The notes under the pieces are model-generated. The model had not been told where the DNA came from, made no database searches, and saw only the letters and a program-made list of their open reading frames with translations. The translations under genes were made by a program, and so were the position numbers. Shown here in pieces: positions 1-64,000 of a stretch of 64,000 bases of DNA. Position 1 is the first letter of the stretch. The number at the start of each line of letters is the position of its first letter. Source of the DNA: Woeseiaceae bacterium. Lineage in GTDB: Bacteria; Pseudomonadota; Gammaproteobacteria; Steroidobacterales; Woeseiaceae. Location: the NCBI GenBank assembly GCA_021773135.1, contig JAJFKP010000048.1, positions 1 to 64,000 of the forward strand, written 5' to 3'.

Positions 1-62
1 CCTTTTCTCGCCCTCGGGTTTTCAATACCACACACCCCTCGGGGCCTGGGCGGCCGGTCCCT

Positions 63-80
63 CCCCCCCCCCCCCCCCCC
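63..80. repeat. Homopolymer run of 18 C
   Basis: Eighteen consecutive C on the plus strand (G on the riboswitch strand) lie immediately downstream of aptamer II, where the expression platform should be. The flanking bases 1-62 contain no recognisable start codon or ribosome binding site for the controlled gene. This may be a real slippery tract or a low-quality contig end. Confidence 0.8.
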
Positions 81-81
81 G

Positions 82-252
82 CCCCTCTGTCCTGAAACCT
101 GAGAGATCGCGAACCAGCCTGCGCTGGTGGCATACCCCTTCGGTGGGCCGTACAGCCTCTCTCCAGAGATAATCAGCGTTGACAGTCCGTGTGCCTGAGC
201 GTTTCCGAGCGTGTTGCGCCTTCGGCGCCTCTTGAAAGAGGTCTCTTCTGCC
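82..252 (-). promoter_or_regulatory. Tandem glycine riboswitch (two aptamers)
   Basis: Read on the minus strand, two glycine aptamers follow one another. Aptamer I (about 252-180) has the GGCGCCGAAGGCGCAA core and ends CUCAGGCACACGGACUGUC. Aptamer II (about 166-82) opens CUGGAGAGAGG, has CACCGAAGGGG, and ends AUCUCUCAGGUUUCAGGACAGAGGGG (shown here as key elements). A linker of about 13 nt separates them, as in the cooperative tandem class. Such riboswitches normally control glycine cleavage genes (gcvT) or a glycine/alanine symporter. The controlled gene would lie left of position 1 and is not in the window. The ygfB-pepP-ubiH-ubiI block that neighbours gcvTHP in enterics is a few kb to the right, which supports gcvT. 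Confidence 0.9.
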
Positions 253-353
253 AACCCTATTGATTACTGCGCGCCATGATAGCCAAGTAATTCGGCAGTT
301 GCCAGCCGCTGATCTGGCAGCAACAATGCACGTCATACGCGAGGAGAATATTG

Positions 354-2114
354 ATGGACAAACTTCGATCACTTGGCTCTATCCTGTTAATACTGGTTGG
401 CTCAGCGGCGCTCGCGGGTCCTGCGGAAGACTTTGCTGCACTGTTGGACGAGGCCTGGGAATGGCAGCTGCGGGAAAACCCGGTGTGGACTTCCCGACTG
501 GGCGATCGGCGTTACAACGACCAATGGAGCGATTTGAGCCTTGCCGCAATTCAACGGCGCGTCGAGGATCAACGAAGTTTCCTGCGTCGCCTGCGCGCCA
601 TTGATTCGTCACAGCTGCCTGAATCCGACAGACTAAACCACGATCTCTTTCGTCGACAGCTCGAGAACGCCATCGATGGACACAGATTCAAAAACTACCT
701 GATGCCGATGAGCCAGCGGGGCGGCGTGCAGTCCCTCGAATCAACTGCGGAAACGCTGCGCCTTGCTAACGTGCAGGACTACGAAGACTGGCTGACGCGC
801 ATGACGCGAATTGAAAACGTCATCGAGCAGACCAGGGACCTGCTGGAAGAAGGACGGCGCACGGGTTACATGCCGCCAAAAATACTGATGGAACGTATTC
901 CGAACCAGATCGCGTCGCAGCTGGTTGAGGACCCGGAAAGCAGTCCGTTTTTTGCCGCTTTTGAAAGTATGCCCGAAACCATCAGCGCGGCAGACCAGGA
1001 AAGAATTCGACAGCTGGCGAAGGACGTAATCGATGATTCCATTGTCCCCGCATACCGCGAGTTCAACACTTACTTCAACGAGACGTACTTGCCGGCAAGT
1101 CGAGACAGCATAGGCGCATCGTCTTTGCCTGATGGCGAGGCATTCTACGAATACAGAACGCGATACTTCACGACAACGCAAATGACACCGGACGAGATTC
1201 ATCGACTGGGACTCAATGAGGTCAAGCGAATTCGCGATGAGATGCAGCTGGTAATCGACGAGCTCGAGTTTGCCGGCAGCTTCGACGAATTTCTTAATTT
1301 TCTCCGGACTGATCCCCGTTTTTACTACGACACGCCGGAAGAATTGTTCGAGGGCTATCTCGCAGTTTCCAAGCGCATCGATCCTGAACTTGTCAGGCTA
1401 TTCGGCAAGTTGCCACGAATGCCTTACGGTTTGCGACCAATACCGGATAACATAGCGCCCGACACGACCACGGCCTATTACAATCGGCCCGCCGCTGATG
1501 GCAGCCGTCCGGGCTACTACTACGTCAATCTTTATCGGCCTGAAGTGCGCCCTAAATATGAGATGGAGGTATTGTCAATTCACGAGGCCGTGCCCGGACA
1601 TCATCTGCAGATTGCGCTGCAGATGGAGTTGGAAGCGATGCCCAACTTCAGAAAATACTCGGGTTTCACAGCGTTTACCGAAGGCTGGGGTCTGTATAGC
1701 GAAAGCCTGGGTTATGAAATGGGTTTCTATAAAGACCCCTACTCCCGCTTTGGCGCACTGACGTATGACATGTGGCGCGCCGTACGCCTCGTCGTCGATA
1801 CCGGGATGCACTACAAAGGCTGGACCCGTCAGCAGGCAATTGATTTTTTCAAGGATAATGCAGCGAAGACCGAAGCCGATATCGTCAACGAAATCGACCG
1901 TTACATCTCATGGCCGGGTCAGGCGCTGGCTTACAAGATTGGTCAGCTGAAAATGCTCGAGTTGCGTGCAAGAGCCGAGCAGGCACTCGGCGATCAATTT
2001 GACATCAGGGCGTTTCACGATGCGCTGCTGGGCGGCGGTGCGGTGCCGATGGAGGTTTTGGAAACGAGAATGAATCGCTGGCTTGCCGAGCAGCTTGAGC
2101 TACATCGCGGCTGA
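354..2114 (+). CDS. Secreted DUF885 family protein (putative metallopeptidase)
   Basis: A 586-residue protein of the DUF885 family, whose members are predicted zinc peptidases exported to the periplasm; the substrate is unknown. The first 22 residues form a signal peptide (basic start, hydrophobic stretch, Ala-Leu-Ala-Gly cleavage region). The family signature HEAVPGHH is at about residues 410-417, with a downstream Glu-rich segment (FTEGWGLYSE) that plausibly supplies the third metal ligand. I chose ATG 354, preceded by GAGGAG 7 bases upstream, over the in-frame TTG at 351. The gene stands alone, divergent from the glycine riboswitch, and converges on the cytochrome gene. The family is certain; the enzymatic activity is inferred. 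Confidence 0.9.
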   Translation: MDKLRSLGSILLILVGSAALAGPAEDFAALLDEAWEWQLRENPVWTSRLGDRRYNDQWSDLSLAAIQRRVEDQRSFLRRLRAIDSSQLPESDRLNHDLFRRQLENAIDGHRFKNYLMPMSQRGGVQSLESTAETLRLANVQDYEDWLTRMTRIENVIEQTRDLLEEGRRTGYMPPKILMERIPNQIASQLVEDPESSPFFAAFESMPETISAADQERIRQLAKDVIDDSIVPAYREFNTYFNETYLPASRDSIGASSLPDGEAFYEYRTRYFTTTQMTPDEIHRLGLNEVKRIRDEMQLVIDELEFAGSFDEFLNFLRTDPRFYYDTPEELFEGYLAVSKRIDPELVRLFGKLPRMPYGLRPIPDNIAPDTTTAYYNRPAADGSRPGYYYVNLYRPEVRPKYEMEVLSIHEAVPGHHLQIALQMELEAMPNFRKYSGFTAFTEGWGLYSESLGYEMGFYKDPYSRFGALTYDMWRAVRLVVDTGMHYKGWTRQQAIDFFKDNAAKTEADIVNEIDRYISWPGQALAYKIGQLKMLELRARAEQALGDQFDIRAFHDALLGGGAVPMEVLETRMNRWLAEQLELHRG

Positions 2115-2253
2115 TCCGGCAATTTACCTACATTGTCATGAGTGGCAACAGGATGGGTGTTAATAGATCTCCAGCGCAATAGATGTCATCTCGCACCTGC
2201 GAACTTGTTGTTCTCGATGTTGCGCGCGAACCGGGCTCCAGCCGCTATTCCAT

Positions 2254-2622
2254 TCAAGGTAGATCATCGCCAAGATGACAGGCCATACACTGCCTGGGCG
2301 GCCCGCCGTCGATTCCCGCTGCTGTTTTTTCGGCATGACAGTCCCGACAGAGATCATGAAACTGCTGCTCGAGTAACGGCCATACATCCTGTTCGGTGAC
2401 GTGACAGTTCATGCACAAGCCACCGCCGGTATCGTCTGCATAGTTGTGATGACACAAGACGCAGTTCTCCTGCGCATGGTCGATGTGCGCAAACGACATT
2501 GGCAATATCGGTTTCGGACTGCCGTAGCGATAGTCGATCGCCGGCGCCTCTCCGGCTATTGGCGACCCGAATACAATGACGATGACGCCCAGAAGAATGG
2601 TCAATGCGAACACGTTCTTCAC
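2254..2622 (-). CDS. Small periplasmic tetraheme cytochrome c (c3/c7-like)
   Basis: This 122-residue protein begins with a signal peptide (about residues 1-24) and has four CxxCH haem-c sites at residues 54-58, 70-74, 92-96 and 112-116. The segment FAHIDHA (43-49) ahead of the first CVLCHH resembles class III (c3-type) cytochromes, where such histidines are distal ligands. It is probably a periplasmic electron carrier. Its start overlaps the stop of the haem-b membrane protein gene by 4 bases (ATGA), so the two are translationally coupled. The PQQ dehydrogenase gene lies just upstream in the same direction. I infer that the three proteins share an electron path; no family-specific function can be assigned from sequence alone. 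Confidence 0.88.
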   Translation of the reverse strand: MKNVFALTILLGVIVIVFGSPIAGEAPAIDYRYGSPKPILPMSFAHIDHAQENCVLCHHNYADDTGGGLCMNCHVTEQDVWPLLEQQFHDLCRDCHAEKTAAGIDGGPPRQCMACHLGDDLP

Positions 2623-3248
2623 AGCGACAAATTCCGGATCGCAACAAATGCGGCCCCGAAGATTGCGCTAAAAAGCAGGTAGGTTGCGTTACCTACAATC
2701 CTGATCTGACCTAACCTGGCCCAATAGGGACGAGCCGAAGCGACGGCCACGGCTACTACAACGAAAAGCACAGCCTGGTACCAGGCACCAAGATAAAAGT
2801 TACTGACAACGATGTGATAGGTGGCCGATGCCAGCGTAACGATCGCAAGAACGCGGTGCCAATACTTGAATGACGGATAATCTTTGTGTAGTCGAATCCG
2901 ATCGGGTACAAGCGCAGCCGTGATGAGAACGCCGAGCGACAACAGGCTGACGACGCCCAGCCACATGTAGTCTGGCGCGCCCGGTTTCAGAAACTCCACG
3001 GCGGCGGCATCGCCAAGCAGGAACCAGAATGCGTGCGCCACGGTGACCGCGAGCACGCCGTACCCGAGCACCTGGTGCGCGCGGACGTCAAGTCGCCGCA
3101 CGCTGGTAATCGTCAAATACAGCAGGCCGCCGAAAGCGGCGAAACCCAGCGCGTTTCCTGCGTCCCAGAACCAACCGGCACCCATAGTCGGCGCCGCGAG
3201 AAACGTTATAACGAATACAATAGCAAGTGTTGCAACAAGGGCCTTCAT
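2619..3248 (-). CDS. Membrane haem-b protein, ferric reductase-like transmembrane type
   Basis: An integral membrane protein of about 209 residues with six predicted membrane segments. Two helices each carry a pair of histidines 14 residues apart (H58/H72 and H131/H145), the arrangement that holds two stacked haems b in ferric reductase-like and cytochrome b561-like proteins. No flavin or NAD domain is present, so it would pass electrons through the membrane rather than reduce a substrate itself. ATG 3248 is taken as the start; GTG 3257 is possible. It is coupled by a 4-base overlap to the tetraheme cytochrome and lies 56 bases after the PQQ dehydrogenase. Family placement is by histidine pattern and topology, not by overall match. 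Confidence 0.78.
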   Translation of the reverse strand: MKALVATLAIVFVITFLAAPTMGAGWFWDAGNALGFAAFGGLLYLTITSVRRLDVRAHQVLGYGVLAVTVAHAFWFLLGDAAAVEFLKPGAPDYMWLGVVSLLSLGVLITAALVPDRIRLHKDYPSFKYWHRVLAIVTLASATYHIVVSNFYLGAWYQAVLFVVVAVAVASARPYWARLGQIRIVGNATYLLFSAIFGAAFVAIRNLSL

Positions 3249-3304
3249 CCGGCGCACAATATACGAGTATGGAGTTTCGGGTGCTACAGCCGGATCAGCA
3301 TGTG

Positions 3305-5434
3305 CTACTGATGCGCCTGGCGAACGACATAGGCGCGAATTGCCTCAGCGTCATCTTCACTCAGAACTTCACTGAACGACGCCATGCCGTTGGCCAGTAA
3401 CGTGCCATCGAGTACAACGGACTTGAACGGCTCGGGTGCAGCCAGCATTGGCGAATGCCGAAGGTCGGGTAGCACGCCGCCGGATATGGCGTAGACGCCA
3501 TGACAGATGCTGCAGTTTCTTCCGTACAGCGATGCGCCGGCCGTAATCTGTGCCTCGGACCCAAAGTCGCCTGGAGGATCCGGGGGAGTGACGCGCTCGG
3601 GCGGCGGCGGTAACTCTGCGTTGCCGCCCGGTTTGAATGCCAGTATGCGGCTAATGTTCCTGTTCGTCCCCGCGGGGTTGGTTACGACACCAAGTACGTT
3701 TGCGGTTACTGCTCCCCAGCCAACAACGACCGCAATATACTGTTCACCGTCGACCGAGTAAGTAATGGGTGGCGCGAGAACCCCGGTTTGGGTCGGCGCC
3801 GACCACAGCTGCTCGCCAGACGTCGCATCATAGGCAATCAGTTCCTCGGTGGCAGTGCCCTGGAACACCAGGTTGCCCGACGTCGACAGTAAACCGCCTT
3901 GCTCCGGCCCCTCCTGGGATATACGCCATACTTCCCGTTGGGACACTGGATCCCAGGCGAGCAAACTGGATTGAAACTCTGCGCCAAACTCCGGCCCCAG
4001 ATCAGCGAATTCTTCAACCGGATCCCAGATATTGACGCCAATATTGAAACCAATCGGCCGCTTTTCGTAATTGTCCTGCAAAACGTAAATCAACGGCTCC
4101 TGCTTCGCCGGTATATATACGAGCCCTGTCTCCGGGTTGAAAGACATCGGCTGCCAGTTGTGCGCACCAGCCGGCCCGGGAGAGATTTTTTTTGCGGCCA
4201 GCGTTTCGTCGTAACGTGCTCCGGGCGTTTCGATGGGGCGTCCCGTTTCCAGGTCAACATGTGTCGCCCAGTTCACCGGCATGATGTTCTCTGCTGAAAT
4301 CAGTTCACCGGTAATCCGGTCGATTACGTAGAAAAAACCGTTCTTCGGCGCTTGCATGATCACCTGGCGTGGTCGCCCGTCAATTTCCAGGTCGGCCAGA
4401 ATCATATGTTGCACGGCCGTGTAGTCCCAGGTGTCGCCGGGTGTCGTTTGGTAGTGCCAGGCGTATTTTCCGGTATCGGCATCAACTGCAACGATGGATG
4501 CAAGAAACAGGTTGTCACCGCCGCCCGGGCTACGTAAGGCGCGTGCCCAGGGTGATCCGTTGCCGGTTCCAATGTAGACCAGATTGAGCGAAGGATCGTA
4601 AGCGAACGAATCCCAGGCGGTACCACCGCCGCCCTCGGTCCACCACTCACCGGTCCATGTCGCAGCCGCCATCTCCTGCGTTTCATCTTCGAACCCGTCA
4701 GCGGGATTGCCAGGCACGGTATAGAAGCGCCATAGCTGCTCGCCTGTCCCGGCGTCATAAGCGCTCACATAACCACGCACTCCGTACTCGGCGCCGCCGT
4801 TGCCGATGATGACTTTGCCATCGGCAATTCGCGGTGCCCCGGTTATCGTGTAGCTCTGCGCCTGGTCGGTTGTGTTAATTTGCCATACCAGTTCACCGGT
4901 TGCTGCATCCAGCGCAATCAGCCGTCCGTCCAGCGCACCGAAATATACGCGCCCTTCCCAAACGGCTGCACCGCGATTTTGTACCCCGCAGCAAGCCCGG
5001 ATATTCCAGATTCCCGCAACTTCCGGATCGTATTGCCATAGTAGCCGGCCGGTTTTCGCGTCTACCGCCTGAACCTTGCTCCAGGCGCTGGTCGAATACA
5101 GCACGCCATCAACAACGATCGGTGTCGCCTCCTGTCCACGGTTGGTATCCAGATCTGTGTACCAGGCAAGCCCCAGCTCATCGACGTTTCCGTCATTGAC
5201 CAGGTCAAGCGGGCTGAATCGTTGCTCGGAGTTCGTTCTGCCATGGACCAGCCAGTTTTCAGGTTCTGCGTCCGCGTTCGCGACGCGACTGGCATCTACC
5301 CATGCAGCGCGCGTTTCCTGTTGCGCTTGCACAGGATCTGCAACAGCCGCTTCGTCCTGCGGCTGGCAGCCGGCAAACATTAGAGCTGATCCGGAGACCA
5401 GCGAAACGACCAACCCAATTCCCCGCGCATCCAT
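3305..5434 (-). CDS. PQQ-dependent alcohol dehydrogenase fused to cytochrome c, lipoprotein
   Basis: A 709-residue quinohemoprotein. Residues 1-23 are a lipoprotein signal ending FAGC. An eight-bladed PQQ propeller follows, with adjacent cysteines C148-C149 (the vicinal disulfide over PQQ) and repeated W-motifs of the type DAKTGRLLWQ. The segment GDTWDYTA gives catalytic Asp337; the residue two positions on is Thr339, not the Asp of lanthanide enzymes, so calcium is the likelier cofactor metal. The C-terminal cytochrome domain has CSICH (641-645) and a probable Met684 ligand. It oxidises alcohols in the periplasm and passes electrons to the fused haem. The start is preceded by AAAGGGGG. Substrate is unknown. 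Confidence 0.9.
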   Translation of the reverse strand: MDARGIGLVVSLVSGSALMFAGCQPQDEAAVADPVQAQQETRAAWVDASRVANADAEPENWLVHGRTNSEQRFSPLDLVNDGNVDELGLAWYTDLDTNRGQEATPIVVDGVLYSTSAWSKVQAVDAKTGRLLWQYDPEVAGIWNIRACCGVQNRGAAVWEGRVYFGALDGRLIALDAATGELVWQINTTDQAQSYTITGAPRIADGKVIIGNGGAEYGVRGYVSAYDAGTGEQLWRFYTVPGNPADGFEDETQEMAAATWTGEWWTEGGGGTAWDSFAYDPSLNLVYIGTGNGSPWARALRSPGGGDNLFLASIVAVDADTGKYAWHYQTTPGDTWDYTAVQHMILADLEIDGRPRQVIMQAPKNGFFYVIDRITGELISAENIMPVNWATHVDLETGRPIETPGARYDETLAAKKISPGPAGAHNWQPMSFNPETGLVYIPAKQEPLIYVLQDNYEKRPIGFNIGVNIWDPVEEFADLGPEFGAEFQSSLLAWDPVSQREVWRISQEGPEQGGLLSTSGNLVFQGTATEELIAYDATSGEQLWSAPTQTGVLAPPITYSVDGEQYIAVVVGWGAVTANVLGVVTNPAGTNRNISRILAFKPGGNAELPPPPERVTPPDPPGDFGSEAQITAGASLYGRNCSICHGVYAISGGVLPDLRHSPMLAAPEPFKSVVLDGTLLANGMASFSEVLSEDDAEAIRAYVVRQAHQ

Positions 5435-5537
5435 AACGCCCCCTTTATACGGTCTATGCAGTCCTGCTTATGTGTTCTTCTTTTCCCGCATGTCGCTCCT
5501 GAACTTCGTGCGACCCGGTCTCATGAGTGCTGCGACT

Positions 5538-6053
5538 TCAGCCATACTGATCCTGCGAACAGCCGCCCGCTGAGGGCAGATACACCGATAACGGATCTTC
5601 CGATTTATCCAATTCGATGAAATCAGTGTCCCAGTGCTTCAGCGTCAGCTCCCAGCGACGTTTTTCGCCGGCCACATAGTCCTCCATGCGGTCGCCGAAC
5701 AGGTGTTGAATCTGCCCGGCCCGATCCAGCGGCGCCGATGCTCCGGATCCTGGTGACGGAAACAGAAAAGTCGCAGCGAAAGTCCATTCAGGTACCTGCG
5801 CGTGGCCGTCCGGCACCATTAGTTTGTGTTCCAGCGTCGTACCGTGTTCGAGCGCATATGCCATGAGCGGGTAATGCCACTTCATATACAGATCGAGCCA
5901 TTCATCTTCATATCCACCTTTGACGAGGTAGAACGATATGCCAAACGATTGCATGCACTTCCCGCGGCCGTTGTTGCCCTGTGGTAAAGCGGTCGAGGCA
6001 AATGACAGCATAAGCCACGTTACCAAGATGTTAAGCATGGTTTTTCGAAACAT
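5538..6053 (-). CDS. Secreted protein of unknown function
   Basis: A 171-residue protein with a clear signal peptide (about residues 1-24, ending ALPQG). The mature part carries a segment FGISFYLVKGGYEDEWLDLY followed by a histidine-containing helix and a strand TFAATFLF, an alternation that recalls dimeric alpha/beta-barrel proteins, though I cannot assign a family. Two cysteines, one near each end of the mature chain (about residues 33 and 165), could form a disulfide. The gene sits 103 bases upstream of the PQQ dehydrogenase and 33 bases downstream of the amidohydrolase, in the same direction, so it may belong to that cluster. Function unknown. Confidence 0.7.
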   Translation of the reverse strand: MFRKTMLNILVTWLMLSFASTALPQGNNGRGKCMQSFGISFYLVKGGYEDEWLDLYMKWHYPLMAYALEHGTTLEHKLMVPDGHAQVPEWTFAATFLFPSPGSGASAPLDRAGQIQHLFGDRMEDYVAGEKRRWELTLKHWDTDFIELDKSEDPLSVYLPSAGGCSQDQYG

Positions 6054-6086
6054 TTTCTATTCCCCCAAACGACAAAGCGGGCAGAC

Positions 6087-7601
6087 TCAGAAAACTGCGG
6101 CGCGCCCAAGTATTGCGCGACCCGGCCGCGCTCCTTCGACCAAATGACCATCCCACACTACAAATTGGCCGTTGACCAAAACGTAGCGCACTCCCTCAGA
6201 ATAAGAGAGTTCAGAATCGAAATCGGCCGTATCAATTATTTGTTCTTCACTAAAAATTGTGATGTCGGCGTCACTGCCGATCTGGATACGCCCTTTGCGT
6301 TTCATCTGCGGCGATATCGCTTCAAGTCGTCGTGCCGGCATGAGGGTCATCTTTGCAAGTCCCGCCATGAGTGACATTAGTTCCTGATCACGCACGTAGC
6401 GACCAAGAAATCGTGAGAACGTGCCCGCACCGCGCGGGTGTGCGCCGGGTGCGTACGGCATGCCGTCGGAAGCGACCATGACCCTGGGGTCAGATAGGAT
6501 TGCCTTGATCCATTCCGGCTTCATCAGGTGAATGATGACAATGCCACCTTCCTCGCGGTATTTCTTGAAGCGCGCTTCTGTGAGGCGTTCGCCGGTATCC
6601 TGCCACTGCACGTCGCCATATGAGATGCGCATTTTGTCCTGCCAGCCGTCGTCGAACAGCGCAGACTCAATGCCTGTCGACGCGGCGGTGTATGGATAGG
6701 CCTCAGTCGTAATATCCGCGCCGCGTTCCTGTGCACCCAGAATGATGTCGAGATTCGTCTGATAGCTCCAAAGGCTCGAGCTGTTTAAGTGTACGATATG
6801 TAGCGGTGCGCCGGTCGCCACCGCATTTGAAACGACTTCCTGAACACCGGTGACGCCCATGCCTTTAACATGGGTGTAAATAATGGCTTCATGTTCCGCC
6901 GCAAACTCGAACAGGCGAAAAATTTCATCGTGAGAAACGCCAGGATAGTATGCATGTGGCATACCGATGCCGAGCGCGCCGTCCTGCAGTCCTTTCTCCA
7001 GGCGCTGCCACAATAATGGATAGCGTTGCGGATCAAGTTCCTGGTATTGACCAGCGGAGATTGCTGCAAAGAATGCGCTGACTGACGCGCCAGTGTCGCC
7101 ATCCTCCTGCTCCATTTTCTCATACAGCGCATCCAGTTCGGCTTGGTGCTGCGGCATGGACCATGTCCGCAATGCGCCGTGCGAAATACTCGCGCCATAG
7201 TTAATGACTGCGTCACCCTCTCGCATCGTTCTGAACTTGCCTACATCAGGCACACCCGCCTCGAGCTCCAGCGCCGTCGTTACGCCGTCCATAGCCTGGA
7301 ATTCATTCGCGCGGGCACTCTGTCCATGCGAATGCAGATCTATGAATCCCGGCGACACGATCAGACCAGATGCGTCGACTATGGTCTGGCCATCCAGTGA
7401 CCGCTGGGTGATCTCGACCACTGCCTCGCCGCGGATGCCCAGGTTACGAATCGCATCCAGGCCGGTTTCGGGGTCCATAACCCTTCCGTTCGCGATAACG
7501 ATGTCGAATTGATCCTGAGCGCTGACCGGTGCAATCAGCGTGCTGAACAGGAGCAGGGAAATTGCCAGCGAATAGCGATTGCGGTGGACGTTGCGTCTCA
7601 T
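6087..7601 (-). CDS. Secreted amidohydrolase family protein, D-aminoacylase-like
   Basis: This 504-residue metal-dependent hydrolase has a signal peptide (about 1-29) and the amidohydrolase opening FDIVIANGRVMDPETG. The metal site HSH is at residues 90-92 after the PGFID strand; further ligands are expected in ALELEAG, YTHVKGMG and HIVHLNSS, and the catalytic Asp in VASDGMPY. The closest recognised relatives are N-acyl-D-amino-acid deacylases, but the position that holds a cysteine ligand there appears to be a Glu. It probably hydrolyses an amide or lactam in the periplasm. The gene heads the leftward group that includes the secreted protein and the PQQ module. Substrate cannot be predicted. 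Confidence 0.85.
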   Translation of the reverse strand: MRRNVHRNRYSLAISLLLFSTLIAPVSAQDQFDIVIANGRVMDPETGLDAIRNLGIRGEAVVEITQRSLDGQTIVDASGLIVSPGFIDLHSHGQSARANEFQAMDGVTTALELEAGVPDVGKFRTMREGDAVINYGASISHGALRTWSMPQHQAELDALYEKMEQEDGDTGASVSAFFAAISAGQYQELDPQRYPLLWQRLEKGLQDGALGIGMPHAYYPGVSHDEIFRLFEFAAEHEAIIYTHVKGMGVTGVQEVVSNAVATGAPLHIVHLNSSSLWSYQTNLDIILGAQERGADITTEAYPYTAASTGIESALFDDGWQDKMRISYGDVQWQDTGERLTEARFKKYREEGGIVIIHLMKPEWIKAILSDPRVMVASDGMPYAPGAHPRGAGTFSRFLGRYVRDQELMSLMAGLAKMTLMPARRLEAISPQMKRKGRIQIGSDADITIFSEEQIIDTADFDSELSYSEGVRYVLVNGQFVVWDGHLVEGARPGRAILGRAAVF

Positions 7602-7714
7602 TGCGGCTCCTTTTACGGAATTTATTGTGCCCGGCCTGCGGCTGGAGAAGCTCGGAACAGTATTATAGTGTCTTTGGAGCGCGGGAACTGGCGAGAACGA
7701 ATAAGATCCGGCGC

Positions 7715-8908
7715 TTAGCGAATACCCAATGCGACCTGAACCGCATGATTTCGAACAGGCCCGCTTTTATTGAACGCGCACATACCTGCACCGCGCAGTT
7801 GTGCCAGTGACGCCGAGTCAGTCGAGAAAAGGCGATTCAGGCCATCGACGAAGGAAAGCATCAGTTGATTGGCGCCGGTTCGTGCGCGCTCATACTTTCT
7901 TAAGACAGGCAGGTCACCGACACTTTCACCACGATCCAGCTCGGCAAAGATTGTCTGTGCCAGTTTGCTGGCATCTGCAAAGCCAAGATTTACGCCTTGA
8001 CCGGCCAGCGGATGAATGGCGTGCGCGGCGTCGCCGACCAAAGCAAGACCCGCGGTGACATAGCGTTCTGCATGCTGGGACTCGAGTGCGAAGGCGCCGC
8101 GCGGTCCCTCCGGGGTCAGTCGATCCAGCACAGCATCGGATATGTCAGTCAGGCGGTTCGACAGCTGTTGTGCGGACATTGCCAGCGCCTCGTCTGCCTT
8201 TGCAGGTGTTGTGGACCATACGCACGAAACCCTCCCGTCCTGAAGCGGCAGCAAGCCGACCGGGCCGTCACTGACGAAACGCTGCCACGCCGTGTTGCCG
8301 TGATTGAGGCCGGGCCGCAGGTGAGTAACAAACGCTTTTTGCCTGTGCTGCCAAAGCCTGACTGGAATTTCAGCACAGGATCGAACAAAAGACTTTGCAC
8401 CGTCGGCGCCGATCAGCAGATCAGGTCTGAATTTGCGCGCCGATTGCAGCTCAATTTCGTAGCGATCGCCATCACGCCTGATGCTATCGATCTGCGTATC
8501 AAAGTGAATTGCAGCGTCGGTATGCTCCAACTGGTGAAGCAACGCGTCCTGTATCACGATATTCTCGACGATAAACCCGAGTTGTGGCAAAGCAAACTCG
8601 GCGGCTTCAAATGACAGCGTTTCCGGGCCGTCAGCATGCCCGGCAGCATCCCATACTTTCATGTTCGTGTAGGGGCAAACGCGTTTCTCCACAATTTGCT
8701 GCCAGACGCCAATAGAAGACAGTAGTGTCGAGGACCCGGGTGCGATTGCAGATACGCGCAGCGAAACATCATCGTCAATCGCAAACTCGGGTCTCTTGCC
8801 CGCATCCACCACCGTCACCGTCAATCGCTCATCCCTGGCCAGCAGGTTTGCGGCGGCAAGACCAACCATGCCTGCGCCGACAATCAATATGTTCGCGTTG
8901 CTCGTCAC
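7715..8908 (-). CDS. ubiI: UbiH/UbiI family FAD-dependent ubiquinone hydroxylase
   Basis: A 397-residue flavoprotein monooxygenase. The N-terminal ADP-binding fold GAGMVGLAAANLL and the second FAD motif GDAAHAIHPLAGQGVNLG place it in the UbiH/UbiF/UbiI/Coq6 group, which hydroxylates the aromatic ring during aerobic ubiquinone synthesis. Its start overlaps the stop of ubiH by 4 bases, and the order pepP-ubiH-this gene matches enteric pepP-ubiH-ubiI, so the C5 hydroxylase UbiI is the best assignment. A Coq7 homologue elsewhere in the window could cover the C6 step. Sequence alone does not separate UbiI from UbiF-like or broad-specificity forms. Confidence 0.82.
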   Translation of the reverse strand: MTSNANILIVGAGMVGLAAANLLARDERLTVTVVDAGKRPEFAIDDDVSLRVSAIAPGSSTLLSSIGVWQQIVEKRVCPYTNMKVWDAAGHADGPETLSFEAAEFALPQLGFIVENIVIQDALLHQLEHTDAAIHFDTQIDSIRRDGDRYEIELQSARKFRPDLLIGADGAKSFVRSCAEIPVRLWQHRQKAFVTHLRPGLNHGNTAWQRFVSDGPVGLLPLQDGRVSCVWSTTPAKADEALAMSAQQLSNRLTDISDAVLDRLTPEGPRGAFALESQHAERYVTAGLALVGDAAHAIHPLAGQGVNLGFADASKLAQTIFAELDRGESVGDLPVLRKYERARTGANQLMLSFVDGLNRLFSTDSASLAQLRGAGMCAFNKSGPVRNHAVQVALGIR

Positions 8909-10146
8909 TCCAGTGGCACTCCGCGTGACAGGCGTGGAAGGCGACCTGCCAGTCCCATTGTATGCCTGGCAAACAGCCTGCGAACCCCCGGAATCAGGTC
9001 AAAACCCAGCATTCCGATATTTCGCAGAACCCGAACCGGCATGCGGGAGTCTCCGAACAATCGCACAATGCCATCAGTAAAGCGCACCAGCTTTTTTTGA
9101 TCGGGCAAACGCCATTCCGCATAATTTTCGAGAATAACCGCGTGTCCGCAGTCGACCACATCCTGCTTACGCGCATCCGCAATGCAATCGCACAAGGCGG
9201 CAACATCGCGGAGGCCTAAGTTAAATCCCTGCGCAGCAACCGGATGCAGACCGTGTGCCGCATTGCCAACGACAACGCTGCGCCTGGCGACCAGGTCGTT
9301 AGCCTTGCTGAGTGCGAGTGGGTATGCGGCACGCTTGCCGGTTTTCGAGAACCGGCCGAGACGCTGCCCGAACGCAGCCTGGATTCGAGCGGTAAATTCC
9401 TCATCGTCAAGATCCATGAGTTCGCTAGCTGTCGACGGTGACTGAATCCAGACGAACGCTACGCGCTCGTCCGATATCGGCAACATTGCCACCGGTCCAT
9501 CTTCGGTGAAACGCTCGAAAGCACGGTTCTCATGCGCCTTTTCTGGCAACAAATTGCCAATGACCGCGCACTGCTGGTAGTCCGTCCGGGTTGCGCTGAT
9601 GCCGACCATGTCGCGTACTGCGGAGTTGGCGCCATCGGCGGCAACGAGCAGCCGGCAAGCCAGTTGCCGCGAAGCGCTATTTTCCTCAATCGTGACTGTG
9701 GCATGCGACTCACTGGCCGTCACCGCAGCAATTCTGGCCGGGCAGATGACGTCGACGTTGGTCACGGAACTCAGTGCGTTCTGTAGTACGCCACCCAAGA
9801 CCCGGTTTATTACGACGTATCCCAGGGCGTCGACCTGCTGCTCTTCCGCATCGATGTGCGCGAATCCGAACCGGCCTTTGTCTGACACGTGAATATGTTT
9901 GATTGGTGTCGAGGCGGCGACAATATCGGGCCAAAGTCCAATGGCTTCAAACATGCGTTGACTGCTGCGCGATAACGCAGTCGATCTGTCATCAAAGCTC
10001 GGTTGCCGGGCTGCGCCACGCGCGACGGCTTCCACCACCGCAATCTTGAGATTCAGCGGCGACAGAGCCAGTCCCAGGCTTGTGCCGACCATGCCGCCGC
10101 CAGCAATGATAATGTCGTATTCGGTGCGAGTCCTGGCGGCCGGCAT
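8905..10146 (-). CDS. ubiH: 2-octaprenyl-6-methoxyphenol hydroxylase
   Basis: A 413-residue FAD monooxygenase that hydroxylates C1 of the ubiquinone ring. The nucleotide-binding motif GGGMVGTSLGLAL is near residue 15, the UbiH-specific FDDRSTALSRSS segment follows, and the FAD ribityl motif GNAAHGLHPVAAQGFNLG is near residue 290. It lies 4 bases after pepP and overlaps ubiI by 4 bases, within the ygfB-pepP-ubiH-ubiI operon. An additional short N-terminal tail (MPAARTRTEY) precedes the FAD domain, so the start could be slightly internal. Confidence 0.92.
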   Translation of the reverse strand: MPAARTRTEYDIIIAGGGMVGTSLGLALSPLNLKIAVVEAVARGAARQPSFDDRSTALSRSSQRMFEAIGLWPDIVAASTPIKHIHVSDKGRFGFAHIDAEEQQVDALGYVVINRVLGGVLQNALSSVTNVDVICPARIAAVTASESHATVTIEENSASRQLACRLLVAADGANSAVRDMVGISATRTDYQQCAVIGNLLPEKAHENRAFERFTEDGPVAMLPISDERVAFVWIQSPSTASELMDLDDEEFTARIQAAFGQRLGRFSKTGKRAAYPLALSKANDLVARRSVVVGNAAHGLHPVAAQGFNLGLRDVAALCDCIADARKQDVVDCGHAVILENYAEWRLPDQKKLVRFTDGIVRLFGDSRMPVRVLRNIGMLGFDLIPGVRRLFARHTMGLAGRLPRLSRGVPLE

Positions 10147-10150
10147 AGCG

Positions 10151-11452
10151 CTATGACGCCATCAGTGATTCGATCTCGTCTGCCTCTTTGGCAAGTCCCT
10201 TGCTTAGCACGTCCGGGCCGCTGTTGGTAACCGCAACATCGTCTTCGATACGCACACCGATGTTGCGCCATTTGCGCGGAATGTGGCTGTCACCGGTAAT
10301 GTAGACGCCAGGCTCGACCGTCGTCACCATGCCTGGCTCCAGAAATCGCCATTCATCGCCTACTTTATAGTCACCGACATCGTGGACATCCATGCCAATC
10401 CAGTGACCCGTGCGATGCATGAAGAATTCCTGGTAAGCCTGATCTTTTATCAGTCTCGGCACAGTGCCATCCAGCAGGCCGATTTTTCTCAGCCCTTTGG
10501 TAATGATCCGCACCGCGGCGTCATGTGGGTCATTCCAGTGATTGCCTTTCACCGTCTTTTCAATTGCTGCAAGCTGCGCCTCTAGTACGATTTCATACAC
10601 CGCACGTTGCTCTCCTGTAAAGCGACCGTTGACGGGCATCGTGCGCGTGATATCTGACGCATAGTAGTCGCATTCACAGCCGGCATCGATCAGCAGCAGA
10701 TCACCGTCTTTCAGCTCCGCGTTATTCTCGACATAGTGCAAGGTACAGGCGTTGACTCCGCCGCCAACGATAGGCGCATAGGAGATGGTGGCGTCATGGC
10801 GGCGAAATTCGTGGATATATTCTGCCTCGATTTCATATTCAAACATGCCTGGCCTGACCGCAGCGATCGCGCGGGTGTGCGCCCTGACGGCAATCTTTGC
10901 AGCCTTGCGCATTGCCGATATCTCCGCCCTGCTCTTATACAGGCGCATGTCATGCAGAATGTGGTCGAGGGCAATAAATTCGTGTGGCGTATGAATACCG
11001 GATGACTCGCGATGCCGCAAAGCCTTCACCCACTCCGTAATCCGGTGATCGAAGTCAGCGTAGGCACCCATGGTGTAGTAGACACGACTTCGCGTTTCGA
11101 GAAGCCCCGGCAGAATATCGTCAATGTCATCGATCGGAAAAGCATCGTCTGCCGCAAAGTTTTCCAGCGCACCGTTTGGACCTGCGCGGGAACCATCCCA
11201 CTGCTCGCGCAGCGGGTCTTTGTCGCGACAGAAAATTATGTATTCTCCGTTGGCTCGGCCCGGCGCCAGTACAGCGACGGAATCCGGTTCAGCAAAACCC
11301 GTCAGGTAATAGAAGTCACTATCCTGGCGATAGCGATACGCTACATCGCGACTGCGCGTCCTGACCGGCGCGCTTGGCAGGATAGCGATGCCATCGTCAC
11401 CGACCATGCGCATCAGTGTTCTGCGGCGTTTGGAAAACTCTTCAATCTTCAT
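10151..11452 (-). CDS. pepP: Xaa-Pro aminopeptidase
   Basis: A 433-residue M24 metallopeptidase that removes N-terminal residues preceding proline. The N-terminal creatinase-like domain begins MKIEEFSKRR, and the C-terminal pita-bread domain has the dinuclear metal ligands in LIDAGCECDYYASDITRT (two Asp), HRTGHWIGMDVHD (His), VEPGVY (Glu) and IGVRIEDD (Glu). I set the start at ATG 11452, which leaves a 22-base gap after ygfB. A start at 11545 would overlap ygfB and add a non-conserved leader. Operon position is as in enterics. Confidence 0.93.
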   Translation of the reverse strand: MKIEEFSKRRRTLMRMVGDDGIAILPSAPVRTRSRDVAYRYRQDSDFYYLTGFAEPDSVAVLAPGRANGEYIIFCRDKDPLREQWDGSRAGPNGALENFAADDAFPIDDIDDILPGLLETRSRVYYTMGAYADFDHRITEWVKALRHRESSGIHTPHEFIALDHILHDMRLYKSRAEISAMRKAAKIAVRAHTRAIAAVRPGMFEYEIEAEYIHEFRRHDATISYAPIVGGGVNACTLHYVENNAELKDGDLLLIDAGCECDYYASDITRTMPVNGRFTGEQRAVYEIVLEAQLAAIEKTVKGNHWNDPHDAAVRIITKGLRKIGLLDGTVPRLIKDQAYQEFFMHRTGHWIGMDVHDVGDYKVGDEWRFLEPGMVTTVEPGVYITGDSHIPRKWRNIGVRIEDDVAVTNSGPDVLSKGLAKEADEIESLMAS

Positions 11453-11474
11453 TTGATTCGGACCCGCTGCGCGC

Positions 11475-12065
11475 TCAATGGACAGTGACAGATTCGCCGG
11501 GCTGTGCGTCTTCTTCTGTCTCACGAAGATCGGCAAGCTCCTCATACGTCAGCTGTGTAGCCACACGCAAATATTCGACCAATTCGACATACGACTCTTC
11601 ATCACTGCCATCATCATCGCCCTCGGCGGCGACCCGGGTGAACTGCAATATGTCCTTAATGATGTCTGCAAGCGGCTCGGCGGCCAGGCGCTCTTTGAGC
11701 GCTTCGCTGTGCTTCTCCGATACCAGTCCATGCAGGAATCCCTCACACCACAGACCCATTGCAGCGGTCCGCTCGGCCAGTGAGTCCTGGTCATCGGGAA
11801 GCAGCAGCGCAAATTCCGACTGTCGGTCAACCAGCTGACGCCAGGTAATGGCGCACAGACTGTCGAGCATGGCCTCGCACTCCGCCCGGAGTGCGTGCTG
11901 CGGGTCTGCTTCCTCGAGAACCTGGGCAAACCAGCGCGAAGCACCCCCAGATCCGTTAACCGACAGTCGGCCGCACAGCAGGCCGTGCGCCTGCGCCGCG
12001 TTCCAGCTTGAACCACAGCTGCGCAGCAGTTCGTTCAGCTCATAATGGTCAATTGCCTGATCCAT
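11475..12065 (-). CDS. ygfB: UPF0149 family protein YgfB
   Basis: A 196-residue protein of the UPF0149/YgfB family, which is upstream of pepP in many gammaproteobacteria. The acidic helical sequence has the family features MDQAIDHYELNELL at the start, HGLLCGRL, and GLWCEGFLHGL in the middle. The end is rich in Asp and Glu. In Pseudomonas the family has been linked to regulation of ampDh3 through AlpA; whether that holds here is unknown. The start is ATG 12065, because the longer reading up to 12230 begins inside the divergent promoter region and adds unconserved residues. Confidence 0.88.
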   Translation of the reverse strand: MDQAIDHYELNELLRSCGSSWNAAQAHGLLCGRLSVNGSGGASRWFAQVLEEADPQHALRAECEAMLDSLCAITWRQLVDRQSEFALLLPDDQDSLAERTAAMGLWCEGFLHGLVSEKHSEALKERLAAEPLADIIKDILQFTRVAAEGDDDGSDEESYVELVEYLRVATQLTYEELADLRETEEDAQPGESVTVH

Positions 12066-12162
12066 CGAATCCAGTCTATACAGAGTGCCCTTTTCGGGTC
12101 GGAATGATCCCACGTAATTCGCTCTCTGACTACGTAATCCGGCTCTTTCGGCGCCGCCGCGA

Positions 12163-12191
12163 TTGATTCTGCAACGTCGCGGTTCTATATT
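12163..12191 (+). promoter_or_regulatory. Promoter of the coiled-coil gene, likely leaderless transcript
   Basis: TTGATT (12163-12168) and TATATT (12186-12191) are separated by 17 bases, a near-consensus sigma-70 promoter. The expected start of transcription, 6 to 8 bases past the -10 box, falls on or beside the ATG at 12198, and no ribosome binding site is possible in between. Confidence 0.65.
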
Positions 12192-12197
12192 GCACCC

Positions 12198-12428
12198 ATG
12201 GCCGACGAAACAAATGCAAAATTTGAGCACGAACTGAAGCGACTGGAGAAGCGCGTCGATGCGCTGGTACAGGTCTGTGACCAGCTGCAGGACGAGAATC
12301 AGTCACTGAAACAACGCCAGGATACGCTCACCGCCGAACGCGCGACGCTCCTGCAAAAGAATGAGCAGGTCCGGGCGCGTGTGGAAGCAATGATCGGACG
12401 CCTGAAAGCGATGGAGCAAGGAGGGTAG
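12198..12428 (+). CDS. Small coiled-coil protein, TIGR02449 family
   Basis: A 76-residue, highly charged protein that is almost entirely heptad coiled coil (leucines and valines at regular spacing in HELKRLEKRVDALVQ and onward). It matches the TIGR02449 family of short proteins encoded just before zapA in gammaproteobacteria. A role beside ZapA in division has been suggested by position and by resemblance to ZapB; I see no direct proof. The gene appears to start right at its promoter's transcription start, with no leader. Confidence 0.85.
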   Translation: MADETNAKFEHELKRLEKRVDALVQVCDQLQDENQSLKQRQDTLTAERATLLQKNEQVRARVEAMIGRLKAMEQGG

Positions 12429-12552
12429 TTTCGCAATCAGCAATGGTTCGCAGTAAGGCCCGCAACCTCGTTCAACCTTCTAATATCAATCTCGACTACC
12501 TATAACTGCATGCCATCCCTGAATCAGTTGGCGAATGCAATGGAGCAATTCA

Positions 12553-12870
12553 ATGACCGACATGTATGCCCACGTCAGTGTTCGAATCCTCGAAAAGGAA
12601 TATCAAATTTCGTGCCCCGCTAACGAGCGCACGGAGCTACTCGATTCTGCTGAAATGCTGAATGCAAAAATGCGTGAAATTCGAGATAGCGGGAAAGTGG
12701 TAGGCCTCGATCGAATTGCGGTATTAGCCGCCTTGAACATGGCCAATGATCTGCTCAAATTCAAAGCCAATGATGCGGCGCTGGAAACGAACATCGGGCC
12801 GCGCCTGAAAATGCTGTCGGACAGGGTTGACGGGGTCCTTGGCGGCAGCCAGCAGCTCGACCTGGGTTAA
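12553..12870 (+). CDS. zapA: Cell division protein ZapA
   Basis: A 105-residue protein that promotes FtsZ filament bundling at the Z-ring. It has the N-terminal fold VSVRILEKEYQISCPANERTELLDSAEMLNAKM and a C-terminal coiled-coil helix, as in the family. The start is ATG 12553, with GGAGC 8 bases upstream, rather than ATG 12535, whose extra six residues are not conserved. The gene is followed 46 bases later by 6S RNA, an arrangement shared with enterics and pseudomonads. Confidence 0.92.
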   Translation: MTDMYAHVSVRILEKEYQISCPANERTELLDSAEMLNAKMREIRDSGKVVGLDRIAVLAALNMANDLLKFKANDAALETNIGPRLKMLSDRVDGVLGGSQQLDLG

Positions 12871-12880
12871 GTCTCTTGGC

Positions 12881-12909
12881 GGGACACTCAGGTACGCTTG
12901 CGGTAAACT
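12881..12909 (+). promoter_or_regulatory. Probable 6S RNA promoter
   Basis: TAAACT at 12904-12909 fits a -10 box whose start site would fall at 12916-12917, exactly where the 6S terminal stem begins. GGGACA at 12881-12886 is a weak -35 with 17-base spacing. Confidence 0.5.
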
Positions 12910-12916
12910 TGGGTCT

Positions 12917-13105
12917 GGCGTCTCCTGCAGTGTTCGATACTGACCTGGAAACCTTTCGACCCTAAATCTTTACCTCGGGGTCATGCACTGTCGGTAGCAT
13001 GTGTGCAAGACCACTTCGGTGGAAAGCCTTTTGTTACCACGGCCGACCCCACCTGTTGCTCTGGTTCGAGAGCGACGGACGGTAACGGCACAGGCGGGAG
13101 GCGTC
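12917..13105 (+). ncRNA. ssrS: 6S RNA
   Basis: About 189 nt between zapA and fthC, the conserved location of 6S RNA, which binds the sigma-70 RNA polymerase holoenzyme in stationary phase. The ends pair over 12 bases: GGCGUCUCCUGC (12917-12928) with GCGGGAGGCGUC (13094-13105), including G-U pairs. Internal parts recall the Escherichia coli RNA: AAGCCUUUUGUUACC pairs with GGUAACGGC, and a hairpin UUGCUCUGGUUCGAGAGCGA lies inside. Length matches the family (about 184 nt). Confidence 0.9.
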
Positions 13106-13170
13106 TTTCTTTCTGCGGCGTGTTTGTATATTAGTGCCGGCAAGATCTTTGCAGATTGGCTTAAATCAAC

Positions 13171-13740
13171 GTGCTGAAAAATCCACAGCAACAAATCAGA
13201 AGCGATGGAAAAAAGAATCGCGAACTGATGACTCCTTCTGCCCGCGCCGCTGCATCACAAAAAATATCGGAAATCGTCTGCAACTCGGCGTGGTTTCGAA
13301 GCAGCCGATCCATTGCGTGTTACCTCCCGTTTTCAGGCGAAGTAGACACATGGCGAACAATTGAGCGCGCACTGCGCATGAAAAAGCGCGTTTTTGCTCC
13401 CATAATTGAAAAAAATTCTTCTATGCGCTTTCGGGAAATCACGGCTGCGACGACGCTGCAAACGAATAATTTTGGTCTGACCGAGCCCGAAAACGGAATT
13501 TTTGCACATCCGCGCACACTCGATGTCGTTATAGCGCCAGTCGTCGCATTCGATTCTCAAAACCACAGGATAGGAATGGGTGGCGGCTATTTCGACCGAA
13601 CTTTTGCATTCTTGCAACACAGAAAAACTTATTTTCACCCGAAGCTGATCGGCGTGGCATTTGACTGCCAAAAAGTGAACGAAATTCCCGCAAACCCTTG
13701 GGACATACGGCTTTTCAGCGTTATCACGGAATCTTCGTGA
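13171..13740 (+). CDS. fthC: 5-formyltetrahydrofolate cyclo-ligase
   Basis: A 189-residue enzyme that converts 5-formyltetrahydrofolate to 5,10-methenyltetrahydrofolate with ATP. The C-terminal signature GMGGGYFDRTFAFL and the strand LIGVAFDCQKV are clear. The N-terminal basic region with QQQIRSDGKK corresponds to the ATP-binding start of the family. The start is GTG 13171. The gene follows 6S RNA, as does fau (ygfA) in enterics, and co-transcription with the RNA is usual. It is visibly richer in A and T than its neighbours, with many AAA and TTT codons. Confidence 0.9.
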   Translation: MLKNPQQQIRSDGKKNRELMTPSARAAASQKISEIVCNSAWFRSSRSIACYLPFSGEVDTWRTIERALRMKKRVFAPIIEKNSSMRFREITAATTLQTNNFGLTEPENGIFAHPRTLDVVIAPVVAFDSQNHRIGMGGGYFDRTFAFLQHRKTYFHPKLIGVAFDCQKVNEIPANPWDIRLFSVITESS

Positions 13741-14064
13741 ACCCCGCTCGGCGCACTTCTGCACACGAATTCGCGTCATTGCTCTTAATTTTCGACGTGT
13801 GAATCACTGCAAACCTCTCGTTGGCACAAATGTGTTTGCGCCGACACACCAGCTCGTTTTGCACGCCAATTTTTTGAATCGAATCGCTTAAGAAAAAATA
13901 AAATCGACTGAAATTCTTTCAATCAGGTTTCGTCAATGACATGTGTCGCAATTTTGCGCCACTTTGTAGTGTGTTTCGTAGTGTTAACAGCGTCACGTTA
14001 CTTGCTGGATTTTTCGTTTTCGTTGTATATACTCAGCCCCGGGTACCCGACACGGAGAAAATTT
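13741..14064. other. AT-rich intergenic region before the histone-like gene
   Basis: Some 324 bases without a gene. The only clear signal is a promoter near its right end. An open reading frame entering from 13936 is read as upstream leader, because its first 43 residues do not resemble the lysine-rich protein. Confidence 0.6.
14002..14033 (+). promoter_or_regulatory. Probable promoter of the histone H1-like gene
   Basis: TTGCTG (14002-14007) is followed, 18 bases on, by TATATA (14026-14031), overlapping TATACT (14028-14033). The start codon at 14065 lies about 30 bases downstream, with GGAG at 14054-14057. Confidence 0.55.
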
Positions 14065-14508
14065 ATGGCTACCAAGAAGAAGTCACGCAAAAAAGCTTCG
14101 AAGCGAAAAGTCGCGAAGAAGCGGAAAGTAACGAGGAAGAAAGCGGCTCCTAAACGGAAGGTCGCTAAGCGTAAGGCGAAGAAGAAAGTTGCCAAGCGCA
14201 AAACGAAAAAGAAAGCTACGAAGCGTAAAGCTAAGAAGAAAGTAGCGAAACGGAAAACCAAGAAGAAGGCCAAGAGAAAGGCTAAAAAGAAAGTAGCAAA
14301 ACGCAAGACCAAGAAAAAGGCGAAGCGCAAGGCAAAGAAGAAAACTGCCAAACGCAAAACCAAGAAAAAAGCCAAGAAAAAGGCGAAGCGCAAAGCAAAG
14401 AAGAAAACCGCTAAGCGCAAGACTAAGAAAAAAGCGACCAAACGTAAGGCCAAAAAGAAAACGGCTAAGCGTAAGACGAAAAGGAAAGCTTCTCGTCGTC
14501 GCAGATAG
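14065..14508 (+). CDS. Histone H1-like lysine/arginine-rich DNA-binding protein
   Basis: A 147-residue protein made almost wholly of Lys, Arg, Ala and Thr. It consists of imperfect tandem repeats of the type KRKAKKKVAKRKTKKKA; the codons vary but the protein pattern is kept. No globular domain is present. It resembles the C-terminal domains of bacterial H1-like proteins (chlamydial Hc1/Hc2, Pseudomonas AlgP) and presumably coats or condenses DNA. The start is ATG 14065 with GGAG upstream; the longer reading from 13936 adds an unrelated hydrophobic leader. A strong hairpin terminator follows. The number of repeats is likely variable between strains. Confidence 0.88.
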   Translation: MATKKKSRKKASKRKVAKKRKVTRKKAAPKRKVAKRKAKKKVAKRKTKKKATKRKAKKKVAKRKTKKKAKRKAKKKVAKRKTKKKAKRKAKKKTAKRKTKKKAKKKAKRKAKKKTAKRKTKKKATKRKAKKKTAKRKTKRKASRRRR

Positions 14509-14553
14509 TCTGCCTTATTGGCAGGAAGAAGTTGGCCTTCTTCCAATACAAGG

Positions 14554-14586
14554 AACATGCCCGCAGTTGCGGGCATGTTTCGTTTT
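14554..14586 (+). terminator. Terminator after the histone H1-like gene
   Basis: An 11-bp perfect stem AACATGCCCGC / GCGGGCATGTT around the loop AGTT, followed by TCGTTTT. A second hairpin (14524-14544, GGAAGAAG / CTTCTTCC) lies just before it. Confidence 0.8.
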
Positions 14587-14696
14587 GGACCTGCCAATCA
14601 AGAATATATGAAGTTTGTCGAACGCTCGGCAGTCCCCAATTTAATTCAATTCTGCTAAGCTCCCGATCAGATCAGCACTGCAAACGAATTGAATAC

Positions 14697-15359
14697 ATGG
14701 ATCAAAGTCAAAAGAAGTTAATCGCGGCGAAAGCGTCCCTGGACTACATCCATGATGACTGCGTATTAGGTGTGGGAACGGGATCAACTGTTAATGAGCT
14801 CATCGACCTGCTCCCGTCTATAAAAGAGAAAATTCAGGCCGTTGTGTCCAGCTCCCTGGCAACGACTACGCGTCTGGAGTCGCTGGGCTTCGAAGTGTCA
14901 TTGTTGAACAGCGTTGGCGATATCGATGTTTATATCGACGGAGCGGATGAGGCAAACAAGCATTTCCACCTGGTCAAAGGTGGCGGCGGCGCACTAACCC
15001 GGGAAAAAATACTAGCCGGCGCGGCGCGAAAATTCGTCTGCATTATTGATGACTCAAAGCAGGTTGGCATGCTGGGAAAATTCCCGTTGCCAATTGAGGT
15101 TGTGCCGATGGCACAGTCGTTCGTTGCGAGAAAGATGGTCAAGATGCGTGGCCAGCCGATCTGGCGAGAAAACTTTGTCACCGATAACAGTAACCACATA
15201 CTGGATATTCACAACCTGAAGATTACCAACCCCGTGGAAATGGAAACGCGGATCAATCAGATTCCGGGCGTCGTAACCGTTGGTCTGTTTGCGCATCGGC
15301 CGGCGGACGTATTGCTGGTGGCGAGCGACACCGGCGTGCGCGTGATGGAGAATAAATAG
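14697..15359 (+). CDS. rpiA: Ribose-5-phosphate isomerase A
   Basis: A 220-residue enzyme interconverting ribose 5-phosphate and ribulose 5-phosphate in the pentose phosphate pathway. It has the phosphate-binding GTGSTVNELIDLL near residue 25, the DGADEA segment with catalytic Asp residues, and KGGGGALTREKI with the catalytic lysine. The length equals that of the Escherichia coli enzyme (219). The start is ATG 14697; the reading extending to 14532 crosses the upstream terminator. The nearby position of fthC is as in enterics. Confidence 0.94.
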   Translation: MDQSQKKLIAAKASLDYIHDDCVLGVGTGSTVNELIDLLPSIKEKIQAVVSSSLATTTRLESLGFEVSLLNSVGDIDVYIDGADEANKHFHLVKGGGGALTREKILAGAARKFVCIIDDSKQVGMLGKFPLPIEVVPMAQSFVARKMVKMRGQPIWRENFVTDNSNHILDIHNLKITNPVEMETRINQIPGVVTVGLFAHRPADVLLVASDTGVRVMENK

Positions 15360-15410
15360 GCGTTTTACCGCTGGTTTTCTCCCTGGCCTGATGACGGGCA
15401 TGGTGTTTTG

Positions 15411-15460
15411 ATCCAGCTCTCCCCCAGCCAAAAAATTAGGTCCGCTAAGGCGGGCTTAAG
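15411..15460 (-). repeat. Second copy of the terminator/tRNA-end module (degenerate)
   Basis: On the minus strand AAGCCCGCCTTAGCGGACC leads into TAATTTTTT and then GGCTGGGGGAGAGCTGGAT. The last part is identical to the sequence just past the tRNA-Gln terminator at 15782-15801, so a hairpin-plus-U module followed by the same tail occurs twice. The copy here has an imperfect stem. Confidence 0.65.
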
Positions 15461-15560
15461 TGTGTTGTCTTAATCACGCGATCGCCATTGGGCTAAAGAT
15501 CAATCGGCACCTGTCGACGACTCAATGAATCAGATCGCGGGCCGATTGGGGAGGAGGGAT

Positions 15561-15765
15561 TGACTCGGCCCATCCATGGGCCTCGCCCTGCGGGCGGCTG
15601 CGCCGTCCAAATTCGCTCCTGCAATTTGTGACTCGGCCCATCCATGGGCCTCGCCCTGCGGGCGGCTGCGCTGTCCAAATTCGCTCCGGCAATTTGTGAC
15701 TCGGCCCGTCCATGGGCCTCGCCCTGCGGGCGGCTGCGCCGTCCAAATTCGCTCCTGCGAATTTG
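15561..15765 (-). repeat. Three tandem copies of a structured 68-bp element
   Basis: Units start at 15561, 15629 and 15697 (68, 68 and 69 bp). Read on the minus strand, each has three hairpins: CAAATTCGC/GCGAATTTG, CGCCC/GGGCG and GGCCCAT/ATGGGCC. The units differ at only a few positions. They lie downstream of tRNA-Gln on the tRNA strand. Confidence 0.85.
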
Positions 15766-15788
15766 TCGAACCTGGGGTTCTCATCCAG

Positions 15789-15850
15789 CTCTCCCCCAGC
15801 CAAATAAATAAGCCCGCTTTAGCGGGCTTATTTATTTGGCTGGGGGAGAG
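15789..15850. repeat. 62-bp perfect palindrome overlapping the tRNA-Gln 3' end
   Basis: Arms 15789-15818 and 15821-15850 are exact inverted copies (30 of 30), with TT between. The right arm includes the last 14 nt of the tRNA. Confidence 0.9.
15803..15836 (-). terminator. Terminator of tRNA-Gln
   Basis: On the minus strand, AATAAGCCCGCT pairs with AGCGGGCTTATT around a two-base centre and is followed by T-rich sequence. It lies directly after the encoded CCA and forms the core of the 62-bp palindrome. Confidence 0.75.
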
Positions 15851-15910
15851 GGATTCGAACCCCCGTTGGCGGAGTCAGAGTCCGCAGTCCTACCACTAGA
15901 CGATCCCCCA
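15837..15910 (-). tRNA. tRNA-Gln (anticodon CUG)
   Basis: A complete 74-nt tRNA with encoded CCA. Acceptor stem TGGGGGA / TCCCCCA with the U1-A72 pair typical of tRNA-Gln, discriminator G, D-arm TCTAGTGGTAGGA, anticodon stem GCGGA / TCCGC around the loop CTCTGAC (anticodon CTG), and T-arm GGGGGTTCGAATCCCTC. It reads the codon CAG. Confidence 0.95.
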
Positions 15911-15956
15911 TTTGGAATCGATCATGAATCAATTTGCCGGCCGAATCGTCGGGATA

Positions 15957-16022
15957 GACTCGGGCCGCACGGCCCTCGCCCTACGGGCGGCTTCGCCGTC
16001 CAAAATTGCTGACGCAATTTTG
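15957..16022 (-). repeat. Diverged fourth copy of the structured element
   Basis: A 66-bp unit upstream of tRNA-Gln. On the minus strand the first hairpin is CAAAATTGC/GCAATTTTG and the third is GGGCCG/CGGCCC. Both differ from the tandem copies but keep full pairing. Similarity continues beyond the unit toward the tRNA (GAGTCTATCCC, ATTCGGCC, TTGATTCAT). Confidence 0.75.
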
Positions 16023-16179
16023 TCGAACCCCGATTCTCCCGCGGTTCCTGTGCGGACCTAAACGGTCGATGAGAATCGATCTTTAGCGCCCAATTCTCGA
16101 AAATACTGAGCGCAAGCCGGCTGTTAGACTAACTCGTATCGAGCCTGCAGCCAGCCTGCGATCGAAAGGATATTGACCT

Positions 16180-16572
16180 TTAGCGCTTCGAGTACTGCGT
16201 GGCACGACGTGCTTTGCGGAGGCCCACTTTCTTGCGTTCGACCTCGCGTGCATCGCGAGTCACAAACCCTGCTTTACGGAGAGTGGGGCGCAGTGATTCG
16301 TCAAATTGCATCAACGCGCGCGTTAGTCCGTGACGAATGGCACCAGCCTGTCCCGTCGTGCCACCTCCGCTGACCGTCACGTTGATATCGAATTTTTCCG
16401 CCATGCTAATCAGCTCAAGGGGCTGACGAACGATCATGCGCGCAGTTTCCCGCCCGAAGAACCGATCCAGCGGACGGTTGTTCACTTTGATCTCGCCGGA
16501 ACCGTTTTTCATGAAGACCCTGGCGGTCGATGACTTACGCCGACCGGTGCCATAAAAATGTGTATCACTCAT
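16180..16572 (-). CDS. rpsI: 30S ribosomal protein S9
   Basis: A 130-residue ribosomal protein of the small subunit head. It starts with the family segment [15 protein letters not shown], contains [19 protein letters not shown], and ends with the long basic tail [20 protein letters not shown]...RRATQYSKR, whose last residues reach the P-site tRNA. It is 32 bases downstream of rplM in the usual rplM-rpsI operon. Confidence 0.97.
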
Positions 16573-16604
16573 CTTGTTTGCCTCTCACCTGACGCGACAA
16601 TCGC

Positions 16605-17039
16605 TCAGGCGTTAATTTCCAGCGGGATCGGTTGCTGAGCTTCATGATTGTGCTCAGGACCCGTAAATACGCGTAGTTTGGACAACATTTTGCGTCCCAG
16701 GGGATTGCGCGGCATCATTCCCTTGACTGCATACTGAATCGCTCGTTCCGGCGCCTCGCTCAGTAGTTTTTCAAGCGGCATGGACTTCAAGTTGCCGACG
16801 TAACCGGTGTAGCGGTGGTACATTTTGTCTTTCAACTTGTTACCGGTCACGCGAATTTTTTCAGCGTTGACGACAACTATATAGTCGCCTGTATCAACAT
16901 GCGGAGTGTACTCAGGCTTATGTTTTCCGCGCAGCCTACGGGCAATTTCCGTTGACAGGCGGCCAAGTGTCTTGTTTGTGGCGTCAACCACATACCAGTC
17001 GCGGCGTACTTCCTCCGGCTTGGCAGAAAAGGTTTTCAT
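16605..17039 (-). CDS. rplM: 50S ribosomal protein L13
   Basis: A 144-residue early-assembling large-subunit protein. Family segments: [20 protein letters not shown] at the start, [36 protein letters not shown] and [16 protein letters not shown]. It is first in the rplM-rpsI operon, with a consensus-like promoter and a leader of about 100 nt upstream. In Escherichia coli L13 represses its own operon through the leader; the same may apply here. Confidence 0.97.
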
Positions 17040-17148
17040 GATCTTGATATCCAGTTGGGAACGTAGTCAGGCTTATTTGCGGCGATTTTGTCCGCTGCCT
17101 ATTGCCGGCGCGGGCGTCTGCCCAAAAAGCCCCGGCGAAAGGCGCGAA

Positions 17149-17177
17149 ATTCTACTTGACGAGCTGGCGCAATGCAA
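17149..17177 (-). promoter_or_regulatory. Promoter of rplM-rpsI
   Basis: On the minus strand, TTGCAT (17177-17172) and TAGAAT (17154-17149) are 17 bases apart. The predicted start near 17142 gives a leader of about 100 nt with a GGGC...GCCC hairpin. Confidence 0.65.
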
Positions 17178-17316
17178 ACAATCAGGGACATTGCCAGCAA
17201 AATACCGGCTTCTGCTGTTCGAGAATAATATCTATAGTTATCAATTGGTTATCATTCCACATTGGCTGCCGGACCAGCGTATTCGCCGTTTTCAATCCAG
17301 CGCCAGGAATCGTGGT

Positions 17317-17322
17317 TATAAT
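17317..17322 (+). promoter_or_regulatory. -10 box directly before the coq7 start
   Basis: Consensus TATAAT at 17317-17322. The expected transcription start coincides with GTG 17330. No convincing -35 box at the normal distance; TGG just upstream hints at an extended -10. Confidence 0.45.
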
Positions 17323-17329
17323 CCCGCTC

Positions 17330-17974
17330 GTGACAGACCGACATTTAAGCACAGTTGACCGTTTCATTGGCGGCATCGACAGCCTGCTTCGAACGCTGAA
17401 TGCCGGGCCCGCAACCGCTGCTCGACCGTATCCGGCAGACGATGTTCCGGAAACTGAATTGAATGACAGGGACAAAAAACATTCCGCCGGGCTGATGCGC
17501 GTTAATCATGCAGGCGAGGTTGCGGCGCAAGGCCTTTACCAGGGCCACGCGGCGGTCGCTCGGGACCCGACAATTGAAGCCCAGATCAAAAGCGCTGCTG
17601 ACGAGGAGCTCGATCACCTTGCCTGGTGCGAGCAACGCCTTGCGGAACTCGGCTCCGAGCCAAGCGCACTGCGACCGTTGTGGTATGGCGGCGCCTTCAT
17701 TATGGGCGCTGCCAGCGGGATGCTTGGAGACAAATGGTCGCTTGGTTTTATTGAAGAAACCGAACACCAGGTTGCGGAGCACCTGACCGGACATCTGGCC
17801 GACCTTCCCGAAAATGACCGGCGCAGTCGGACGATCGTAGGCCAAATGCGCGAAGAAGAAGAGGCGCATGGTGCGAATGCACAGGCCGCCGGAGCCGCTG
17901 AATTACCACCTCCGGTTCGGGAATTGATGCGAATGGTGGCGAAAGTAATGACGACAACTGCCTACAGAATCTGA
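17330..17974 (+). CDS. coq7: Demethoxyubiquinone hydroxylase Coq7
   Basis: A 214-residue di-iron hydroxylase for the C6 step of ubiquinone synthesis. The carboxylate-bridged iron ligands are visible: the Glu of NHAGEVAA, EELDH with the following His, the Glu of FIEETEHQVAEHL, and EEEEAHGANA. The start is GTG 17330, which gives the length of the Pseudomonas enzyme; an upstream start at 17102 would cross the rplM promoter. A TATAAT ends 7 bases before this GTG, so the mRNA may have no leader. It acts with UbiH and UbiI, also encoded in this window. Confidence 0.92.
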   Translation: MTDRHLSTVDRFIGGIDSLLRTLNAGPATAARPYPADDVPETELNDRDKKHSAGLMRVNHAGEVAAQGLYQGHAAVARDPTIEAQIKSAADEELDHLAWCEQRLAELGSEPSALRPLWYGGAFIMGAASGMLGDKWSLGFIEETEHQVAEHLTGHLADLPENDRRSRTIVGQMREEEEAHGANAQAAGAAELPPPVRELMRMVAKVMTTTAYRI

Positions 17975-18116
17975 ATATAGCTGGTGTACCCATGGCTGAT
18001 TCAATATAATCCCGTCGAATCAAGTTTTGAGCGATATTTCAAGGGAAATTACGGACTTAGCTTTTTGGGGGCGGTCTGTTCGATTGGATTGACGACACAT
18101 CGTCGAGGGCTAATAC

Positions 18117-18770
18117 ATGCAAACAACTGCGAAGAATATCAGTGACGTACCGGCTATTAATCGGTTTTTGAGCTACTGCCGCGTTCGCACGGTTCCTTCT
18201 AAAACAGTCATGATTCATGCGGGCGACCTGCCTGACGTTCTTTATTACATCGTCGACGGATCGGTTGAAGTCATGATTGAAGACGAGGACGGCAATGAAA
18301 TGGTGCTGGCCTACCTCAACAAGGGGCAGTTCTTCGGAGAAATGGGGCTTTTTTACGAGCAACCGACGCGCAGCGCATGGGTCCGTACTCGTACGGAGTG
18401 CGAAATCGCCGAAATGACCTATCCGCGCTTTCGCCAGATCGCCAGCGAAAGCCCGGGCCTCGTATTTGAGCTCGCAACACAGCTCGCGACGCGTCTCGAT
18501 CGAACCAATCGCAAACTCGGCGACCTTGCATTCGTGGACGTGACCGGTCGCGTTGCGCACGCGATCATGGACCTTTGCAATGAACCGGACGCGATGACGC
18601 ATCCCGACGGTATGCAGATCAAGGTCAGTCGGCAGGAACTGAGCCGCCTCGTCGGTTGCTCCAGGGAAATGGCAGGCCGGGTGTTAAAGGTCCTCGAAGA
18701 GCAGGGTCTCGTATCTGCGAGCGGTAAAACGATTGTTGTTTTCGGCGCCAGGCCCAACCGCAAGATCTAA
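18117..18770 (+). CDS. crp: cAMP receptor protein (CRP/Vfr)
   Basis: A 217-residue global transcription regulator. The cyclic-nucleotide domain has the phosphate-binding cassette FFGEMGLF...TRSAW with E75, R85 and S86, matching the cAMP contacts of CRP. The C-terminal helix-turn-helix RQELSRLVGCSREMAGRVLK (about 174-193) has the Arg-Glu...Arg pattern that recognises TGTGA half-sites. It follows coq7 in the same direction, with a TATAAT at 18005-18010 that may drive it separately. The close match to Vfr/CRP makes cAMP the likely ligand. Confidence 0.93.
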   Translation: MQTTAKNISDVPAINRFLSYCRVRTVPSKTVMIHAGDLPDVLYYIVDGSVEVMIEDEDGNEMVLAYLNKGQFFGEMGLFYEQPTRSAWVRTRTECEIAEMTYPRFRQIASESPGLVFELATQLATRLDRTNRKLGDLAFVDVTGRVAHAIMDLCNEPDAMTHPDGMQIKVSRQELSRLVGCSREMAGRVLKVLEEQGLVSASGKTIVVFGARPNRKI

Positions 18771-18883
18771 ATACCGCTGCAAGTGTCAGGCGTGTTCTGC
18801 AACTCCACGCGCTAGAGATCAAATCACGACAAACGGTAACGCTATGTGTCCGCCGGAGGCGCATTGGGCTTTAGCCGCGATTC

Positions 18884-19552
18884 CTACCCCGCAGCGGCGA
18901 TTTCCGCTTTCATCGTCGTAATCGTGGCGGCGTAATCCTCGCTGCCAAATATTGCTGATCCCGCAACGAAAGTATCGGCCCCGGCCGCAGCAATCTGGCG
19001 AATGTTGTCGGTTTTCACACCACCATCAATTTCCAGGCGAATATCGCGACCGCTGCTATCGATGCGTGCGCGAGCCGCAGCCAGTTTTCCCAATGACGAC
19101 TCGATGAACTTCTGACCACCAAATCCCGGATTGACCGACATCAACAGGATCATGTCCAGATCGTCCATGACGTGGTCGAGCCAGGCGAGTGGTGTGGCGG
19201 GGTTGAAAACGAGGCCGGCTTCACATCCCTGCTCGCGAATCAGTCCGATAGTGCGGTGTACATGCGGACTCGCCTCCGGATGAAACGTGATAATGCTGGC
19301 ACCGGCTTTGGCGAAGTCCGGAATAATTCTATCGACTGGCTCGACCATCAGATGGACGTCGATTGGAGCGTCGATGCCGTAACTGCGCAGCGCATCGCAG
19401 ATCATCGGCCCGATGGTCAGATTAGGCACGAAATGGTTGTCCATCACATCGAAGTGCACGATATCGGCTCCTGCTTCGAGCACGTTTGTCACGTCCTCCC
19501 CCAGGCGGGCAAAGTCAGCAGACAGGATGGATGGTGCGATCAATGGTTCCAC
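18884..19552 (-). CDS. rpe: Ribulose-phosphate 3-epimerase
   Basis: A 222-residue TIM-barrel enzyme interconverting ribulose 5-phosphate and xylulose 5-phosphate. Signatures: [16 protein letters not shown] at the N-terminus, [17 protein letters not shown] with the metal-binding His and Asp, [25 protein letters not shown] and [11 protein letters not shown]. Length is normal for the family. It converges on crp, with 113 bases between the stops. Confidence 0.95.
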
Positions 19553-19596
19553 AAGATGTCCCTCTCGTTAATAGACAAACCTTAGCAGAAAATTTT

Positions 19597-20415
19597 CTAG
19601 CGGATACTGCGTCGCGATTTCAACATTTCATAGGCGCTGCGTACTTCACGCGTGCGTCGTTCCGCTTCGTTGACTACTGCTTTGTCAGGTTTGTCGGCCG
19701 CGATCTTGTCCGGATGATTCTTGTTCATCAGGCGCCGGTACGCTTTCTTGATTTCGTCGTTGGATGATGACTTATTAATTCCGAGCGTTGCGTAGGCCGC
19801 ATCGACTCTGCGGGCGTCGGCATTACCGGCCGCAGAGCGCCGGAACCCTCTCTGAGCGCGCAACATCGCTTCGAGTTGTGCCAACTCCACGCGACCGATA
19901 TTCAACTCGGTACAGATTGTCCATAGCGCAGCACGCTCACGTTGATGCAGGGACGGCTTTGACAGCGCGACTTCCATCAGGAGTCGCAGAAAAAGCATAC
20001 GCGTTTCCGCTTTGCGTGCACTTTCCGCGCGCAGTTTGCGCAATGTCGATTTGAGCGGAAACCCGGGCGACTTGCCGGCTTCAAACCACTCAATTGCCTG
20101 TCTGGTTTCGATCGGACCGAGGCCCAGGCGATGCATCAGTGTTCGCGCCGCGCGAATCTCATCCTCAGAAACACGACCGTCTGCTTTTGCAAGATGACCC
20201 ATTGTTCTGAATAAGGCCTGCACAAATTGCGCGGAAAGCTGTTCCAATCGCCCATTGGTGGTGTCCTTGCCAAATTTGATGAAACGGTCTGCAAAACCGC
20301 GATCGAATTGATGACCCAGCAGCACGCCGATGAGAACCATCCATGGACGCCCGGTTGCCAGTCCGGCGAGCCCGCCGACGACCTTACCCCAGTACTGCAC
20401 AGGCGGGATTTCCAT
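19597..20415 (-). CDS. djlA: Co-chaperone DjlA (TerB and J domains)
   Basis: A 272-residue inner-membrane DnaJ-like protein. One N-terminal membrane segment (about 11-32, VVGGLAGLATGRPWMVLIG), a central TerB-like helical domain with acidic pair DGRVSEDE, and a C-terminal J domain with HPD in KNHPDKIAADKPD (about 235-247) that stimulates DnaK. Order and length fit DjlA. It is transcribed toward rpe, 44 bases away. Confidence 0.9.
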   Translation of the reverse strand: MEIPPVQYWGKVVGGLAGLATGRPWMVLIGVLLGHQFDRGFADRFIKFGKDTTNGRLEQLSAQFVQALFRTMGHLAKADGRVSEDEIRAARTLMHRLGLGPIETRQAIEWFEAGKSPGFPLKSTLRKLRAESARKAETRMLFLRLLMEVALSKPSLHQRERAALWTICTELNIGRVELAQLEAMLRAQRGFRRSAAGNADARRVDAAYATLGINKSSSNDEIKKAYRRLMNKNHPDKIAADKPDKAVVNEAERRTREVRSAYEMLKSRRSIR

Positions 20416-20537
20416 TAATCGGCGCTTGATTCATGTTGCAATGCTAACCGCAGCCGGTCGCGATTCCCAACCTGCCGACTTGCCTCGATCCACACGAAAC
20501 GCCATCATCTTGCGCCAATCCTCTTGCCGGGTACCCG

Positions 20538-21428
20538 ATGAATCCACCAAACGCGCTTTTTGAGTCCGACATACCTGGGTTGACCCGCATTGCTCGTGGC
20601 AAAGTGCGCGATATTTATGCGGTGGATAGCGAACACCTGCTAATGGTCACGACGGATCGACTGTCTGCCTTTGACGTCATCATGCCGGATCCGGTGCCCG
20701 GCAAAGGCCGGATACTTACCGAATTGTCGAATTTCTGGTTTGGCATGATGGCAGACCTGGTTCCGCATCACCTGTCGGCAATGGCGCTTGCCGATGCCAT
20801 CGACGACGACAACGCTGTGGCGATGCTGAGCGGTCGCGCCGTGCTGGTGCGGCGACTCACGCCCCTGCCAATTGAAGCAGTTGTGCGCGGTTATCTGATC
20901 GGCTCAGGCTGGAAGGATTATCAGAATTCGGGGGCAGTTTGTGGCATCGAACTGCCGGCAGGACTCGAGCAGGCCGCCAGGCTTCCTGAAACCATTTTTA
21001 CACCGGCGACGAAAGCAGCGGTCGGTGATCATGATGAAAACGTCAGTTTCGAGACCGTGGTGTCTATGATTGGTGAAGATCTTGCGAATCGGGTACGCGA
21101 CCTGTCCGTCGCAATATACGAACGTGCGGCAGCCTATGCGCTGGAACGCGGCATTATCATTGCAGATACGAAATTCGAGTTCGGCCAGGATGACCAGGGT
21201 CGCTTGTACGTTATCGATGAAATGCTCACCCCCGACTCGTCGCGCTTCTGGCCTGCATCGAAGTACCGCGTAGGCATCAGCCCACCCAGCTTTGACAAGC
21301 AGTTTGTACGTGACTACCTGGAAACGCTGGACTGGGACAAGACCGCTCCCGGACCGGCGCTCCCAACAACGGTGCTGCAGCAAACCAGCGACAAGTATCG
21401 TGAGGCACTGCAAATCCTGACCAGCTAG
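20538..21428 (+). CDS. purC: SAICAR synthetase
   Basis: A 296-residue enzyme of purine synthesis joining aspartate to CAIR with ATP. Signatures: [27 protein letters not shown], the Arg-rich [15 protein letters not shown], and DTKFEFG with [17 protein letters not shown]. It belongs to the longer (about 300-residue) class found in many proteobacteria and yeast, unlike the 237-residue Escherichia coli enzyme. The purE and purK genes are 3.4 kb away on the same strand. Confidence 0.95.
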
Positions 21429-21535
21429 CAAGCCGACCGGGGCCAAACCGCTCCGCAATCTACAACAGAGTTCAAGGTTCCGCAGGCTGCCTCGCTGTAC
21501 AATGCCTGCATGCACACATCGAGAGCAACCACACG

Positions 21536-22855
21536 TTGATTGCAAGAATACAACAGTATCTTGATCGCCTGATCTGGGGAAAGGAACTCGTCAGTAGCGG
21601 GGCGCCTGGTATGGCACTGGCCGTGATTCTACGCTACCTGTACGCAATGCTGCGCGATTTCTTTTCCGGACAGCTGACGATGCGCGCCATGAGTCTCGTC
21701 TATACGACGCTCCTGTCTGTCGTTCCTTTACTGGCATTCAGCTTCGCCATTTTGAAGGGTTTCGGCATATTCAATCAGCTGGAACCCTATCTGTCGACGC
21801 TGTTGTCGCCGCTCGGCGAACAGGGCGACGTGATCACCAACCAGATCCTGGAACTGGTCGACAACGTCAAAGGGTCCGTACTCGGTGGTCTCGGCCTGGC
21901 AATATTTCTCTATACCGCCATCTCTACCGTGCAAAAAGTTGAAGAGAGTTTCAACTATGTCTGGTGTGTCGCGAAGCCGCGCAGCTTTGCCAGAAGATTT
22001 ACGGAGTACATGATCGTGCTCGCGGTCGGGCCTCTGTTAATGGTCACAGCGCTCGGCGTATTGACGTCAATTCAAAGCGCCACGGTCGTGCAGTACATTC
22101 TCAACAACAAGGCGCTGGGTCCGGTCTTCGTGGTGGCGGGCAAACTCGTTCCCTACCTGCTGATCTCCGGAGTGTTCACGTTCCTCTATATGTTCATGCC
22201 CAATACGAAAGTAAAATTTTCGTCGGCGCTGGTCGGCGGCATAGCCGCAGGTTTCATGTGGGCAACGGTGGGTGCTGTATTCGCCACGTTCGTTTTGTAC
22301 GCTTCGCGCACTGCTCAAATTTATGTCGGATTCGCAGTCGCAATCAGCGCCCTTATCTGGCTCTACCTGAACTGGCTCATACTGCTGATTGGCGCGCAGC
22401 TCGCCTTTTACCATCAGCGGCCCGCTTTCCTGCGCAATGGCCGGCGGGAGCCGCGGCTGTCGAACGCCATGCGTGAACGGCTTGCGCTCAATGTGATGTA
22501 CCACATCGGCAAGGCATTTCGTAACCCGGACGCAACGATCGATGCCAGTCGCATCAGCGCCCGGATCAAGATTCCGTCGATAGCGCTCACCAGCATCATA
22601 GCGGCACTCGAAAAAGCTGGCCTGATTACGACGACCGAGGATGAATGCCTGTTGCCGGGCCGGGAAATGTCGCGTATCCCACTGGCAGAAATTCTTGCGG
22701 TGGTGCGCGACAGGGGTGAAACCGGCTCTTATCGTGAACCGAAATGGTCTAGGTCGGTTGAAGACATCGGCAGGGAACTCGATGCTGCCATGGCCAAAGT
22801 TGTTGGCGAACAGACACTGTCTGACTTTCTGGACGCGCAGGAAAAGTTAAAGTAG
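21536..22855 (+). CDS. yihY: YihY/BrkB family inner membrane protein
   Basis: A 439-residue protein of the YihY (formerly Rbn) family. The first 290 residues hold six membrane helices with the family pattern RAMSLVYTTLLSVVPLLAFSFAILKGFG and AISALIWLYLNWLILLIGAQLAFY. The last 130 residues form a cytoplasmic region resembling a winged helix (IPSIALTSIIAALEKAGLI). Function is unknown; the old RNase BN assignment is wrong. The start is uncertain: TTG 21536 is the only in-frame choice before ATG 21611. Confidence 0.87.
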   Translation: MIARIQQYLDRLIWGKELVSSGAPGMALAVILRYLYAMLRDFFSGQLTMRAMSLVYTTLLSVVPLLAFSFAILKGFGIFNQLEPYLSTLLSPLGEQGDVITNQILELVDNVKGSVLGGLGLAIFLYTAISTVQKVEESFNYVWCVAKPRSFARRFTEYMIVLAVGPLLMVTALGVLTSIQSATVVQYILNNKALGPVFVVAGKLVPYLLISGVFTFLYMFMPNTKVKFSSALVGGIAAGFMWATVGAVFATFVLYASRTAQIYVGFAVAISALIWLYLNWLILLIGAQLAFYHQRPAFLRNGRREPRLSNAMRERLALNVMYHIGKAFRNPDATIDASRISARIKIPSIALTSIIAALEKAGLITTTEDECLLPGREMSRIPLAEILAVVRDRGETGSYREPKWSRSVEDIGRELDAAMAKVVGEQTLSDFLDAQEKLK

Positions 22856-22859
22856 CGGG

Positions 22860-24206
22860 TCAGGCACCTGCGATGGTCATGCTGTCCACGAGCACCGAGC
22901 CACACCGGATCCCGCCGCGCAGGTCCTGATCGTTGCCTATTGCGACAATCTGCTGATACAACTTACGCAGGTTGCCGGCAATCGTCACTTCGTGAACGGG
23001 ATACGCGACAGCGCCGTTCTCAATCCAGAACCCGACAACGCCGCGTGAATAATCGCCGGTGACCATGTTGACGCCCTGGCCAATCAGTTCGTGCACCAAT
23101 AGTCCGGTTCCCATTTCCTGAATCATGCTTTCCAGGTCTCCACTGTTACCGGGAACAATGAGGTTGTGAGTGCCGCCCGCGTTGCCGGTTGTCGCAAGCC
23201 CCAGGCGACGGGCAGAGTACGAACTGAGCACGTAACCCTGCAGAACGCCATCCACTACGATATCCCGGTCTGTCGTCGCAACCCCCTCCGCATCGTAGGG
23301 TGCGCTCGCCATCGCACCGGCTATGTGTGGGCGTTCCTGAATCTGGACGAAGTCCGGAAAGATCTTCTCGCCGGCGGCGTCGAGCAGAAATGACGACCGT
23401 CTGTACTGCGAGCCACCGGAGATCGCCCCAATCGCGTGCCCGATAAAGCCGCGTGCAGTATCCGGCGTGAACATGACCGGCGCCGTACCGGTCTCGATTT
23501 TTCTGCCGCCGAGCCGCGCAACCGTGCGCATTGCTGCGGTTGTACCGACGCTGACGGGTGATTCCAGGATCGCAGCATCACGCGCTGTCGTGTACCAGTA
23601 GTCGCGCTCCATGCTGCCGTTTTCCTCACCGACGACCACGCAGCTGACGCTGTGACTGGTTTTCGGGTAGCTGGCCAGAAATCCGTGAGAATTGCCGTAG
23701 GCGCGCACACCACTGCTGGTGCCAACCGTGGCGCCTTCGGAATTCGTAATTCTCGCATCAAACGAGCGGCCGGCGTCTTCGCACTCGATAGCGATGCGAA
23801 TTGCCTCGTCCGCCTGCATGCCCCACTCATGCGCGAGATCAAGATCCGGAATCGTCGTGGCCATCCGCTCGGCATCGGCAAGCCCCGAGCATTCATCGGC
23901 AGCGGTGAAGGTTGCAAATGAGCATGCTTTGGCAACCGTCTCCTTCAGCGCCGGTAAACTGAAATCCGAGGTGCTTGCACTGCCCTTTTTCTGGTCTTTG
24001 TAAACCGTTACACCCACGCCGCGATCATTCGTATATTCGAGGCTTTCGACTTCGCCCAATCTTGCCGTAGCGGCTAGCCCGATATCGTGACTGGCTGCGA
24101 CCTCCGCCTGATCGGCTCCACGGGATTTGGCCTCGTCCAGTACCATCCGTACGATGCTCTCAAGCTCGCCCTTATCCAACGCTTTGCGTTCCGATATTGC
24201 ATTCAT
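22860..24206 (-). CDS. pmbA: Metalloprotease subunit PmbA/TldE
   Basis: A 448-residue TldE protein, the non-catalytic partner of TldD in a heterodimeric metalloprotease that matures microcins and degrades CcdA. It has the family features RGVGVTVYKDQKKGSASTSD, GGSQYRRSSFLLDA and the end VGFWIENGAVAYPVHEVTIAGNL, and lacks an HExxxH site. The start is ATG 24206; the upstream extension to 24269 overlaps the darP promoter. It is divergent from darP, as in enterics, and 4 bases from the yihY stop (convergent). Its partner tldD is 4.3 kb away. Confidence 0.93.
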   Translation of the reverse strand: MNAISERKALDKGELESIVRMVLDEAKSRGADQAEVAASHDIGLAATARLGEVESLEYTNDRGVGVTVYKDQKKGSASTSDFSLPALKETVAKACSFATFTAADECSGLADAERMATTIPDLDLAHEWGMQADEAIRIAIECEDAGRSFDARITNSEGATVGTSSGVRAYGNSHGFLASYPKTSHSVSCVVVGEENGSMERDYWYTTARDAAILESPVSVGTTAAMRTVARLGGRKIETGTAPVMFTPDTARGFIGHAIGAISGGSQYRRSSFLLDAAGEKIFPDFVQIQERPHIAGAMASAPYDAEGVATTDRDIVVDGVLQGYVLSSYSARRLGLATTGNAGGTHNLIVPGNSGDLESMIQEMGTGLLVHELIGQGVNMVTGDYSRGVVGFWIENGAVAYPVHEVTIAGNLRKLYQQIVAIGNDQDLRGGIRCGSVLVDSMTIAGA

Positions 24207-24285
24207 GTGGAAATTGACACCTATCTTTCTTATTGTGCAGCTTCTGACAGAGGCAGCGCCGATTGGCACAGTAACTCACAGCGAA

Positions 24286-24789
24286 ATGAATTCAAAGCCC
24301 AGTAAATCCGCACGCAAACGAGAATACCTGGCGCTGCAAACGCTGGGCGAACGATTGATTACGCTGGCACCGGAGCAACTCGCGGACATTGGCCTCGATG
24401 AGGCACTACATGACGCGATACTTGCAGCAAAATCGATTCGATCAAATGGCGCATTACGTCGCCAGAAGCAGCTCATTGGCAAGCTGATGCGAACTGTCGA
24501 TCCCGCGCCGATCGCTGCCGCTCTGGATGCTTTCGGCAAAGATGCGCGCTTTGAGAAAGACGTGTTTCGACAGGCGGAAAAATGGCGGGAGCAACTGACA
24601 AGTGGCGGCAAAGCAGCCCTCGATGAATTCAACCGTGTCGCCGGATGCCGGAATGCTTTGCTGGAAGACGCTCTGGGCGACTGGTCTGCAGCGGCAAACG
24701 AACCGGCACGTCGCGCAGCACTGCGTAGAGTGTTTCGGGAAATCCACAAAGACCTGCAATCGAAGCTGCAGAAACGAGAGCCCGTGTAG
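24286..24789 (+). CDS. darP: Ribosome-associated protein DarP (YjgA)
   Basis: A 167-residue helical DUF615 protein that binds late 50S assembly intermediates. Family features: KPSKSARKREYLALQTLGERLI at the start, SIRSNGALRRQKQLIGKLMR in the middle, and the basic end FREIHKDLQSKL. The start is ATG 24286; the longer reading overlaps pmbA. The divergent pmbA-darP pair is conserved in gammaproteobacteria. Confidence 0.92.
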   Translation: MNSKPSKSARKREYLALQTLGERLITLAPEQLADIGLDEALHDAILAAKSIRSNGALRRQKQLIGKLMRTVDPAPIAAALDAFGKDARFEKDVFRQAEKWREQLTSGGKAALDEFNRVAGCRNALLEDALGDWSAAANEPARRAALRRVFREIHKDLQSKLQKREPV

Positions 24790-24870
24790 GCAAGCCATGA
24801 CTTTCTGCTGCAGTGAGTGTTGCGGCACTATAGAATTAGTTCCTTTTCCGCGGCGCGGACGGCAGCATAA

Positions 24871-25359
24871 ATGACGGTACAGATTGGCATCATCATGGGA
24901 TCAAGGTCTGACTGGGCCACGATGCGTCATGCAACAGAGACCTTGGAAAAACTCGGCATCGAGTTTGAGGTACGCGTAGTGTCCGCACACCGAACGCCGG
25001 ACCTACTGTTCGAATATGCGGAAAACGCAGTCGACAGAGGGCTGAAAGTAATTATCGCCGGGGCCGGCGGAGCCGCACATCTGCCGGGTATGACGGCCGC
25101 TAAAACGCCTTTACCAGTGCTCGGCGTGCCGGTGGAGTCGAAAGCGCTCAAAGGATTGGATTCGCTCCTGTCGATCGCGCAGATGCCGGCCGGTGTGCCG
25201 GTGGGCTGCATGGCGATCGGCAAGGCCGGCGCCATCAATGCTGCGCTGCTGGCTGCCGCCATACTGGCAACGTCCGACGATGCAATTGCAGTGTCCCTGG
25301 ATGAATACCGCAAGCACCAGACAGAGTCTGTGCTGGCGTCACCGGACCCTGCTGCGTAG
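24871..25359 (+). CDS. purE: N5-carboxyaminoimidazole ribonucleotide mutase
   Basis: A 162-residue class I PurE that converts N5-CAIR to CAIR. Signatures: [16 protein letters not shown], the catalytic-loop VSAHRTPD with the active-site His, and [25 protein letters not shown] sequence about 45 bases upstream may be the promoter. purK follows after 32 bases, forming the usual purEK operon. Confidence 0.96.
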
Positions 25360-25391
25360 TCTCGTGCAAGCGCTGGATCCGTGAATTACCA

Positions 25392-26483
25392 GTGACGAAG
25401 ACGATCGGTATTATTGGCGCCGGACAGCTCGGTCAGATGCTGGGATTCGCAGGGCGACAGCTGGGGCTCGAATTGGTCTTCCTCGATCCCGCCGATTCTC
25501 CACCGGCTGCCGCTGCGGGCAAAGTTCTCCGGTTTCCTTTCGATAGCCGGGAAGGCCTGCAAGAACTTGCTGCGATGAGTGATCTGATCACGTACGAATT
25601 CGAAAACGTTCCGGTGGCGGCGCTCGACCATATTGCCGCCGACACACCAGTGTATCCGCCTGCTCAAGCGCTGTTGCATGCGCAGGACCGACTCGCCGAG
25701 AAACAGCTTTTTTCCTCGATCGGCATTCCTGTCCCGGAGTATCGTACGATCGACTCCGTTGCTGACCTGGAACGCGCAGCCATTGAGGTCGGTTTGCCCG
25801 TTGTGCTCAAAACCCGGCGACTTGGCTACGACGGTAAGGGACAGCAGGTCGTTCGCGAAGGCAGTGAAATTGAACGTGCGGTCACGAGCTTGGGTTGCAA
25901 CGATTTAATCGCCGAACAGCTTGTGCCGTTCGATCGGGAAGTCTCGATTATCGGCACACGCAGCGTGCGTGGAGAGATATGCATCTATCCACTGGCAGAA
26001 AACGAGCACAGGAACGGCATTCTTGATGTATCCAGAGCGCCCGCAGACGTTGCCGGGCTGGAAATCGTCGCGCAAGGTTACCTGACTGATTTACTGCACC
26101 GTCTCGATTACGTGGGAACGCTGGCGCTGGAATTGTTTGTAATCGACGATCGCTTGCTGGCCAATGAATTTGCGCCGCGTGTCCATAATTCGGGCCACTG
26201 GACGATTGAGGGCGCAGCAACCAGCCAGTTCGAGAATCATCTGCGGGCGATACTCGATATGCCACTGGGCGAGACGCATATGTGCGGCGAAGCAGGCATG
26301 ATCAACCTGATCGGCTCGATGCCCCCTATTCTGCCGAAATCAGAAGGCAGCTCGATCCACCTGCACGACTACGGGAAAACACCCAGGCCGGGCCGAAAAC
26401 TCGGCCACGTCACTGTAATCGCAGAATCTGTTCGGGCGCGGGATGCTGCACTAAGTAAAATAGCCGAAAACCTTATCCGTTAG
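25392..26483 (+). CDS. purK: N5-carboxyaminoimidazole ribonucleotide synthase
   Basis: A 363-residue ATP-grasp enzyme that makes N5-CAIR from AIR, bicarbonate and ATP. The N-terminal GAGQLGQMLGFAGRQLG nucleotide-fold motif, the ATP-grasp lysine segment VVLKTRRLGYDGKGQ and the metal-binding NEFAPRVHNSGHWT are present. The start is GTG 25392. Second gene of purEK. Confidence 0.95.
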   Translation: MTKTIGIIGAGQLGQMLGFAGRQLGLELVFLDPADSPPAAAAGKVLRFPFDSREGLQELAAMSDLITYEFENVPVAALDHIAADTPVYPPAQALLHAQDRLAEKQLFSSIGIPVPEYRTIDSVADLERAAIEVGLPVVLKTRRLGYDGKGQQVVREGSEIERAVTSLGCNDLIAEQLVPFDREVSIIGTRSVRGEICIYPLAENEHRNGILDVSRAPADVAGLEIVAQGYLTDLLHRLDYVGTLALELFVIDDRLLANEFAPRVHNSGHWTIEGAATSQFENHLRAILDMPLGETHMCGEAGMINLIGSMPPILPKSEGSSIHLHDYGKTPRPGRKLGHVTVIAESVRARDAALSKIAENLIR

Positions 26484-26622
26484 GCCGAAATGGACCGGCG
26501 TCTCAAACGAACTCTGGACGGAGATCGCAGTTTCAAATGGCCGATTGACGCATAATCCGGGTACACTTATATGGTCCGGTCACAATGGTTCGACCAGCAC
26601 GACAATAAGAATAGATATCGGA

Positions 26623-27849
26623 ATGTCCTACCTGGAACACTACAAGCTCGAGAAACCGCCATTTGGCCTTACGCCGGATCCGGAATTCGTCTACTGGAGC
26701 AAGCAGCACGCGCGCGCCAAGGCCTACATGGAGTCGACCATCTGGCTGTCGGACGGCTTTGTTGTCATTACCGGGGAAATTGGCTCAGGCAAAACCACGC
26801 TTTTGCAATCGTTTCTGAGTGAGCTCGAAGACGACGTCGTTTACGCCGTTGTATCGCAGACGCAACTCAACGCAACCCAGTTTCTCCAGGCGGTGCTGAC
26901 CGAATTCGGCTTCAAGCCATTTAACAAAAAGAAGGTCGAATTGCTCGACATGCTCAATATGTTCCTGATTGAGCAGTATGCGGCTGGCAAGAAAGTCATC
27001 CTGATCGTAGATGAAGCACAGAATCTGGGCACCAAGGTGCTCGAGGAAATACGCATGCTTTCCGGAATAGAGACGACTTCGGAAAAGGTGTTGCGCATTA
27101 TCCTCGCAGGGCAGCCGGAGTTGAAGGGCAAGCTCGACAGCGATCGTCTCAAACAACTGGTACAGCGGGTTCGACTGCGCTTTCACCTCGGCGCATTGAG
27201 CAGCGACGACATGCGCGAGTACGTAGAACATCGGCTGCGTATCGCCGGTTGCGAGGAGGCTAACTTGTTCGACGAAAACGCCTTCCCGGTCATTTACCGT
27301 TACTCAGGCGGCGTTCCACGACTGGTCAACACCATCTGCGATTCCGCGTTACTGGTTGGTTTCGCTGATGAAAAAACGCATATAAGCGGTGACGACATTG
27401 AAGCCACAGCAGCCGAGCTCGACTGGCAGGAACACGAAGACACGACCGGCGCGCACCGGATCCTGCCGAAACTGGTCGTCCCCGCGCAGGTCTCTGATGA
27501 CTACCTGACGCGCATCGAGGTTCGCATGGAAGGCAAAGTCATTGCTGACTATCACTTCGAAGCCGGGCGAGTCATTGTCGGCCGCTCGCCCGATAACGAA
27601 ATTTATATCGATAGCAAATATATCAGCCGCCACCATGCTCAACTTGTAAGCAGTGAATCCGGATGCATGGTGGAAGATCTCAACAGCACCAACGGCATTT
27701 TCATGGATGAGACTGCTATAAAGAGACGTAACCTGGTCGATGGCGACATTGTTTCAGTGGGCATTCATGAACTCGTCTACCACGATCTTCGCGATGCTGA
27801 TGAAGACGAAGAGTCCGACGAAGACGATTCCATTATCCAGGAAGCCTGA
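26623..27849 (+). CDS. ExeA/GspA-type AAA ATPase with C-terminal FHA domain
   Basis: A 408-residue protein. It opens YLEHYKLEKPPFGLTPDPEF, the hallmark of ExeA/GspA ATPases, then Walker A GEIGSGKTT (51-59) and Walker B VILIVDEAQN (about 125-133). After an acidic linker, residues about 305-395 form a forkhead-associated phosphothreonine-binding domain (GRSPDN, ISRHHAQL, DLNSTNGIF). The end is strongly acidic. ExeA normally works with ExeB to place the type II secretin. Here there is no membrane segment, peptidoglycan-binding domain or gspB neighbour, so the role is unclear; phospho-signal control of an assembly ATPase is one possibility. The start is ATG 26623. Confidence 0.87.
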   Translation: MSYLEHYKLEKPPFGLTPDPEFVYWSKQHARAKAYMESTIWLSDGFVVITGEIGSGKTTLLQSFLSELEDDVVYAVVSQTQLNATQFLQAVLTEFGFKPFNKKKVELLDMLNMFLIEQYAAGKKVILIVDEAQNLGTKVLEEIRMLSGIETTSEKVLRIILAGQPELKGKLDSDRLKQLVQRVRLRFHLGALSSDDMREYVEHRLRIAGCEEANLFDENAFPVIYRYSGGVPRLVNTICDSALLVGFADEKTHISGDDIEATAAELDWQEHEDTTGAHRILPKLVVPAQVSDDYLTRIEVRMEGKVIADYHFEAGRVIVGRSPDNEIYIDSKYISRHHAQLVSSESGCMVEDLNSTNGIFMDETAIKRRNLVDGDIVSVGIHELVYHDLRDADEDEESDEDDSIIQEA

Positions 27850-27858
27850 AGCGCGCTG

Positions 27859-28077
27859 TCAATCTTCGCGGAATTTCAGTCCCCGGTGCTCATTGTGCCG
27901 ATAATCCCGCCGCTTGAGGAGCAGAACCAGCCCACCGACGAGCGACCCAATGCCAACAACGAAACAAATCGTCGGCCAGTGCCAATGGTTCAAATACATC
28001 GAGGCAAGCAGGGATACGCCACCCGCTGCCAGATAGAAATATGGCAGGCTCTCGTAAATTGGTTTGGACACCCACAT
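27859..28077 (-). CDS. Small membrane protein of unknown function
   Basis: A 72-residue protein with two predicted membrane helices (about 11-28 and 35-53) and a charged tail KRRDYRHNEHRGLKFRED, likely cytoplasmic. It converges on the ExeA-FHA gene, with 9 bases between stops. I do not recognise a family. Coding is supported by the clean helix-loop-helix layout and position, not by homology. Confidence 0.6.
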   Translation of the reverse strand: MWVSKPIYESLPYFYLAAGGVSLLASMYLNHWHWPTICFVVGIGSLVGGLVLLLKRRDYRHNEHRGLKFRED

Positions 28078-28200
28078 ATCGCTACCCCCTTGATCAGGCG
28101 CGATTCATTTTCCACGGGCTCACGGTCCGAGTCCAGTGGCGCTTGGGTCTAAATTCTCGAAAAGTCGCTTAGGCGAGGGTTGAAGCAATGCCGCGGCGAT

Positions 28201-28371
28201 TTATTCCCGACCAAAAGCGAGAAAGCGTTTCAGACGCGCGGCGATCGAATCAGAGAGTCCGTCGACATCCAGGTCAGGCTCGCTGTCGAGCCCATTGTGC
28301 TTGAATTTCTGAACAAGTTGGCGGGCATTAGCGTCCATGTCCTGCTCTGTTATTGTGCTTTCAAAACCCAC
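28201..28371 (-). CDS. Small protein of 56 residues downstream of tldD
   Basis: A short gene starting at GTG 28371 and ending at TAA 28201. A strong AAGGAG ribosome binding site lies 8 bases upstream of the start, the main support for translation. The peptide begins MGFESTITEQDMDANARQLV and ends with a basic amphipathic helix RLKRFLAFGRE; it has no cysteine and no membrane segment. It lies downstream of tldD on the same strand, 157 bases after its stop. Function unknown. Confidence 0.6.
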   Translation of the reverse strand: MGFESTITEQDMDANARQLVQKFKHNGLDSEPDLDVDGLSDSIAARLKRFLAFGRE

Positions 28372-28527
28372 TGCTAGCTCTCCTTATAAGACGAGTTGAT
28401 TCGATTCAGACCGACCGTCAACGGGTCAGCTACCATACTATGGACATAATGAAATCGCAGTGAAGAAAATCACAACCCGGAAACTCGATTCCGTCTATTT
28501 CTGAAATTATGTCAATTGCTGCCCCGA

Positions 28528-29985
28528 TCAGGCGGTGCCACCAACCGTCAATTCATCGATAAGCATGCTGGGCTGTCCCACGCCAACCGGGACCGATTGT
28601 CCATCCTTGCCACACGTGCCGACCCCTGCATCGAGAGCCAGGTCGTTGCCGAGCATGGAAATACGACTCAGCGCTTCCGGACCGTCTCCGATCAGCATCG
28701 CACCCTTCACCGGAGTCGTCACCCTGCCCTTTTCGATGAGATACGCTTCATTGGCCGAAAACACAAACTTGCCGGACGTAATATCGACCTGGCCGCCACC
28801 GAAATTGGGTGCATACAATCCCTTGTCGACGGAGCGAATGATTTCCTGCGGATCGTGCGGGCCAGGCAGCATGTAGGTATTGGTCATGCGTGGCATGGGA
28901 ATATGCGCGAACGATTCTCGACGACCATTGCCGGTCGGTGCGACACCCATCAGGCGCGCATTCATCTTGTCCTGCATGTAGCCTTTTAGGACGCCGTCTT
29001 CGACCAGTACGTTGTACCGGCCCGGCGTGCCTTCGTCATCGACCGTCAGTGAGCCGCGGCGATTCGGCAACGTGCCATCGTCAACAATGGTGCACAGAGA
29101 AGTTGCCACTGCCTCGCCGACACGGCCGGTGAATGCAGACGTTCCCTTGCGATTGAAGTCGCCTTCAAGGCCGTGCCCCACTGCCTCATGCAGCAATATG
29201 CCGGGCCACCCTGCACCCAGCACGACTGGCATTGTGCCCGCAGGTGCCGGGCTCGCCTCAAGCAGCACAATCCCCTGACGTACAGCTTCGCGGGCGTAAT
29301 CCATCGCTCTGTCGCCCTCAAGAAAATAGCTTAGATCCGCTCTCGCGCCGCCTCCGGAATAGCCCTGCTCGCGCTTATCTTTTTCAGCAACAATCACTGT
29401 GACATTGAGTCGCACCAGCGGGCGCACATCCGCCGCGAGCGTGCCGTCGGCAGCAGCGATCAGGATAAGGTCCTGGTTGCTGCTTAGACTGACGATAACC
29501 TGCTCCACCCGCGGATCCAGTTTTCGTGTTTCCTCATCAATTCTGCACAGCAATGCTTTTTTCTGCGCATCGCTGATACTCGTCGTCGGATCGGTCACCG
29601 GATACAGGCGTGGCGACTCCGCGACAGAAGCTATTTGCACCGATCGCGACTGTCCCTGGCGTGAAATTCCTCGTGCGGCATCCGCAGCACCTTGCAAAGC
29701 AGGCAGGATCAATTCTTCAGAGTAGGCGAACCCGGTTTTGTCACCGCAAACAGCGCGCACGCCCACGCCCTGGTCCAGACTGAAACTGCCCTCTTTCAAA
29801 ATACCGTCTTCGACCGTCCAGGATTCGCTGCGACTGACCTGGAAGTACAGGTCAGCAGCATCAACATCGCGCATGTACAACGTTCCAAGGGCAGACGCGA
29901 TATGATTTTCATCGAGACCCGCAGGTACTAGCATCTGTGACATGACAGTATCGATTGGGGAGGTGTTTTCAGTGGCGGAGGTCAA
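28528..29985 (-). CDS. tldD: Metalloprotease TldD
   Basis: A 485-residue catalytic subunit of the TldD/TldE protease. The zinc site is H266-E267-x3-H271 in [14 protein letters not shown]. Family features include [36 protein letters not shown] and the C-terminal [28 protein letters not shown]. It follows yhdP by 17 bases in the conserved rng-yhdP-tldD order. Confidence 0.95.
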
Positions 29986-30002
29986 GGTTGGATCGTCCTG
30001 GT

Positions 30003-33000
30003 TTATTGCGAAACATCAATACAGCTGGCAAGGCTACTCGTTTCCACGAAGCGCTGCGAGTCTGCCCTGTCAATAATTGGTTCGTCCCACGTACCGGCCA
30101 CCGAATAGTAGGCCTGGCCCACGTCTTTTAGTGGTTTCCTGAAAATTTGTGAGAAGACAAATAACGCAGCCGCTACCTGTGGGCCGCCGATAAGCCCGCC
30201 CACGACCGGTAACGTATTACCCACGTTGGCGCTGACGATTGCCGACTGGTTGTAGTCGCGCGCGACCAGGCCGGTGCGGCCAACTATGCCAACATCGGCT
30301 GACGTGCCGGCAACGGTCAGGTCACAGGTAAACGCCTCGCCGTTGACGAGGCGAAAGCTGCCCGTGATATGGTCAAAACTGAAGCCGGTATCGAATACAT
30401 CTCGAAAATCGAGTGCCAAGCGGCGCGGCAATGCGGTAAAGCTCATCAGTCCGAAAACTCTGCCGGCACCAGGTTCCACGTCAGCCAGCCTGCCGGATCC
30501 CAGATTGACGGCAACCTCACCGTTGATCAGATCCATGAAGTCCTTGCGTGGCCCTCCTGCCCATCCAACAGACAGATCGATTGTCATCGAATCACCGATA
30601 ATTCCCGGCTCATAATCCAGTCGATTAAATGTTTCTTGCACATTCGTGCTCTTTAGCTCCGCGTCGAAAAAAGTTCGCTGTCCCGATTCCTCATAGGCAT
30701 CGACGATCCACCCGGCGCCACCGGAAATTGCGTAAGTCGCGTCACTGGAAGCCAGGTTTGATGTCTCCAGACCTCTGTTCGTTTTTTCAAAATCTGCCTC
30801 AAGTTGCCCCAGTCTGCGGTTGCCGAGACCGAACTCCTGAACCTGTAAAGAAATTCCCGGGAGAATGCGTGGGTCCAGAAAACTGCCGTCACCACTTCCG
30901 AGGTTGTCATCGCCGGGCAGAATCAGTCGCTCCATCTCCAGCGTCATTTGGTTCCCCGAGTTGAAATCGTACGGCACCGTTACGAGTCCATTGGCCTCGT
31001 TTCCGATTATCTGAACCCGCCAGCCGGCGCCGCCGCGATTGACGATGATTTGATGATCGGTGAATTTCTGGCCGATCGCGTAAAAACGATCTACGTCGAT
31101 TTCAATCGATCGAATACGTTCACCCAGCCCCAGTTGCCGGTCGCCCCTGCGCCCTGCGGCGAGCCACGCATGCAGATCCAGGTCTGCGGTCTGACCATGG
31201 ATATGCAGTCCGCGGACTTCCGGATCTCGCGGTGCTGCTCCGCCTAACGCAAGTACGCCGCGATCGAAATCCCATACGTCCTCCGCTTTCAGGAAGTTTG
31301 CGCGCCAACTGACCTCATCCGCGAAGGTACCCGCCGCCGTTATCCGCTCACTTGACGGGAATTCAATACTTAATGTCATAGGCAACGATACTTCGTCTGA
31401 CTTGCCCAGCGGCGCGGGCAAATCAGACTGAATGCCGAAAAGATCAGATTCAATATTTATTTGCAGGGGACCCGGCTCTGTTGCTCGGCCATTTGGGAAA
31501 CGCACTGTCGCGACATATTCTGCGTCACCGCTAATGACCGTTCCGATTGGCGCACCCAGTTCAGCTTCCAGCGCACTTGCGGTAGTGCGACCAACGGCGT
31601 CTAGCACGACACTATAAGGAGACTGCTCGTCTCCTATGCGCTGGAGATCCAGAGCAACTGGCTGACCGAGAAAACGGCCTAATAAAGAATCGGAGCTTGC
31701 AGCGCTGCGAGTAACGCTGACCACACCATTCAGTTCAGTAATCGGTGCTGCCAGGCCCGCCACGCGAAGCATCCCGTCACTCAATCGAATCCTGGTTGCA
31801 AAGTCGTAGGCGTCCTTATCCTGAATTGGATAGGTCACCTCAAGATCGAAAGATGCATCACCATCAACGGTCACTCGATTGACCTGCCCACCGAGCACAC
31901 TGTCTATCGGGCTGTTCGCCACGTAGTTCTGAATGGACTCCAGCGTGCCGCTTGCAGATGCTTCTATCTCGAGAACCGGATCCCGCAGATCCGCAATTTC
32001 AATCCGCGCATTTTCGACATCGTTGCCCAGATTGACCGCAGAATTTACCTCCGAGTACAAACGCATGCCGTCTACGACCAGATCGAGATGCCGAAACTCC
32101 GGCGCGGGCCAGTTGTCTGAGTACTTGAGTATTGCGTCCTGCAAACGGGCTTCAATTCGAAATTCCCCTTCGCCGTTATCGAACGGAAATTTGTCGAGCG
32201 CACCGTTGAAACGCGTCGTGCCGCGATTGACCCGACCAGATACCAATGCATCCGCGAGCCATTGGCGAAGCGCCGGGGAAATCAACTGCACCGGCAGATA
32301 TCGCTGCATCGTGCTCAGATCATAAACGCTCCAGCTGCTGTCAAAATCGACCACCGGCGCTGCGCCATCATCCGGCAAACTGACCTGCAGACTCAGCTGA
32401 CTTTCGAAATCGTTGTTTCGAATTCTCACGCTGTCTGAGAGCACCAGCATGCCGGCAGCATTGCGCCGCCAGATAATCGTACCGAACGCGTCATCGAGTA
32501 ACAGCACTTCTGCCAGGTGCGCGCGCAGATCAAGCCGCAGACCTGTCGACGCAATCTCGACCCGACCACCGGCACGATCCGCGCGAACCCGGCCACTGAG
32601 TTCACGCACGCCGGGCTGGCCGTCGACCGACGCAATGCCGGCGGCTTCGAGATCTGCCGAGATATCGAACTGCAGATCGTCCGACCGCAGCCCCGTCAAT
32701 TCTACGGTCGCGTCGCGCACGATGCCGGACGGAGCATAGTTAAGCAGCATGTCCTGCTGATCTTTGGGTAGCCAGCCGATAATGTACTTCAGATCATTGA
32801 GGTTGAAATAAGTCGCGCTGGTGCGCAGACCCTGCAAGGACCCTTCCGGTCCCTGCATCACTCGCACCTGAAACTCGGACTGCGGCCAGTCACCGTCAGC
32901 GGTAGACAGGCGCAACTGATTGGCACCCAGCAACCAGCCGTCGGCCTCTGCGGAATATTCGAAAATGCCCTGGACATCAACCGGCGCCAGTAATTCGACT

Positions 33001-33845
33001 CCGGCTGCGTGGAAATTCCTGACCCGCAGGTCCGACGTTGCTCGCAGGATCCTGCCGCCGTTGACGTCGATCCACAGATCCAGGTCCAGTGTCCCGGAAT
33101 CCACGATCGGCAGACCCACAGGCTGCAATCGCGACCAGCCGGCAACGGCCAGTGAGTCACCTTTAATATATAGCTGCCAGGTGCTCTCGTCGTAGTGCCG
33201 ATCCAGCTGGGTTGCCGAAACCTCGAGCCGTCCACCGAACTCCGGCGGCAGATCAATGTCCCCTTCCAGGGTGAGCACTGCCTGCTGGCGCAAAATGCTC
33301 AGCGACTCAACTGTCAATGGCAGGACCTGCCCGGTCCCCGGATGCTCATAGGCCACCGCGATATTCTCGCCGACGACCTCGATGTTTCCTCCCTGCTGTG
33401 CGGCCAAATCAGGAGAACCGAGGATTTCGTCCAGCGGTGTTCCCTGCACTAACCAAGTGCCATCTACGTCCTGACGAATATCGATTACCGTATCGCGTAT
33501 GCTGACGCGATCGACCACCAGTTCCCGATCTGATATCAATCGCAGAAGTCCTACGCCGACGCTAACCTCTTCGGCCCGCAGGAGGTTTCTGCCGGTCTCC
33601 AGCTGTTTTAATTCCGCATCAAAAAAACTGAGCTCCGGCCCGCTCAGACGCCAGCGAGCATTCATACCGGAAAATTCAACTTCCATGCCGATCGCGGTGC
33701 TCGCCCAACCCTTGATCTCTTCCTGGTATTCCGGAAGTCGCGGCAGCATCATGCGAAAAATGCCAACTGCTATTGCAAGTATGATCACAATCGCGGCACC
33801 CAGGTACGCGATCATCTTGATCAGTTTTTGCAGATATCTCTTCAT
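30003..33845 (-). CDS. yhdP: AsmA-like envelope protein YhdP
   Basis: A 1280-residue protein, close to the Escherichia coli length of 1266. One N-terminal membrane anchor (about 9-33) is followed by a very long periplasmic beta-rich domain of the AsmA/chorein-like type (DUF3971). YhdP, with TamB and YdbH, carries phospholipids to the outer membrane. The C-terminal region has the family segment [34 protein letters not shown]. It sits between rng and tldD, the usual place. Confidence 0.93.
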
Positions 33846-33866
33846 AGTTGGTTTTGACGTCCGGCC

Positions 33867-35354
33867 TCAGATGAGAACGACGTCGAACTGATCCTTGAGG
33901 TACAGCGATTCCGGTTGCAGGCGAATGGATTTGCCGATCTGGCTCTCAATTTCTGCCAGACCCCTGGCCTCGTCGTCGAGTAGAAGTTCGATGACATCCT
34001 GGTGTGCCAGCACTAATGCTTCGTCAAACTGAAACTGCCGATGTTGCCGGATGATTTCGCGAAAAATCTCAAAACAGACCGTGGCCGCAGTCATGACAAA
34101 TCCCCGACCATCGCAATTGTCACAATCTTCGCATAGCACGTGACCCAGACTCTCACGCGTCCGTTTACGCGTCATTTCCACCAGGCCCAGCGGCGAGACC
34201 GGCGTGATCTGATGACGCGCATGATCGCGCGACATGGACTGTTCCAGAACCTGCATTACTCGCTCTCGATGATCCTCTTCCTCCATGTCGATAAAATCGA
34301 TGATGATAATTCCACCCAGATTTCTTAGACGCAATTGGCGGGCAATCGTTACCGCAGCCTCGAGATTGGTTCGATAGATCGTTTCCTCCAGGTTTCTGTG
34401 ACCTACGAAGCCACCCGTATTGACATCGATGGTTGTCATCGCTTCAGTCTGGTCGAAAATCACGTACCCGCCTGATTTTAAAGAAATACTTCTGCCCAGC
34501 GCTTTCTTTATCTCGTCCTCTGTACCATGCAGGTCAAAAATGGGGCGTCGCCGTTGGTAGTGCTCCACGATGGGTGTCAATTCGGGCAGGAAGCTCTCTG
34601 TAAAGGTACGCATCTTCTCGTAGTCGACAGCGGAGTCCACCAGAATGCGCTCGACATCACCGGTCACCATATCTCGTAATACCCTTAGCGGCAGCGGCAG
34701 ATCTTCATGTACCAGTGTTTTTACCGCAGCCTTGCTGCACTGAAGCTGAACAGCTGTCCACAGTTTGCGTAGAAACACCAAGTCTGCCCGTAGCGCATCC
34801 CTGCCGGCACCTTCGGCTGCCGTCCTTACAATCACGCCGTCCGTCTGATTGTCCTCACCGAGGATATCGTCCAGTTCCAAACGCAGCCGGTCGCGCTCGG
34901 ACTCGTCTTCTATACGTGCCGATACGCCAACGCCGGAACCCATCGGCAGGAGCACCAGGAAACGCGACGGTAGCGTAATAAAGGTAGTCAGTCGTGCGCC
35001 CTTGGTTCCCAACGGATCCTTGACCACCTGTACGAGTAGTTCCTGACCCTCGCGCACGAGGTCCTTGATATCGGGCGTCGCTTCGTCAGGAGCGCCATGC
35101 TCCGCCAAAGCCGGCTTGGCAATATCTGAAACGTGCAGAAATGCGGTTCGTTCCAGTCCGATATCGACGAAGGCAGCCTGCATTCCTGGCAACACCCGTG
35201 ACACCTTGCCCTTGTATATGTTGCTGATCAGGCCGCGGCGCGCAGCTCGCTCGATATGTACGTCCTGCAGAATACCGTTTTCCAGTAACGCGGCGCGAAC
35301 TTCGCGCGGCGTGACGTTGATCAGTATTTCATCCTTGGGCGATTCTTCAGTCAT
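33867..35354 (-). CDS. rng: Ribonuclease G
   Basis: A 495-residue endoribonuclease of the RNase E/G family, for 16S rRNA 5' maturation and mRNA decay. An S1 RNA-binding domain is near the start (NIYKGKVSRVLPGMQAAFVDIGLERTAFL split over about residues 46-74), the catalytic DNase I-like site includes IDVNTGGFVGHRNLEET and IIIIDFIDMEEEDHR, and the zinc link is CEDCDNCDGRG. It lacks the long RNase E tail. Its start overlaps nothing upstream but is coupled to maf by a 4-base overlap. Confidence 0.95.
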   Translation of the reverse strand: MTEESPKDEILINVTPREVRAALLENGILQDVHIERAARRGLISNIYKGKVSRVLPGMQAAFVDIGLERTAFLHVSDIAKPALAEHGAPDEATPDIKDLVREGQELLVQVVKDPLGTKGARLTTFITLPSRFLVLLPMGSGVGVSARIEDESERDRLRLELDDILGEDNQTDGVIVRTAAEGAGRDALRADLVFLRKLWTAVQLQCSKAAVKTLVHEDLPLPLRVLRDMVTGDVERILVDSAVDYEKMRTFTESFLPELTPIVEHYQRRRPIFDLHGTEDEIKKALGRSISLKSGGYVIFDQTEAMTTIDVNTGGFVGHRNLEETIYRTNLEAAVTIARQLRLRNLGGIIIIDFIDMEEEDHRERVMQVLEQSMSRDHARHQITPVSPLGLVEMTRKRTRESLGHVLCEDCDNCDGRGFVMTAATVCFEIFREIIRQHRQFQFDEALVLAHQDVIELLLDDEARGLAEIESQIGKSIRLQPESLYLKDQFDVVLI

Positions 35355-35947
35355 GATGTCACTGCTTTTGGCAAAATATGGATACCTGCAAGTTGCATTA
35401 GCGCTGCGGTCTCGAAGACCGGTAAACCAACTACGCCCGAATAGGAGCCACTGATGCGCTCGACGAAGACGCCACCCAATCCCTGAATCGCGTAGGCACC
35501 GGCCTTACCGTCCGGCTCTCCACTCTGCCAGTAAGCATGTGCCTCATCAGGATGCATTTCGCGAAACCGGACCTCGGTCTCTGAGAGCCGTGCATAGTAT
35601 TCACCTGCATGGCGCAATGTTACAGCGGTCAGGACCCGATGCGAGCGTCCGGACAGCGCAGCCAGCATTGCCAGGGCATGCTCTTTAGACGCCGGCTTGC
35701 CGAAAACCTGCTGGTTCACGACCACTACCGTATCTGCAGCCAGAATCGGCAGTCCCGGGTGCTCCCGCACATCGACTGCGGCAGCCTTTGCACGTGCCAG
35801 ACGCACAACCAGATCCTCGGCCTTTTCGCCCGGCTGCGCTGCCTCATCCATATCGACACCGGCATAACTGTGCCGGATTTCGAGTGAGTTCAGTATGTCA
35901 CGGCGGCGCGGCGAAGCTGATGCAAGGTGAAGCACAAACTGATCCAT
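35351..35947 (-). CDS. maf: Nucleoside triphosphate pyrophosphatase Maf
   Basis: A 198-residue house-cleaning pyrophosphatase, of the dTTP/UTP type (YhdE). Signatures: LASASPRRRDIL near the start, ILAADTVVVVNQQVFGKP with the catalytic Asp, and GKAGAYAIQGLGGVFVERISGSYSGVVGLP. The start is ATG 35947, 2 bases after the rlmH stop; the extension to 36061 would lie inside rlmH. Overlaps rng by 4 bases. Confidence 0.93.
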   Translation of the reverse strand: MDQFVLHLASASPRRRDILNSLEIRHSYAGVDMDEAAQPGEKAEDLVVRLARAKAAAVDVREHPGLPILAADTVVVVNQQVFGKPASKEHALAMLAALSGRSHRVLTAVTLRHAGEYYARLSETEVRFREMHPDEAHAYWQSGEPDGKAGAYAIQGLGGVFVERISGSYSGVVGLPVFETAALMQLAGIHILPKAVTS

Positions 35948-35949
35948 GG

Positions 35950-36420
35950 CTATTCCCGGTGGTACGGATGACCGGCCGACAATGACCATGCACGATAAAG
36001 TTGCTCGGCGAAAAGAATCCGCGCCAAACCGTGTGGCAAGGTTAGCTGCGACAATGACCATCGATAATTTGCACGTTTCAGCACGTCACCGGCGAGGCCG
36101 TCAGGGCCACCGATAACGAATACTAGATCGGCACCTACCGTTTGCCACTCCTCGAGCTTGCCGGCCAGTTGCGTACTCGTGGATTGACGACCATGTTCGT
36201 CCAACGCCACAACGTAGTCGGCTGGTCTCGTTCGCGCCAGAATTTTTGCGGCTTCTGCATCCATGGCGACCTCGCGCGGCTCACCTTTGTTGCGCTTCGC
36301 GGTCGCAATTGTTTCCAGCGCAAATTGCCAGTGACGCGGCAATCGCGAAATATAGTCTTGGAACGCTGCAGAGACCCACGGCGGCTGTCGATCGCCAACC
36401 GCGACCAGGCGTACGTGCAT
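35950..36420 (-). CDS. rlmH: 23S rRNA pseudouridine-1915 N3-methyltransferase RlmH
   Basis: A 156-residue SPOUT methyltransferase modifying helix 69 of 23S rRNA. It starts MHVRLVAVGDRQPPWV, has the trefoil-knot motif LVFVIGGPDGLAGDVL and the conserved end LTLPHGLARILFAEQLYRAWS...HPYHRE. The start is ATG 36420, immediately after rsfS (2-base gap). Confidence 0.95.
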   Translation of the reverse strand: MHVRLVAVGDRQPPWVSAAFQDYISRLPRHWQFALETIATAKRNKGEPREVAMDAEAAKILARTRPADYVVALDEHGRQSTSTQLAGKLEEWQTVGADLVFVIGGPDGLAGDVLKRANYRWSLSQLTLPHGLARILFAEQLYRAWSLSAGHPYHRE

Positions 36421-36422
36421 TG

Positions 36423-36776
36423 CTAAGCGTCGGTGGCTGTCCGGCCTTTCGCCGGACTCAGGGACCAGAGCTTCTCGAGGTTGTAGAACTCCCTGACGCG
36501 CGGCAGCATCACGTGAACGAGCGTGTCGCCCAGGTCCAGCAGGACCCATTCGCTGCCGCTCTCACCCTCGATGCCCACCGGACGATGACCTGCCGCTTTG
36601 GATTTCTCGGCAACCGCATCGGCAAGCGCATTGACGTGTCGATTGGACGTGCCACTGGCTACAACCATGTAGTCCGTAACCGTTGTCAGGTCACGAACAT
36701 TCAACCGCACAATATCTTTACCCTTTACCTCTTCTAGCGCATCAACCACTAATTGGCTAAGTTGTTCACTGTTCAT
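36423..36776 (-). CDS. rsfS: Ribosomal silencing factor RsfS
   Basis: A 117-residue DUF143 protein that binds L14 and blocks subunit joining in starvation. Family features: LVVDALEEVKGKDIVRLNVRDLTTVTDYMVVASGTSNRHV and the end DLGDTLVHVMLPRVREFYNLEKLW. It lies between nadD and rlmH, as in most proteobacteria. Confidence 0.95.
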   Translation of the reverse strand: MNSEQLSQLVVDALEEVKGKDIVRLNVRDLTTVTDYMVVASGTSNRHVNALADAVAEKSKAAGHRPVGIEGESGSEWVLLDLGDTLVHVMLPRVREFYNLEKLWSLSPAKGRTATDA

Positions 36777-36805
36777 TCATTATTCCGTTCAAATAAGAAA
36801 TCTGG

Positions 36806-37465
36806 TTAAGCAGGTGTGTCACCTGTACTTTCAGTCGGTGCCGTCGCGTAGCAGTTCGTTGCTTCGATTACATCCCGTACGGCGTCCGGGAGCAGGAAGC
36901 GGGGATCTCGTCCCACCGCAACAAGCTCACGAATTTCGGACGACGATATCTCGAGCTGCGTCACATCGTGAATATAGATCTGGCCGGCTTTCGCCTGATG
37001 CAGGTCGCCGATTCTGTGCGTACCCCGATCTGCAAGCAGCTCACCCAGCGGACCCATGTCCGGCGCGCGCCAGCCGGGACGATGCGCCACGACGATATGC
37101 GCCAGTTGCAAAATTTCCCGCCAGTGATACCACTTTGGCAAACTCAGAAACGCGTCCATGCCAATTATCAAACCGATCGGGCGCAGTGGATATTCGCTGC
37201 GCAGCGCTGCCAGCGTGTCAACCGAATAGGACGGGCCATCTCGCTGCAATTCGCGATCATCAACGACAAATCCGTGCTGTGCCTCGGTTGCAACCCGCAC
37301 CATTTCGAGACGCATGGGTGCATCCGCGATAGGTGTCGCACGGTGTGGCGGATTTCCACACGGCATAAAACGGACTTCATCGAATCGCAGTGCCTGCAAC
37401 ATTTCAAACGCGGTGCGCAGATGCCCGTAATGAATCGGGTCGAAGGTACCGCCAAATATTCCCAT
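36806..37465 (-). CDS. nadD: Nicotinate-nucleotide adenylyltransferase
   Basis: A 219-residue enzyme making deamido-NAD from nicotinate mononucleotide and ATP. The nucleotidyltransferase motif GTFDPIHYGHL is at residues 6-16, followed by FMPCGNPPHR, and ISSSEIRELVAVGRDPRFLLPDAV near the end (ISSSxIR motif). The start is ATG 37465; the upstream extension enters holA. Confidence 0.95.
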   Translation of the reverse strand: MGIFGGTFDPIHYGHLRTAFEMLQALRFDEVRFMPCGNPPHRATPIADAPMRLEMVRVATEAQHGFVVDDRELQRDGPSYSVDTLAALRSEYPLRPIGLIIGMDAFLSLPKWYHWREILQLAHIVVAHRPGWRAPDMGPLGELLADRGTHRIGDLHQAKAGQIYIHDVTQLEISSSEIRELVAVGRDPRFLLPDAVRDVIEATNCYATAPTESTGDTPA

Positions 37466-37490
37466 TGGGCTCAAAATATTACTCCGTGTG

Positions 37491-38510
37491 TCAGGCGGCG
37501 CGTGCGCCGCCAGCGGCGAGTTCCATGACGATTCGTGTTGCCAACTGCCAGGGATCACCGCGTTGCTGGCCTTTTGCCGCTGCATCCGCCGTCCGCGTCA
37601 GCTTGAGGAAACGATAAAAATCTGCAGTTTGATGGCGGCTTACGCAGGCCCGCACCAATGCCTGCCTGTTCTGCCAAACACCGGCTTTGCGCATGCCGGC
37701 GCTCAGGTCCATTCCTGACCGCACGTAGTCGGACAGACCCGCCAGCATGCGCAGTTCGCGCGTCAACGCCCACATTACAATCACCGGCTCGACACCTTCG
37801 ATCCTGACACCGGCCAGGATCCGTATTGCGCGCGCTGCGTTGCCGCTGACGGCAGCATCTACCAGCTTGTAGACATCAAATCGACTTGAATCGGCCACGG
37901 CAGCGTCGGCATCAACTGCGGTAACCGGCCCCTCACCATGTAATAGTCGCAGCTTCTCGATTTCCTGTTGCGCCGCGAGCATATTTCCTTCGACCCTGTC
38001 GGCGATCAATCGCACCGCATCCCGATCCGGCAACAACCCCGCGCGGCGCATCCGTGCATTTATCCAGGCCGGTAATTCCCTGGGCGCCACCGGCCAGAGC
38101 TGAATCGACGCGCCGCGCGTGTCCAGCGCACGTACCCACTTGGTTTTCTGGGCGTTCCGATCCAGCTTTGGGGCACTAACGATAAACAACAGGTCATCCC
38201 CCGCACAATTTGCAAACTCGGCGATGGCTGCACTGCCTTTCACTCCTGGCTTGCCCGTCGGCAAGCGGAGCTCAACAATACGTTTCTCGGCAAACAGGGA
38301 AAGATTGCTGCCGGAATTTGCCAGCTCGCCCCAGTCGAATCCGGTCGCCTGGACAAACAAATCCCGGCTGCCGAACCCACTGTCACGTGCACTGGCGCGA
38401 ATCTCATCCAGCGCCTCCTGAACCAGCAGCGGCTCATCGCCGCTGACCAGGTAACACGGGCACAAGGATTTACTAAGATGCGTCGACAGCTGATTCGCGT
38501 TTATTTTCAC
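37491..38510 (-). CDS. holA: DNA polymerase III subunit delta
   Basis: A 339-residue clamp-loader subunit that opens the beta clamp. It starts MKINANQLSTHLSKSLCPCYLVSGDEPLLVQEALDEIR in the family manner, with the beta-binding hydrophobic region SGSNLSLFAEKRIVELRLP and the C-terminal collar domain. It is followed by nadD. In most relatives lptE lies directly upstream; here a 5.4-kb block intervenes. Confidence 0.93.
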   Translation of the reverse strand: MKINANQLSTHLSKSLCPCYLVSGDEPLLVQEALDEIRASARDSGFGSRDLFVQATGFDWGELANSGSNLSLFAEKRIVELRLPTGKPGVKGSAAIAEFANCAGDDLLFIVSAPKLDRNAQKTKWVRALDTRGASIQLWPVAPRELPAWINARMRRAGLLPDRDAVRLIADRVEGNMLAAQQEIEKLRLLHGEGPVTAVDADAAVADSSRFDVYKLVDAAVSGNAARAIRILAGVRIEGVEPVIVMWALTRELRMLAGLSDYVRSGMDLSAGMRKAGVWQNRQALVRACVSRHQTADFYRFLKLTRTADAAAKGQQRGDPWQLATRIVMELAAGGARAA

Positions 38511-38574
38511 GCAGGAAACTGGAATTTCATGGGCAGTGGATGATACTCGCGAACCTGCAAGTCGTCATAATCAT

Positions 38575-38835
38575 TCATCGCCCGTCGAGTTGTTCGAGTG
38601 CCACAGCTTCACCCTCGATGAGCACTGGAATGCCGTCGTCCACCGGATAAATTGTTTTGCCATCGTCCGTAACCAGTGCCTCTTTGAGTGTATGGTCCAG
38701 TTTGGCGCCGTCACGGTTGACAAGTTCCCCGGCCTGAATAGCCGCGTTGACGGCCGCAAGGAGGTCCTTGCGAGCGAGCGACAGGCCCTTGTGGGTGATC
38801 GGACAGCATAATATTGAAAGCAATTTCTTGTCCAT
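38575..38835 (-). CDS. Trm112/YcaR family small protein
   Basis: An 86-residue protein of the Trm112 family. It starts MDKKLLSILCCPITHKGL, has the family break VNRDGAKLDHTL, and ends with YPVDDGIPVLIEGEAV. Related bacterial proteins (YcaR) have one zinc-ribbon half; only two adjacent cysteines remain here, so metal binding is doubtful. The start is ATG 38835; TTG 38850 is possible. It is divergent from the MerC gene across a Zur-like box. Confidence 0.82.
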   Translation of the reverse strand: MDKKLLSILCCPITHKGLSLARKDLLAAVNAAIQAGELVNRDGAKLDHTLKEALVTDDGKTIYPVDDGIPVLIEGEAVALEQLDGR

Positions 38836-38880
38836 CGTGATAGTTAGCAAATCCTTATATTACAACAACTTGTTTCGCAT

Positions 38881-38899
38881 AATGTTATGTTATACCATT
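38881..38899. promoter_or_regulatory. Zur-like zinc operator
   Basis: AATGTTATGTTATACCATT matches the gammaproteobacterial Zur consensus AATGTTATANTATAACATT at 16 of 18 defined positions. It lies between the divergent Trm112-like gene (46 bases away) and the MerC-family gene (85 bases away). A Zur gene is not in the window. Confidence 0.6.
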
Positions 38900-38983
38900 A
38901 CAAAACAGACTCAGGAAAGGGTGCAGCGCCGGCTCGTGATGCACCACATTTGATTCCTTCCCCGAGCATAGCCGCAAGCGCAA

Positions 38984-39385
38984 ATGGATAACAGTTCCAG
39001 ACAGAAAGCAATCCTTGACAAGGTCGCCGTTGGTCTCTCGGGCCTGTGCCTGCTGCACTGCCTGTTGTTGCCCTTTGTCGTCGCCGTGCTGCCCTTCCTG
39101 GGGCAATTTGGAAACAATCACTTTCACGCCGAATTATTGCTTTTCGTCGTGCCGGTAAGCGTTATCGCGCTTGGCGTTGGCTATCGTCGCCATCACCGTG
39201 TCGCAGTGCTGGTCTTTGGCGCGGTGGGCCTGATAATACTAGCCGTAGGCGGCACTTACGTACATGACGCCTACGGTGAAATGGCAGACCGCGCGATGAC
39301 CGTCACCGGCTCAATCATTCTTGCATTCACCCACTTCAAGAATTTCCGCCTTGCCAAGAAAGATTTGCTGCTAATTTCGCAGTGA
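38984..39385 (+). CDS. MerC-family membrane protein
   Basis: A 133-residue inner-membrane protein with four predicted helices. The first has the MerC signature GLSGLCLLHCLLLPF with C22 and C26. MerC proteins import mercury in resistance operons, but chromosomal stand-alone members like this one lack mer neighbours. The Zur-like box upstream suggests a link to zinc. Its last 15 bases overlap the convergent membrane protein gene. Function is inferred. Confidence 0.82.
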   Translation: MDNSSRQKAILDKVAVGLSGLCLLHCLLLPFVVAVLPFLGQFGNNHFHAELLLFVVPVSVIALGVGYRRHHRVAVLVFGAVGLIILAVGGTYVHDAYGEMADRAMTVTGSIILAFTHFKNFRLAKKDLLLISQ

Positions 39386-40408
39386 TGCCAGCAGATCGTG
39401 CCGCTGGAATTTTGTTGCAAGTTCGATGGCATGCTGACGATCCGCCGCGGCCGGTTTCCATAGCGGGTTGGCGTGAATGCAGGTAGACAGCAGTTTGAGT
39501 GCCTGCGACTCCTGTTCATGATGCAACAGGTGTGACAGATAAGTCTGTGCATAGAACAACGCGGCGTCTTTGGATTCCCATTTCATCATCTCGCCAAAAA
39601 ACCATGCGGAGGCTGCATGCACATCGGACTCTTTTTTGATCCAGTCGAAAATGTGCGCAAACCCGCCATCGCGATTGCCACGACTGATGAACCCGTACGC
39701 GTGATTAGCGACCTGCTGACGATTTGTTTCCAGATCGCGGGCTATTTTGTCCTTTGCTACCCCGCCCGTTGCCTCGATATACACGTCCACCGCCAGATCT
39801 CTTGAGTGCAGCAAGGCGCCCGTGAGCGTAAACAGCAGCAATGTCTGGTAGCTGGTTCCCAGGTCAATCAGGAAAAATGGCGTGCCGTTCGCGGCGAGCA
39901 GGTAAAGGATGCCGGTTATGCCGATAATTATTGCCGGTACCATCAGGTAGTCTGCGCCGCAGACGCGCAGCATGCGGGTGATTGCCATTGGATTAAGACT
40001 TTCATTCGGCGAATGGGTGATAGCGAGAATACCGAGTGACGCCGGCGCGATGACGAGAATCAGGAAGCCGAATATTTTCGCCGCCCAGGCGTATTGCGTT
40101 CCTTCCAGCCAGATCCCGGACCAGATTAGCAGTGCCAGCAATATCAAAGGGGTCAGCGTCCACAGGCTGTCGGCAGGAGCAAACATTTCCACGCTGGGGA
40201 CAGGTGCCGGCCTGCCGTTCGCCCGCTCCTCAAGTAATGCCAGCAGGTACCGAAAGTAAGCGGGGGCGAGCAGAACGAGCAGCCAGATGCCGATGAGTCC
40301 CGCTTTCGCGACAAGCAAGAACAGCAACCAGAAGAAAAGCATCGCGAAAACAATGGTCAGGTTGGTAAGCGGATAGACGATTTCCCGCAGTATTTCAGGC
40401 AGCTTCAT
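39371..40408 (-). CDS. Polytopic membrane protein with helical C-terminal domain
   Basis: A 345-residue protein. Residues 1-210 have about six membrane helices. The last 130 residues are soluble and helical, with repeat-like segments ([62 protein letters not shown]) that suggest a tetratricopeptide-like fold. I do not recognise a characterised family. Its start overlaps the end of yidD by 14 bases, so it is probably translated with the yidD-sufE-cysS group. Confidence 0.75.
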
Positions 40409-40655
40409 CGTGCTGCTTCTCTTCGGCCGGCACGGGATCGAATCCGGACCCGCCCCAGGGATGGCAGCGGCAGATGCGCTTCAACGCCAGCCATCCGCCC
40501 TTGATGCCGCCGTGCGTGCGCAGTGCTTCACTCGCGTAGTCAGAGCAGCTGGGCTCGAATCGACAGTTCACGCCCAGCAGGGGCGAAATTGCGGTGCGAT
40601 ACAGCCACACTAATCCGAGCAGCGGAAGTGCAAGCACTTTGCTGATAAAAGACAT
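40395..40655 (-). CDS. yidD: Membrane protein insertion efficiency factor YidD
   Basis: An 86-residue membrane-associated protein. Family motif: [31 protein letters not shown] with three cysteines, then [23 protein letters not shown]. It helps YidC insertion. It is normally encoded between rnpA and yidC near the origin; here it lies between sufE and a membrane protein gene. The start is ATG 40655, one base after the sufE stop. Confidence 0.93.
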
Positions 40656-40656
40656 G

Positions 40657-41079
40657 TCAGGCGGCCTCGACGGCCTCTCTTGCAAAGGCATGTATCGCTT
40701 TCAGCATCGCGGCCAGGCCGTTGCTGCGAGTTGGACTCAGGTGCTGCTCAAGCTGTAATGCGGCAACAAAATCAACTGGCGTAGCAATGATGTCCTGGGG
40801 TTTTCGATCGCTGTAGATGCGCAGCAGTACGGCGATCAATCCGGATACGATCGCCGCATCACTGATTGCCTCGAAATGCAGTCGATCATTCTTGAGCTCG
40901 GCAACAAACCAGACCTGTGACTGGCATCCTTTGATTTTGTTAGCTTCGTTTTTCGCTGCCTCCGGAAAATCGGGCAGACGACGACCCAGATCGATGATGT
41001 ATTGATATCGGTCCATCCAGTCATCAAAAAACTGAAACTCCTCGACTAAAGCGGCCTGCGCTTCCTCTACCTCGTTCAT
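40657..41079 (-). CDS. sufE: SufE-family cysteine desulfurase activator
   Basis: A 140-residue protein of the SufE/CsdE family, which accepts sulfur from a SufS-type desulfurase on Cys52 in [10 protein letters not shown]. The rest, with [18 protein letters not shown] and [17 protein letters not shown], fits the family. No suf cluster is nearby, so the partner enzyme is unknown; CsdE is an alternative name. Overlaps the cysS stop by 4 bases. Confidence 0.92.
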
Positions 41080-42455
41080 TGGTTTCTGCGCCAGCGGGCT
41101 CCCGCGGGGCCATCCTCGATCGTAATTCCTGCTTCTGCGAGCTGATCACGAATGCTGTCCGCTGCCGCGAAATCGCGACTCGCCCGCGCCGCTTCCCGGC
41201 GCTTCAGCAGTGCGTCAATTTCATCCGCGGCGAGCCCGTCTTCTCCGTGCCCGGCGAACCATTTTTCCGGGTCCATTTGCAGAATGCCAAGCAGGTCTCC
41301 CGCAGACTGAATTTCAGCGGCAAGGCGCTGGCGCTCGTCGTCAGCGGCGGATTTATTCAATGTCCGTGCGAGGTCGAACATCTCTTTTAACGCCTTTGGC
41401 GTATTCAGATCGTCTTCGAGCGCGTCAATTACTGTTGCTGGAACGAAAGCTGACGCGCGCTGTTGTGCCGACAGTTCAACACCGCGGATGGCGCCGTAAA
41501 GTCGATCGAGCATGCTCCGCGCACCGTCAATGGCCGCGTCGGACCAGTCCAGTGGCTGGCGATAATGCGCGCCAAGCAGGGCAAGTCGAATCACTTCACC
41601 GGGCACCGACTTGACGAGGTCGTGCACGAGCAACACGTTACCCAGTGACTTGGACATTTTTGTGCTGTCGATGCTGAGAAAGCCGTTGTGCAGCCAGTAT
41701 CGGGCAAACGGAGCGCCGTCATGAGCACAGGTACTTTGCGCCAACTCGTTTTCATGGTGCGGGAAGACAAGGTCCTGCCCCCCGGCGTGAATGTCGATTG
41801 TTTTGCCCAGGTGTTTCTCCGCCATTGCCGAGCACTCGATATGCCAGCCGGGCCGACCGCGGCCCCACGGGGAATCCCAGCCCGGCAGCTCCGCTGTAGA
41901 CGGTTTCCACAACACAAAGTCCTGCGCGGAGCGTTTGTAAGGTGCAACCTCGACGCGCGCGCCCGCAATCATTTCCCGAAGATCACGCTTCGACAGCTTG
42001 CCGTAGTCGGGATTCGCGCTTACATCGAACAACACATGAGCGTCTGCCTCGTAAGCGAAGCCCTTGTCGACAAGCGTTGTGATCATCTCGACCATTTCTT
42101 CAATGTGCTGCGTCGCGCGTGGCTCGATATCGGGCAGCTGCACGCCGAGCGCACCCATGTCGTCGTTGTAGGCCTTGATGAATCTTGCGGTTATTTCATC
42201 GATAGGCTTACCCGAGTCAACGGACGCTTTGTTAATTTTGTCATCGACATCTGTAATGTTGCGAGCAAACGTCAGTTTGTACGAGCGTCGCAGGAAACGG
42301 GCTAGTGTATCGAACACAACTGCCGGGCGGGCGTTGCCGATATGCGCAAAGTTATAGACCGTCGGACCGCAGAGGTACATCGTAACCTCGCCTTCTGTAA
42401 GGGGTTCGAAGGCGATTTTTCTGCCTTGCAGCGTGTCATGCAGAGAAAGTGTCAT
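41076..42455 (-). CDS. cysS: Cysteinyl-tRNA synthetase
   Basis: A 459-residue class I synthetase. It has the zinc-ligand and HIGH region LCGPTVYNFAHIGNARPAVVFD, WHIECSAMAEKHLG, the zinc-bound HHENELAQS and the KMSKSLGN signature. Length equals that of the Escherichia coli enzyme (461). First in an overlapping cysS-sufE-yidD group on the minus strand. Confidence 0.96.
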   Translation of the reverse strand: MTLSLHDTLQGRKIAFEPLTEGEVTMYLCGPTVYNFAHIGNARPAVVFDTLARFLRRSYKLTFARNITDVDDKINKASVDSGKPIDEITARFIKAYNDDMGALGVQLPDIEPRATQHIEEMVEMITTLVDKGFAYEADAHVLFDVSANPDYGKLSKRDLREMIAGARVEVAPYKRSAQDFVLWKPSTAELPGWDSPWGRGRPGWHIECSAMAEKHLGKTIDIHAGGQDLVFPHHENELAQSTCAHDGAPFARYWLHNGFLSIDSTKMSKSLGNVLLVHDLVKSVPGEVIRLALLGAHYRQPLDWSDAAIDGARSMLDRLYGAIRGVELSAQQRASAFVPATVIDALEDDLNTPKALKEMFDLARTLNKSAADDERQRLAAEIQSAGDLLGILQMDPEKWFAGHGEDGLAADEIDALLKRREAARASRDFAAADSIRDQLAEAGITIEDGPAGARWRRNQ

Positions 42456-42588
42456 GCGGTTGAAGCCATGTGCCGGTGAATTAATGGTTGTTGAATAGAC
42501 CTGACAATGGGCGCAATCATAACAGCGCGGAGATAAAAGCGTGCCGCCGATGTCGCAGGGTGTCTGCCTGGGTCGATTCCGACGGCAG

Positions 42589-43287
42589 TTAGAAACGCCC
42601 TTCGGACTTCGGCAGCCGCCCCTTGCGGCGCTTCGCTGCGACGCTCTGCGGTTCCTGGAAGGCGATTGCTTTCGCCTGGTAAGTATATTCGATGGTGCCT
42701 ATCAGCCACAGAAAGTAGCCGGACAGCTCAATAAACTCCTCTATGGCCAGCTTGACCACGCGATGGTAGTCGTCTGCGAGGATTGCCATCCACAGCGGCT
42801 CATGCCCGACCAGCGGAACGAATGCAAAAATTATCGTCGCGCCGGCGAATAACAATGTCATGCCAGGTGACGGCCACAGTCTGAACCAGGCAATGCGATA
42901 GCGGCGACGGTGACGATAGATATACGCAATCAGCAGAGCGAGCACGACGCCCAGCAACACCTGCCAGAAGTTGTCGGCGACATACAAATCGAGAAAGTAG
43001 TCAAGTTCTCGAATCAGGAATGCCAGCGCCATGCCACCGAACAGGAAAGCAAGCGGCCTCTGCGTAGGGCAATAGGTCGCGATCCAGGTATAGAGAAGTC
43101 CACAAACGCCGAGGATGCCAACCTGTATTAGTTCAACAGGCGAATACTCGCTGGTGCCGAGGGTATCGCCGGCGTCAACATAAACCTGCAGGTTAAGGCT
43201 ACCCGGCGCTGCAATCTCAAGCGCTGTCAACAACCAGGTCACGAGGCCGATGCCGAGCAAGTAGATAAGGTAGCGAAACGCGGCCAT
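42589..43287 (-). CDS. Integral membrane protein of unknown function
   Basis: A 232-residue protein with about seven predicted helices, a charged loop YRHRRRYR after the fourth or fifth, and a basic C-terminus QSVAAKRRKGRLPKSEGRF. Conserved-looking acidic and aromatic residues within helices (FLIRELDYFLDLYVADNFW; LAIEEFIELSGYFLWLIG) suggest a functional site. I do not recognise the family. The start is ATG 43287; the longer reading to 43344 adds non-hydrophobic residues. Confidence 0.75.
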   Translation of the reverse strand: MAAFRYLIYLLGIGLVTWLLTALEIAAPGSLNLQVYVDAGDTLGTSEYSPVELIQVGILGVCGLLYTWIATYCPTQRPLAFLFGGMALAFLIRELDYFLDLYVADNFWQVLLGVVLALLIAYIYRHRRRYRIAWFRLWPSPGMTLLFAGATIIFAFVPLVGHEPLWMAILADDYHRVVKLAIEEFIELSGYFLWLIGTIEYTYQAKAIAFQEPQSVAAKRRKGRLPKSEGRF

Positions 43288-43384
43288 TGATCGCCCTGGT
43301 AAGTTAGTCGCGAGAACAGTTTGCACAGTGCGCCGGCCAAGCACCAGCCATCGTTATACGTTCGATCGCAACTGGTTGATTTCT

Positions 43385-43903
43385 TTATGTTCCCCGCAAG
43401 CGAAATTCAGGGTTATCCGCACTATCCAGCAGCCCTTCCCTCTGCAACCAGGCCCGCGCATCTTCGGCGTCGGCCGCGAGCCAGCGTTTCGTGGTGCCGA
43501 GTCTGAAACTGTAACCCCAGGTGTCCATGTCCTGCATAAGCCGCTCGCGCCCGACACGCGGCAGATAATCCGCGAGCACAATTTGCAGGTAGCAAACGGC
43601 GGATTCCTCGAGATCATCTCCACCCGCGTCACGATGGAGCGTCGCGCGACGCTCGGGAGTCATGCAAATGATGTGGCAGACTTCGTGCAGCAGCGAATGA
43701 ATCGGAGTGTCGCGGCGGACAAAGACCTGGCGGCCGATGATTCCGGCCTCCGGGTCTCCCCAGAAGCTGCCTGAAATGGAAGTTTTGTCAGGAACCCGGG
43801 TAACGCGCAGATCGTATCGACTCAGAAGCGAGGCAATAGCCTCAGCGCTAATATCCGCAATCGTAAGGACCGCCTGTTTGTCGACTGGCTGACCCACAGA
43901 CAA
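43385..43903 (-). CDS. Putative HExxH metalloprotein
   Basis: A 172-residue soluble protein with H73-E74-V-C-H77 in HSLLHEVCHIIC followed by DDLEESAVCYLQ, where a Glu about 22 residues on is placed like the third ligand of gluzincins. This is a small zinc-peptidase-like core without signal peptide. I cannot name a family. It begins 14 bases after the lptE stop, in the same direction, so it is likely co-transcribed with leuS-lptE. Activity is inferred from the motif. Confidence 0.75.
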   Translation of the reverse strand: MSVGQPVDKQAVLTIADISAEAIASLLSRYDLRVTRVPDKTSISGSFWGDPEAGIIGRQVFVRRDTPIHSLLHEVCHIICMTPERRATLHRDAGGDDLEESAVCYLQIVLADYLPRVGRERLMQDMDTWGYSFRLGTTKRWLAADAEDARAWLQREGLLDSADNPEFRLRGT

Positions 43904-43917
43904 CTCAGTTCGCCCGA

Positions 43918-44397
43918 TCAGGTTGCGGAAAGCTGAATTAGAATTACCCGCACGAGATCGGCCACAATCGCTTCGCGCAGCAGCTGCTCTTCTTTTTCCT
44001 TGCCAAGTACTAAAGTCTCGTCCCAGATATAATCGCGGGTAAGCGTTTGTCGCTGTGTCTCGATAATGACCTTGTCGGCTGTTTCGACGTTGTAATTTAC
44101 GGTGTAATAAACTTCGAACTCTCGCGGAACATTGCGCGCCGAGACGGATAACACACGCTGTCCGGTTTCGTCGCCCTGAACAGCGAATATTGCGGTCGCG
44201 TCATGCGCGGAATCGACGATACTTACGCCCGCATTCCGCAAACCATCCCGGATACCGCGATAGAACAGACTATGACGATCTGTAGCCTCGATATAGGTTT
44301 TTTCCATTTCCGGCGGCAATGTTGCCGCACCGCGCAATTGAAAACCGCAGCCTGACAGCAGCAAAGTTGCCAAAATCGTTGCGCTTCTATACGACAA
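43918..44397 (-). CDS. lptE: LPS-assembly lipoprotein LptE
   Basis: A 159-residue outer-membrane lipoprotein that plugs the LptD barrel for lipopolysaccharide export. The lipobox LLLSGC is followed by [14 protein letters not shown], typical of LptE. The start is probably TTG 44397 (giving [17 protein letters not shown]), preceded by GGAAGG and overlapping the leuS stop by 11 bases. Upstream starts would extend it far into leuS. Position after leuS is conserved. Confidence 0.9.
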
Positions 44398-46837
44398 TGT
44401 TAACCAACCTTCCGGGCACGACAATCTGTTTGCGAATCTCTTTGCCCGCAATAAATCGCTGCACGTTCTCATCAGCAATGGCGCTGGCGGCTACCTCATC
44501 ACGATTCGCGTCGGCAGCAACCGAGATTTTGCCGCGCAACTTACCATTCACCTGCACGACGATTTCGATACGGTCCTGCTGCATCGCATTTGCATCGAAT
44601 TTTGGCCAGCGCTCATCAACGACAGCCGTTTCGTGCCCCAAAACCTGCCACAGCTCGTGGCAAATATGCGGCACAATGGGCGAGAGAAACAGCACCACTG
44701 CTTCCAGCGCCTCGCGAACGACTGCACTGCTTTGAGGCGACGTATCTTCAAGTCGCGTGACCGCGTTCAACAATTCCATGCTGGCAGCAACGGCCGTGTT
44801 AAACGTGTAACGACGTCCCATATCGTCACCTACCTTGGCGATAGTCTGGTGCGTTTTCCGTCGCAGGTCGCGCTGCGCATTATCCAATTTATCAATCTTG
44901 AGTGACGCCACCCGTCCTGTAGCGACGTGGTTGTGTACGGCGTTCCAGAATCGCTTCAGGAATCGAAAGGCGCCCTGCACCCCGTCATCGGAGTATTCCA
45001 GCGCCTGCTCAGGCGGCGCGGCAAACATCATGAATAACCTGACCGTGTCCGCACCATATTTTTCGATGAGATCCCCGGGATCGACGGTATTGCCTTTGTT
45101 CTTGGACATCTTCGCGCCGTCTTTCAGGACCATACCCTGTGTCAGCAAGTTGGTGAACGGCTCATCGGCAGAGGATAAGCCTACGTCTCGCATGACTTTT
45201 TGAAAGAAGCGCGAGTACAGCAGGTGCAATATTGCGTGCTCCACTCCTCCGGTGTACTGGTCGACGGGCATCCAGTAGGCCTCACGCTCGTCGAGCATTG
45301 CCGTATCGCAGTCCGGGCTGGTGTAGCGCGAAAAATACCAGGAAGACTCGACAAACGTGTCGAAAGTGTCGGTTTCGCGGCGCGCCGGCTTGCCGCATTT
45401 AGGACAGTCCGCTTCGTAAAACTCAGGCATGTCCTTCAGGGGCGATCCAACACCGGTGAACTCGACATCTTCTGGCAAGACTACCGGTAGCTGATCTTCC
45501 GGCACCGGTTGCGCATCGCAGTCATCGCAATAGATGATCGGGATGGGCGTGCCCCAGTATCGCTGCCTCGAAACACCCCAGTCCCGCAGCCGATAATTGA
45601 CCGTCTTTCGACCGCGGTTATTCTCCGCAAATCGTTGCTCGATTGCGGCGAAGGCCTGCTCAAAATTCATGCCATCGATAAAACCCGAGTTAATCACCCG
45701 CCCGTAATCGACGTATGGCCCCTGCGCGATATCAAGCTGGCTGCCATCCAGCGGTTCAATCACCTGCGTAATTGGCAATTGATGCTTGGTCGCGAACTCC
45801 CAGTCACGCTGATCATGCCCCGGCACTGCCATCACCGCGCCAGTGCCATATCCCATCAGCACGAAATTAGCGACCCAAATCGGAACCCGTTCCCCGGTGA
45901 TGGGATGAATGGCCGAGATGCCCAGTGGCATGCCCTTCTTTTCCATGGTTTCCATCGCAGCCTCGGCTGCCTGCATTTTCTTGCAGTCCGCTACGAATGC
46001 CGCGATCTTTTCGTCGGACTCAGCAGCGTTGCTTGCAAGCGGATGTTCCGCTGCAACGGCCATATAGGTCACACCCATTAAAGTATCGGGCCGGGTCGTG
46101 AAAACAGTGAGGGGTTCGCCACCACCTTCAATATCAAAAGTGAGTTCAATGCCTTCAGAACGGCCAATCCAGTTCCTTTGCATTGACTTGACGGAATCGG
46201 GCCAGCCGGGAAGTTTGTCAAGGTACTCCAGTAGTTCGTCCGCATACGCAGTGATCTTCATAAACCATTGCGGAATTTCGCGGCGTTCGACCAGGGCATC
46301 GGAGCGCCAGCCACGCCCATCAATTACCTGCTCATTAGCAAGCACGGTCTGATCAACAGGATCCCAATTGACGACGGAGTTCTTGCGGTAGACCAGGCCT
46401 TTTTCAAAAAGCCTGGTAAACAGCCATTGCTCCCAGCGATAGTACTCCGGTTTGCAGGTTGTAACTTCACGACGCCAGTCGTAGCCATAGCCAAGTCGTT
46501 GGAACTGTCCGCGCATGTCCGCAATATTCTGATAGGTCCACTGAGCAGGCGGGACGCCGCGCTTGATGGCCGCATTTTCGGCAGGCATGCCGAATGCATC
46601 CCAACCCATGGGCTGCAAGACGTGCTTACCCTGCATGCGCTGAAAGCGGGCTATGACGTCGGACAAGGTGAACACCCGCACATGGCCCATGTGCAGATGC
46701 CCGCTTGGGTAAGGAAACATCGTCAGGCAGTAGAACGGATCCTTTTCGGGGTCTTCATCAACCTCGAAACAACGATTGTCGTCCCAGTAATTGCGCGCCT
46801 TCTGTTCAACCCGGTCTGGTTTATATGCTACGTCCAT
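44387..46837 (-). CDS. leuS: Leucyl-tRNA synthetase
   Basis: An 816-residue class I synthetase. It has [14 protein letters not shown] (HIGH), the editing domain with [15 protein letters not shown] and [17 protein letters not shown], and [12 protein letters not shown]. It is shorter than the Escherichia coli enzyme (860) but complete at both ends. First gene of the leuS-lptE group. Confidence 0.96.
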
Positions 46838-46942
46838 CCGTCCTTGTCACTGCCATATTCATGCTGCCTGCGATGGGCGGAAGGATAACCGGTTCTGCCC
46901 GCCGACGCAGCAACAGCGCGCCCGGGACGGCGGTATCAATAA

Positions 46943-48148
46943 CTACTCCCCGACGGCTGTCTGCATCACTTCCAGCTGATAATGGTCCATCAATATCCGG
47001 GCAACTTCTGGTCGGGAAAATTCAGGTGGCGGCGCAACGCCTTCGCTGAGCATTTCGCGAACCTTGGTACCGGACAGAAATACATAGTCTTCAGGTTTAT
47101 GATCCTCAACCTCGCTCATCATCACCACCTTATTGAGCTTCTTCGACCAGGCGGTGTGGTCTGCCCTGAAAATCTCAATTTCGAGCGCGTTTGGTTCGAG
47201 GTCGTCGAAAATTGCCTGGGCGTCGAACGGACCGTAGAAATCTCCGACGCCGGCGTGGTCGCGCCCGACTATCAGGTGCGTGGCACCCATGTTCTGGCGG
47301 AATACCGCATGCAGCAGCGCCTCACGAGGGCCCGCATACAGCATGTCAAAACCGTATCCGTTCACCATGACAGTATTTTCAGGAAAGTAGACCTCTACCA
47401 TTTTGCGAATACAGGCATCGCGCACACCAGCCGGAATGTCACCAGCCTTAAGTCGACCCAATAGCATGTGAATCACGATGCCATCCGCGTTCAGTCGTTC
47501 CTTCGCCATGCGGCACAGTTCCTCGTGCGCCAGATGCATTGGATTGCGCGTCTGAAAAGCAACCACGGTTTCCCAGCCGCGCTCGCGAATCTCGTCGCGA
47601 ATTTCGACAGCAGTCTTGAAAGTGCCCTCGAATTCGTCCGCGAAATAACTGTAATTCAGGACCTCGATGGCACCTGAGATGCAGTAACGACCGGACGACT
47701 GGAAGACCGCGACGCCGGGATGAGTGGCGTCCAGCGTACCGAACACTTCCTCGGTGATGATGGCTATTTCTTCTGCGGAAAATTCTTCAATGTTCTCAAC
47801 ATCCATCACTGCCAGAACAGGTTTACCCTCCTGGTTCGGATCGCGAAGGGCTATTCGCTTGGCACCACGAATTCCGCTGATATCTCCAGTCAGGTTCAAT
47901 ATGGGGACCGGCCAGAACAATCCATCAGGTGTCTGCATTCTGGAAGTAACACTGAGCGCTTCGATTCGATTCATGAATCCGTTCAGGGGCGTAAAATAGC
48001 CTGCCCCCAACATAACCGCGTTCGCTGCCGCTGCCGAATTCAGCACGATCGACGGTAGTGACTCGGCCTCTGCCAGAAGTGTATTTCGACGGGTAACGTC
48101 GTTTACGTAACGTGCATTCAGGGCGTCCGCCCCATGTGGCTTTATCAT
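46943..48148 (-). CDS. sat: Sulfate adenylyltransferase (homo-oligomeric Sat)
   Basis: A 401-residue ATP sulfurylase making adenylyl sulfate. It has the ATP-binding QTRNPMHLAHE (HxxH) and GRDHAGVGDFYGPFDAQ, of the Sat/Met3 class rather than the CysD-CysN class. Its start overlaps the cysC stop by 4 bases, so the two are coupled and together yield PAPS. No reductase gene is nearby, so the fate of PAPS (reduction or sulfonation) is open. Confidence 0.94.
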   Translation of the reverse strand: MIKPHGADALNARYVNDVTRRNTLLAEAESLPSIVLNSAAAANAVMLGAGYFTPLNGFMNRIEALSVTSRMQTPDGLFWPVPILNLTGDISGIRGAKRIALRDPNQEGKPVLAVMDVENIEEFSAEEIAIITEEVFGTLDATHPGVAVFQSSGRYCISGAIEVLNYSYFADEFEGTFKTAVEIRDEIRERGWETVVAFQTRNPMHLAHEELCRMAKERLNADGIVIHMLLGRLKAGDIPAGVRDACIRKMVEVYFPENTVMVNGYGFDMLYAGPREALLHAVFRQNMGATHLIVGRDHAGVGDFYGPFDAQAIFDDLEPNALEIEIFRADHTAWSKKLNKVVMMSEVEDHKPEDYVFLSGTKVREMLSEGVAPPPEFSRPEVARILMDHYQLEVMQTAVGE

Positions 48149-48822
48149 GACTTGCTCCCTGATGCCGCAACACTCTCGAACTCATCGCTGGCACGCGTCA
48201 TATATTGTGTTTGAATCGTATCCGACTTAATCAGATAGTCGATGATTATCGCGACCTCCTCTTCAACGGTCATCTCATCCGTCTTCAAGTGGATTTCCGG
48301 ATTGAGCGGAGACTCATACGGATCGTCGATGCCGGTAAAATTCTTTATCTCGCCAGCACGGGCCTTCTTGTACAGGCCCTTCGGGTCACGCTCTTCCGCG
48401 ACACTCAGCGCACAGTCGACGAAAACTTCGACGAACTGGATATTGGCTGCGTCATGCAGCGACCTTACTTCATCCCTGTCTGCCCGATACGGGCTAATGA
48501 AGCTTGATAGTGAAATCGTGCCTGCGTCTCCAAAAAGCTTAGCCACCTCACCGATGCGTCGAATATTTTCCTTGCGATCGGCCTCTGAGAAACCGAGGTT
48601 CTTGTTAATGCCAAGCCGAACGTTGTCACCGTCCAGCCGATACGAAAGCTTGCCCATGGCATACAGCGCTTTTTCCAGTGCAACTGCGATTGTGCTCTTA
48701 CCGCTGCCTGACAGTCCTGTGAACCATATTGTGATCCCTTTCTGCCGCAGTATCTCGTACCGATCCTCGCGCGATATTTCGCCATCGTGCCAGGTTACGT
48801 TGGTCGCGATTTGATTCGCCAT
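48145..48822 (-). CDS. cysC: Adenylylsulfate kinase
   Basis: A 225-residue APS kinase making PAPS. Walker [10 protein letters not shown] (36-44), LDGDNVRLGINKNLGFSEADR and the FISPYRADRDEVR loop are typical. The C-terminal 20 residues (QYMTRASDEFESVAASGSKS) extend past the usual end. The start is ATG 48822 with AAGGAAAG upstream. It lies between a TetR-type regulator and sat. Confidence 0.94.
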   Translation of the reverse strand: MANQIATNVTWHDGEISREDRYEILRQKGITIWFTGLSGSGKSTIAVALEKALYAMGKLSYRLDGDNVRLGINKNLGFSEADRKENIRRIGEVAKLFGDAGTISLSSFISPYRADRDEVRSLHDAANIQFVEVFVDCALSVAEERDPKGLYKKARAGEIKNFTGIDDPYESPLNPEIHLKTDEMTVEEEVAIIIDYLIKSDTIQTQYMTRASDEFESVAASGSKS

Positions 48823-48868
48823 CTTCTTTCTTTCCTTCTTTTTGGTGGTTTTATAAAACGTCACGTCC

Positions 48869-49486
48869 TTATTGACGCTCTGTTGTTCTTCGTTCCCGAA
48901 ATCCGTTGAGAATCATGTCAGTGCATTTCTGAATAGTGTCAAAGAGATCAAGCTGCGGATCCCTGACGATAATGTCGCCCCACCCGTTGCACATGCCAAT
49001 AACTGCCTGTGCGGCGAAATGGCAGTCAAGTGACTTCCTGACCACGCCACTCTCGACGCCTTCCTCGAAGATTCTTTCCAGCTGCTGACGATAGCTGCTG
49101 CCGAGCTCCTTCAGCGTCGCCCGCTTTTCCTCTGGCAAATACAAGCGCTCGTCGTTGTGCACTTTCAATGCTTCGTTCTTTTCCCGATAACTGCTCAGGT
49201 GCGACGTTACAGTCGCCATTAATTTGGATTCAAACGGTTGGTCACTTGCCGCTATGGACGTCATGCGATCAACGTAATCCTCGATGCCATAACGGCATAC
49301 TTCGCCAAGCGCATCCTCTTTTGATTTGAAATAGTAGTAGAGGCTGCCTTGCTTGATACCCATATGCTCGGCGATATCTTTCGTACTGGCGCCGTAGAAT
49401 CCCTTTTCGGCAAACACGGTCGCGGCGGAACGGATAGCCCGCTGCCGTTGTTGTTCGTATCGATTGTTATGCGGGTTTGCGGGCAT
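48869..49486 (-). CDS. TetR family transcription regulator
   Basis: A 205-residue repressor. The helix-turn-helix KDIAEHMGIKQGSLYYYFKSKEDAL lies at about residues 36-60, after AATVFAEKGFYGAST. The larger C-terminal part is the ligand domain, of no recognised class. A perfect 22-bp palindrome 30 bases upstream is its likely operator, so it probably controls itself and the downstream cysC-sat genes (46 bases on). Ligand unknown. Confidence 0.9.
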   Translation of the reverse strand: MPANPHNNRYEQQRQRAIRSAATVFAEKGFYGASTKDIAEHMGIKQGSLYYYFKSKEDALGEVCRYGIEDYVDRMTSIAASDQPFESKLMATVTSHLSSYREKNEALKVHNDERLYLPEEKRATLKELGSSYRQQLERIFEEGVESGVVRKSLDCHFAAQAVIGMCNGWGDIIVRDPQLDLFDTIQKCTDMILNGFRERRTTERQ

Positions 49487-49515
49487 GCCTGTGTCATCAC
49501 ACTGTACAGGCGGTG

Positions 49516-49537
49516 AATTCTATAGATCTATAGAATT
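49516..49537. promoter_or_regulatory. Perfect 22-bp palindromic operator
   Basis: AATTCTATAGATCTATAGAATT (positions 49516-49537) is a perfect palindrome. It overlaps a possible minus-strand promoter (TTGCCA ahead of TATAGA) upstream of the TetR gene. A second, weaker dyad GCCTGT...ACAGGC lies next to the start codon. Confidence 0.72.
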
Positions 49538-49610
49538 ATTGGCAATAAAATAATTAATTCATTAATTAACAATGATTTATTATCAAACATAATCAATAAA
49601 GCTATTGAAT

Positions 49611-51134
49611 TTACAATTTAAGCGAACGTGAACGCCACCCGAACCACGCTGTTATCAGTGTCGCCAGCAGCACAACCGGCCAGTTTCCCAGTCGAGAAAA
49701 AGGCGTAGATCCGCTCTGCGGCTGCACGTCGTAGGTCATTGCAACGTACTCAAATTGCGGCCCCCTTTCGATTACCTCACCCTGCGGGCCGATAAAAGCG
49801 CTGATACCGTTGTTGGTCGCTCTCACCACGTAGCGCGCAACTTCACGGGCACGCATTCTGGCGATCTGTAAATGCTGGTGTGGCGCTATCGAATCTCCAA
49901 ACCATGCGTCATTACTGACATTGATCAAGATACTGGCTTCTGGCAGGGCGTATAACTGCTCCGCGGCATAAGCATCCTCATAACAAATCGCCACCGCCAG
50001 GCGATTGCCATCAGCCATCTGCAACAGCGGTTGGACATCATCACCCGAGCTGATATCGCTGTAGGGCAAATTCATTAGTCGCATCCATTGGCGCACGAAA
50101 TCGGGGACCGGAAAATATTCGCCGAAGGGCACCAGATGCCGTTTCCGATATACCTGTCGCTTGCCATCCCCGATCGCGACAACACTATTGAATACCTTTG
50201 CGGCATCTTCCTCCCGCTCGAGAACTCCGAACAACAGTGTTTGTCCGGCAGGCCGGAGATCCGATTCGAGCTGCGTGATAAATCCTTCGACCTGATCCGC
50301 AACCGCCGGAATGGCAACTTCGGGCCAAACGACTAACTCGCTCTGGATATGGTTCAGAAGTGAATCACGATACAAATCCAGCGTTGACTGGAATTGCTCA
50401 GGCAGCCATTTCCTGTCTTGCGACACGCCGCCCTGCACGATAGTGGTTCGAACTTTCGCGCCTGACGCATACGTCCATGCTCGACTTTCCAGGGCTGCGC
50501 CAGCCAACCACGGCAGCAAAGCAGCGATCAAGCATACGGTGCGTTTGGTTCCCGACGACAATACACTGACAAGTAACGCACTCGAGCTAGTCAATAGTGC
50601 AAGAGAAACGCCGTAGACACCCAGCATTGGCGCAATTGCGGCAAGCGTCGAATCTATTTGACTATAACCGAGCGTCATCCATGGAAATCCGCTCAGGAGC
50701 CAACCGCGAAGCCATTCGTTAAACACCCAGATCGCTGGTGCCAGAACAATAAACTGCCACATATGCAGGCCACGGTAGCGGGCAATCATCCACCCCGTCG
50801 CGGCGTAGTAGAGAGACATGATAATGACCAGACCCAGCATAAGCGCCAGTGCCAGGATCAACGGTGCCTGTCCGAAGACATGTATGGAAACATACAGCCA
50901 GTAAGTACCGGCCAGAAACAGGCCAGCGCCAAAACTGGCACCGATCCTCGCGGCGGCAGCGGGCGCCAGCTGCAGGAAGGCATACAGAACCGGCAACAAC
51001 AGGAGCGGCGTCAGTAGATAGTAGCCAAATGGCGCAAAAGTCAGCGTCATCGTGACACCGATCAGGAAAAACGCGAGACGAGTCAGCCCGGGTCGGTGCT
51101 CGGACCATGCCTCAAGCGGAAACTTCGACGACAA
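49611..51134 (-). CDS. lnt: Apolipoprotein N-acyltransferase
   Basis: A 507-residue inner-membrane enzyme adding the third acyl chain to lipoproteins. Six N-terminal membrane helices precede the nitrilase-like periplasmic domain, whose triad is Glu in WPEVAIP, Lys in YRKRHLVPFGEYFP and Cys in AICYEDAY. Last gene of the miaB-ybeZ-ybeY-corC-lnt operon. At least three lipoproteins in this window would be its substrates. Confidence 0.95.
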   Translation of the reverse strand: MSSKFPLEAWSEHRPGLTRLAFFLIGVTMTLTFAPFGYYLLTPLLLLPVLYAFLQLAPAAAARIGASFGAGLFLAGTYWLYVSIHVFGQAPLILALALMLGLVIIMSLYYAATGWMIARYRGLHMWQFIVLAPAIWVFNEWLRGWLLSGFPWMTLGYSQIDSTLAAIAPMLGVYGVSLALLTSSSALLVSVLSSGTKRTVCLIAALLPWLAGAALESRAWTYASGAKVRTTIVQGGVSQDRKWLPEQFQSTLDLYRDSLLNHIQSELVVWPEVAIPAVADQVEGFITQLESDLRPAGQTLLFGVLEREEDAAKVFNSVVAIGDGKRQVYRKRHLVPFGEYFPVPDFVRQWMRLMNLPYSDISSGDDVQPLLQMADGNRLAVAICYEDAYAAEQLYALPEASILINVSNDAWFGDSIAPHQHLQIARMRAREVARYVVRATNNGISAFIGPQGEVIERGPQFEYVAMTYDVQPQSGSTPFSRLGNWPVVLLATLITAWFGWRSRSLKL

Positions 51135-51179
51135 GCCTTGCAGTACGGTAGCGGTAATAGGAGGCGCCTCTTGTCGAGG

Positions 51180-52049
51180 TTAGTCTGCGGGTTCCTGCAC
51201 CAGCCGAATAACCAGCAACAAATCTATACGGCGGCGGTCGGCGCGCGTGACACGAAATTCGAATCCGCCATAACGAAGTTTTTCTCCAAGACGGGGGAGC
51301 CGACCCAGTTCATGCATTACCAGGCCACCGATAGTGTCATAGTCTTCTTCTTCGGTGAGTTCACAACCAAAGTAGTCATTAAAATCCTCTATGCGCGTTA
51401 ACGCCCGGACAGCAAAACAGGGTTTGCCGTCGGCGTCCTTGTCTGGCTGTATGTATTTTGCTTCTTCGCGATCGTGCTCGTCATCGATTTCACCGACAAT
51501 TTCTTCCAGCACGTCTTCGATCGTCAGCAGCCCGGACACGCCCCCATATTCGTCAACGACAATGGCCATATGATTGTGGCTATCGCGAAATTCCTTGAGG
51601 AGTGCGTTCAGTCGTTTGGACTCGGGAATGACGGATACGGGACGCAGGTAGTCGTCGATTTTAAGGCTTTTCTCGGATGTATCACCAAAAAATTTCAGCA
51701 GGTCCTTCGCCAGCAGGATACCGAGTACCTCATCGCGATCCTCACCAATCACCGGAAACCGTGAGTGACCGGAGCCGATGATGACTGCCAGCATTTCGTC
51801 GAGCGACTGTTCTCTTTCAATGACCACCATCTGGGAGCGTGGAATCATGACGTCCCTAACCTGGGTTTCGGCCACTTCCAGCACACCGCTGAGCATTTGT
51901 TTTTCTTCAGGTTCGAAGACGCCTTCGTCATCCTGGAGCAGGTCATGAATTTCATTGCGGCTCAGGGGCTGACCTTTGATGGCGCGCAGAACTCTCCTGA
52001 ATACGCCGGTCTTTCCTAAGCCGTTGGTACTTGGCGGTTTGTCAGTCAT
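51180..52049 (-). CDS. corC: CorC/YbeX CBS-domain protein
   Basis: A 289-residue cytoplasmic protein with two CBS domains (from VRDVMIPRSQMVVIE and LLKEFRDSHNHMAIVVDEYGG) and a C-terminal CorC/HlyC transporter-associated domain (ALTRIEDFNDYFGCEL onward). It is linked to magnesium/cobalt efflux and, in YbeX, to ribosome metabolism. Between ybeY and lnt as usual. Confidence 0.94.
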   Translation of the reverse strand: MTDKPPSTNGLGKTGVFRRVLRAIKGQPLSRNEIHDLLQDDEGVFEPEEKQMLSGVLEVAETQVRDVMIPRSQMVVIEREQSLDEMLAVIIGSGHSRFPVIGEDRDEVLGILLAKDLLKFFGDTSEKSLKIDDYLRPVSVIPESKRLNALLKEFRDSHNHMAIVVDEYGGVSGLLTIEDVLEEIVGEIDDEHDREEAKYIQPDKDADGKPCFAVRALTRIEDFNDYFGCELTEEEDYDTIGGLVMHELGRLPRLGEKLRYGGFEFRVTRADRRRIDLLLVIRLVQEPAD

Positions 52050-52132
52050 TATCTCAGTCTATACATTGAGCTACGTGGGTCGACGCAGTGTGCGGTTATT
52101 GTAGCAGCTGGAATAAGCTCAGATCTTAGTCG

Positions 52133-52624
52133 TCAGTGCTGATGGTTGATATACGGATCTGCCACACCGCAAAGGCCCAAAATCCTGACTTCCAGAGCTT
52201 CCATGCTGCGTGCGTCAGCCTCAAGAACGTGATCGTGCCCCAGGAGGTGCAGCGTGCCGTGAATCAACAGGTGTGCCCAGTGATGTGCAATGTCCTTTCC
52301 CTGCTCACCTGCCTCACTTTCCACTACCGGAGCGCAGATAACAATATCACCCAGCGTGCCGCGCAGCTCAGCAGGCAGGTAATCCTGCGCCGCATCGACC
52401 GGAAACGACAGGACATTGGTCGCATAATCTTTGCCGCGAAACCGATTGTTCAATTCTCGACCTTCTTTTTCGTCGACAATTCGGACTGACACTTCACAGG
52501 GTCGTTCAATGCCAATTCCGGTAATTGCAGTTTGGATCCATTTTTGAATAGCGGCAGAATCCGGGGCGTGCTCGACACTACTGGCAACCTGGACATCGAC
52601 AATTATGCTGCCCTCGGGCGTCAC
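52133..52624 (-). CDS. ybeY: Endoribonuclease YbeY
   Basis: A 163-residue metal-dependent RNase for 16S rRNA 3' maturation and ribosome quality control. Zinc site HGTLHLLGHDH, with the conserved Arg and NNRFRGKDYATNVLSFP ahead. The start is GTG 52624, 6 bases after the ybeZ stop. Confidence 0.94.
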   Translation of the reverse strand: MTPEGSIIVDVQVASSVEHAPDSAAIQKWIQTAITGIGIERPCEVSVRIVDEKEGRELNNRFRGKDYATNVLSFPVDAAQDYLPAELRGTLGDIVICAPVVESEAGEQGKDIAHHWAHLLIHGTLHLLGHDHVLEADARSMEALEVRILGLCGVADPYINHQH

Positions 52625-52630
52625 GCGCTT

Positions 52631-53623
52631 CTAGGCCTGACTGTTTTTGTCACTCACCTCATACGCCTCGACCACACGCTGCACCAGCTCGTGTCGAACG
52701 ACGTCTTTCGGCGAAAAATAAGTCATTGCGATACCCTCCACATTCGCAAGAATATCGACGGCGTTTTTCAAGCCGGATAACTGGCCTGCCGGCAAATCGA
52801 TCTGCGTAATGTCGCCGGTAACCACTGCGCGCGAGCCGAATCCGATCCTGGTTAGAAACATTTTCATTTGTGCGACGCTGGTATTCTGCGCCTCATCGAG
52901 AATCACGAACGAGTTGTTCAATGAGCGACCGCGCATGAAGGCAAGTGGCGCGACTTCGATCACGTTCTTCTCAAGCAGTCGCATCACCTGGTCAGGGCCG
53001 AGCATGTCATAAAGTGCGTCATACATTGGCCGCAGGTAAGGGTCGACTTTCTGCGACATGTCGCCGGGCAGAAAACCCAGCCTTTCGCCCGCCTCCACCG
53101 CGGGTCGCACCAGCACGATGCGGCGAACCTGCTCGTTCTCCAGCGCGTCGATTGCACTCGCCACCGCGAGATAGGTCTTGCCCGTTCCGGCCGGGCCTAT
53201 TCCGAAAGCCATATCGTGGTCATGGATTGCCTTCAGGTACGCCTTTTGATTGTTGCCGCGCGCGCGAACCAGTTTCTGTTTCGTCTGTATTTCAAAAGTC
53301 GAGGCATCTTCCGCTGAAATATCGTCCTCTTCGAGGCCCTCAGAATCGTTCATTACAGACTCCTGCAGACAGACGTGCACCCGCTCGGGATCGAGTCGCT
53401 CTTCATCAGTCATGTTAAACAAGGACTGGATAACGTCCGATCCGATTTGCGCAGCACCCGGATTTCCGGTGACGCGAAAGCGATTTCCACGGCTGGCTAT
53501 TTCAACGTTGAGTCGGCGTTCAATCTGGCGTAGGTGTTCGTCAAATTGGCCGCAAAGGTTGGCAAGGCGACTATTGTCGGCGGGTTCCAGGACAAGGTCC
53601 TGAGATATCTGTGTGGTGTTCAA
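52631..53623 (-). CDS. ybeZ: PhoH-like ATPase YbeZ
   Basis: A 330-residue PhoH-family protein. Walker A GPAGTGKTYLAVA and Walker B NNSFVILDEAQNTS are present, with an N-terminal KH-like segment (RGNRFRVTGNPGAAQIG). It partners YbeY in RNA metabolism. The start is set at TTG 53623 (MNTTQISQDLVLEPADN), as relatives begin similarly; a start at 53692 is the alternative. Confidence 0.9.
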   Translation of the reverse strand: MNTTQISQDLVLEPADNSRLANLCGQFDEHLRQIERRLNVEIASRGNRFRVTGNPGAAQIGSDVIQSLFNMTDEERLDPERVHVCLQESVMNDSEGLEEDDISAEDASTFEIQTKQKLVRARGNNQKAYLKAIHDHDMAFGIGPAGTGKTYLAVASAIDALENEQVRRIVLVRPAVEAGERLGFLPGDMSQKVDPYLRPMYDALYDMLGPDQVMRLLEKNVIEVAPLAFMRGRSLNNSFVILDEAQNTSVAQMKMFLTRIGFGSRAVVTGDITQIDLPAGQLSGLKNAVDILANVEGIAMTYFSPKDVVRHELVQRVVEAYEVSDKNSQA

Positions 53624-53773
53624 TTTTGAGTGGCTACACCTGTTGCGCGAAGAAAATTGCGAGCCAATAAAGGTTACAACGGTGAAGTACATCTGTATAG
53701 GCGAAATAAAGACCTAAGCGGCCCTGGCAATTTTGGGAGTATTGCCTCGCTATCTAATTTTTTAGGAATAGAA

Positions 53774-55114
53774 TCAAGCGACTGCGCGATTATCAGCGAG
53801 CCTGCCGCGCAAGGAATTCGGCAATGCCTCGGTAATGATCACGTCCACGAACTGACCAATACAGGCTGGATCGGCGTCAAAATTAACCCATCGCATATTT
53901 TCGGTGCGACCCGAAAGTTGCATCGGATTTTTCTTCGACGGTTTCTCGACCAGCACCGATTGCGTCGTACCAACCATTGCTCGACTGATCTCCAGTGCCT
54001 GCTGCGTGATGCGAGCCTGCAGTAACTTCAAGCGTTCTTTCTTGGTTTCCAGGGAGGTTTCATCAGCAAATCCGGCGGCCGGCGTTCCCGGGCGCGCGCT
54101 GTAGATAAAACTAAATGATTGATCAAAGCCTACGTCCGCAATCAGCTTCATCGTGGCTTCGAAATCGGTGTCCGTTTCGCCCGGAAACCCGACGATAAAA
54201 TCGGATGACAAAGAAATATCCGGACGAACTTCACGTAACTTGCGAATTTTCTGCTTGTACTCCAGCGTCGTGTGGCCGCGTTTCATCAACGCAAGAACAC
54301 GATCGGAGCCGTTTTGCACGGGTAGATGCAAATAGTTGGCAAGCTTTGGTACCTCGGCATAGGCCTGGATCAGGCTCTCTGTAAACTCCACCGGATGTGA
54401 TGTCGTGAATCGAATTCTGCCGATGCCATCGATTGCGGCTACGTAATAGATAAGCGTTGCAAGATCGGCAATTTGCCCGTCATGCATTGGACCGCGATAG
54501 GCGTTGACGTTCTGGCCCAACAGGTTAATTTCGCGCACACCCTGCCCGGCCAGGCTCACCGCTTCCGCAATAACATCGTCCAGTGGTCGACTGATTTCCT
54601 CGCCACGGGTATACGGCACGACACAAAAAGAACAATATTTGCTGCAGCCCTCCATAACGGAGACATACGCGGTTGGCCCTTCGGCGCGCGGCTCAGGAAG
54701 GCGGTCGAATTTTTCGATTTCGGGAAATGAAATGTCTACCACGCCGCGACCGTCACGGCGCACCTGGTTGACCATTTCAGGCAATCGATGCAGGGTCTGG
54801 GGACCGAAGACAAGATCGACAAAGGGCGCACGCTTTCTAATGCCTTCGCCCTCCTGGCTGGCCACACAGCCACCGACACCAATGATGATTTCAGGACGCT
54901 TCTCTTTCCAGGCGCGCCAGCGGCCGAGCTCGGAAAAAACCTTCTCCTGCGCTTTTTCGCGAATGGAGCAGGTATTGACCAACAGTAGATCCGCATCCTC
55001 CGGTGCCCCGGTTAACTCGTAACCATGCGACACGCGCAGTACATCCGCCATTTTCTGCGAGTCATACTCGTTCATCTGGCAACCCATCGTCTTGATGTAG
55101 AGCTTGTGTGTCAT
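53774..55114 (-). CDS. miaB: tRNA-2-methylthio-N6-dimethylallyladenosine synthase
   Basis: A 446-residue radical-SAM methylthiotransferase modifying A37 of tRNAs. The N-terminal cluster ligands are C12, C49 and C83; the radical-SAM cysteines are C157, C161 and C164 in CSKYCSFC; a TRAM domain is at the end. First gene of the miaB-ybeZ-ybeY-corC-lnt set, 150 bases before ybeZ. Confidence 0.96.
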
Positions 55115-55166
55115 TGCTGCGATATTCTGATCCGTATTGTTAGAACGGCTTTAGCCGCGATGTGGC

Positions 55167-55613
55167 CTAGAAAGGTATGTCGTCATCGAAGTCAGATCCG
55201 GACCCACCGCCCTGCGGCGGGGCGCTGGGGGGAGGCCCGCCGGAACCACCACCCATGGCGGGAGCTCCACCGCCGGTGCGACCGCCCAGCATCTGCATCT
55301 CGTCAGCGATAATCTCCGTGGTGTACTTGTCGTTGCCCTGTTGATCCTGCCACTTGCGCGTCCGCAGTTTGCCTTCGATGTATACCTGCGAGCCCTTCCT
55401 CAGGTATTCGGCGGCAATCTCTGCCAGGCGCCCAAACATGGCCACCCGGTGCCATTCCGTGCGGTCCTTCTGTTCACCGGTCTGCTTGTCTTTCCATGAC
55501 TCATTGGTCGCAACACTCAGGTTGGTCACTGCCGATCCGCTGGGCATGTATTTTGTATCAGGATCGTTACCCAAATTCCCGACAATGATTACTTTGTTGA
55601 CTCCGCGAGCCAT
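55167..55613 (-). CDS. ssb: Single-stranded DNA-binding protein
   Basis: A 148-residue SSB. OB-fold residues 1-110 ([62 protein letters not shown]), a Gly/Pro-rich linker, and the acidic tail DFDDDIPF that recruits repair proteins. It lies near uvrA, with an MFS gene between. Confidence 0.96.
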
Positions 55614-55737
55614 AGTGTTCCCCTGTTATTGAGTTTTGTGTTTATTCAGTTATTCGACCGCACATTTGCGAGCGGGGGTACGTATTTTAGGCTCTGCTGC
55701 ACCAAATACCAGCCCGATTTAGGGCTCATTTCACCGC

Positions 55738-56916
55738 TTATTCGCGGCTCTTATGGAAGCGGTGCACCAACAGCCATAGGCCACTCAGCACTGCACAGAC
55801 GAGGAAAACCGCCGCCGGATTGCCGCCACCGATAAATTGGCCGCCCAGCAGGCCGCCTACAAAGGCGCCGAGAAACTGGGCGCTGGAGAACACGCCCAGG
55901 GATGCGCCGCGGATTTCGCCGGAGGCCTGTATGGACAGTCGTGCCGGCAGGCCCGCCTCAAGGAAGTTGAAACCGGCGAAAAATACGGCCAGCGCCGCAA
56001 CAACCGCGGTCGAGGTGGAGCCTAAAAAAGCCAGCATCAGCTGGCCCGCCAAAAGCAGGAAAATAGCAATTGCCAGCGTCGCCGACTTGCCCCTGCGCTC
56101 ATCGGCCAGCACGAGTGGCACGGTCCCCAGGAGTGACGCAGCCATAGCGCCAATGTAGATTTTCCAGTGGCTACCCAAAGGCAGATCAAGTTCGCTGGAC
56201 AACAGAAAAGGCAGCGCGACGAAACTCGCCGTGAGCAGGACATGCAGGATAAATATATAGAGGTCGAGGCGCAGCAGATCTGGTCTGAATGCGGCACGGA
56301 TACTTCGATCTGGCGGCCGGGCGGGCCTTTCGATACCGCGTGGCAGGAAAATCAGGAGCAATCCAGCGAGCACAGCGAGGCCTGCAGCAATCCAAAAGAG
56401 CGCGCGCACGCCATACGCAGCGGCTATGACCGGCCCGATCATTAGTGCCAGCAGGAAAGAGCTGCCGATGCCGATGCCCAGGATAGCCATGGACCGCGTT
56501 CTGAATTCGTGCCGGGTGCCGTCTGCCAGCAACGCCGATAGCGTCGCTGAAATTGCGCCAGCACCCTGCAAGAGGCGCCCGCCAATGACACCGTAAATAT
56601 CGAGACTCTCGGCTGCAATCACGCTTCCGGCCGCGAACAGCAGCAGGCCGAACACAATGACCGGTACCCTGCCGATTCGGTCTGACAATGCGCCAAACGG
56701 TATTTGCAGCATTGCCTGGGTGAGGCCATAGCCACCGACCGCTAGACCGATTAATGTAGGCGTCGCGTGTTCCAGGCCGGCCGCGTAAATGGCGAGTACA
56801 GGCAGGAGAGCGAACAATCCGAACATACGACAGACGGCTATCAGCGCAACCACCGCGACGGTCTGGCGCTCCTGAGGCAGCATTGCGCCTGTTAATTGCT
56901 TGGATTGCTTATTCAT
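55738..56916 (-). CDS. MFS transporter
   Basis: A 392-residue major facilitator with 12 predicted helices. The loop 2-3 motif is FGALSDRIGRVPVIVFG. Such a transporter (YajR-like/drug efflux type) often sits between ssb and uvrA in this class of bacteria, so it may be conserved rather than acquired. Substrate unknown. Starts 175 bases from uvrA, divergently. Confidence 0.9.
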   Translation of the reverse strand: MNKQSKQLTGAMLPQERQTVAVVALIAVCRMFGLFALLPVLAIYAAGLEHATPTLIGLAVGGYGLTQAMLQIPFGALSDRIGRVPVIVFGLLLFAAGSVIAAESLDIYGVIGGRLLQGAGAISATLSALLADGTRHEFRTRSMAILGIGIGSSFLLALMIGPVIAAAYGVRALFWIAAGLAVLAGLLLIFLPRGIERPARPPDRSIRAAFRPDLLRLDLYIFILHVLLTASFVALPFLLSSELDLPLGSHWKIYIGAMAASLLGTVPLVLADERRGKSATLAIAIFLLLAGQLMLAFLGSTSTAVVAALAVFFAGFNFLEAGLPARLSIQASGEIRGASLGVFSSAQFLGAFVGGLLGGQFIGGGNPAAVFLVCAVLSGLWLLVHRFHKSRE

Positions 56917-57028
56917 ACGTGGATGCCACCGGCCCCTAAGGCGCTGATCTCTCTCGGGATCGCCCGGATTTGCAAGGTCCGAACGGCTACCTGCCGGTCG
57001 CTGCGTAATTAATATCGGTCAACTTACT

Positions 57029-57058
57029 TTGCGCCGTCTTAATGCGGCGGCGTATATT
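57029..57058 (+). promoter_or_regulatory. Probable uvrA promoter
   Basis: TTGCGC (57029-57034) and TATATT (57053-57058), 18 bases apart, about 33 bases before ATG 57092. I see no LexA (CTGT-N8-ACAG) site here. Confidence 0.55.
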
Positions 57059-57091
57059 AGCAGGTTGTTCAGCGATCACTGCACACCCCAT

Positions 57092-59938
57092 ATGAAATCC
57101 ATCGAAATTCGCGGCGCGCGTACGCATAATCTCAAGAATATTGACCTGACACTGCCGCGAGACAAACTCATCGTTTTCACCGGTCTGTCCGGATCAGGCA
57201 AGTCGTCGCTGGCGTTCGATACGATATATGCCGAAGGTCAACGGCGTTACGTTGAATCGCTTTCGGCTTACGCACGCCAGTTCTTGTCGATGATGGAGAA
57301 GCCGGACATAGACCATATCGACGGCCTGTCTCCCGCGATCTCTATCGAACAAAAATCAACCTCGCACAATCCCCGTTCCACTGTTGGCACGGTTACGGAA
57401 ATTCACGACTACCTGAGGCTCCTGTACGCCCGCGCAGGCACTCCGCGGTGCCCGGATCACGGCGTGACCTTGGAGGCCCAGACCGTTAGCCAGATGGTCG
57501 ATCATGTCATGACGCTTCCTGTGGATACACGGCTCATGCTGCTCGCACCGGTGATTGTCGATCGCAAGGGAGAACACGTACAGCTGATGCAGGACCTGAT
57601 GGCGCAGGGTTTTATTCGTGCACGCATCAACGGTGAGGTCTATGAGCTTGACGACCCGCCGAAACTGGACCTGCGCAAGAAACACAGCATTGAAGCCGTC
57701 ATCGATCGATTCAAAGTAAAACCAGATCTTAAACTGCGCCTGGCCGAGTCCTTTGAAACGGCGCTCAGACTCGCAGACGGCGTGGCCAGAATTGCATTCA
57801 TGGACGATGCCAAAGAAGAAGAGCTGGTATTTTCGGACAAATTCGCGTGCAACATTTGTGGCTACAGTCTCACCGAACTTGAGCCGCGATTGTTCTCATT
57901 CAACAACCCGTCCGGTGCCTGTCCGGGATGCGACGGCCTCGGCGTAAAACAATTCTTCGATCCGGACAGGGTCATTGTCAATTCCGATTTGTCACTGGCA
58001 GGTGGTGCCATTCGTGGCTGGGATCGCAAGACAACCTATTATTTTCAGATGATCAAGAGCCTGGCTGCGCATTACAAATTTGATATTGAGACACCATTTT
58101 GTGAACTCAGCGACGACCTGCAGCAGATTGTCCTGTTCGGTAGCGGCAAAGAAAAGATCGAATTTTTCTACGCCAATTCCCGTGGCATGGAAATCAAGCA
58201 AAAGCACCGCTTTGAAGGCGTAATTCCCAATCTCGATCGACGCTACAAAGAAACCGAATCGAATGCCGTTCGCGAAGAACTGACGCGCTACCTGAACAGC
58301 CAGCCCTGTCCCGATTGTAGTGGAACCCGGTTGAATCGCTCGGCCCGTAATGTATTCATTGTCGATAGGTCGCTTCCTGAATTAAGCGATCTGTCAGTCG
58401 GTCTGGCACGCAAGTTTTTTGAGACTCTGCAGCTCGATGGCTGGCGCGCAACCATCGCCGAAAAAATCGTGAAAGAAATCGGTGACCGCCTCGGTTTCCT
58501 GAGCGACGTAGGACTCGACTATCTATCGCTCAACCGCAGCGCAGACACGCTTTCCGGAGGCGAGGCACAGCGCATTCGACTCGCGAGCCAGATTGGTTCC
58601 GGCCTGGTTGGAGTAATGTACATACTCGACGAGCCCTCAATCGGACTGCACCAACGCGATAACCAGCGCCTGCTGGGGACATTGATTCACCTGCGGGATA
58701 TTGGCAATACCGTGATTGTGGTTGAACATGATGAAGAAGCCATTCTGGCTGCCGATCATGTGATCGATCTCGGTCCGGGCGCGGGCGTGCACGGCGGACA
58801 GGTGGTGGCAGCCGGCACACCCGAGGAAATTCGTCAGAACGCACAGTCACTTACCGGCCAGTACCTATCCGGCAGACGCGCAATTCCGCTACCGGCTGAG
58901 CGCATCAAAGTGAACAAGAAACGGCAGCTGAAGATCTCTGGCGCCACGGGCAATAATCTGAAGTCAGTTACCGCCGGCATTCCGCTCGGATTGATGACGT
59001 GCATCACGGGCGTTTCGGGCTCTGGCAAATCCACGCTCGTTAACGATACTTTATACAAGGCGGTAGCCGAAGAACTGAATCGCACCAGCAAGAACCCTGC
59101 ACCATACGAAAGCATCAAGGGCCTCGAGATGGTCGACAGAGTCATAGACATCAGCCAGAGCCCAATTGGCCGGACTCCGCGCTCGAATCCGGCTACCTAT
59201 AGTGGGCTGTTCACGCCGATTCGGGAACTGTTTGCCGGTACGCAGGAAGCGCGGTCGCGCGGATATATGCCGGGCCGCTTCAGTTTCAACGTCAAGGGCG
59301 GTCGTTGCGAAGCCTGTCAGGGTGATGGCGTGATTAAGGTCGAAATGCACTTTCTTCCGGACGTTTACGTCCCCTGCGATGTCTGCCGCGGCAAGCGCTA
59401 TAACCGTGAAACGCTGGAAATCCGGTACAAGGGAAAAAGCATAACGGAAGTCCTGGAAATGACCGTCGAGGACGCAGCGGAATTTTTTAAAAACGTGCCA
59501 GTACTGGCGAAAAAACTGCAGACACTGCTGGACGTCGGGCTCTCCTATGTATGCCTTGGGCAGAATGCGACGACGCTGTCCGGTGGCGAGGCACAGCGTG
59601 TGAAGCTGGCGAAAGAGCTGTCCAAACGCGATACCGGGAATACGTTGTACATTCTCGACGAACCGACGACCGGTCTGCATTTCCACGACATTGAGCACCT
59701 GCTTGCTGTCCTGCATCGACTCAGAGACAAAGGTAATACGGTCGTCGTCATAGAACACAACCTCGACGTCATCAAGACGGCGGACTGGATCATTGATCTT
59801 GGTCCGGAAGGTGGTGACGGCGGCGGCGAAATTGTCGCCACTGGTACACCGGAAGACGTCGCAGCCAACAAAGCGTCATTTACCGGTGAGTACCTGGCGC
59901 CACTGCTGAGCGGCACGACAGAAAAACGCCGCGCCTGA
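57092..59938 (+). CDS. uvrA: Excinuclease ABC subunit A
   Basis: A 948-residue damage-recognition ATPase. Two ABC modules: Walker [15 protein letters not shown] and [14 protein letters not shown], signatures [11 protein letters not shown] and [11 protein letters not shown]; zinc sites [12 protein letters not shown]...CPGCDG and [11 protein letters not shown]...CDVCRGKRY. The start is ATG 57092, the standard [19 protein letters not shown] opening. Confidence 0.97.
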
Positions 59939-59990
59939 GCAAGGCCGAAGTAAGCGGAATCGCGATATCAATCGCGCTGGTTATTAGAAA

Positions 59991-60590
59991 CTACTGCGCT
60001 CTGCGTACCGCGGTGATGATCACGGGATCTGCGAGTATCTGGCCTTGCGTGTATTCAGAATATGATGCCGCGTCGGCCGGCAACGCCTGGATCCTGCGCA
60101 CGACATCCATGCCACTGACCACCTTGCCAAAGGCTGCAAATCCCTGGCCATCAGGGTTACGGGTCTGGCCATAGTCCAGGCCGGGCTGATTGCCAATACA
60201 GATGAAGAACTCAGAGGTTGCGGTACCGACACCGTCGCGCGCCATCGAAATAACACCATCTGTATGCAAAATGCCTGTCTGCTCGGTGGTCTCGTGATCT
60301 ATCGCGTCAATCGCCCCTTCCGCAGCGTTTCCTCGGCCCCCCTGGATTACTTCAATCTTTGGCGCACCCCGGTCGTTTTCATAACTGACAACCCTGTAAA
60401 ATGAGCCGCCATCAAGGTAGCCATTGTCAGTGAGCTTGAGAAAATTGTCCGCCGTGATCGGCGCGGCCTCCGTATACAGGTCGATCTCGATATCGCCCTC
60501 TGCGGTTGACATCACGATGCGTACTGACTCATCTGCTATGGCACAGGCGCCAAGACTCAGTGCCAGAAACACGGCTAAAAATTTATTCAT
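59991..60590 (-). CDS. Lipoprotein cyclophilin-type peptidylprolyl isomerase
   Basis: A 199-residue protein. The signal ends LSLGAC, a lipobox that would anchor it to the envelope. The cyclophilin domain follows: VRIVMSTAEGDIEIDLYTEAAP, NFLKLTDNGYLDGGSFYRVV, GVISMARDGVGTATSEFFICIG and GFAAFGKVVSGMDVV. It probably assists folding of periplasmic proteins. Converges on uvrA. Confidence 0.9.
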   Translation of the reverse strand: MNKFLAVFLALSLGACAIADESVRIVMSTAEGDIEIDLYTEAAPITADNFLKLTDNGYLDGGSFYRVVSYENDRGAPKIEVIQGGRGNAAEGAIDAIDHETTEQTGILHTDGVISMARDGVGTATSEFFICIGNQPGLDYGQTRNPDGQGFAAFGKVVSGMDVVRRIQALPADAASYSEYTQGQILADPVIITAVRRAQ

Positions 60591-60686
60591 TGTCAGTCTC
60601 CTGTGAGTGGCTCAGCAATATAGTTATACCTTGGTCTGGCAATAGCCACCGCATCGACGCCATGCCAAAACAGGATGAAAGCGCAC

Positions 60687-61448
60687 CTACCCGGCGCCTG
60701 CGGGCTCATCTTCAGACGGAAAACGTCCACTGGTCAGGAACGCGTAGACCAGTTCAAATACCTGCGTCTTTTGCATGATAAACGCGTGGCTCGCATTGAC
60801 CAGGCGAAAATCGCGCATGCCATCCAGACGGGTGTCAGCGACAGAGACCCTGCCATCATCGGGATCGTCCAGCACGGCTGAGGTTACCGGATCAATCGTT
60901 GCGTCTCCGGCAATTACGGCGAATTCGAATTCTGGTGTGCCCAACTGAAGCGGAATGCTGTCTTGCCCCTTTCCTAGCTGGTAACCAGCCGGACCATTGA
61001 GCCACTCAAAACCTGGCCATTCCTGCAGTTCATCAACAGCCTTGCTGCCCTGGTTGGGTGGCGCAAGCATAACCACGCGACCGAGCGAGTCGTGCTCGTT
61101 TTCCGAAAAATAGTATCGAACCAGGATTCCGCCCAGCGAATGCGTAACAAAATGAACTGTGTCGCTGCTGTTCTTTTCGGCGCACTGTGCGAGTCCGTTT
61201 TCCACCGCCATTGTTGCAAGTTCTTCAATCCTGTAATCACGCGACGGATAGTCAATATTGGCTACGGCATAACCGTATTCTTCGAGGAACCAGCTCATGC
61301 GCTCCATGGAAAGTGACGAGCGCGCCAGGCCGTGCAAGAGTACGACGCATTCACCGTCATGTTGGGATGAATCATTCGCGGCATCGCTGCACCCTCCGAG
61401 CAACAGTGGAGTCAACAGGCACAGTGCCAAAGTAGCGGATTTATGCAT
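60687..61448 (-). CDS. Lipoprotein alpha/beta-hydrolase (lipase-like)
   Basis: A 253-residue protein. Lipobox LLLGGC, then VVLLHGLARSS (oxyanion loop), nucleophile Ser in FVTHSLGGILVRYYF, and a likely catalytic His in NASHAFIM near the end. It resembles membrane-attached lipases/esterases of the class that includes plant-type phospholipase-like DUF676 proteins. Substrate unknown. It precedes the isomerase gene by 96 bases on the same strand. Confidence 0.87.
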   Translation of the reverse strand: MHKSATLALCLLTPLLLGGCSDAANDSSQHDGECVVLLHGLARSSLSMERMSWFLEEYGYAVANIDYPSRDYRIEELATMAVENGLAQCAEKNSSDTVHFVTHSLGGILVRYYFSENEHDSLGRVVMLAPPNQGSKAVDELQEWPGFEWLNGPAGYQLGKGQDSIPLQLGTPEFEFAVIAGDATIDPVTSAVLDDPDDGRVSVADTRLDGMRDFRLVNASHAFIMQKTQVFELVYAFLTSGRFPSEDEPAGAG

Positions 61449-61454
61449 CGATCG

Positions 61455-61970
61455 TCATAGAACGAGTCGCATCGCAATTCGTTTCGATGTATCGAGTCCA
61501 GCCTGTTTTTCAGTTTCGAATAGTGACGTTAACTCAGGACCGTATTCGGATGAATCCACACAATCAAATCCCAGTCGACGATAGAAAGGTGCATTCCAGG
61601 GAAGATGTCGAAACGTCGTCAGAGAAACGTGCTCGAACTTCGATTCGCGCGCCCAGTCGACGGTCGTCTGAACCAATCGAGTCCCGACACCCAGACGACC
61701 AAATGCCGGCATCACGCCGACCTCGACGAGGTACGCCTGACCGTCGACCACGTCGGCAATCGAGAAACCGACGACTTTCTCATCGCCCTTGATAGCTACC
61801 CACAGCCTTGCGTCTTGCTGAGCGCGGTTAAGATCCGCCTTGGCAGTAGTCTTAAAGCGCAATCTTGATGGCAGATCTGCCGCGGTGAAGAGTGTCGCCG
61901 CTGCAATCTCGATTCCCGGGATGGCGGCGATATGACCGACCGTAGCCGGACTGACGACGATATTCTGCAT
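61455..61970 (-). CDS. GNAT family N-acetyltransferase
   Basis: A 171-residue acetyltransferase. The acetyl-CoA loop is VMPAFGRLGVGTRLV, followed by FEHVSLTTFRHLPWNAPFYRRLGF, the usual GNAT C-terminal strand. Acceptor unknown. The start is ATG 61970; the extension to 62147 lies inside the upstream membrane gene. Six bases before the lipase start. Confidence 0.88.
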   Translation of the reverse strand: MQNIVVSPATVGHIAAIPGIEIAAATLFTAADLPSRLRFKTTAKADLNRAQQDARLWVAIKGDEKVVGFSIADVVDGQAYLVEVGVMPAFGRLGVGTRLVQTTVDWARESKFEHVSLTTFRHLPWNAPFYRRLGFDCVDSSEYGPELTSLFETEKQAGLDTSKRIAMRLVL

Positions 61971-61972
61971 TC

Positions 61973-62596
61973 CTACTCGCCCTGTCCGATAGCACGCAGC
62001 TGACGGTCGTGTAGTTTGCTCAGCAGGGCGAGCGCCAGGATAGCCCCTAGAAGCGCCCACCCCATGTCGGACTGCGTATCCCAGGCATAACCCTGCGTAC
62101 CAAGAAAAGACTCGGCCGCCTCCTCCGACAACAGGGCTACCCACCATTCGATCAGTTCGTAAAACGCACTGAAACCGAGGCAGAAACAGACGATAAAAAA
62201 ATTGCGCCAGCTCGCGCTGTTGAATACGTTTTTTCGAATAACAATTTCACGGGTAATAATCGCCGGAATGAAGCCCTGTACGAAATGGCCGAGCTTGTCG
62301 TAGTTGTTGCGGGAGTGATCGAGCATGTCTCCAATCCAATCAAACAGCGGCACCTCAGCATAGGTGTAATGGCCACCGACCATCAGAACTATGCTGTGTA
62401 TGAGAATCAAGACATACACCAGCGGTGTTAAGGGAAAAGAATTCCGGGTACAGGCAATCAGGGCGAAGCCAATCAAGGCCGGTAAAACTTCCAGCCACCA
62501 TGTGGGATAGTCGTGCGGATTGATTCCTGACCAGACAAGTACGGCGAGAAACACTGCAACCCAGGTGTAGCGGAGCCCTTTGCTTGCTTCACTCAC
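61973..62596 (-). CDS. DUF2238 (YjdF) family inner membrane protein
   Basis: A 207-residue membrane protein with five or six helices. Family features: YDKLGHFVQGFIPAIITREIVIRK and FSAFYELIEWWVALL with GTQGYAWDTQSDMGWALLGA. Function unknown. Directly upstream of the acetyltransferase (2 bases). Confidence 0.9.
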   Translation of the reverse strand: MSEASKGLRYTWVAVFLAVLVWSGINPHDYPTWWLEVLPALIGFALIACTRNSFPLTPLVYVLILIHSIVLMVGGHYTYAEVPLFDWIGDMLDHSRNNYDKLGHFVQGFIPAIITREIVIRKNVFNSASWRNFFIVCFCLGFSAFYELIEWWVALLSEEAAESFLGTQGYAWDTQSDMGWALLGAILALALLSKLHDRQLRAIGQGE

Positions 62597-62621
62597 GAAC
62601 AGTTTCTGTAGCGATTTTTAT

Positions 62622-62933
62622 TCACACCGAGAACCAGAACTCTATTTCGGATGTTTCTACGTCGAAACGGGCCGCGTGTTCTTCATTTGCATCCAGGTGA
62701 TACCAGTCGCCCGGACCGTAACGCGTCTCCTTATCACCCTTGGTCAATCTGAGCTCGCCGGACGTGATGACTCCGACGTTCCGGCTCGGATGCGTGTGTG
62801 CCTCAATTCTCGTGTTGGCAGGATACGAAGCAAACAGGACCTCACAGCCTTCCGCAACAAGTCGGTGAGCGTCGAACGGGCCGTCGAAATCGGGCAGAGC
62901 CCGAATCAGGTCCGGAAAATGCGGCTTACTCAT
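62622..62933 (-). CDS. Small cupin-domain protein
   Basis: A 103-residue single-cupin protein. Motif 1 is IEAHTHPSRNVGVITSGEL, with Asn where Glu usually sits; motif 2 is GDWYHLDANEEHAARF. The histidines could bind one metal. Function unknown. In line with the acetyltransferase group. Confidence 0.85.
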   Translation of the reverse strand: MSKPHFPDLIRALPDFDGPFDAHRLVAEGCEVLFASYPANTRIEAHTHPSRNVGVITSGELRLTKGDKETRYGPGDWYHLDANEEHAARFDVETSEIEFWFSV

Positions 62934-62947
62934 AGGCGATCCTAAAT

Positions 62948-63154
62948 TCAGTAGTGGGGTGGAATTTCCTCAGGCGCACCGTCCGCCGGTGCCGCTTCCG
63001 ATAATGCCCTCACCCGATCTTTAAGCGCGTTGACCAGCAGTTCCAGATTGGCAATCTGCGCTTGCTGGCTGATCAGCGCATCATTGAGCTCTGCGATTGC
63101 CAGTTCCTGATGCGACAACTTTGATTCGATGTTGACCAGGTGTTCATCTGTCAC
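62948..63154 (-). CDS. slyX: SlyX family protein
   Basis: A 68-residue coiled-coil protein ending PPHY, the SlyX hallmark. The start is GTG 63154, with GAGGT 7 bases upstream, giving MTDEHLVNIESKLSHQE; a start at 63187 would add an unconserved piece. Function unknown. Confidence 0.88.
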   Translation of the reverse strand: MTDEHLVNIESKLSHQELAIAELNDALISQQAQIANLELLVNALKDRVRALSEAAPADGAPEEIPPHY

Positions 63155-63268
63155 GGTTAAACCTCGACGGGGGTCAGACCCAAACACTACGGTGGTCGCC
63201 GCAAATCTTCAATCCCCACACCGCGCCAACGTGTATCCTTGCTTTTTTCGCCACGCGAGCAGACATAG

Positions 63269-64000
63269 ATGTCGCTCATTCGCTTTGATGAGGTGTCGCT
63301 TGACTTTGGCGACCAGAAAATCCTGACGAAAGCCGATATGGCCATCGAGCCTGGCGAACGCATTTGCCTGATCGGGCGGAACGGCGCGGGCAAATCAACA
63401 ACCTTCAAACTCATCACGGGCGAGCTTGAGGCCGATCGTGGCGAAATTGTCCGCAGAACCGGGCTGGTCGTCAGCCAGCTGGCGCAGGCATTGCCGGATG
63501 CCCAGGACATGCCCGTGCATGAGGTAGTACGGTCCGGACTGACCGGGCTGCAGTCAGTTCTGGATGACTATCATCGGCGTTCTCTCGAGGAACTGGATCG
63601 CGCTGGCATGCGCGAGCTCGAAGAGTTGCACAAGCAAATTGATGCCCACGGTGGCTGGAATCTGGAGCAACGGGTTGAAGCGACGATTTCAGAGTTGAGC
63701 CTGCCCGCAGAGAAAAAAATGAACGAGCTGTCGGGCGGCTGGCGACGAAGAGTTGCACTGGCCAGGGCGCTGGTACAAAAACCCGATTTGCTGTTGCTCG
63801 ATGAGCCAACCAATCACCTCGATATTGTCACCATAAACTGGCTTGAAAGCGTGATCCTGTCTTACCAGGGTTCGGTGTTGTTCATCACTCACGACCGTGC
63901 CTTTCTACAGCGGCTGGCAACCCGAATCGTTGAAATCGATCGCGGCAAGCTGACCAGCTGGCCTGGTGACTACGAGAATTTCCTGCGACGCAAAGATGCC
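63269..64000 (+). CDS. uup: ABC-F ATPase (Uup-type), cut by the window edge
   Basis: The first 244 residues of a two-domain ABC-F protein. The first ATPase domain is complete: Walker A LIGRNGAGKSTTFKL, signature LSGGWRRRVALARAL, Walker B LLLLDEPTNHLDI, and the H-loop ITHDRAFL. The start is ATG 63269. Uup is the best fit (MSLIRFDEVSLDFGDQKIL), a factor acting on ribosomes; the second domain and any C-terminal extension are outside the window, so other ABC-F members remain possible. Confidence 0.88.
   Translation, partial: MSLIRFDEVSLDFGDQKILTKADMAIEPGERICLIGRNGAGKSTTFKLITGELEADRGEIVRRTGLVVSQLAQALPDAQDMPVHEVVRSGLTGLQSVLDDYHRRSLEELDRAGMRELEELHKQIDAHGGWNLEQRVEATISELSLPAEKKMNELSGGWRRRVALARALVQKPDLLLLDEPTNHLDIVTINWLESVILSYQGSVLFITHDRAFLQRLATRIVEIDRGKLTSWPGDYENFLRRKDA

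Follow-up and report, generated by a model that had tools for sequence, protein, structure and literature searches.

Repeat units around tRNA-Gln

The window, by which we mean the whole 64-kb stretch of DNA analysed here, contains a tRNA-Gln gene that is flanked by four related repeat units. An array with a period of 68, 3.0 copies and 95% matches was detected by Tandem Repeats Finder at 15561-15766; its three 68-bp units span 15561-15765 and a diverged unit lies at 15956-16022, with tRNA-Gln between them. As the tRNA is encoded on the minus strand, the three tandem units lie 3′ of it and the diverged unit lies 5′, which is how the preliminary description of this DNA had placed them (Tandem Repeats Finder, repeat search and ARAGORN). 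The functional strand is most likely the minus strand (tRNA sense), opposite to the strand used in that description. The diverged copy, at 15954-16021 in the repeat search, has 68% ungapped identity, and 80% identity by BLAST. The features of the locus are given below with their scores against R1, a covariance model described in the next section.

15956-16022, minus strand: unit 4, the diverged copy 5′ of the tRNA, in which paired changes preserve the hairpins; without GGA loops (R1 79.9 bits, in the training set)
15837-15910, minus strand: tRNA-Gln (anticodon CTG), host gene of the repeats (ARAGORN; Rfam RF00005, 61 bits)
15789-15850, minus strand: 30-bp perfect inverted repeat made of the tRNA 3′ tail, a terminator-like hairpin (AATAAATAAGCCCGCT/AGCGGGCTTATTTATT) and an inverted copy of the tail (repeat search and reading)
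15766-15772, minus strand: GGTTCGA, the T-loop-like left flank of the array (sequence and family flank statistics)
15697-15765, minus strand: unit 1, adjoining the tRNA, with a perfect hairpin 1 with loop AGGA and hairpin 3 with TGGA (R1 87.2 bits, a training-set member; fold)
15629-15696, minus strand: unit 2, hairpin 1 minus one base, loops CGGA and TGGA by sequence (R1 61.6 bits)
15561-15628, minus strand: unit 3, hairpin 1 minus one base, loops AGGA and TGGA (R1 69.6 bits)
15542-15560, minus strand: degenerate copy of the tRNA-Gln 3′ tail, AATCCCTCCTCCCCAATCG (including the last base of unit 3) versus AATCCCTCTCCCCCAGCCA, 14/19 identical by hand
15492-15553, plus strand: copy of a second repeat family (CTAAAGATCAATCGGC ... 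GCCGATTGGGG), by sequence, which borders units here and elsewhere
15392-15458, minus strand: second terminator-plus-inverted-tail copy, past the array, 79% identical to 15764-15830 (repeat search)

Hairpin 1 of units 2 and 3 has one base fewer (CAAATTGC versus GCGAATTTG), and when unit 2 was folded singly its hairpin-1 GGA was not placed in a loop. Unit 4 sits in a T-arm-like remnant (GGGGTTCGA / unit / TATCCCG). A simple terminator scan flagged 15436-15459 on the plus strand only; it flagged neither the inverted repeat at 15789-15850 nor any minus-strand terminator around the array. Searching the 64-kb window with R1 returned units 1, 3 and 4 and a 22-base antisense fragment (E 0.017), unit 2 being listed in the search of the genome. 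Also present in the window are an ORF with Lys/Arg-rich tandem repeats (13936-14508) that looks histone H1-like and is repeated in tandem at the DNA level too, and, by Rfam, a 6S RNA at 12919-13104 on the plus strand and a glycine riboswitch at 173-260 on the minus strand.

Structure, covariation and distribution of the repeat

Each unit consists of consecutive small hairpins (H1, H2a, H2b and H3) and is about 65-95 nt long. The preliminary description had assigned three hairpins to each unit; the hairpins are present, except that its second hairpin is in fact two small ones and that hairpin 1 is perfect in only one of the three tandem units, the one adjacent to the tRNA. The compensatory pairs that it named can be read in the sequence, with both sides of hairpins 1 and 3 changed and pairing kept. 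Single-unit folds were compared with shuffles for units 1, 3 and 4 and gave z-scores of -3.6 (plus strand) for unit 1, -2.9 (plus) and -3.4 (minus) for unit 4, and an unremarkable -1.7 (plus) and -1.05 (minus) for unit 3. A 297-nt minus-strand stretch that includes the terminator palindrome had a z-score of -6.1, a value that none of 200 shuffles reached.

Model R1 rests on 19 sequences, taken from the window and from relatives, with no E. coli sequence among them; 14 of 60 genomes contributed, and the members from the window's own genome were units 1 and 4 and one further copy (L005). In the R1 alignment 93.7% of cells were paired and 65 showed double changes; shuffles gave 20.4 ± 3.2 such cells, and sliding the structure along the alignment gave no more than 11. 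This strong covariation, which had been set beforehand as a test, bears out the pressure to keep structure that had been proposed from the window alone.

A search for further copies had been named beforehand as a test, and R1 found 30 matches in the window's genome at E <= 1 (the weakest at E 0.009; 3 of the 30 were training members), whereas a BLAST search with a single unit turned up just one further clear copy there. Across the 60 genomes, BLAST copies occurred in 18, beside many different tRNA genes and tmRNA, and R1 matches at E <= 0.01 in 42, both counts including the window's own genome; among the 46 genomes without training sequences, 28 had R1 matches. R1 also matched 71 of 143 genomes drawn from the class at E <= 1e-4, only the window's own among these having supplied training sequences. 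The units thus exceed chance, both by the model matches elsewhere in the genome and by the covariation across genomes, and they are present in about half of the sampled genomes of the class.

Homology to E. coli tRNA-linked repeats

R1 was run with filters off on three stretches of E. coli K-12 that had been chosen beforehand. It scored 55.4 bits (E 6e-19) between the rrnB 5S gene and murB, 23.6 bits for each of the three repeats at tyrT, and 23.5 bits at the arg locus; in E. coli as a whole, 3564 of 5426 genomes had matches at E <= 1. The layout at tyrT is also the same, namely GGTTCGA / unit / GAGT / AATCC-tail-CCA. Given the matches at the rrnB, tyrT and arg loci, the four window units are, judged by model score and layout, tRNA-linked repeats (TLRs), a family to which the tyrT repeats and the rrA, rrB and rrF RNAs also belong. 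The preliminary description had called the element undescribed, which fails because the units match these E. coli repeats (excerpts of PMC8144298). Rfam offered no fitting family for the units: its RtT RNA had no match listed in 15350-16180 even at E <= 5, and sub-threshold miRNA matches fell on the 30-bp palindrome.

According to excerpts of PMC8144298 (2021), TLRs have been known in E. coli since 1978, so far without known function, and 22 of them occur in E. coli K-12, each identical to the upstream tRNA or rRNA over 18-19 bp at its 3′ end. The same excerpts report that three E. coli TLRs lie behind 5S genes and are transcribed, processed and bound by CsrA and Hfq, that GGA motifs mediate the binding of CsrA by the rrB TLR, that the 19 TLRs linked to tRNAs are predicted not to bind CsrA (scores below 0.01), and that rrA/B/F phenotypes are only modest.

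The tyrT repeat (RttR) and the other tRNA-linked E. coli TLRs resemble the window units in being repeats of tRNA operons, set between GGTTCGA and AATCC-tail-CCA. In contrast to the E. coli TLRs, the window units are 68-bp and run head to tail with no tail between them, and in contrast to the tRNA-linked ones, three of them have GGA loops in pairs and the fourth sits 5′ of the tRNA. The 18-19 bp tail is blurred in the window array (the 14/19 match noted above). Among the matches listed, the last 18 bases of the upstream tRNA recurred nearby with at most 2 mismatches for 47 of 83 units (exactly for 32), the 83 being those of 137 hits with a same-strand tRNA within 700 bp upstream. RrA, RrB and RrF share the same hairpin string (as in the rrnB copy) and GGA loops; they are described in excerpts of PMC8144298 as situated in E. 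coli rrn operons, where a pair of terminators encloses them, as transcribed by read-through and as conserved in Enterobacteriales, whereas the window repeats stand beside a tRNA rather than behind a 5S rRNA and R1 reaches 71 of 143 genomes of the class. The TLR family is thus already known; set against open-licence PMC papers, what appears to be new is its breadth outside Enterobacteriales, its position in tRNA loops and the paired CsrA-type loops at tRNA loci, none of which we found in print there.

Position of the units in tRNA loops

In tRNA sense, the common layout opens with a tRNA, complete with tail and terminator; an inverted tail copy may come next, and then a repeat stretch of the form GGTTCGA / hairpin string / GAGTCA / ATCCC-tail-CCA, often followed by another terminator. 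Loci were collected by a sequence pattern and searched with R1 (98 sources: the window, 18 loci from relatives and 79 of the 119 loci found by the pattern, L087 being left out). When the flanks of a unit were joined (9 bases on the left and 11 on the right) and compared with 167 tRNA genes, the join equalled tRNA sequence with at most 3/20 mismatches in 84 of 128 distinct hits among the matches listed, against 3 and 1 hits in controls in which the right or left flank was taken 20 bases away; the 128 were drawn from 137 hits after removal of repeats and contig ends. On sequence evidence, then, the unit occupies the precise position of a loop within a duplicated piece of tRNA, mostly that of the T-loop at TTCGA^ATC. 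Other sites, assigned by eye, were the D-loops of tRNA-Ser copies (L015, L017 and L026) and an anticodon loop (L041).

The association with tRNA loci that had been suggested from the window extends through the family. Among the matches listed, 100 of 133 pattern matches on 119 named contig stretches had a tRNA or tmRNA no more than 600 bp away (86 of these matches lying 3′ of it and 14 lying 5′), and so had 15 of the 30 model matches in the window's own genome. All 100 pattern matches near a tRNA among those listed were in tRNA sense, a result that is partly built in because the pattern starts with GGTTCGA and so selects the left flank. The same orientation was seen for 15 of 15 such model matches in the own genome, for 18 of 18 among the 30 model matches at the 18 loci of relatives, and for 20 of 22 BLAST loci in a hand tally that set L039 and L040 aside as repeats, the two opposite ones being L028 and L030. 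Four pattern matches judged by eye to be chance-like (L087, L122, L185 and L190) were kept in the tRNA-distance, H1-stem, fold-based loop and motif counts.

In the window's genome three units break into copies of the second repeat family, at ACTAAAGATCA^ATCCGC, and other copies are uninterrupted, so that filled and empty versions, ACTAAAGATCA/unit/ATCCGC versus ACTAAAGATCAATCCGC, stand in one genome. The flank pattern thus looks like the outcome of precise insertion, an event that we infer. Compared with integrative elements at tRNAs, which carry an integrase and restore the tRNA 3′ end, the units are short and gene-free, and the tail copies resemble a tRNA end restored in this way. Copies of this second family (CTAAAGATCAATCNGC ... 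GCNGATTGGGG) border TLR units or are interrupted by them at window 15492-15553 and at L068, L069, L072, L060, L005 and L008. On another contig of the genome (G000:C35), one unit lies behind tRNA-Arg at 9322 and two modules of a unit with a tRNA-Arg tail lie at 20141 and 31757 (L075, L071 and L077), the modules being about 11 kb apart; they are perhaps the borders of islands integrated at tRNA-Arg.

GGA loops and csrA genes

By sequence, units 1-3 each carry two GGA loops (by fold, units 1 and 3 do) and unit 4 has none. Across the window's genome a GGA loop was present in 17 of 30 folded units in tRNA sense and in 0 of 30 on the other strand. The wider loop sample consisted of 129 distinct pattern elements from named genomes, among the matches listed, and the pattern itself does not select loops. 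Of these elements 65 had GGA at the hairpin-1 loop, and GGA lay in or at the loop in 62 of the 120 H1 stems that had 6 or more pairs (TCC in 2) and on 22 of 42 different H1 5′ arms, all among the matches listed. The motif CANGGANG followed H1 in 29 of the 129 elements listed, against 0 for its complement, 1 for its reversal and 5 and 2 for two permutations. A later CA(N)GGANG occurred in 45 of the 65 elements with H1 GGA and in 2 of the 64 others among those listed, an association with a Fisher p of 2e-16 when kinship is ignored.

Counts made by fold, again among the matches listed, were lower: of 130 elements, 48 had GGA in the H1 loop, 46 had it in a later loop and 32 had both; GGA ranked only 11th among loop trinucleotides, with 2.4-fold enrichment, and TCC was found in 20 loops versus 98 for GGA. 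For the genome counts the fold-based figures were used, a hairpin-1 pattern that also matched TTTGGACG having been set aside. The CsrA SELEX consensus is given in excerpts of PMC4347634 as RUACARGGAUGU, with GGA preferred in a hairpin, and the paired GGA hairpins, which are nearly always on the tRNA-sense strand, would fit this binding pattern.

The window's genome has two csrA genes, one of them directly beside a tRNA-Ser locus with TLR units. At this locus (G000:C10:1947-3064; L081, L065, L066, L070 and L073) csrA lies directly upstream and five TLR-like model matches are found; in several relatives, for example G003, G008 and G027, one contig carries a csrA match and a model match no more than about 1 kb apart. 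Presence of TLRs showed no dependence on csrA across the 60 genomes, model matches occurring in 32 of 46 genomes with a csrA match and in 10 of 14 without one; six of these ten are less than 90% complete, the others being listed at 100 (G039), 94 (G012 and G051) and 91 (G007). Nor was there real enrichment among 398 genomes of the phylum, where csrA was present in 6 of 7 genomes with the pattern and in 220 of 398 overall. Arrays of GGA hairpins also stand behind terminator-like sequences in loci where ARAGORN finds no tRNA (L078 at 1425-1640, and L067 and L074). The sequence ACAGGGATGT occurs twice in L078 and 17 times in the genome, versus 0 for its reversed control and roughly 9 expected from length alone.

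The CsrB/CsrC and RsmX/Y/Z sponge RNAs likewise hold several GGA hairpins in one RNA; they have their own promoters and many more sites than TLRs. None of these families reached its Rfam gathering score in the window, RsmY attaining 11.6 bits where 57 are required and a Yersinia CsrC-type family 16 bits where 279 are required. Likened by description only, 3′ETS-leuZ of E. coli is a sponge RNA cut from a tRNA precursor (excerpts of PMC8144298), and it differs in sponging small RNAs by base pairing rather than CsrA.

Possible roles of the repeats

We favour, with somewhat better than even confidence, a reading in which TLR read-through RNAs of tRNA operons bind CsrA and are spread by an insertion process; the CsrA part is favoured because of the paired GGA loops, their likeness to the CsrA consensus and the csrA genes in the genome. 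RNA polymerase would read past the tRNA-Gln terminator, RNases would cut out a TLR RNA, and the GGA hairpins of units 1-3, two per unit and therefore about six, would bind the CsrA/RsmA dimer. If TLR RNA binds CsrA and is made by read-through of the tRNA terminator, CsrA would be titrated in proportion to tRNA transcription, that is, to growth, as has been proposed for the E. coli rrB RNA. Where GGA loops are missing, as in unit 4, the units may have decayed or taken another role; about half of the sampled family among the matches listed is of this kind, which counts against the CsrA reading, as do the lower fold-based GGA counts, the lack of dependence on csrA, the non-binding predicted for the tRNA-linked E. 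coli TLRs and the absence of a flagged minus-strand terminator around the array. We infer that the window TLRs may be transcribed, bind CsrA and be mobile.

The sites themselves are explained equally well if TLRs are selfish mini-elements, that is, gene-less palindromic insertion sequences moved in trans by an enzyme that cuts tRNA loops at TTCGA^ATC and similar sites, perhaps on folded single-stranded DNA, with the hairpins kept for transposition and the survivors being those in spare tRNA copies. Taken as the whole account, we think this rather unlikely. It draws on the flank joins, the D-loop and anticodon-loop sites and the inverted units (L030 and L028) seen by eye, and the filled and empty copies of the second repeat, and no target duplication is needed. 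Against it, no enzyme was found and the genome's Y1/REP-transposase genes are not near copies, the loops are conserved and not only the stems, with GGA on one strand, and the orientation to the tRNA is nearly fixed in the own genome, the relatives and the BLAST loci. Mobility and the favoured CsrA reading may hold together, and in its broadest form, which is tentative and about as doubtful as mobility by itself, the idea would be a CsrA sponge that is mobile and found throughout the class: a cassette of hairpins, without genes, that would insert into tRNA and 5S rRNA loops and be co-transcribed with the stable RNA, tying the availability of CsrA to growth. GGA hairpins of this kind also stand in arrays behind terminator-like sequences of other genes in the window's genome.

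It is improbable that the repeats, with their duplicated tails and terminators, serve only to end or buffer tRNA transcripts as nuclease decoy tails whose hairpins are kept for stability. The tail and terminator copies that flank the arrays, the recurrence of the upstream tRNA tail near units (the 47 of 83 listed matches) and the dual terminators described for E. coli rrn operons in excerpts of PMC8144298 speak for such spacers, which would nevertheless leave the conserved GGA loops and the units 5′ of tRNAs unexplained. An inverted tail that closes a minihelix is, moreover, not general. We rejected this candidate, in which the inverted tail pairs with the distal tail like an acceptor stem: the window folds in this way and the family does not generally, with 8.9 of 12 pairs versus 8.3 for random tails and at least 11 pairs in 9 of 70 among the matches listed (70 of 137 hits, with a tRNA within 250 bp upstream and a tail ending in CCA, repeats removed).

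Less probable still is a neutral by-product, in which template switching at hairpins would produce the tandem copies and mend imperfect palindromes, and paired changes would arise without selection. Quasi-palindrome correction is a known mutational process, and the near-identical tandem units and inverted tail copies would fit it; the recurring loop motif, its strand and the spread over 71 of 143 genomes of the class would go unexplained.

The preliminary description had also suggested a REP-like element with a linked REP transposase, an identity that the search largely refutes: the repeats are palindromic, intergenic and multi-copy and the genome has three REP-transposase-type (RAYT-type, PF01797) genes, but no model match above 9.1 bits (E 0.04) lies in about 10 kb around them, the flanks of two of the three carry other palindromes and no REP foot of the GTAG/GGAG type was seen, so that a REP/BIME element is highly implausible.

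The breadth of the TLR distribution, the precise site in tRNA loops and the pairing and strand specificity of the GGA hairpins make two questions testable: what inserts TLRs, and whether tRNA transcription controls CsrA through them. The rrnB T1-T2 terminator, a common laboratory part, holds a member of the TLR family (excerpts of PMC8144298). The two REP-transposase-type genes with palindromes or repeats of their own have them at 1360-1420 and 2120-2180 of L044 and at 1310-1400 and 2150-2195 of L045 (GGGACATTCTTGATTTA; GGTCGAACC), and these are unlike the TLR hairpins.
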